The notes beneath the pieces were generated by a model. It was not told the origin of the DNA. It did not search any database and was given only the letters and a program-made list of their open reading frames with translations. The position numbers were made by a program, and so were the translations under genes. A stretch of 23,695 bases of DNA from a virus. Location of the stretch: positions 1 through 23,695 of the IMG/VR virus record IMGVR_UViG_3300017598_000324, one strand, 5' to 3'. Below, one piece after another: positions 1 through 23,695 of this stretch (the first letter of the stretch is position 1; every line of letters starts with the position of its first letter).

Positions 1-12
1 AGGATAAAGAAA

Positions 13-1017
13 ATGATTAAAAAACGAAACTTAGATGCGAGTTTGATTCAGTGGATCATGTCTGTAACAGGTCTTGGGCCGGGTGTTGGTGAAATCAAAT
101 ATGTAGCTCCGGCTACATCTTCAACGTCTCAGTTCAGGGTTCAACTTGAATCTATGGGCACTTTAAGCGGTGATATTTATACCACACCGGCAAAGGCTGA
201 AGCTGCAATGGAGGGTTATCGCAATGACGTAATGTTGGTAGCTCCGGGGTCGTATGCCGGAACAACCTCGCTTGCGTGGGACAAAGACTATTCTCACGCT
301 ATTGGGTTAGCTGGCCCTCGCAGTTGGTCAGATTATGGTGAACCCGGTGTTAGCATGTATACCACAACGGCTGCACAGGCAAATTTTATAAATATTACAG
401 GTGATTATTGCCAGTTCCACGGTATAAACTTTGCAAACAACGGAGCAAATACGGGCAATCTGTCTGCGGTTCTGTTGAATGGCTACGGTGGAATTATGAA
501 GGGTTGTAGCTTTGACGGGGCTATGAACACTACGAATTGTGTCGCTGCTGCTGCTGCTGTTTATGTGCATAGCAGTGCTCACGATTATGTTTTCGAGGAT
601 TGTAGAATCGGTGACGCTTCATGGTTTACGAGGGACTCAGCCAATTGTGGGCAGTTGTCTTTTACTGGAACGAACAGCTATAACGGTTTATTTAAGAAGT
701 GTTTGTTCCAGATGAGTTCCGCAACAGCTACCTGTGCGTTGGTTCGTGTTGCGTCTAATAACGGTTTACGTCTTGATACGATTTTCGATAATTGTATATT
801 TGTAAACGAGAATACCAATTGGGGTGGAAATTTAAATCAGGTGTTCTACCAGAATGGTCAAGCTCAAACGACTTGTCGAATCTTGCTCAAAGATTGTTGT
901 ATGTCCGGGTTTGATGAGTGGCAGGACAGTGATTACGCCAGTATGTTCCAGAGCAATATGACCGTGGCAACCGTAGGTGGTGGAATTTGCATAGAGCCTA
1001 CCGCTACCATTAGTTAA
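13..1017 (+). CDS. Beta-helix-type phage virion protein
   Basis: This 334-residue protein of unknown exact role has a short N-terminal head containing the phrase GLGPGVGEIKYVAPA. From about residue 75 it reads as a right-handed beta-helix: short strands separated by Asn/Gly/Asp turns, such as YCQFHGINFANNGAN and GGIMKGCSFDGAMN, the pattern of pectate-lyase-like folds. The opening of the helix (RNDVMLVAPGSYAG) is typical of this fold. No signal peptide or membrane segment is visible. An AGGA sequence eight bases upstream supports the start. A strong intrinsic terminator follows, so this gene closes an operon that presumably includes the capsid genes upstream. It could be a capsid decoration protein, a spike or another surface protein; the fold is fairly clear and the role is inference. 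Confidence 0.75.
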   Translation: MIKKRNLDASLIQWIMSVTGLGPGVGEIKYVAPATSSTSQFRVQLESMGTLSGDIYTTPAKAEAAMEGYRNDVMLVAPGSYAGTTSLAWDKDYSHAIGLAGPRSWSDYGEPGVSMYTTTAAQANFINITGDYCQFHGINFANNGANTGNLSAVLLNGYGGIMKGCSFDGAMNTTNCVAAAAAVYVHSSAHDYVFEDCRIGDASWFTRDSANCGQLSFTGTNSYNGLFKKCLFQMSSATATCALVRVASNNGLRLDTIFDNCIFVNENTNWGGNLNQVFYQNGQAQTTCRILLKDCCMSGFDEWQDSDYASMFQSNMTVATVGGGICIEPTATIS

Positions 1018-1030
1018 AATTAAACATTAT

Positions 1031-1061
1031 GGGGGATGGAAATCGCTCCATCCCCTGTTTT
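1031..1061 (+). terminator. Rho-independent terminator after the beta-helix gene
   Basis: A perfect nine-base-pair GC-rich stem (GGGGATGGA at 1032-1040 pairing with TCCATCCCC at 1047-1055) encloses a six-base loop and is followed by TGTTTTA. This is a textbook intrinsic terminator. It sits 14 bases after the stop of the preceding gene and directly before the ribosome binding site of the next (AAGGAGG at 1063-1069). No room remains for a promoter between terminator and next gene, so downstream transcription must come from read-through or from a promoter inside the upstream gene. Confidence 0.9.
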
Positions 1062-1075
1062 AAAGGAGGCTTAAA

Positions 1076-1561
1076 ATGCCACCGGAAGAAGAATCTAATA
1101 AGTGTAGGCATTGTGGGGGTGACGGCATTTATGAAGGTGAATCTTGTATCCCTTGTCTTGGTACTGGATATGTATCAAGTTTGGGTGTTGGTAAGCGTTT
1201 GTTAATCATTAATGCTGAGGCTGATGCTATCAAGGCAAAGACCGACAACCTTCCTGCTGATATCTCAACTGTCCTTAACGATCTTGCCGATGCTGTCAAT
1301 GATGTTATGGACAAGTGCAACGATATTTTTGCTGTTACTGTCCCGCCGCATACCGAAGTGTTTAAGGCATACCTAATTGTAGAATCAGTCGATACTACGG
1401 AATATAGTGGATTAACCGATTCTCAAAAACTTGATTTTTTAACTCTTGTGAGTGCCGGGGCCGTAGATATAAGTGACGGTTCAACTGGTAGGTCTGTATT
1501 GATGTCATTGTTTGGTGCAGGAACAACCACAAGGGCTAACTTACTTGCACTGTTAGATTAA
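1076..1561 (+). CDS. Small protein with DnaJ-like zinc-finger half-site
   Basis: This is a 161-residue protein. Near the N-terminus it has two CXXCXGXG-type knuckles, C10-C13-G-G-D-G and C24-C27-L-G-T-G, the same repeat that builds the zinc finger of the chaperone DnaJ. There is no J-domain and no substrate-binding domain, so it is not DnaJ. The rest is a helical stretch (about residues 40-85) followed by a conserved-looking C-terminal region (YSGLTDSQKLDFLTLVS and an FGAGTTTRANLLALL end). An excellent AAGGAGG site lies six bases before the ATG. Its position between probable capsid genes and connector genes suggests a head or head-completion role, or assembly chaperoning. Zinc binding is inferred from the cysteines; the function is unknown. 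Confidence 0.8.
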   Translation: MPPEEESNKCRHCGGDGIYEGESCIPCLGTGYVSSLGVGKRLLIINAEADAIKAKTDNLPADISTVLNDLADAVNDVMDKCNDIFAVTVPPHTEVFKAYLIVESVDTTEYSGLTDSQKLDFLTLVSAGAVDISDGSTGRSVLMSLFGAGTTTRANLLALLD

Positions 1562-1585
1562 TATTTTTTATTTAGGAGAAAAACA

Positions 1586-1702
1586 ATGGTTGAGATCTCA
1601 GACGACGTAAAAAGATGTACGAAATGTGGACGAAGGCATACTTCAAAGTCTTGCCCTCGATGCGATCTACCTAAAAAACCGAAAAAGAGTAAGAAAAAAT
1701 GA
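1586..1702 (+). CDS. Tiny zinc-ribbon-like protein (38 residues)
   Basis: This is a very short reading frame with clear coding signals. AGGAG at 1574-1578 lies seven bases before the ATG. The product has a paired C11-X2-C14 and C23-X2-C26 arrangement, as in a minimal zinc ribbon, followed by a lysine-rich tail (KKPKKSKKK). Its stop codon overlaps the start of the next gene in an ATGA junction, which indicates translational coupling and supports both genes. The basic tail could contact nucleic acid or an acidic protein partner, but this is inference. No family is recognised. Confidence 0.72.
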   Translation: MVEISDDVKRCTKCGRRHTSKSCPRCDLPKKPKKSKKK

Positions 1703-1890
1703 ATAAACCTGAGAATCCCCCTCTTGTTGTAGGAGAAGGGTCTGACATGCAGTTTAACCCAACGGTGTGGGAAAAATGGAACTCAGATGCTTGTGATGCA
1801 GATGATTGGAAGCATGGTAGAGTTTCCGAGTCATACCGTAAGGGTTATGATAAAATCAACTGGAAAGGTTCTAAAAATGTCAAACGGTGA
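1699..1890 (+). CDS. Hypothetical 63-residue protein
   Basis: This is a short acidic-to-neutral protein rich in Trp, Asp and Asn (for example FNPTVWEKWNSDACDADDW). Its start overlaps the stop of the preceding zinc-ribbon gene by four bases (ATGA), and its 3' end overlaps the next gene by 14 bases. The upstream site is weak, so translation probably depends on coupling. No motif or family is recognised. The EKW...YRKGYDKINWKG pattern resembles small phage accessory proteins of unknown role. The gene is supported by the tight overlaps on both sides rather than by homology. Confidence 0.6.
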   Translation: MNKPENPPLVVGEGSDMQFNPTVWEKWNSDACDADDWKHGRVSESYRKGYDKINWKGSKNVKR

Positions 1891-2098
1891 CGGGCAAAGT
1901 GAGATTAACAGAAAGGCAGACGAGATCAGGGCTGAACAGTGTTTGAAGGAAATCCAGAAGGTTCTTGCAGACTTTAAATGTGTGATGCTTGCGAGAACAG
2001 AAATCATCGGTGGAAATATCCGATCAGGGGTTTTGGTACAGGTTCAAAATCCGACCATGGATATGGTTCAGCCGGTAAATTCGATTATTAAGCCATGA
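1877..2098 (+). CDS. Hypothetical 73-residue helical/beta protein
   Basis: The start chosen is the ATG at 1877, eight bases after a GGAAAGG ribosome binding site at 1862-1868. An earlier in-frame ATG at 1787 would overlap the previous gene by more than 100 bases and encodes unconvincing sequence. The product starts with a charged amphipathic helix (about residues 6-33, NRKADEIRAEQCLKEIQKVL) and continues into a probable beta-rich half (VMLARTEIIGGNIRSGVLVQV). No family is recognised. Its stop overlaps the sulfotransferase start in an ATGA junction, so the two are probably translated together. Confidence 0.65.
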   Translation: MSNGDGQSEINRKADEIRAEQCLKEIQKVLADFKCVMLARTEIIGGNIRSGVLVQVQNPTMDMVQPVNSIIKP

Positions 2099-2835
2099 TG
2101 CCCAAGCTCGTCATAGGTCTTGGATCTGGAAGATGCGGAACATTCTCGCTTTATCGGTTGTTACAGGCTCAAAAAGGATTTATTTCACACCATGAGGGGT
2201 TTATGCTGCCCTGGTACGATCCTGACTTTCTAATGTTATGGAGACACCTGGAACGAATGAGGGTTGTCCCGAAAGACGCAACCCATGTCGCAACGACTTC
2301 TTTTGTTTGGATTAACTATGTGCCTGAAGTTATGCAATATATTAAAGACCCACGTTTTATATGCCTTAAACGGGACAGGGAAAAAACGGTTGAGAGCTTT
2401 GAAACTTATCTCCCTGATATTAACGTCTGGACGGATGAGGATTCAGAGCATTGGGATAGTGAAAGGTTTAGCCGAAATCGTGCTTGGTATCAATGGCCCA
2501 AGTATCATTTGCCAAGGAAAGAGGCGATTGGCGCATATTGGGATGAATATTACCACAAGGCCGAATTTTGGGCAAATAAGCACCCTGAATGCTTTAGGAT
2601 CTTCAAAACTGAGGATCTCAACACCGAGGCCGGAGTGACATCGATCTTGAACCATGCCGGTGTGTTGGACGAGGAAATGAGATGCATTACCAAAGTCCAT
2701 TTAAACACTCGAAACAAATCAAGAGGCAGTATCGAGCATATTGAAGGAATGGACACTCCGAGAGCCGTTTTTAACGGCATGTCATTCTGGAAAAGTAATT
2801 TTCTGCAGTACCAGGAAGAAAGAGTTGTTTTGTAA
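2095..2835 (+). CDS. Sulfotransferase-family protein (PAPS-dependent type)
   Basis: This 246-residue protein has the two signature elements of sulfotransferases, which move a sulfuryl group from PAPS to a hydroxyl or amine. The N-terminal phosphosulfate loop is GLGSGRCGTFSL (residues 8-19), following a hydrophobic strand. The second element, R93-D-R-E-K-T-V-E-S101-F, follows the strand RFICLK and matches the Arg...Ser 3'-phosphate-binding motif. The length is typical of compact bacterial and phage members. The acceptor cannot be read from sequence. There is no signal peptide, so it should act in the cytoplasm of the infected cell. It is coupled to its neighbours on both sides (ATGA at 2095, TAATG at 2833-2837), so it is expressed with virion genes. 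It could instead be a catalytically divergent P-loop protein, but both motifs look intact. Confidence 0.85.
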   Translation: MMPKLVIGLGSGRCGTFSLYRLLQAQKGFISHHEGFMLPWYDPDFLMLWRHLERMRVVPKDATHVATTSFVWINYVPEVMQYIKDPRFICLKRDREKTVESFETYLPDINVWTDEDSEHWDSERFSRNRAWYQWPKYHLPRKEAIGAYWDEYYHKAEFWANKHPECFRIFKTEDLNTEAGVTSILNHAGVLDEEMRCITKVHLNTRNKSRGSIEHIEGMDTPRAVFNGMSFWKSNFLQYQEERVVL

Positions 2836-3056
2836 TGACGTATTATGAAGGCCCCTGTGAAAGGTGCGGTGCAGAAAAAACCGGTTCAAGGTTGCCATCG
2901 AATATATCCTATGGTCGGTTTTGTGTCAGGAACGTTCATATGTGCGGAGCATGTACCGAGGTTCTCAGGCATCTTAAAATCGTAGGCACTTACGCTGAAT
3001 ATGAAGAAGAAAAGTTTAATTTAATCAAGAAAATCGTAGCAGACGCAAAACTTTAA
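2835..3056 (+). CDS. Small zinc-finger-like protein (73 residues)
   Basis: The protein has C8-X2-C11 and C37-X2-C40 pairs, with C30 and H35 nearby, consistent with one structural zinc site. A charged helical C-terminal tail follows (EYEEEKFNLIKKIV). The start overlaps the stop of the sulfotransferase gene by one base (TAATG), indicating coupled translation. No specific family is recognised. It resembles other small CXXC proteins in this operon in size and layout, but the sequences do not look like recent duplicates. Confidence 0.7.
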   Translation: MTYYEGPCERCGAEKTGSRLPSNISYGRFCVRNVHMCGACTEVLRHLKIVGTYAEYEEEKFNLIKKIVADAKL

Positions 3057-3065
3057 GGAGAGAAA

Positions 3066-3512
3066 ATGTTTGAAGGAATCACGCCCACGCCTGACAGGGT
3101 TTTTATGAAACGCCTGAAGGCGATGGATAAAAAACTTGATTGCTTGTTTTTCAGGGAACATGAACATTTTGTAGTCACCTATGATCGGGCATGTGGAATG
3201 AAGGCTCCCTTATTCATGGTAAAGAGAGATGGTGGAGAATTCAGGCAGCCGGATGAAAGGGATCTTCAAGTGTTATTTGACTCTGACTGCTCGAAGTCAG
3301 GGGAGAGCATGACGCACAGGTTAAACAAGATGGCCTATGCTTCAGAACAGTTCAAGAACGACAAAAGAGCGAAAGCCAGTGAAGCTATTCGTGAATTAAC
3401 CCTGGACAACAAAAATCAGCTTGTCAATGCTACGGGAAAGGCCCATAACCTTGGCAAGTTTAATTCAACCTACAGGCGTGTTACGCCACGGTCTAAAGGC
3501 AAGGTATTCTAA
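3066..3512 (+). CDS. Conserved-looking phage protein of unknown function
   Basis: This is a 148-residue protein with a strong AAGGAG site at 3055-3060. The first half looks like a small alpha/beta domain (MKRLKAMDKKLDCLFFREHEHFVVTYDRACGM, read across residues 14-46, with ...PLFMVKRDGG following). The second half is helical and basic, ending in a flexible arginine/lysine tail. The gene sits just before the connector module and belongs to a gap-free series of virion genes. It may be a head-completion or scaffold-associated protein. No catalytic motif is seen, and the function is not recognised. Confidence 0.75.
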   Translation: MFEGITPTPDRVFMKRLKAMDKKLDCLFFREHEHFVVTYDRACGMKAPLFMVKRDGGEFRQPDERDLQVLFDSDCSKSGESMTHRLNKMAYASEQFKNDKRAKASEAIRELTLDNKNQLVNATGKAHNLGKFNSTYRRVTPRSKGKVF

Positions 3513-3573
3513 CTGTTACAGATTCTTATTCCCTATCAGGGTTATTTATCTGTATTGAAAAGGAGAAAAGACA

Positions 3574-4293
3574 ATGAGTAAAGTTTTGTTCAATCCAACC
3601 GTAGATAAGCTCGAGTATTTTCACAATGGTATTTTAGTGACTTTACCTCCATATCCTGAAACGGGTCACAAGAAGGAAGTCCACGACACAACTGCGAATC
3701 ATTTGATAAACGCACTTGGTCAAAGGGGCCTTCAGGTATTACAATTCGGGGATGAAGGTGAAGGGGTTGAGAAGAAGGCCGAAGAAGGCCGAAGACTCAA
3801 CAGGGAATTCAAGAAAAGACAAATTATCGCCCACAACCGTCAAAATGAAGATCATAAGCAAACGAATCGGCCTTACATTTATCCTACGGATGAAGTGCGT
3901 AAATATGCGGAGGAGCTTGGTCATACGTTGATGGAACCGTACACCGTTAAAGACGCTCAGAACGAAGACATGGTGATGATGCGGAAACAGTTAAATCAAC
4001 AAATGCAAGTCATTGACGATTTAACAAAGCGGTTGAGTGAGTTCATTAAGTCAGATGAGGACATTAAGGAAGCGTCTGACAAGGCAGATGCCGAGAAAGC
4101 CCAACATGCTGAACTCATATCAACAAATCGGAAACGATATGCAAGCCTACCCGGAAAGCGCTTCCCAAATTTCATTAATAACAATATTGATGATATAAAT
4201 GCAATGCCGATTGAAAACAGGACGGAAATACGGATGCGATGGGGAGAACTATTACAAGATGAACCATTTCCGGACGTTATTAATATGGAATAA
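3574..4293 (+). CDS. Coiled-coil phage structural protein
   Basis: This is a 239-residue protein preceded by AAGGAG at 3560-3565 and a 61-base gap, the longest in this part of the window. The N-terminal part (residues 1-65) is a small beta-containing region (YFHNGILVTLPPYPETG). It is followed by a highly charged helical stretch with many Glu/Lys/Arg, and then a predicted coiled coil at about residues 130-185 (MMRKQLNQQMQVIDDLTKRL). The C-terminus (about residues 190-239) returns to mixed sequence. The position immediately before the adaptor genes suggests a neck, scaffold or internal structural role. A 10-base tandem repeat at 3771-3794 lies in the charged region. No enzyme motif is seen. Confidence 0.75.
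   Translation: MSKVLFNPTVDKLEYFHNGILVTLPPYPETGHKKEVHDTTANHLINALGQRGLQVLQFGDEGEGVEKKAEEGRRLNREFKKRQIIAHNRQNEDHKQTNRPYIYPTDEVRKYAEELGHTLMEPYTVKDAQNEDMVMMRKQLNQQMQVIDDLTKRLSEFIKSDEDIKEASDKADAEKAQHAELISTNRKRYASLPGKRFPNFINNNIDDINAMPIENRTEIRMRWGELLQDEPFPDVINME
3771..3794 (+). repeat. 10-base tandem repeat inside coding sequence
   Basis: The unit GAAGAAGGCC occurs twice in perfect tandem (3771-3780 and 3781-3790), followed by a partial third copy (GAAG). Because ten is not a multiple of three, the two copies are read in different frames and give VEKKAEEGRR. Gain or loss of one unit would shift the reading frame of the coiled-coil gene. Confidence 0.85.
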
Positions 4294-4308
4294 TGGAAGG
4301 GGGTCGTA

Positions 4309-5199
4309 ATGGCTACCTATTTTAACTGTTACGACCTTGTTAAAAAAGTCAGGACTGTTTTAGATGAGCAGTCCAAGCAACTTCAAAAAGGTCGTGACGT
4401 TTCAGGCAGATACAGCAATGACCAGGTTGTTGACGGGATAAATGCGGCTCAACGATTTATCTATTCGCTACTTTTAAAAAGATACCCTCAGTATTTTTTC
4501 GAGACGGCAAGTCTCACAGGTGTAAACTCTGTTTTTACCCTACCTGCTGATTTCGGGCAGCTATTGTATTTCAAGGACGATAGGGGTTATCAGGTTGCCC
4601 CGATAAGAGAACAGAACCGGAAACTGACATCCTCTACCGGCTCTGACATGATCTACACCCAACGTAACAACACATTAGTATTAGACAAAACCGGAATAAC
4701 GGACACTTACACCCTTTTTTATTACAGGAAACCCCGGGATCTTGATCAGGGCAAAGCGTCTGCAGGCGCAGCAAAATCGATTACCCTTGCTACTTCAGCT
4801 AAAATGATAGCTGACTATTACAACGGCATGACGATTGAGAACGATACTCAGGGATGGGTGGACACGGTAGGAACTGCAACGGGGAGCTATACGACTGCGA
4901 GGAAGGCAACAATTACCACCGAAACGGCTGCTGCCAATGATTATTACGGAATAGTGAGTGATCTCCCTGAAATGTTCCATCATTTATTCGTCCCGAGGGC
5001 TGTTATGTCTATTACTGGCCTTTACCCAGGGGCGAAAGAAAAACCATCTCAATCCGGATCGATTTTATTTAACGATGATTTAAGGGCGGCTCTGAGCGCA
5101 TTTTCTAATATGGGGCTTGATAGGAACAGAAGCGAGATATTCGATGAATGGTCTCCCACAGCAATAATCCCATCAGGGATCATTTGGGATGAGGGTTAA
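4309..5199 (+). CDS. Head-tail adaptor-like protein with inserted domain
   Basis: This 296-residue protein starts with helices typical of podovirus connector adaptors (DLVKKVRTVLDEQ, and SNDQVVDGINAAQRFIYSLL). It continues with a strand of the kind VFTLPADFGQLLYF, a frequent signature of this group, whose members bind beneath the portal ring (T7 gp11 and P22 gp4 are functional analogues). Between about residues 150 and 210 there is an extra beta-rich segment (YYNGMTIENDTQGW) that looks like an inserted Ig-like or surface module. The helical fold resumes at LPEMFHHLFVPRAV. The ATG is preceded by GGAAGGGGG. Together with the next two genes it forms a three-gene adaptor set. The exact position in the connector stack is inference. 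Confidence 0.75.
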   Translation: MATYFNCYDLVKKVRTVLDEQSKQLQKGRDVSGRYSNDQVVDGINAAQRFIYSLLLKRYPQYFFETASLTGVNSVFTLPADFGQLLYFKDDRGYQVAPIREQNRKLTSSTGSDMIYTQRNNTLVLDKTGITDTYTLFYYRKPRDLDQGKASAGAAKSITLATSAKMIADYYNGMTIENDTQGWVDTVGTATGSYTTARKATITTETAAANDYYGIVSDLPEMFHHLFVPRAVMSITGLYPGAKEKPSQSGSILFNDDLRAALSAFSNMGLDRNRSEIFDEWSPTAIIPSGIIWDEG

Positions 5200-5201
5200 T
5201 T

Positions 5202-5834
5202 ATGGCATTTCCTGACTTTTCAGATTTGCTTTCACGGGTTAGAGATCTTCTTGGTGAATCGTCAGCCGGGTTTTATACTGATGCTGAAATCAAGAGATGG
5301 CTCAATGACGGTGAAACAGACGTTGCAGTCAAGTCTTTGTGTATTGAGAGTGTCGAATCCAAGACAGCGACAATAAATACAAGAACGGTTGCGACTGATT
5401 ACGTTAAGGTCCATGCTGTTGAGTACGTCCCGGCTTCAGGCGATCCAAGAGGTTTGATCAAGATCACGCCGAGGCATGTTGGGCATTATTTTGATTCTGG
5501 AACTGAACCGCAAGCATGGTTTCCATGGGGGCAGACAACCGGAATTGAGCCCATACCGATTGCTGAATACCCTTTAAATGTTTATTGCTCATCCATCCCG
5601 TCTGCAAGGATGGCGAATGATACGGATGAACCCAAAGTCCCGTTGGCGTTCGTGCCTTTTATTGTGCAATTTGCTTACATTCGGGGGCTTTACAAAGACA
5701 GACTATTTGGTGTAGCGGCTGCTGAATATAGGTCTTACATTGCAAATTTGCAAGTAATGCGTGACAGCATCATAAAGAAATATGCTGAGTTATACGAATC
5801 TGCTCTTACACCTGTAAGGGTTGTCGAGGTATAG
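5202..5834 (+). CDS. Head-tail adaptor (gp4-like), first paralogue
   Basis: This 210-residue protein has the helical adaptor signature FYTDAEIKRWLNDGETDVA (around W33). It continues with beta-rich middle strands (KVHAVEYVP, LIKITPRHVGHYF) and a closing helical region (FVPFIVQFAYIRGLYKDRL). The next gene encodes the same architecture with clear residue-by-residue similarity, so the two arose by duplication. Proteins of this kind form a ring that joins the portal to the tail hub. It begins two bases after the previous stop, with GAGGG upstream, and ends exactly where the next ATG starts. The call as adaptor is firm at family level; which paralogue contacts the portal is unknown. Confidence 0.8.
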   Translation: MAFPDFSDLLSRVRDLLGESSAGFYTDAEIKRWLNDGETDVAVKSLCIESVESKTATINTRTVATDYVKVHAVEYVPASGDPRGLIKITPRHVGHYFDSGTEPQAWFPWGQTTGIEPIPIAEYPLNVYCSSIPSARMANDTDEPKVPLAFVPFIVQFAYIRGLYKDRLFGVAAAEYRSYIANLQVMRDSIIKKYAELYESALTPVRVVEV

Positions 5835-6461
5835 ATGAGCTACACATTGTTAGAACTTAGAACCCGGATTCGAGATATATCCAACGATAAGAACGCAACC
5901 ACTATACCGTATTTCGTGTCTGACGCTCAATTAAACCGATGGATCAACGATGCTGAACGGGATATAGCCGAAAAAGCGTTGTGTATCAATAACATAGACT
6001 CATTAACAACGACTGCGGATACGAGGGCGGTTGCATTCTCAGGGCATAAAGTTGTTTATCTTGAACATTTGATTAGCACAACGGAGGGGCTTGGATTAAG
6101 AAAAATCGATCCGCTTCATGCCGGGAGACAACGGCAAGAAGGAACAGGGCCCCAAAAGTGGTTCGAGAGTAGCTCGAATATTTATATGGAGCCGATTTTA
6201 ACAGCAGAGAGCAACTTAAAGGCCTATATCGCTGATGTCCCATCTGCTGAAATGTCTGCAGATGCCAACACCCCTAAAATACCGGACTCATATCAACTAC
6301 TGATTATCCTATATGTGTTTGAAAAAGTGCTGAAGAAAGAGAAACGGTACGGACAGGCAGCACAGATAAGATCGATCTATGATAATGAGTTGTTCCATAC
6401 TTATTTAGATAAGACTGCGATCATCCCTAACAGTTACGATGAGATTGAAAATGGCAGATAA
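5835..6461 (+). CDS. Head-tail adaptor (gp4-like), second paralogue
   Basis: This is a 208-residue paralogue of the preceding protein. The segment FVSDAQLNRWINDAERDIA (W36) aligns with FYTDAEIKRWLNDGETDVA upstream. The shared order continues through LCI, a DTRAVA/NTRTVA strand, a WF motif in the middle, and a PSAEM/PSARM segment followed by a helical C-terminus. The ATG follows the previous stop with no gap, with GAGG a few bases upstream. Two consecutive adaptor rings, or a heteromeric ring, would explain the pair. The 3' end overlaps the tail-hub gene by 11 bases. Confidence 0.8.
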   Translation: MSYTLLELRTRIRDISNDKNATTIPYFVSDAQLNRWINDAERDIAEKALCINNIDSLTTTADTRAVAFSGHKVVYLEHLISTTEGLGLRKIDPLHAGRQRQEGTGPQKWFESSSNIYMEPILTAESNLKAYIADVPSAEMSADANTPKIPDSYQLLIILYVFEKVLKKEKRYGQAAQIRSIYDNELFHTYLDKTAIIPNSYDEIENGR

Positions 6462-9051
6462 CCCTAAAGAAAACTTATATGTTGCTGCTGGATCGGTAGA
6501 CCCGAAACTTAACCCTGAGATAGTTACAGGGCCGAATTACGAAGGCTTGAAGCCCTTGGGAGATCCTTATTTTAGCGTTCCTTTCAGGGGTGGGGCCACG
6601 ACCCGGAGAGACAGGGCGCAGTTACAATCCGGTGAATACTCAATGGTTCAGAACATGAGAGGTAGACACCCTGGATTTGTCAAAAGGAAAGGTTGCGCTA
6701 AGTTTCATTCTACCCATGATTCAAATTATCAGGTAGTGACTCTCTACCAGTTTAAGAAAAACCGTGTATCTGACACTCACTTTTATGCTCAGATGAGTGA
6801 TGGGGATGTCCTTGAATCAACAAATGCTCCTCCATCAATTATAACGGGAGCTTTCGGTTCAGTTACTTTACATGCTGGAACATCAAGCGGTATGATACCT
6901 GCATCCTGGGGCAGTTTAAGAGACATGATGATTTACTCGAACGGTAGCGACCAACATCAGATAGTGGGTGGCACAGGGTCGTATATCAGTCGGTTTATTG
7001 TCCATGACGATCCAAGCGCCGCACCCGGGGATTTCCCCTCTCTTGGGTACGATTATACAAACGAGGTGACAGACGGTAGCACTTCAACTCATGCCCCGTT
7101 GGACGCTTTAGAAGATCTTGCGAATGATTTCGAGTGCGTTTTCATTATGACACCAATCCCAATAGAGTCCTTATATGTTACTATGGGGTCTAACGTTAAT
7201 GCTGTCGTTGACGCTGATGATGATTTGGAAGTCCATTATTGGGACGGTACGGCATGGGCGGCGGTTTCTAATTTAAGTGACGGAACGGAAACTGGTGATA
7301 AAAAATTCGCTCAGAGTGGCGAAATATCATGGGATACTCCATCGGACGAATATGAAAGGTTCTTATATGGTCAGAACGGGTTTTGGTACAGATTGAGTCT
7401 TTCGGATGGCTCTGACAATTTAAGTGCTTCAGTAGACATTACAAAGGTAACATACGGGTCTTCTAATGATACTAATAAGGCCCAAGACCTTCAAAATGTT
7501 TGGGATGGTGTTAGAACCCCTGCGGTTGAGGTTCAATTATACGAGAATACCGATGGGGTTTATTATACTTTTAGCTCATCTGCTGCGGAAATTGATGATA
7601 TGGAAGCAACTAATGACATCCTTTATTTCTCATCGGCTGACCCAATTTGCGGATTTTATGTTGATGTTGGGAACACTCCGAACACGGGAACGACTGCGAC
7701 ATTAACGGTTTCTTACTGGAACGGAAAGGCTTGGGCCGCAGCAACCGTAATTAATGATGGATCCGGAGGATTCGCTCAATCTGGATGGGTGTTGCTTAAC
7801 AGGCACACCCAAGAACCCACACAGTTTAACAACCTGCAATATAAGGCATATTGGTATAAGATTACAACCAACCAGACCCTTTCATCGGACGTAATTATTG
7901 GCATTTCCTGTATGCCGTTCTTTGAAATATCAGACTTGGGTTCTATAGGATATTGTAATGCTGTTTGGCGAGAACGTGCATGTTACACCTTTGGTTGGTT
8001 TGGAGAATATCTGTATGTATCCTCATCGGGGAATGCCCTTGCTTTAAACGGTAGTGATTACGGTATTTTAAAAGCTGGTGATGGTCGATCCAACCGTGTC
8101 GTTGCTGCAGAAAAGTTCCAGAACGAATTAATGGTATGGCAAGAGGAGACTGGTGTCGAAGGTGGTTGCACTACATTGTTTGAAGGTTACTCTCCGCTTA
8201 CGTTCGGTAAGTTAGTCCTATCATCCAGAATAGGCGCCATGAACGCTAAATCTGTAACCGTAGTGGATGGTGTTATAACGTCTGTTGGGTCGGATGAAGG
8301 GTCAAGCGAGAAAACCCTTGCGTTCTGGATATCAAGGTACGGAGTCTGCGTAAGTGACGGGAATAACGTGACTATTATATCAGACCCGATAAACAATTAT
8401 TTCGACTTGAACGAAACTGAATGCATAACAAGGGGAAAGGAGGATGAACATTGGTTGGCTTATGATTCTTCAGAGAACGTTATTAGAATCGGGCTTGCTA
8501 CTGCAGGTGCACTCGTCCCGAATATTTTCCCTGTTTTTGATTTAATAGACAATGTTTGGTATTTTGACAGCCTTGCCCAACCGTTGTCCTGTATGTGCGA
8601 ATGTTCTGCTGGATCTGCAAAGGCAGCCGGTGGCGGCAGTGTTGATGCCCCTATTATTCAACTAGGTGGTGCTACAGGTGGCGGTACAGATGATGGTTTT
8701 GTGTATTTATTAAATTACGGCACTAACGATGTTTCAACCGCAATTGACAGTTATGTGCAGATGGAACTAAACGCATTCGGGGAGTACATGCTTTTACGGG
8801 AGATGCTTGTCAGGGCAAAAGCTCAAACAGGGAATCTCGATATTACCATTACAAAAAATGCACTGTCAGGCGTTGCGAAAACCGCATATTCAACAGCGGC
8901 AGAAACAACCAGCCATATTGTTAGAAGGCACAGGATAAACACGAACATAACCGACCAGCTGATTTCGTTAAAGTTTCAGGGTGATGGAGCAAGCGAGTCG
9001 TTATCATTGTATGATTTAGCCTTGCGATTGTATCTTGTGGGTGAACGATGA
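6451..9051 (+). CDS. Large tail hub/nozzle-like structural protein
   Basis: This 866-residue protein is beta-rich throughout, as expected of the tail hub or nozzle proteins that follow adaptors in short-tailed phages. The N-terminus (YFSVPFRGGATTRRDRAQL, then QNMRGRHPGFVKRKG) resembles proteins that thread through a ring. The middle contains two copies of a sandwich-like module, marked by HYWDGTAWAAVS at residues 262-273 and SYWNGKAWAAAT at residues 421-432, each followed by a FAQSG motif and a WYRL or WYKI strand. The C-terminal third has propeller-like strands (VNDG/SDG turns) and a final LYDLALRLYLVGER strand. The ATG at 6451 is preferred over 6439 because it follows a GATGAG sequence at better spacing. 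The family assignment rests on gene order and architecture, not on a named profile. Confidence 0.7.
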   Translation: MADNPKENLYVAAGSVDPKLNPEIVTGPNYEGLKPLGDPYFSVPFRGGATTRRDRAQLQSGEYSMVQNMRGRHPGFVKRKGCAKFHSTHDSNYQVVTLYQFKKNRVSDTHFYAQMSDGDVLESTNAPPSIITGAFGSVTLHAGTSSGMIPASWGSLRDMMIYSNGSDQHQIVGGTGSYISRFIVHDDPSAAPGDFPSLGYDYTNEVTDGSTSTHAPLDALEDLANDFECVFIMTPIPIESLYVTMGSNVNAVVDADDDLEVHYWDGTAWAAVSNLSDGTETGDKKFAQSGEISWDTPSDEYERFLYGQNGFWYRLSLSDGSDNLSASVDITKVTYGSSNDTNKAQDLQNVWDGVRTPAVEVQLYENTDGVYYTFSSSAAEIDDMEATNDILYFSSADPICGFYVDVGNTPNTGTTATLTVSYWNGKAWAAATVINDGSGGFAQSGWVLLNRHTQEPTQFNNLQYKAYWYKITTNQTLSSDVIIGISCMPFFEISDLGSIGYCNAVWRERACYTFGWFGEYLYVSSSGNALALNGSDYGILKAGDGRSNRVVAAEKFQNELMVWQEETGVEGGCTTLFEGYSPLTFGKLVLSSRIGAMNAKSVTVVDGVITSVGSDEGSSEKTLAFWISRYGVCVSDGNNVTIISDPINNYFDLNETECITRGKEDEHWLAYDSSENVIRIGLATAGALVPNIFPVFDLIDNVWYFDSLAQPLSCMCECSAGSAKAAGGGSVDAPIIQLGGATGGGTDDGFVYLLNYGTNDVSTAIDSYVQMELNAFGEYMLLREMLVRAKAQTGNLDITITKNALSGVAKTAYSTAAETTSHIVRRHRINTNITDQLISLKFQGDGASESLSLYDLALRLYLVGER

Positions 9052-9290
9052 ATTTATTTAAAAAGAAGAAAAAGAAACGCAGAACCGATGCTATCCCGGT
9101 GGAAGTCTTGGAGAATCGCCGGGAGGTAAAGAACTGGAAGGAACGGTTTTTCGAGGTCAAGAAAATAGTTGATGAACCTAATTTAGTTCCCCCGGAAGTG
9201 ATTTTTGGCAAACGCCCGAAACTCGCAACGGATTATTTCAGGGAATTACCAGAATTTCAGTATGGCAAAAAAAACGTCAATAAAAGATAG
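9048..9290 (+). CDS. Small basic phage protein (80 residues)
   Basis: The start overlaps the tail-hub stop in an ATGA junction. The N-terminus is strongly basic (MNLFKKKKKKRR) and the rest is charged with short hydrophobic stretches (VLENRREVKNWKERFFEVKK). It may bind nucleic acid, an acidic partner or a membrane surface, but no family is recognised. The last 29 bases overlap the cysteine-rich gene in another frame, and an A8 run lies inside this overlap (9267-9274). Confidence 0.65.
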   Translation: MNLFKKKKKKRRTDAIPVEVLENRREVKNWKERFFEVKKIVDEPNLVPPEVIFGKRPKLATDYFRELPEFQYGKKNVNKR

Positions 9291-10407
9291 CGCAGAGCTT
9301 CAGCCTCAACGTGGGTTAAAGCGTCTTTATGCCTTAACAAGAGGCATCAGTCATAGAATGGCGATGAAGATGCGACCTGCAAAAGATGACCCGAACTATT
9401 GGTTTAAGAAACAATCAGAGTTTGACAAACCGTACAAAGGAAGATCCCACCCGGATGTGGAATACAGCTTTGATTTCCCAAACTTGACATTCGGTTGGCC
9501 TGATTTTGGTGGGGATGTAACGCCTGGGTATTACGATGATTTGGATAAACTTAATTGGAACGCTAATTTTTATTGCAGCATATCCCCTTGCTATTGTGAA
9601 GGGACTGAAAAATGCTTTGATTCTGGTTGCACTTGGAGAGTCGTAGCTGTTGAAGTTGTAGAAGGAAGAATATCAGTAAGTGGAACGAATAGGATCTGCA
9701 TTAAAGGGGAAACAGGTTATGAGGGAACTGCTGAGATACGAATTATTCAAGCGTTCGGGCCTGGGGAATTAACTGATGGTCGCACTATTTATGGAAACCA
9801 ATATGTTTTTGTCCCTCCGTGTGATGAGGACGAATGCTGTGCGTGTAGCGGGAATGAGTTAATAAACTACACGTCTCAGACAATGACAGTTAGCACAAGT
9901 GACACCTTAACCATTACGAACCAATCCGCAGGAAACGATTGTTATGCATGGGAAATATCTGGAAGTGGCTTTGCTTTTGATGGAACTGATGGATCACAAA
10001 CAACGGCAGAGGGAGGTTCGGTAACGCTTTATGCTCCTTCAGCAAACGCAGAATGCACACATTCAGGAACAACGGTTTCTCTTTTGTGTAGTGGGAACGT
10101 TATTGATACTGTTTCGTTTTCCGTATCGGCTGCAGGACATGATCCCAATGCAGTTGCCTATGTCGATTGCCCCCCGTGTAGTTATCGACCAGGGGGCGCT
10201 GCGTGTGCCTGGGTGCATGATTGGTACTGTGTTTGTGGGCGTTATAATTGTTACGGAACTTACGTAAATTCTGGAAATTATTGCTGTGTAGGCAATTCAG
10301 AGGCAGACTGTCAAGCATGTGCTGCTCAATCTGTATGTAACGCAACAAACGATATAAGAAGTGCCCCACGAATAACAGCTGGATGCTGTCCTGAAGCGGT
10401 GGCTTAA
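9262..10407 (+). CDS. Cysteine-rich virion protein with Ig-like segment
   Basis: This 381-residue protein has about 26 cysteines. A basic N-terminal region is followed by an aromatic stretch (WFKKQSEFDKPY; FPNLTFGWPDFGG). A first Cys cluster (CSISPCYCEGTEKC) precedes a beta-sandwich-like region. A second cluster (CDEDECCAC) leads into an Ig-like segment at about residues 195-290 (YTSQTMTVSTSDTLTITN; DCYAWEISGSG; LYAPSANAEC). The last 80 residues hold 13 cysteines, including CC pairs. No signal peptide is seen, so disulfides or metal sites would form in the particle or after release. The ATG at 9262 was chosen over an upstream TTG because the sequence before it looks non-coding. It is probably a tail or surface component; the function is not recognised. 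Confidence 0.7.
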   Translation: MAKKTSIKDSAELQPQRGLKRLYALTRGISHRMAMKMRPAKDDPNYWFKKQSEFDKPYKGRSHPDVEYSFDFPNLTFGWPDFGGDVTPGYYDDLDKLNWNANFYCSISPCYCEGTEKCFDSGCTWRVVAVEVVEGRISVSGTNRICIKGETGYEGTAEIRIIQAFGPGELTDGRTIYGNQYVFVPPCDEDECCACSGNELINYTSQTMTVSTSDTLTITNQSAGNDCYAWEISGSGFAFDGTDGSQTTAEGGSVTLYAPSANAECTHSGTTVSLLCSGNVIDTVSFSVSAAGHDPNAVAYVDCPPCSYRPGGAACAWVHDWYCVCGRYNCYGTYVNSGNYCCVGNSEADCQACAAQSVCNATNDIRSAPRITAGCCPEAVA

Positions 10408-10409
10408 TT

Positions 10410-10835
10410 ATGAAAAGAATGTCAAGACAAGAGTTTTTGGAAAGAAATCAAGCTGAAATGAGGGCAAGAAAGATATACGTTCCTCATATCACAAAAAATA
10501 TATCGATTTCTTTTGATATATACATAAGGGTTTTAGCAGAACAGGAGCATGATCGTTTTATTAATAATGCGACAACGAGGAGAAGTCCTATAGACGGGTA
10601 CATAAGGCCGAAATGCCCGGAATGCGACACAAACTTTATGTTAAGGATTATTGCTGAACCAAAAGGCAAAAACAATGTTCATGGTTATAAAACTTGTTGG
10701 GAATGTCCGATTTGTGGGCATGAAGAATATAGCACAAGAACCATTAATGACTGGATAAAAGAATTAAAGATGGAAGAAAATACCCGCAAGGAAAGAGACG
10801 CTTATCCATGGGGGTGTTGGAAAACAATAGAATAG
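10410..10835 (+). CDS. Zinc-ribbon phage protein
   Basis: This 141-residue protein has C69-X2-C72 (KCPECD) paired with C96/C99 and C102 (TCWECPICGHEE), a layout typical of a zinc ribbon. The N-terminal 65 residues are helical and charged; the C-terminal tail is also charged and ends with a PWGCW phrase. It begins two bases after the stop of the cysteine-rich gene. The AGGAG site of the following gene overlaps its own stop codon region. A structural or assembly role is likely from context; nucleic-acid binding is possible but not shown. Confidence 0.72.
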   Translation: MKRMSRQEFLERNQAEMRARKIYVPHITKNISISFDIYIRVLAEQEHDRFINNATTRRSPIDGYIRPKCPECDTNFMLRIIAEPKGKNNVHGYKTCWECPICGHEEYSTRTINDWIKELKMEENTRKERDAYPWGCWKTIE

Positions 10836-10845
10836 GAGTAAGAAA

Positions 10846-11529
10846 ATGGCTACCAATTATGATTCATTACCTGGATATGGAACGACTCAAACAAAAATTG
10901 CGAATCTTCAAAGGGGGAAAAGATCTGCTCAAAGCGATAGAGATTGGGCGAGTTTTGGGAAGAACCTTAGCGGACGTACAAGCGTTCCGGATCCTCGCGG
11001 CGGTGGGCCAGGAATGGAAATTCGTGGTGGTCGTGTTGTTCAAACTTCAGCCTCTCGTCCATGGTGGGAAACAGAAGCAGAGGGGGGGGCTGTTGGATAT
11101 GGTATGCCATTGGGAGTTACTCCAAGTCGTGAAAACATCTCACGCCCAACGGCCCCGACTATGCCGACCTTTAAAGCACCGACTTATGATGAAGGGGAAG
11201 TCAAGTCTCTCGCCCGTAAGCATTCTGCACCTCAACTCACAAAGTTAAGGGAAGCAGTCCAAACTGCCACCTCTGCAAGCAGGTTTGAGAACCCGAACGT
11301 TCAGAGAATGACGCTAAGAAGCGCCCTCGCCGGCTACGGTGAAGGGTTGGGGGCTGTTACCGGGGCTGCTGATGAATCCGCAAGGCGTGAATACGGACAA
11401 AGGTATGCGCTTGAACAGCAAGAGGCTTTGACAAATTATCAAGCCCAAAGAGCTGTAGTCATGCAAGATTGGCAAAATGCTTGGAGCCAATATAACCGTG
11501 CTTTAGATATGAGTACACCGAGATATTAG
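10846..11529 (+). CDS. Probable internal virion protein, small
   Basis: This is a 227-residue protein with AGGAG at 10834-10838. The N-terminal half is low-complexity and flexible, rich in Gly, Pro, Ser and Arg (PDPRGGGPGMEIRGGRVV). The C-terminal half is helical and rich in Ala, Gln and Arg (EGEVKSLARKHSAPQLTKLREA; YALEQQEALTNYQAQRAV). It sits directly before two larger helical proteins, an arrangement seen for the internal, ejected proteins of short-tailed phages. No enzyme motif is visible. A run of eight G residues (11082-11089) lies in the flexible part and could cause slippage or sequencing error. Confidence 0.6.
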   Translation: MATNYDSLPGYGTTQTKIANLQRGKRSAQSDRDWASFGKNLSGRTSVPDPRGGGPGMEIRGGRVVQTSASRPWWETEAEGGAVGYGMPLGVTPSRENISRPTAPTMPTFKAPTYDEGEVKSLARKHSAPQLTKLREAVQTATSASRFENPNVQRMTLRSALAGYGEGLGAVTGAADESARREYGQRYALEQQEALTNYQAQRAVVMQDWQNAWSQYNRALDMSTPRY

Positions 11530-11538
11530 GGGGGTAAG

Positions 11539-12666
11539 ATGCCTAAATCACAAGAGTATATCGATTCGTGGAATAGATCAAGAAGGGTGGGAGAGTATGA
11601 CCCTGACTTTGATTTTCTGAAAGAGCAAGAGGCTTTTGCTTATCCCGAGGTAGGATCTGAGGAAGGCCCTGCGGCTATCGGTGGAATGCCTGACGTTTCC
11701 CCTACGGGTGATGTGGGTGGTGGAAACACTTTAAGGGATTACATCGAAAGAATGAGAGCAGAAGGCAAAACACCGACTTTTACAAATATCGAGGGATCGA
11801 GCGCTTTTTCTGATATGCCAGAGGAAGATGTTTACACGGAACCTGAATACCGTGAAGGGCCGATGGGACAAATGACGGATTTACGCCCGAAACCCCCTGA
11901 AGGTGCTGTCCCTACCGTGTTTGATCGTGAAAAATTCCTCGAATCTGCTATGCAACAGGTTGGTAATCCAAATGAGTTTAATACTGAAAAAGAACTCCAA
12001 AAACAGATGATAACACAGGAACCTGATGCGTTTGAAAGGCTATTCGGATATAATGTTTCTTGGGAGGACAGAGACAAAATAGGTGATGAAGCCAACCGAA
12101 GATGGCAAGCTGAACAATTGAAATTAAGGGCAAGAAAACGGGCAGAGCTTAAAGAGCAAAAAATTAATATGGTGAATAGGCTTAATCAAATGATGCAAAT
12201 GTTTGATGCAAAAGCCGAACATACAAGAAGGATGAGGGAGGCTGAACGCACAAGAACAAAAGAAGTCCTAACCGCCATGACAGAAGCCGAAGAAAAGAAA
12301 CAGAAGCAACTTGATGATGATCTTGGAAAACGTTCTGAATTAATTCAGGAAAGAGATGCCATTAAACTGGATGTGCTTGACCGTGGGGAAGAAGTCCCGA
12401 ACGATGTTAAGGCTATTGCAGCTTCATCAGTTAAGGCCATAGAGGATCAAATCGCTCGTATTGAGAAAAGAATTGCTAAAAATCAACCAAAACAGAAAGA
12501 GAAAGAAGGTTCAAAGGTTCTTGATCGTGAATCTGTGAAGCCGTTTATCAAACAGGCAAGAGATAAATTTACAAAAGACGGTCGGTCAAAAGAATGGATA
12601 GCAGCGAATAAAGAAACCGTTACAGCATTCGCTAGAAAACTTGCAAAACAAGCAGGGTATAAATAA
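11539..12666 (+). CDS. Probable internal virion protein with coiled coil
   Basis: This is a 375-residue protein preceded by AGGGGGG at 11528-11534. The first 115 residues are acidic and proline-rich and are probably disordered. From about residue 160 to 320 it is almost entirely charged helix and coiled coil (KLRARKRAELKEQKINMVN; ERTRTKEVLTAMTEAEEKK). The C-terminal 45 residues are basic and helical (FIKQARDKFTKDGRSKEW). It overlaps the following 1094-residue gene by one base (TAATG). By architecture and position it may be an ejected core protein or a scaffold for the larger neighbour. No family is recognised. Confidence 0.6.
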   Translation: MPKSQEYIDSWNRSRRVGEYDPDFDFLKEQEAFAYPEVGSEEGPAAIGGMPDVSPTGDVGGGNTLRDYIERMRAEGKTPTFTNIEGSSAFSDMPEEDVYTEPEYREGPMGQMTDLRPKPPEGAVPTVFDREKFLESAMQQVGNPNEFNTEKELQKQMITQEPDAFERLFGYNVSWEDRDKIGDEANRRWQAEQLKLRARKRAELKEQKINMVNRLNQMMQMFDAKAEHTRRMREAERTRTKEVLTAMTEAEEKKQKQLDDDLGKRSELIQERDAIKLDVLDRGEEVPNDVKAIAASSVKAIEDQIARIEKRIAKNQPKQKEKEGSKVLDRESVKPFIKQARDKFTKDGRSKEWIAANKETVTAFARKLAKQAGYK

Positions 12667-15600
12667 TGGATTTATTTGATCAAGCATTTGACGAGGAATT
12701 CGGCTCTCAGGACGTAAGTGGTTTGCCTGAAGGATACGACATATTTGATTCGGTGTTTGACGAGGAGTTTGGTGGAATCGGAACCGATCAATACCCGGAA
12801 GTCGGTAAGAGATTTGCTGATCTTGTCGCTCCTTCTTCTTCTATAGTTCCTTTCTCGGTAATCGCCAGGGCTGTTCGTTCTGGATGGGGGAAAGCATACG
12901 AAAAAGGATGGGTCCCATTAACTCCTGAAAGAGGCGCTGGAAAAGCGGTTGAGTCTCTTAAAGAGATGGTGAGATTTCCAACTGTAGGAAGCCTTGCAGC
13001 AATTGAATCCGCAGGGAAAAGTATGCAGGAAGAAAGACGGCAAATGAATTTCCCTGAATTATACGCAAGCCTGTCTCCTGTAGATCGATCAATGATTGGG
13101 CCGATGATAAGTGATGCAGAGCTAAGAAAAGGGATGCCGTTGTCAATGGATGAAAAGCGTGAAATTGCATCCACGTTTAACGAAGGGAAAACAGAAGACT
13201 ATATTGAAAATGCCAAGAAAGCCCGTGAGTTTATCCAGAAAAAGCTAAAGACAGATCCCGCTTATTTAAAATCTACCGGGTACATCGAAGATGCCATTGG
13301 TGTCGGTGGACAGGTTGGAGGGGCGATTCTTGCGAGTGTCGTTGCCGGTCCTTGGGCTGGCGGTACGTTCATGGGGGCGTACATTGCCGGGGCTACTTAT
13401 GAAAATCTCACAGAGCAGGGGGTTGAGCCTGACCGGGCTATTAAGTGGGGAATTGCTAATGGTATAATGCAAGCGCCTTTTGAGGCATTTGGATTGTCGA
13501 AAGTCGCAAAATTATTCAAGGCAAGAAAGGCTTTGTTCCAGGCTGTTAAAGATCTTGGTTTCGCTGGTCTTGCGGAATGGACAACAGAGTTTATTCAGGC
13601 AATACCCGAATCGATTACGGATATATTTGCTAAAAATCCTGATAAAACTGCTCTTGAGAATTGGACACAGGTTTATAAAGATTTACCCAAAACTTTAAAA
13701 CAAGGGATGTATGAAGGTTTGGTTGTTCTTCCTTGGACAATGTTTTTCGGTGCGGGTGGTATTGCAAGAGGTGTTCATATTGATAAATGGGAAAAATATG
13801 CTGTTAATTATTTAAATGATGAAACAAAGGCAGAATGGGAACGCATTCAAAAACTTCCTGAGTCCGAAATGAGTCAAGGTGATAAATATCAATGGCTACA
13901 AGATCAAGCGAATGCTGCAAAACAAGCCGAAGACATTGAACAACCTACGATAGAGTCTCCTGATGGCGAAATAACCCCCGAAAAGCTAAAGGAATTGTAC
14001 GCAGCCGGTGAAATCTCTGACGCAGATTTAATCAAGACAAAGGAAACCCTGAAGGACTACCCTGAAGTTGTGGCAATGGTTGACGAGATTCTTGCAGGGA
14101 AACCGGAAGTCGGGGAGCCTGCGAAAGAGGACAATACAACCAACCGGTTAAACGCAATTGCCGATAAGATTGAAAAGGGTGAAACCGAATGGTCAAAAGA
14201 GGAACTTCAGGATCAGGCGATTTACACCGATGAGCTTGAAAAGATTCTTCAGGAACGTAAGGTCGAACCTGCGAAAGAGCCTGAAAAGCCTATTCCTGAA
14301 AAAGCACCAACAAGATTTGAAGGCGAACTTGACGAAGAACAACAAAGGCGTGAGATCAAGCGATTAGAGAAAGGCCCGTCCAAGGAAGAAATCGAGGCCC
14401 GAGCAAAAGAAACAATGGAGGCTGCGAGGAGGAGGCGTGAAGCCGAAGGAGTTGCAGAAAGGGCCGAGATAGACGATGCTAAGAAACGGTTAGATGAAAT
14501 CAAAAAGGGGAATATTTTAGCTTCTCAAAATGAAATCAATCGCTTGGAAGAAATCGCTAAAAAGAGAGAAAGGAAGGCTGAGGAGCCCGTTAAACCAGAA
14601 GAAGGCGAATTAAAAGAAGCTGGTAGATGGGTTGAAAAGAAAATTTCCCTTCCCCAAAAGGAAATAACGGAAGCTGTCGAAAAAGTTGAACCTGTTGAAA
14701 TTAAAGAAGAAAGAATTCCTGAAAAGGAAATAACCCCACCTGAAAAGGAAATTTCCCTTACTAAAGAACCGTGGAAAGGAATTCTTTATAGAGGAAGCAA
14801 TGTGACGGGAGGCCGTGGCAAATCCTATACAATTAGCGAAGATTATGCAAAAGGTTATGGGAAAAACATTAGACAAAACAAATTAAAGCCTGGCTCAAAG
14901 GTGCTTGTCCTTGCTGAATATGATGAAGGATTAAAGGGGTGGACTGACAATGAAAAAATGGATGAACATCGAACAGAAGGAGACTTTGCCCCAACCTATG
15001 CAAACTTTGATAGTAAAAAAGAAGAAGAACTTTTAAATAAAGGTTATGACGCTGTTGTTTTCGCTGATGAAGGTGAACTTGAAATAAGGATTTTAAATAA
15101 AGAATCAATAGAAAAACCGACTGAAGCTGTCATAAAAGAGGAAGTGGCTGAAAAACCCAAAGTCGAGGAAAAGCCCGAAATTGAATTTACCGGATGGATG
15201 GAAGGTTTTAAAGATAGACCCTCTTACCCACAATTTACATTTACAAAGGGTGAAATTCAAACAACTATTTCTCCCGAACAAATGGCGAGAGATTACGGCG
15301 TTAAGCCTGAAGATTTACCTAAATATCCTACGATTGAGGAATGGAAAGCAGAGGAAAAAAAGAAGTTTGACATGGTTCTTGAGAAAATAGAGGCGAAAGA
15401 ACCTTTAACTGACGAAGAAGCCATAATAAAAAACAGGCGTTATGCCGAACTTGAAGCTGAACTCGAAAAGCGCAAGACTGAAAAGGCGCCCACCCCACTG
15501 CAAAAAGCTGCTCAAGATGAATACGAACAACGGACTGGAATGGATATTTTTAGATCCGATACAATGATTGACAAAATATCCGAAAAGCTTGGATTGTCTT

Positions 15601-15950
15601 CATTTGAGTCAGCGTCACTTTTAAAAGGATTAAGAGAAGAAAAAATAGATGAAAACGACATAAAACTTTTGTATGAGAAAATCCCAACATTTGATGAATA
15701 TGTGAAAATATTTGGGGCAATGACAAAGGGTGAAGGGGCAATAGATTTTTTAAAGAGAAGATACGAATCTTCAATTGGACGAATAAAAGAGAAAAAACCC
15801 TACGATAAATTCAAAGGTGTAATGGTAAAAGTAAAAGGCATTGATGAAGACATGAATGTTTATGAGGTCGAAGAAGACGCTGCAATTGCGTTAAAAGATA
15901 TAGACAGTAAAATCGAAACACTAAATAAATTAGTGGAGTGCGTAAAATGA
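12666..15950 (+). CDS. Large internal virion/polyvalent protein with ART-like domain
   Basis: This 1094-residue protein starts with a duplicated motif, LFDQAFDEEFG (3-13) and IFDSVFDEEFG (26-36). Two Gly-rich hydrophobic segments follow, at about residues 210-245 (GGAILASVVAGPWAGG) and 350-368 (VVLPWTMFFGAGGIA), which could contact membrane. A long Glu/Lys/Pro linker (about 430-700) leads to an ADP-ribosyltransferase-like domain at about 700-812: Y708-R709-G710, then SYTISEDYAKGYG (720-732), then E804-L-E806. This order matches the R-S-E layout of ART toxins and of the ART domains known in polyvalent proteins. A further domain (EFTGWMEGFKDRPSYPQF) and coiled coil follow. AGGG lies eight bases before the ATG. 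Delivery with the genome is inferred from context; catalytic activity is unproven. Confidence 0.7.
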   Translation: MDLFDQAFDEEFGSQDVSGLPEGYDIFDSVFDEEFGGIGTDQYPEVGKRFADLVAPSSSIVPFSVIARAVRSGWGKAYEKGWVPLTPERGAGKAVESLKEMVRFPTVGSLAAIESAGKSMQEERRQMNFPELYASLSPVDRSMIGPMISDAELRKGMPLSMDEKREIASTFNEGKTEDYIENAKKAREFIQKKLKTDPAYLKSTGYIEDAIGVGGQVGGAILASVVAGPWAGGTFMGAYIAGATYENLTEQGVEPDRAIKWGIANGIMQAPFEAFGLSKVAKLFKARKALFQAVKDLGFAGLAEWTTEFIQAIPESITDIFAKNPDKTALENWTQVYKDLPKTLKQGMYEGLVVLPWTMFFGAGGIARGVHIDKWEKYAVNYLNDETKAEWERIQKLPESEMSQGDKYQWLQDQANAAKQAEDIEQPTIESPDGEITPEKLKELYAAGEISDADLIKTKETLKDYPEVVAMVDEILAGKPEVGEPAKEDNTTNRLNAIADKIEKGETEWSKEELQDQAIYTDELEKILQERKVEPAKEPEKPIPEKAPTRFEGELDEEQQRREIKRLEKGPSKEEIEARAKETMEAARRRREAEGVAERAEIDDAKKRLDEIKKGNILASQNEINRLEEIAKKRERKAEEPVKPEEGELKEAGRWVEKKISLPQKEITEAVEKVEPVEIKEERIPEKEITPPEKEISLTKEPWKGILYRGSNVTGGRGKSYTISEDYAKGYGKNIRQNKLKPGSKVLVLAEYDEGLKGWTDNEKMDEHRTEGDFAPTYANFDSKKEEELLNKGYDAVVFADEGELEIRILNKESIEKPTEAVIKEEVAEKPKVEEKPEIEFTGWMEGFKDRPSYPQFTFTKGEIQTTISPEQMARDYGVKPEDLPKYPTIEEWKAEEKKKFDMVLEKIEAKEPLTDEEAIIKNRRYAELEAELEKRKTEKAPTPLQKAAQDEYEQRTGMDIFRSDTMIDKISEKLGLSSFESASLLKGLREEKIDENDIKLLYEKIPTFDEYVKIFGAMTKGEGAIDFLKRRYESSIGRIKEKKPYDKFKGVMVKVKGIDEDMNVYEVEEDAAIALKDIDSKIETLNKLVECVK
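12672..12773 (+). repeat. Duplicated FDEEFG peptide motif
   Basis: Codons for LFDQAFDEEFG (12672-12704) and IFDSVFDEEFG (12741-12773) form two similar copies 23 residues apart at the extreme N-terminus of the large internal protein. The DNA copies differ at several silent positions, so the conservation is at protein level. Such an exposed, repeated acidic-aromatic peptide may be a docking tag, but no partner is known. Confidence 0.75.
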
Positions 15951-16420
15951 AAGCATTAAGCAAAAAAGACATAGGGAAAGAGGGGGTTACACTCATTAAG
16001 TCGAATGAGCCGAAAGCTGATGTTTCAAGTGCGAGTGTTGTAATCCAATCCCCAAAAGTGGATATTGATAATTCAACCAATATTCAGGTTGATATTCTAA
16101 AGAACATTGAGGAATTATTAAAGGCCGTTTTAGAAAAAGAAATCCCTGCGCCGGTAATTGATGTCAAGACTCCGAATGTCGAAGTGCATCCCCCGAATGT
16201 CGAGGTTCATCCTCCGGATGTGAATATTGATAATAAAACAAGTGAAGGCTCCAAAAACATTGAGATTCTTTTAAAAGAACTAATTTTACAGAAAAAAACA
16301 CCGATTGAAGTTAATATTGATAAAGAGGAATCGGCTGGATGGGATTCTATAAAATTCACCATAAAAAGAGACGAAAAAGGCTTTATGCAAGAAGTAACCG
16401 CTACAAAAGACGAAGGATAA
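15947..16420 (+). CDS. Repeat-containing small phage protein
   Basis: This is a 157-residue protein. The ATG at 15947 was chosen because it forms an ATGA junction with the previous stop and follows GGAG at 15935-15938; a GTG at 15938 overlaps that site. The protein contains a 7-residue tandem repeat (PNVEVHP, PNVEVHP, PDVNIDN) and a larger internal duplication: VDIDN...NIEELLKAVLEKE and VNIDN...NIEILLKELILQK. Each unit is a strand plus an amphipathic helix, a pattern that suggests an oligomeric shaft or trimeric connector. The C-terminus (FTIKRDEKGFMQEVTA) is a beta hairpin. It leads the fibre module and may be a fibre-attachment protein; the function is inferred. Confidence 0.7.
   Translation: MKALSKKDIGKEGVTLIKSNEPKADVSSASVVIQSPKVDIDNSTNIQVDILKNIEELLKAVLEKEIPAPVIDVKTPNVEVHPPNVEVHPPDVNIDNKTSEGSKNIEILLKELILQKKTPIEVNIDKEESAGWDSIKFTIKRDEKGFMQEVTATKDEG
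16172..16234 (+). repeat. 21-base tandem repeat (PNVEVHP units)
   Basis: Three consecutive 21-base units (16172-16192, 16193-16213, 16214-16234) encode PNVEVHP, PNVEVHP and PDVNIDN. The first two are identical at protein level and differ at a few silent positions; the third has diverged. The unit length keeps the frame, so copy number could vary without breaking the gene. Confidence 0.85.
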
Positions 16421-16464
16421 AAATAACAGTAAAAATATATTACACCAAAAAGGAGACAGTAAAA

Positions 16465-16743
16465 ATGGCAGCGCAAGATTATTTGGATGCTTTAGACGCA
16501 TGGTGGGGAGTAAAGCAAGATTACGATGAGTCCAATACCGCAAAGGCAGAATTTCAAAACACCATGTGGAGTTTTGAAGAAGGACTCAACAAACTTGAAC
16601 AGATGAACTCCGACGGTGATTTTAACCAAATGCCAGCAATCGTAAAGGCTAAGATGATTTGGGCGTGGCAGCAGTGGGATGCTGTGCGAGATACGCTGAA
16701 AGCTGATGCTGATTTCATGGCTATTATTAATTGGAAACCTTAA
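16465..16743 (+). CDS. Small Trp-rich helical phage protein (92 residues)
   Basis: The ATG at 16465 is preceded by AAGGAGA at 16450-16456. The open frame extends upstream to 16339, but that part overlaps the previous gene and reads as non-coding (strongly basic). The product is helical and contains seven tryptophans (DAWWGVKQDYDE; KAKMIWAWQQWDAVRDTL). It ends immediately before the fibre gene with no gap. Small proteins of this type occur next to fibre genes, so an assembly or chaperone role for the fibre is plausible but unproven. Confidence 0.72.
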   Translation: MAAQDYLDALDAWWGVKQDYDESNTAKAEFQNTMWSFEEGLNKLEQMNSDGDFNQMPAIVKAKMIWAWQQWDAVRDTLKADADFMAIINWKP

Positions 16744-18627
16744 ATGGCTGGAACCTGGACATACACTGAATCTACTAATACAGTAGTCGTAACAGGTGGC
16801 ACAAGTGGCACTCCTGCCACCTTTGCTGATTTCGTCCACGGTGACAGGACGGTTGCGACTACAGCTTGCACGGTGGCATCAGGGGCAGAACTTCTGGCAG
16901 CTCTTACCTGCACAACTGGTCATGTGCTTACCTATCCTATGAGGCCAGTTGAGTTCAAGGCTTTAAGGCTTGCCTTCACATTGGCAAGTACGAGTGCAGG
17001 GGCCGGAGACACCATAGATATTTATGGCACTACGGCTATCTGGTGTAAGATGAGTGGGGCAAGTGCAAGTGGGCAGAAGGTAGTCCCTTGTGCTGATCTT
17101 ACCCATTTATTTCAGGTGGGTGATACGGTTCGCCTGATAGATATAAGCGCACCGGCTACCACGGAAACCGATGTTATTGCAAGCATTAGCGAGGGCGTAT
17201 CCATTACCCTCACGAATAATAATACCAATGCTTATGCCGAAGGCGACATAGTTGGCATTGATCTTTCCTCTGAAACGATAGATGCCTCTGGAGGGGATGC
17301 AACCTATTGGAGTGCAAATTCTTATGGTCAGATTGCATACTTTGATTGTACCGGATGGGCTGATGGAACGGTTAAGGTGGATCAGCCGATTTGGGGCGTT
17401 ATCTGGGATTGTGGATTGAGTCAGTATCAACTTGACTGTTATTTTACCTGCGGGAATGGTTCAACTGCCACTTATTTCAGAACGGATAACGAGACAATCA
17501 CATGGTCAACTGGATTTGCCCCGAAATCTGGGCATCTGCTTATGACGGCTAATGCGACTTTTGCCTCCGGTAAAATTACAGAGGGTCTTGGGGTTGATGG
17601 ATCTGTTTTTAATTTTTGGCCTGATGCCCATATTTTTACTGTCGATTCATGGGTAGGATTGCAGCAATATTATGGCTGTAGAATTAATATAAAGACTGGC
17701 AATCGGTACTATTTGTACCCTCCGGCGGCTAATTGCGATTGTTGTGATACTGTTATAAATTTTGAAACGGGAACTAATGACGTATTCCTACCTGGATCTT
17801 TTACGTTTAAAAGGGGAGTTGTTGCAAGTACAGATGCTGGTGGGGTCATAGAATATTATGGAAGTTCTTCCCTCATAAATACAGTAACCAATTGTAGCAC
17901 TTTGCAGTCATGGATTGCCGGGTCTGATATGATAGCGGATGGGCTTGTTTTAACAAATACAACCACTCAATCATTGCGAATGGGACAGGGGCGGAGTTTA
18001 ATGTTCAAAGATATGGAATTAGCTCCCACCCTTATAACGATAGACAATGCTGCCGGGAGGATAGATCAGGAGTATGGTCTAAATATTAATATGACAGACG
18101 GTAGTGGTGCGGCACTGGAAGGGGTAGCGGTAATTATTCAGGATCAATATGACAACATTGTTTCGTGTGTAGATAGTGGTGCGAACCTCAATGAGGCTTT
18201 GGACAGTAGTGAAACGGGAATAAATGTCACAGATGGGACCAAGTTTTCTGTCAATGACGTTATAAAGATCTATAACGAGTTCATGCTTGTTACCGGCATC
18301 AGCACTAACACGCTAACCGTTACCAGGGGTTACTACGCTGAATACACCGCAAGGGCGCATAATCCATATTCGGGGATAGACGTATTTATCGTAGGCTCTG
18401 TGCCAACTGACGCCAGTGGGGATATTGAGGAGCAGACGGTTCTATACAAGGAGTGGCATGGGACTTCTGAAACTCTGACAACCTATTCTCCACATAAATT
18501 TACTTTTTCTAAGGCTGGATACCAAACGCTCATACATGAAAATGATACAGTTGACCATAAGATAAACTGGCACTTGGAGTTGCAACCATTACCATATCCG
18601 ACTGACGCTTGGAGGCAAGATGTTTAA
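16744..18627 (+). CDS. Tail fibre/spike-like protein (beta-rich)
   Basis: This is a 627-residue protein starting directly after the previous stop. The N-terminal region (residues 1-60) is a short beta domain rich in Thr. Residues about 60-430 are Gly/Asn/Thr-rich with short regular strands, consistent with a beta-helix or beta-prism receptor-binding stalk. A carboxypeptidase-regulatory-like sandwich (EGVAVIIQDQYDNIVSCVD) begins near residue 460. It is interrupted by a small module with FSVNDVIKIYNEFMLVTGI and LTVTRGYYAEYTARAH, and resumes with VLYKEWHG and FTFSKAGYQTLIHE. No signal peptide is seen. The ribosome binding site is weak, so translation is probably coupled. It is most likely a fibre or spike that contacts the host surface. 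Confidence 0.72.
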   Translation: MAGTWTYTESTNTVVVTGGTSGTPATFADFVHGDRTVATTACTVASGAELLAALTCTTGHVLTYPMRPVEFKALRLAFTLASTSAGAGDTIDIYGTTAIWCKMSGASASGQKVVPCADLTHLFQVGDTVRLIDISAPATTETDVIASISEGVSITLTNNNTNAYAEGDIVGIDLSSETIDASGGDATYWSANSYGQIAYFDCTGWADGTVKVDQPIWGVIWDCGLSQYQLDCYFTCGNGSTATYFRTDNETITWSTGFAPKSGHLLMTANATFASGKITEGLGVDGSVFNFWPDAHIFTVDSWVGLQQYYGCRINIKTGNRYYLYPPAANCDCCDTVINFETGTNDVFLPGSFTFKRGVVASTDAGGVIEYYGSSSLINTVTNCSTLQSWIAGSDMIADGLVLTNTTTQSLRMGQGRSLMFKDMELAPTLITIDNAAGRIDQEYGLNINMTDGSGAALEGVAVIIQDQYDNIVSCVDSGANLNEALDSSETGINVTDGTKFSVNDVIKIYNEFMLVTGISTNTLTVTRGYYAEYTARAHNPYSGIDVFIVGSVPTDASGDIEEQTVLYKEWHGTSETLTTYSPHKFTFSKAGYQTLIHENDTVDHKINWHLELQPLPYPTDAWRQDV

Positions 18628-19978
18628 AAATGTGGCAAGTCAAAAATTAGCTGTGCTTGCGTGGGACGCAGCGGCAGGAGAAGCCAAGACCGGCGATGCT
18701 GCACAGATAACGGCGCAAATATCAAAGGACGGAGCGGCTTGCGCGGCTTCCGACGATACGAACCCGACCGAGCTTGACGCTACGGATGCGCCGGGTGTTT
18801 ACCTGTTTGATATGACCCAAGCTGAAACCAACGCTGACCTTATTGTGTTCCAAGCAGCAAGTTCAACATCGGATATCGAGTTCAGGCCGGTTGTTATCTA
18901 CACACAGACGGTTATGAGAGGCACGGACAGCGCCGCTTTAGCTGCAACAGCCCTCACGGATGCGACCTGGACAGATGCGAAGGCCGGGTATATTGACCAT
19001 GCGATTTCCACGGTTGACACGGTGGTTGATGGCATCCAAACAGACCTTAATAATGGGACTGATGGTTTGGGAGCATTGAAAGCACTTATTGATACGAATA
19101 AAACTGAACTTGACGGTCTTCAAGGCGCTGATGGAAAGTGTGTTATTTCAACCGATGCACAAGACCTATCAGCAACTCTTGACGTAAATACCAAAACGAT
19201 TGAGGGATCAGATGCTACAGACCAGATAAGAGACTCTGTTGTGGATGACTCAACAAGAATAGACGGGTCAGCTATAAACGCACTTTCGGGAGTGAGCAAT
19301 ATTTCGTCATTAGCAATTGATGCAAGTGGGCATGTTGAATCTGATGTGGTTGAAATATCAGGGAGCGCAACCGCAGCTAATAACGCAGAAATCGTGTTTG
19401 ATACGGATTTCGCCACTAATTACAATACCACAAGAGACAAGTGGCAAGTTGAATCAAACGTGCTTCAAGTCGAGGGTTCGGACGCAACTGACCAAATCAG
19501 GGATGCCGTAGTTGATGACGCAACACGGATTGATGCCTCTGCTTTAAACACCCTCTCAGGTCACGACCCCGGAGCCACGATTGCAAAGGCAGGTGATTTA
19601 ATGGGTCTTGCAAATGATGCCATAACTTCTGCAAAATATGATGAAAGCACGGCATTTCCTATTAAGTCAGCAGATACAGGGGATACCCAAATAGCAAGAA
19701 CCGGGGCAGATGGAGACACCCTTGAAACCCTAAGTGATGAAATCGCAGCATTAAACGACATAAGCGTAGCGAACATATTAGCCGGAGTGATTGAGGGAAC
19801 CATAACGATCCAACACGCTATTTCTACGATTCTTGCTTTTGCTGCGGGTGTCACGGACGGAGCAGGAACAGCATCTATTAAATACAAAAATCAAGCTGAA
19901 TCGAAAGACAGGCTTACACAGACTGTGAATTCTAATGGCGAACGTAGTGCAACCGCACTTGATGTGACGGATCTGTAA
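18620..19978 (+). CDS. Tail fibre protein with internal repeats
   Basis: This is a 452-residue protein. GGAGG at 18611-18615 lies four bases before the ATG, which overlaps the previous gene by eight bases. The N-terminal ~95 residues form a beta-sandwich-like attachment domain (KLAVLAWDAAAGEAKTGDA, GVYLFDMTQAETNADLIV). The middle is a helical/beta shaft containing two copies of a 30-residue unit starting EGSDATDQIRD (residues 195-224 and 285-314), and a GS-type motif (VEISGSATAANNAE). The C-terminal part (AISTILAFAAGVTDGAG, then ASIKYKNQAESKDRL) resembles the conserved end of many phage fibre proteins. The call is firm at the level of fibre/receptor-binding protein; the receptor is unknown. 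Confidence 0.75.
   Translation: MFKNVASQKLAVLAWDAAAGEAKTGDAAQITAQISKDGAACAASDDTNPTELDATDAPGVYLFDMTQAETNADLIVFQAASSTSDIEFRPVVIYTQTVMRGTDSAALAATALTDATWTDAKAGYIDHAISTVDTVVDGIQTDLNNGTDGLGALKALIDTNKTELDGLQGADGKCVISTDAQDLSATLDVNTKTIEGSDATDQIRDSVVDDSTRIDGSAINALSGVSNISSLAIDASGHVESDVVEISGSATAANNAEIVFDTDFATNYNTTRDKWQVESNVLQVEGSDATDQIRDAVVDDATRIDASALNTLSGHDPGATIAKAGDLMGLANDAITSAKYDESTAFPIKSADTGDTQIARTGADGDTLETLSDEIAALNDISVANILAGVIEGTITIQHAISTILAFAAGVTDGAGTASIKYKNQAESKDRLTQTVNSNGERSATALDVTDL
19202..19561 (+). repeat. Two divergent copies of a 90-base coding unit
   Basis: Units at 19202-19291 and 19472-19561 encode 30-residue segments that match at 25 positions (both begin EGSDATDQIRD and end LSG). The DNA copies differ at many third codon positions, so the duplication is old and the protein sequence has been kept by selection. 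The units lie 270 bases apart in the shaft of the fibre. Confidence 0.85.
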
Positions 19979-20244
19979 TGTATTTTATTAAATCAGGGGG
20001 CATCCCTAAATACGGGCTTCCTCTTGGGGGATGGCCTAAATATGGCATTCCTGGCGTTCCGGATATACCTGAAATACCGTCAGGTGGAGCAACTCAACCT
20101 CGTAGGGGCAGATATGAACCCAAGTATTATAAAGACCATGAATTACTTGAGGCTCTTGAAGAATTTAAACGCAAAAAAATAATCAGGGATGATCAGGAAT
20201 TTATGGAATTATTAACCATGATATTAAAGTCAGGAATATTATAA
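19978..20244 (+). CDS. Small Gly/Pro-rich phage protein (88 residues)
   Basis: The start overlaps the fibre stop (TAATG at 19976-19980) and the stop overlaps the next start in the same way. The N-terminal 40 residues are Gly/Pro-rich with a repeated PKYG phrase (IPKYGLPLGGWPKYGIPG) and an IP repeat (GVPDIPEIPSG). The second half is a charged helix (LLEALEEFKRKKIIRDDQEF). The first part may be an extended binding peptide and the second an oligomerisation helix. It is possibly a fibre-tip or adaptor protein; no family is recognised. Confidence 0.65.
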   Translation: MYFIKSGGIPKYGLPLGGWPKYGIPGVPDIPEIPSGGATQPRRGRYEPKYYKDHELLEALEEFKRKKIIRDDQEFMELLTMILKSGIL

Positions 20245-23200
20245 TGGCATCACTTGCGAAATGCTTAGACAAATATAAGGCCGAGCTAACCCCATACGAT
20301 AAAAGCCAGATTGAGAAATATGCAAAAGCGTATCGTGATGAAGGGTATAATGCCAAAGAATCTAACCAAGGTGGTATTAATGACTATATCGATTCTCTTG
20401 TAGAGGAATATGATGGCATAGTTGAACAGGTCGAGGTCAAGCTAAAAGAACCCGAAAAGGCTAAGGTTGTTGAAGAAGTATCTGGAATAAAAGAAAAAAC
20501 AGTTTCAGTTGAGATGACAAAGGCCGAAGAAAAAGCTCTGTCTCCAAAAGAACAAAAAGCGTACCTGCTCGAAGAAATCGACAAGGCGATTGAGGAGGCT
20601 CCTGACAAGACTGTTGAAATCGCAGGTAAACACGCTACGGACAAAAAAGAAGCTGAAGTTTACAAAAAAAACATGGAAGAAATCGGCACAGTAACCATTG
20701 AAGTCCCTGACGATGGAGTGTTTAATATCTTCAATGCCAAGCAAGCATTGAAAGACTTCAAGAAAATTGCAACTAAATTCCCGGTTACAGAAGGTGGAGT
20801 TCAAAAACCAAGAGTTGCGACAACAAGACCGAGTGAGAAACGGTTGGTTGATTTTGTTGGATATTATTATCACGATTATAGTGTCAGAAAAGAAGACATC
20901 CTATTCGGAGAAGAAGACTCAAATTATTACACAGACGGATTTTATTCCAATGGAATGTATTTTGTTAAGACTGACAAAAAGCCCGTAATTAAAGGAAAGG
21001 GCAAAAAATATAACGAAAACAATCCTGACATTAAATCTTTAACAAAAGGAAAATCAGTAAAAGGAACAATAGAGGGTGAATCATATGATAATCGTTATGC
21101 TACCGACACTCCAACTGTAGTAATTGCTCATGTAACTACAAAAAAAGGAGATCACTACGGTTTTAACGCTGCATTTGTAGATTCCATCCTTACAAAATTC
21201 CCCGACGCAAAGCCGTACATAACAGAAAACGGAATTATGCTGTTTAAGGATGCTGATGGGAATGTTGTTGGTGGCATGATGCGGATTAAAATCGGTGATG
21301 GGAACACCCTGTCAGACATGACCCCTGCTATCCAAGAAGGGTATGCGAAAAAACATGGAATAGAGGAAGTTGCTGAAGTTGCTGAAGTTGCAGAAGAAGC
21401 TGAAGCAGAACTAGAAATTGAAACCCCCGTAAAAAAAGTAACCACACCAGAAGAATTCATTGAAATCGTAGAGGGCAAGCAAGACACGTTTAAAGGTAAG
21501 GAAGCAAGCCAATTAAGAAAGATTCTTGCGAATATATATGGCAAAAAACTGAAGGTGGATTTTCCTAACGCCTTTAAATTGCTAAAACCTGAAACTAAGC
21601 AAGAAGAAGAAATTGAGAAAGTTTTGGCAAGGCTTGGGACACGGGTTGTTTTTGTTGAAACATTTGGCCCGGACAAAATGAGGCAAATTGGGGGACTTTC
21701 TAAAATATTAAGCAACATCGTTGTTATACAAAAAAACCCACCAAAAAGAGGGGAAGGGAAATCTAACAAAGTAGTTTACCTTGCCGGACATGAATTTTTA
21801 CACACATTAGAACTCCAAAGACCAGACCTTTACAACAAGTTAATCGACAAATTAAAAAATAACAAAGCCCTTGGTTTTGAAAAATATAAAGAAAAGCGCT
21901 TGAAACTTGACAAAGAGGTTGGTTTAGATGAAATAGGCGAAAAAGCATTGTTTGAAGAGTACATAGCAACTTTTACGGGGTTGCAGTTTACCAATAAGGA
22001 GTTTGTAGATGAGCTATTCAAGGATGATCCGACCTTTGCGGAAAAACTCGTTAAATTATTCAAGGATATATTGGATAGGATCTATTACGCCCTGTCAAAT
22101 TCAAGGGAGGACTCACAGTTTTTCGAGGATGTTGTCCAAGCCCGTAATGCCGTTGCGGATATTATCAGGGAGTCAGGTAAGGATATAAGCGGAAACCCTG
22201 AAATATTAGAGAGCGAATACACCGCAAGCCTTAGTGCTGACACTTTCGCTGAGGCATGGCACAGTCAGATGAGTAATTTCATAAAGGCCAAGTTAAGCAA
22301 GACGGGTTCTCCTAAAGAAATCATCCAGAACTTGAAGTCATGGGCAAAGAAGGGGTTAATCAAAGAGGATGAGCTTTCATGGAGTGGTGTTATCGATTGG
22401 CTTGAAACCACAGATTTTAAAAAACTACATGACCAACAAGCAACAACTGAAAACATACGTTCTCAAAAAGAGTTTGACCCATTAGGTATTATTACACGCA
22501 AGTATGATAAAGTGTCTCCGTTGGGGAACAAAGTAACAAAACAGGACGTGCTTGACTATTTGGCAGAGAACAATGTGCAGGTTGAGGAGGTTGTTAAGGG
22601 TGAACAAGAAGTTTGGGATATTTATGTAGATGGCGAACCGGCTATTCTTGATCAACCAAATAGACAGGTAGCGGAAATAGCGTTAAAGACAGAAATCAAA
22701 CAAGGGTTCATTGCAGAGGACGCTAAGACAGACATACGATCAAGGAAGGCGAAGGACGACACCAAATTCGCCCGTTCCGAATTAAACGTCCCCGGTGGCG
22801 AAAACTACAGGGAGCTTTTGCTGACGTTGCCTTTACCTGAGGTTGGTGTAAAAGAGAAAAAAGAATGGGAAGAAAAAATTAAAAAGAGACTTGAAAAAGA
22901 ACACTTTACATTTGAAGATTTAACAGATGAAGAAGTTGACGCATGGGCTAAAATCCCAAAAAGAAAAGGGACACAAGTATTTAAATCACCCCATTGGGAC
23001 GAACCCAACGTATTAGCCAGTGTCAGGTTTGATGAGCGCACAGGCCCGAACGGTGAAAAGATCCTATTCCTTCAGGAAATACAGAGCGATTGGCATCAGA
23101 CGGGGCGCAAGGAAGGATATAGGGTAAAATCTTTTGATGAATGGATGAAAGGGCTTTCCACAGGACAAAGAGGACCAGATATTGAGTATCTAAAAAAGAG

Positions 23201-23695
23201 ATATGAACAATATAAACAAAATGTTTCATCTATTCCTGATGCTCCTTTCAAGAAAACATGGCCCATGTTAGCCGTAAAGCGCATGGTGCGTTATGCTGCG
23301 GAGAACGGTTTTGATCAGTTAGCTTGGACACCGGGGGAGGTACAGGCTGAACGGTATGATTTAAGTAAAAGGGTTGAAATAGAACATAACAAAAGACCAG
23401 ATGGCAAATATTGGGTTTTTGCTAAAGAAGCAGATAGTGGCAGGGACGTTTTTGAAAAGGTTGTTGAAGAAAACGAGCTTGAAAATATAGTGGGTAAAGA
23501 AGTAGCACAAAAAATAATTGACGGAAAAGGTGAATCGGCAGAAACAGAAACAGATAAAAGACTAAAAAAACGTGGCGAAGTTGTTAGGATTTTCAAGAAG
23601 GGTGACAGATGGTTTCATGAATTTGAAGATAAAACAACAATGGGAACTTGGTTGACAAAAGAAGATGCTGAAGCTGATTCAAAACGCCTTTCAGA
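20244..23695 (+). CDS. Giant polyvalent protein with zinc metallopeptidase domain (partial)
   Basis: This frame stays open to the right edge, giving at least 1150 residues with the C-terminus missing. AGGA eight bases upstream supports the ATG, which overlaps the previous stop. Residues 1-60 are helical (LTPYDKSQIEKYAKAYRDEG). An alpha/beta region spans about 195-352. A metallopeptidase domain at about 390-620 contains H516-E-F-L-H520 and, about 50 residues later, FEEYIATFTG (E571/E572), a plausible third zinc ligand. A helical domain follows at about 665-785 (LSWSGVIDWLETTDFKKL), then a domain near 850-1040 with SVRFDER, EIQSDWHQTGRKEGY (945-959) and FDQLAWTPGE. This architecture matches phage polyvalent proteins, which are injected with DNA. 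Peptidase substrate and activity are unknown. Confidence 0.82.
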   Translation, partial: MASLAKCLDKYKAELTPYDKSQIEKYAKAYRDEGYNAKESNQGGINDYIDSLVEEYDGIVEQVEVKLKEPEKAKVVEEVSGIKEKTVSVEMTKAEEKALSPKEQKAYLLEEIDKAIEEAPDKTVEIAGKHATDKKEAEVYKKNMEEIGTVTIEVPDDGVFNIFNAKQALKDFKKIATKFPVTEGGVQKPRVATTRPSEKRLVDFVGYYYHDYSVRKEDILFGEEDSNYYTDGFYSNGMYFVKTDKKPVIKGKGKKYNENNPDIKSLTKGKSVKGTIEGESYDNRYATDTPTVVIAHVTTKKGDHYGFNAAFVDSILTKFPDAKPYITENGIMLFKDADGNVVGGMMRIKIGDGNTLSDMTPAIQEGYAKKHGIEEVAEVAEVAEEAEAELEIETPVKKVTTPEEFIEIVEGKQDTFKGKEASQLRKILANIYGKKLKVDFPNAFKLLKPETKQEEEIEKVLARLGTRVVFVETFGPDKMRQIGGLSKILSNIVVIQKNPPKRGEGKSNKVVYLAGHEFLHTLELQRPDLYNKLIDKLKNNKALGFEKYKEKRLKLDKEVGLDEIGEKALFEEYIATFTGLQFTNKEFVDELFKDDPTFAEKLVKLFKDILDRIYYALSNSREDSQFFEDVVQARNAVADIIRESGKDISGNPEILESEYTASLSADTFAEAWHSQMSNFIKAKLSKTGSPKEIIQNLKSWAKKGLIKEDELSWSGVIDWLETTDFKKLHDQQATTENIRSQKEFDPLGIITRKYDKVSPLGNKVTKQDVLDYLAENNVQVEEVVKGEQEVWDIYVDGEPAILDQPNRQVAEIALKTEIKQGFIAEDAKTDIRSRKAKDDTKFARSELNVPGGENYRELLLTLPLPEVGVKEKKEWEEKIKKRLEKEHFTFEDLTDEEVDAWAKIPKRKGTQVFKSPHWDEPNVLASVRFDERTGPNGEKILFLQEIQSDWHQTGRKEGYRVKSFDEWMKGLSTGQRGPDIEYLKKRYEQYKQNVSSIPDAPFKKTWPMLAVKRMVRYAAENGFDQLAWTPGEVQAERYDLSKRVEIEHNKRPDGKYWVFAKEADSGRDVFEKVVEENELENIVGKEVAQKIIDGKGESAETETDKRLKKRGEVVRIFKKGDRWFHEFEDKTTMGTWLTKEDAEADSKRLS
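21366..21392 (+). repeat. 9-base tandem repeat in linker of polyvalent protein
   Basis: Three units of GAAGTTGCT, the last ending in A, encode EVAEVAEVA at the start of an acidic linker just before the metallopeptidase domain. The repeat keeps the frame. The linker continues with EEAEAELEIE and separates the N-terminal alpha/beta region from the peptidase domain. Confidence 0.85.

Follow-up and report, generated by a model that had tools for sequence, protein, structure and literature searches.

A phage polyvalent protein combining a zincin-like metallopeptidase domain with a GNAT-like module

According to Iyer et al. 2017, in the sections drawn on here, the zincin-like metallopeptidase (MPTase) domain is the commonest domain of phage polyvalent proteins, and either self-processing or attack on host proteins has been proposed as its function (PMC5512222). 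Two examples from those sections behave differently: the polyvalent protein DdrB of phage P1, which contains the domain, undergoes processing ahead of packaging, while the N4 virion RNA polymerase, which also carries one, is packaged unprocessed and needs its MPTase region for encapsidation (PMC5512222). Since the N4 polymerase enters the virion uncut, self-processing before packaging is not general. The present analysis concerns a giant gene for which a first-pass annotation had suggested that the peptidase may free individual domains after ejection or attack host defence proteins. The idea is sound, but both functions already stand as predictions in the consulted sections of PMC5512222.

The window, meaning the whole stretch of DNA analysed, comprises 23,695 bases and is identical to the complete virus record (G000). 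As the record ends at base 23,695, it contains no downstream sequence of the giant gene, and it is probably a fragment. The plus strand holds the long non-overlapping frames of the window, and among them the 5' part of the gene occupies 20244-23693, with an ATG at 20244 and 1150 codons that run to the end of the record without a stop. This bears out the earlier description of a frame of at least 1150 residues cut by the window edge; relatives of the same polyvalent type range from 1200 to more than 5000 residues. When the 1150-aa protein was searched against Pfam, PHROG and NCBIfam, no model recognised any part of it, and single-sequence scans with the whole protein and with the peptidase domain separately confirmed no close relative. 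Taken with the family evidence below, the product is a phage polyvalent protein with a zincin-like MPTase domain of the type described in the consulted sections of Iyer et al. 2017 (PMC5512222).

Four stretches can be distinguished along the chain, all encoded on the plus strand. Residues 1-85 (20244-20498) form a short N-terminal domain that is 33% identical (E ~1e-5) to the start of a 4186-aa frame at locus L152. They are followed by residues 86-441 (20499-21566), a charged linker and a region without relatives, parts of which were searched against viral contigs, phages and PHROGs with no match. Within this region, a suspected likeness of residues ~277-352 to the C-terminal domain of sliding clamps found no support, the only rows returned being streptokinase at E 0.02-0.05. 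Residues 442-643 (21567-22172) make up the zincin-like MPTase domain, and residues 655-1150 (22206-23693) a module named here for its EIQSDW motif.

The MPTase domain was recognised from two short motifs, HEFLH at residues 516-520 (21789-21803) directly after VVYLAG at 510-515, and FEEYIATFTG some 50 residues on at 570-579 (21951-21980), all of which were verified at these positions. HEFLH supplies two predicted zinc ligands and a putative general base, E517, and among the HExxH motifs in all six window frames it alone neither contains a stop codon nor has one a few residues away. Shuffling the protein 5000 times produced an HExxH somewhere in 1.9% of cases and never the two motifs correctly spaced. 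More weight attaches to the conservation seen in relatives. When viral contigs were scanned with the C-terminal portion of the protein, 49 loci emerged, and four giant frames among them (the non-redundant L006, L014, L029 and L041) also gave matches to the window protein's peptidase region. Both HExxH and EE are invariant in these four, which were found via the C-terminal module with neither motif used as query. A profile scan in which the EE motif, and not HExxH, was part of the search pattern added 17 more loci. The final set consists of 16 distinct sequences (alignments A1 and A2), with relatives 20-29% identical to the window domain. Across all 16, the residues G484, G515, H516, E517, H520, E571, E572, G579 and F587 are invariant, and residues ~442-643 belong to a domain family of giant phage frames in which G-H-E-x-x-H and, 48-56 residues on, EE never vary. 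Poor conservation of HExxH among homologues was looked for and not seen. Above its cut-off, Pfam recognises neither the window domain nor the other four members of A1; a search of the phage database with the peptidase domain alone gave nothing better than E 1, and a search of bacterial genomes with narrow patterns of low power found no relatives.

In M48 peptidases the third zinc ligand lies in an E-x-x-A-D pattern, and thermolysin-type enzymes have a related E-x-x-x-D; the Asp four residues after the Glu ligand supports a zinc-binding His. Because of these patterns, E572 is more likely than E571 to be the third ligand, judging from the alignment. The family resembles the M48 (Ste24/HtpX) and thermolysin-type peptidases in having HExxH and then, about 50 residues on, E-x-x-x-D spanning E572 and position 576. 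The motif reads EE[FLY][ILV][AG]D in 15 of the 16 members, whereas the window alone reads EEYIAT, with Thr576 in place of Asp; the combination of HExxH and E-x-x-x-D thus fits 15 members and fails in the window. The family further differs from M48 and thermolysin-type enzymes in giving no sequence match to them and no significant fold match (ZMPSTE24 at E 0.2). With Thr where its relatives have Asp, the window copy may be a weak enzyme.

A model of the peptidase domain built on the family alignment has a mean pLDDT of 81.5. Contrary to the concern that the two histidines might not share a helix, the model puts both on one confident helix (model residues 68-84) and the EE pair on a separate helix (125-140), the block pLDDT being about 90-95 for both. 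Polyvalent MPTases are characterised by an N-terminal helix and a sheet of three strands ahead of the HExxH helix; on this side the model has a short N-terminal strand, a helix at 11-22 and strands at 26-32 and 51-55, with low confidence across 37-63 and for the strands that precede the HExxH helix. Among solved structures, Foldseek and VIA-align against the PDB gave no significant match; the PDB rows were unspecific helical proteins such as helicases and globins (Z of at most 6.3). In BFVD, five matches at E<0.001 were obtained, all to large phage proteins that are mostly of the polyvalent type; they include an LT_GEWL protein, an AdoMet methyltransferase protein, a PolyVal ADP-ribosyltransferase and an LPD protein. 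Motif invariance in the family, the helix model and the BFVD matches together support the initial assignment of a polyvalent protein with a zincin-type domain.

The partner domains point the same way. The L014 frame carries GGDEF and RadC; that of L059 carries AAA_34, Helicase_C_4 and 2H; that of L060, SNF2/Helicase_C and LPD38; those of L061 and L063, ART-PolyVal; and that of L041, LPD38 with helicase pieces. Fusion to several unrelated domains in a large protein of a mobile element, which marks a polyvalent MPTase, is therefore found here. The family shares with the MPTases covered in the consulted sections of PMC5512222 the HExxH helix, a later helix with the putative acidic ligand, the setting in giant multi-domain phage proteins, the shuffled position and the same partners; unlike one widespread phage subfamily described there, the window domain lacks an Asp three residues after HExxH. 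A link of the MPTase to the EIQSDW module found no mention in those sections of PMC5512222.

Gene context ties the window to its nearest relatives (L057/L014, L055 and L063), in which homologues of the window genes 10846-11529 and 11539-12666 stand in the same order directly upstream of the MPTase-bearing frame. In the window this place is taken by a companion 1094-aa frame (12666-15950, plus strand). The N-terminal third of this companion shares homology with the N-terminus of the giant protein that bears the MPTase in L057/L014 (residues 8-368 against 72-412, 26% identity, E 8e-15). Since the L057 frame with the MPTase begins with this homologue, what is one protein in L057 corresponds to two genes in the window. 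Residues about 707-814 of the companion (LYRGSN...SYTISEDYA...GELEIRIL) show by eye an R-S-E pattern of ADP-ribosyltransferase type, with no database match. In L055/L056 the MPTase lies in a 1214-aa frame at the position of the window's 12666-15950 frame, apart from the largest polyvalent frame. The 4186-aa frame (L152:76-12633), a later frame of the L055/L056 phage, opens with the 85-residue N-terminal domain of the window protein and contains a GNAT domain (a weak Pfam match), ART-PolyVal, RadC and two EIQSDW modules. As the MPTase sits in different frames of related phages, the peptidase moves between their polyvalent proteins. Elsewhere in the window, the adjacent frames 5202-5834 and 5835-6461 both match the structural family phrog_399 and are probably a tandem duplication; 2095-2835 weakly resembles sulfotransferases (Sulfotransfer_4, E 1.2e-4, narrowly missing the curated cut-off); and 10410-10835 encodes a small protein whose cysteines (CPECD...CWECPICG) are arranged much as in a zinc ribbon and which has a weak Lar-like restriction alleviation match (E 0.036).

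The C-terminal module was originally described as domains of LSWSGVIDW and EIQSDW types that recur in polyvalent proteins. Their recurrence holds, with profile matches at more than 50 loci, but they are not separate domains: LSWSGVIDW, at residue 711, and EIQSDW, at residue 945, both belong to one module of about 495 residues. The loci include the Dolichospermum phage Dfl-JY45 and a Pseudomonas aeruginosa plasmid protein; in the latter species the module is seen at L004:6001-6885, in a very large plasmid-encoded protein whose product is named LPD23 domain-containing. In an alignment of 30 sequences (A3), the E, Q, S and D of EIQSDWHQ are invariant, as are further polar residues, and the window copy ends before the conserved GGEGMKGFYDKILP element seen in relatives. 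Pfam searches with the module, its consensus included, returned no fitting family and no GNAT match, and a literature search for the motif found nothing.

A structural model of the module (mean pLDDT 68, core near 85-92) suggests, at medium confidence, a resemblance to GNAT acyltransferases. GNATs rank first in Foldseek at E 0.05, which is not significant, and the 50 best rows of VIA-align are without exception GNAT-type acetyltransferases (Z 6.5-8.1). Since VIA-align listed a mixture of unrelated proteins when given the peptidase model, this agreement is informative, although below certainty. The order of strands and helices fits GNAT, and in A3 numbering Q298-x-G-R-K-x-G304 resembles the acetyl-CoA loop Q/R-x-x-G-x-G/A, the match not being exact. 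The module differs from GNATs in an insertion that separates the putative CoA loop from the next helix, in giving no Pfam GNAT match and in a model pLDDT of only 68; to our knowledge, its strictly conserved E-x-Q-S-D and other polar residues are not known from GNATs. Phage GNATs offered no source for a profile, as too few relatives of the L152 GNAT were found, and the putative acetyltransferase of Pelagibacter phage HTVC028P has no Pfam GNAT match.

In the window protein, a gap of about 13 residues separates the peptidase domain from the GNAT-like module. The peptidase likewise stands directly before an EIQSDW module in L006/L066, L059, L060 and L069, the gap being about 8-25 residues across these proteins and the window; in other members it lies elsewhere in the chain or in another gene. 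A varying position, often directly before the same module, is as expected of a shuffled processing module. Among 49 proteins, an HExxH occurs just before the EIQSDW module in 14 and just after it in 15, chance being ~7% per stretch, an enrichment that is not used as proof because some loci were fetched through the peptidase.

On balance, the predicted zinc metallopeptidase of this polyvalent protein most likely cuts the giant chain between its domains, and we hold this reading to be somewhat better than evenly supported. The giant protein would be made with the late virion genes, probably to be packaged and to enter the host together with the DNA. Virion-structure matches near the gene are few, consisting of phrog_399 and a weak phrog_2941 in the window and of phrog_18802 and the tail-fibre-assembly phrog_863 in relatives, so that delivery with the DNA is argued from analogy. 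Late expression and packaging are suggested in part by the gene order of HTVC028P, where genes next to the module-bearing gp34 are annotated as encoding tail tubular and internal virion proteins. Residues 442-643 would then act as a zinc metallopeptidase in which, going by the invariant pattern and the predicted model, zinc is bound by H516, H520 and most likely E572, with E517 as the residue that activates water. During assembly or after ejection and entry, we infer, the peptidase would cut the chain between domains, and its neighbours, the GNAT-like module for example, would thereafter act separately.

The peptidase could instead be an effector that cuts host proteins, such as those of defence, after ejection, with the rest of the chain serving for delivery or other attacks. 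Such a role has been proposed for some polyvalent MPTases in the consulted sections of PMC5512222, and it would suit both the adjoining ART, GGDEF and helicase domains, which presumably act on the host, and the separate 1214-aa protein of L055/L056. No host substrate is indicated, however, and processing accounts at least equally well for the direct linkage of the peptidase to the following module that recurs in several relatives. Because of this linkage to one module, self-processing is rated above host attack, which we consider rather unlikely. Thr576 brings in another reading, in which the window domain is no longer an active peptidase and plays a structural or packaging role. The window is the sole member of the 16 with Thr for the Asp of EExxAD, and the MPTase region of the N4 virion RNA polymerase is needed for encapsidation in a protein that stays uncut (PMC5512222, consulted sections). 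Loss of activity is kept under consideration because of T576, yet it is improbable for a copy that keeps all putative zinc ligands and the general base. A metal-dependent HExxH protein other than a peptidase, for instance an oxygenase of the ChlB HExxH type, is highly improbable, since the Foldseek rows for 8s5f that would suggest it (E about 0.5) are not significant, the peptidase ZMPSTE24 ranks higher, and every significant structural relative is a segment of a large phage protein.

Self-processing, if correct, also bears on the module that follows the peptidase. As a tentative proposal, which we think possible without expecting it to hold in full, the EIQSDW module would represent an undescribed, widespread class of GNAT-fold acyltransferases with a CoA loop split by an insertion, delivered by polyvalent proteins of phages and plasmids and freed by the directly preceding metallopeptidase. 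Polyvalent MPTases as such are already described in the consulted sections of PMC5512222, and the GNAT-like reading of the module is the part that specialists may find new. For a class of phage proteins with predicted and hardly tested peptidases, the analysis contributes a subfamily together with its alignment. One of the common unassigned polyvalent modules also receives a structural hint, and both the peptidase and the module thereby become testable.
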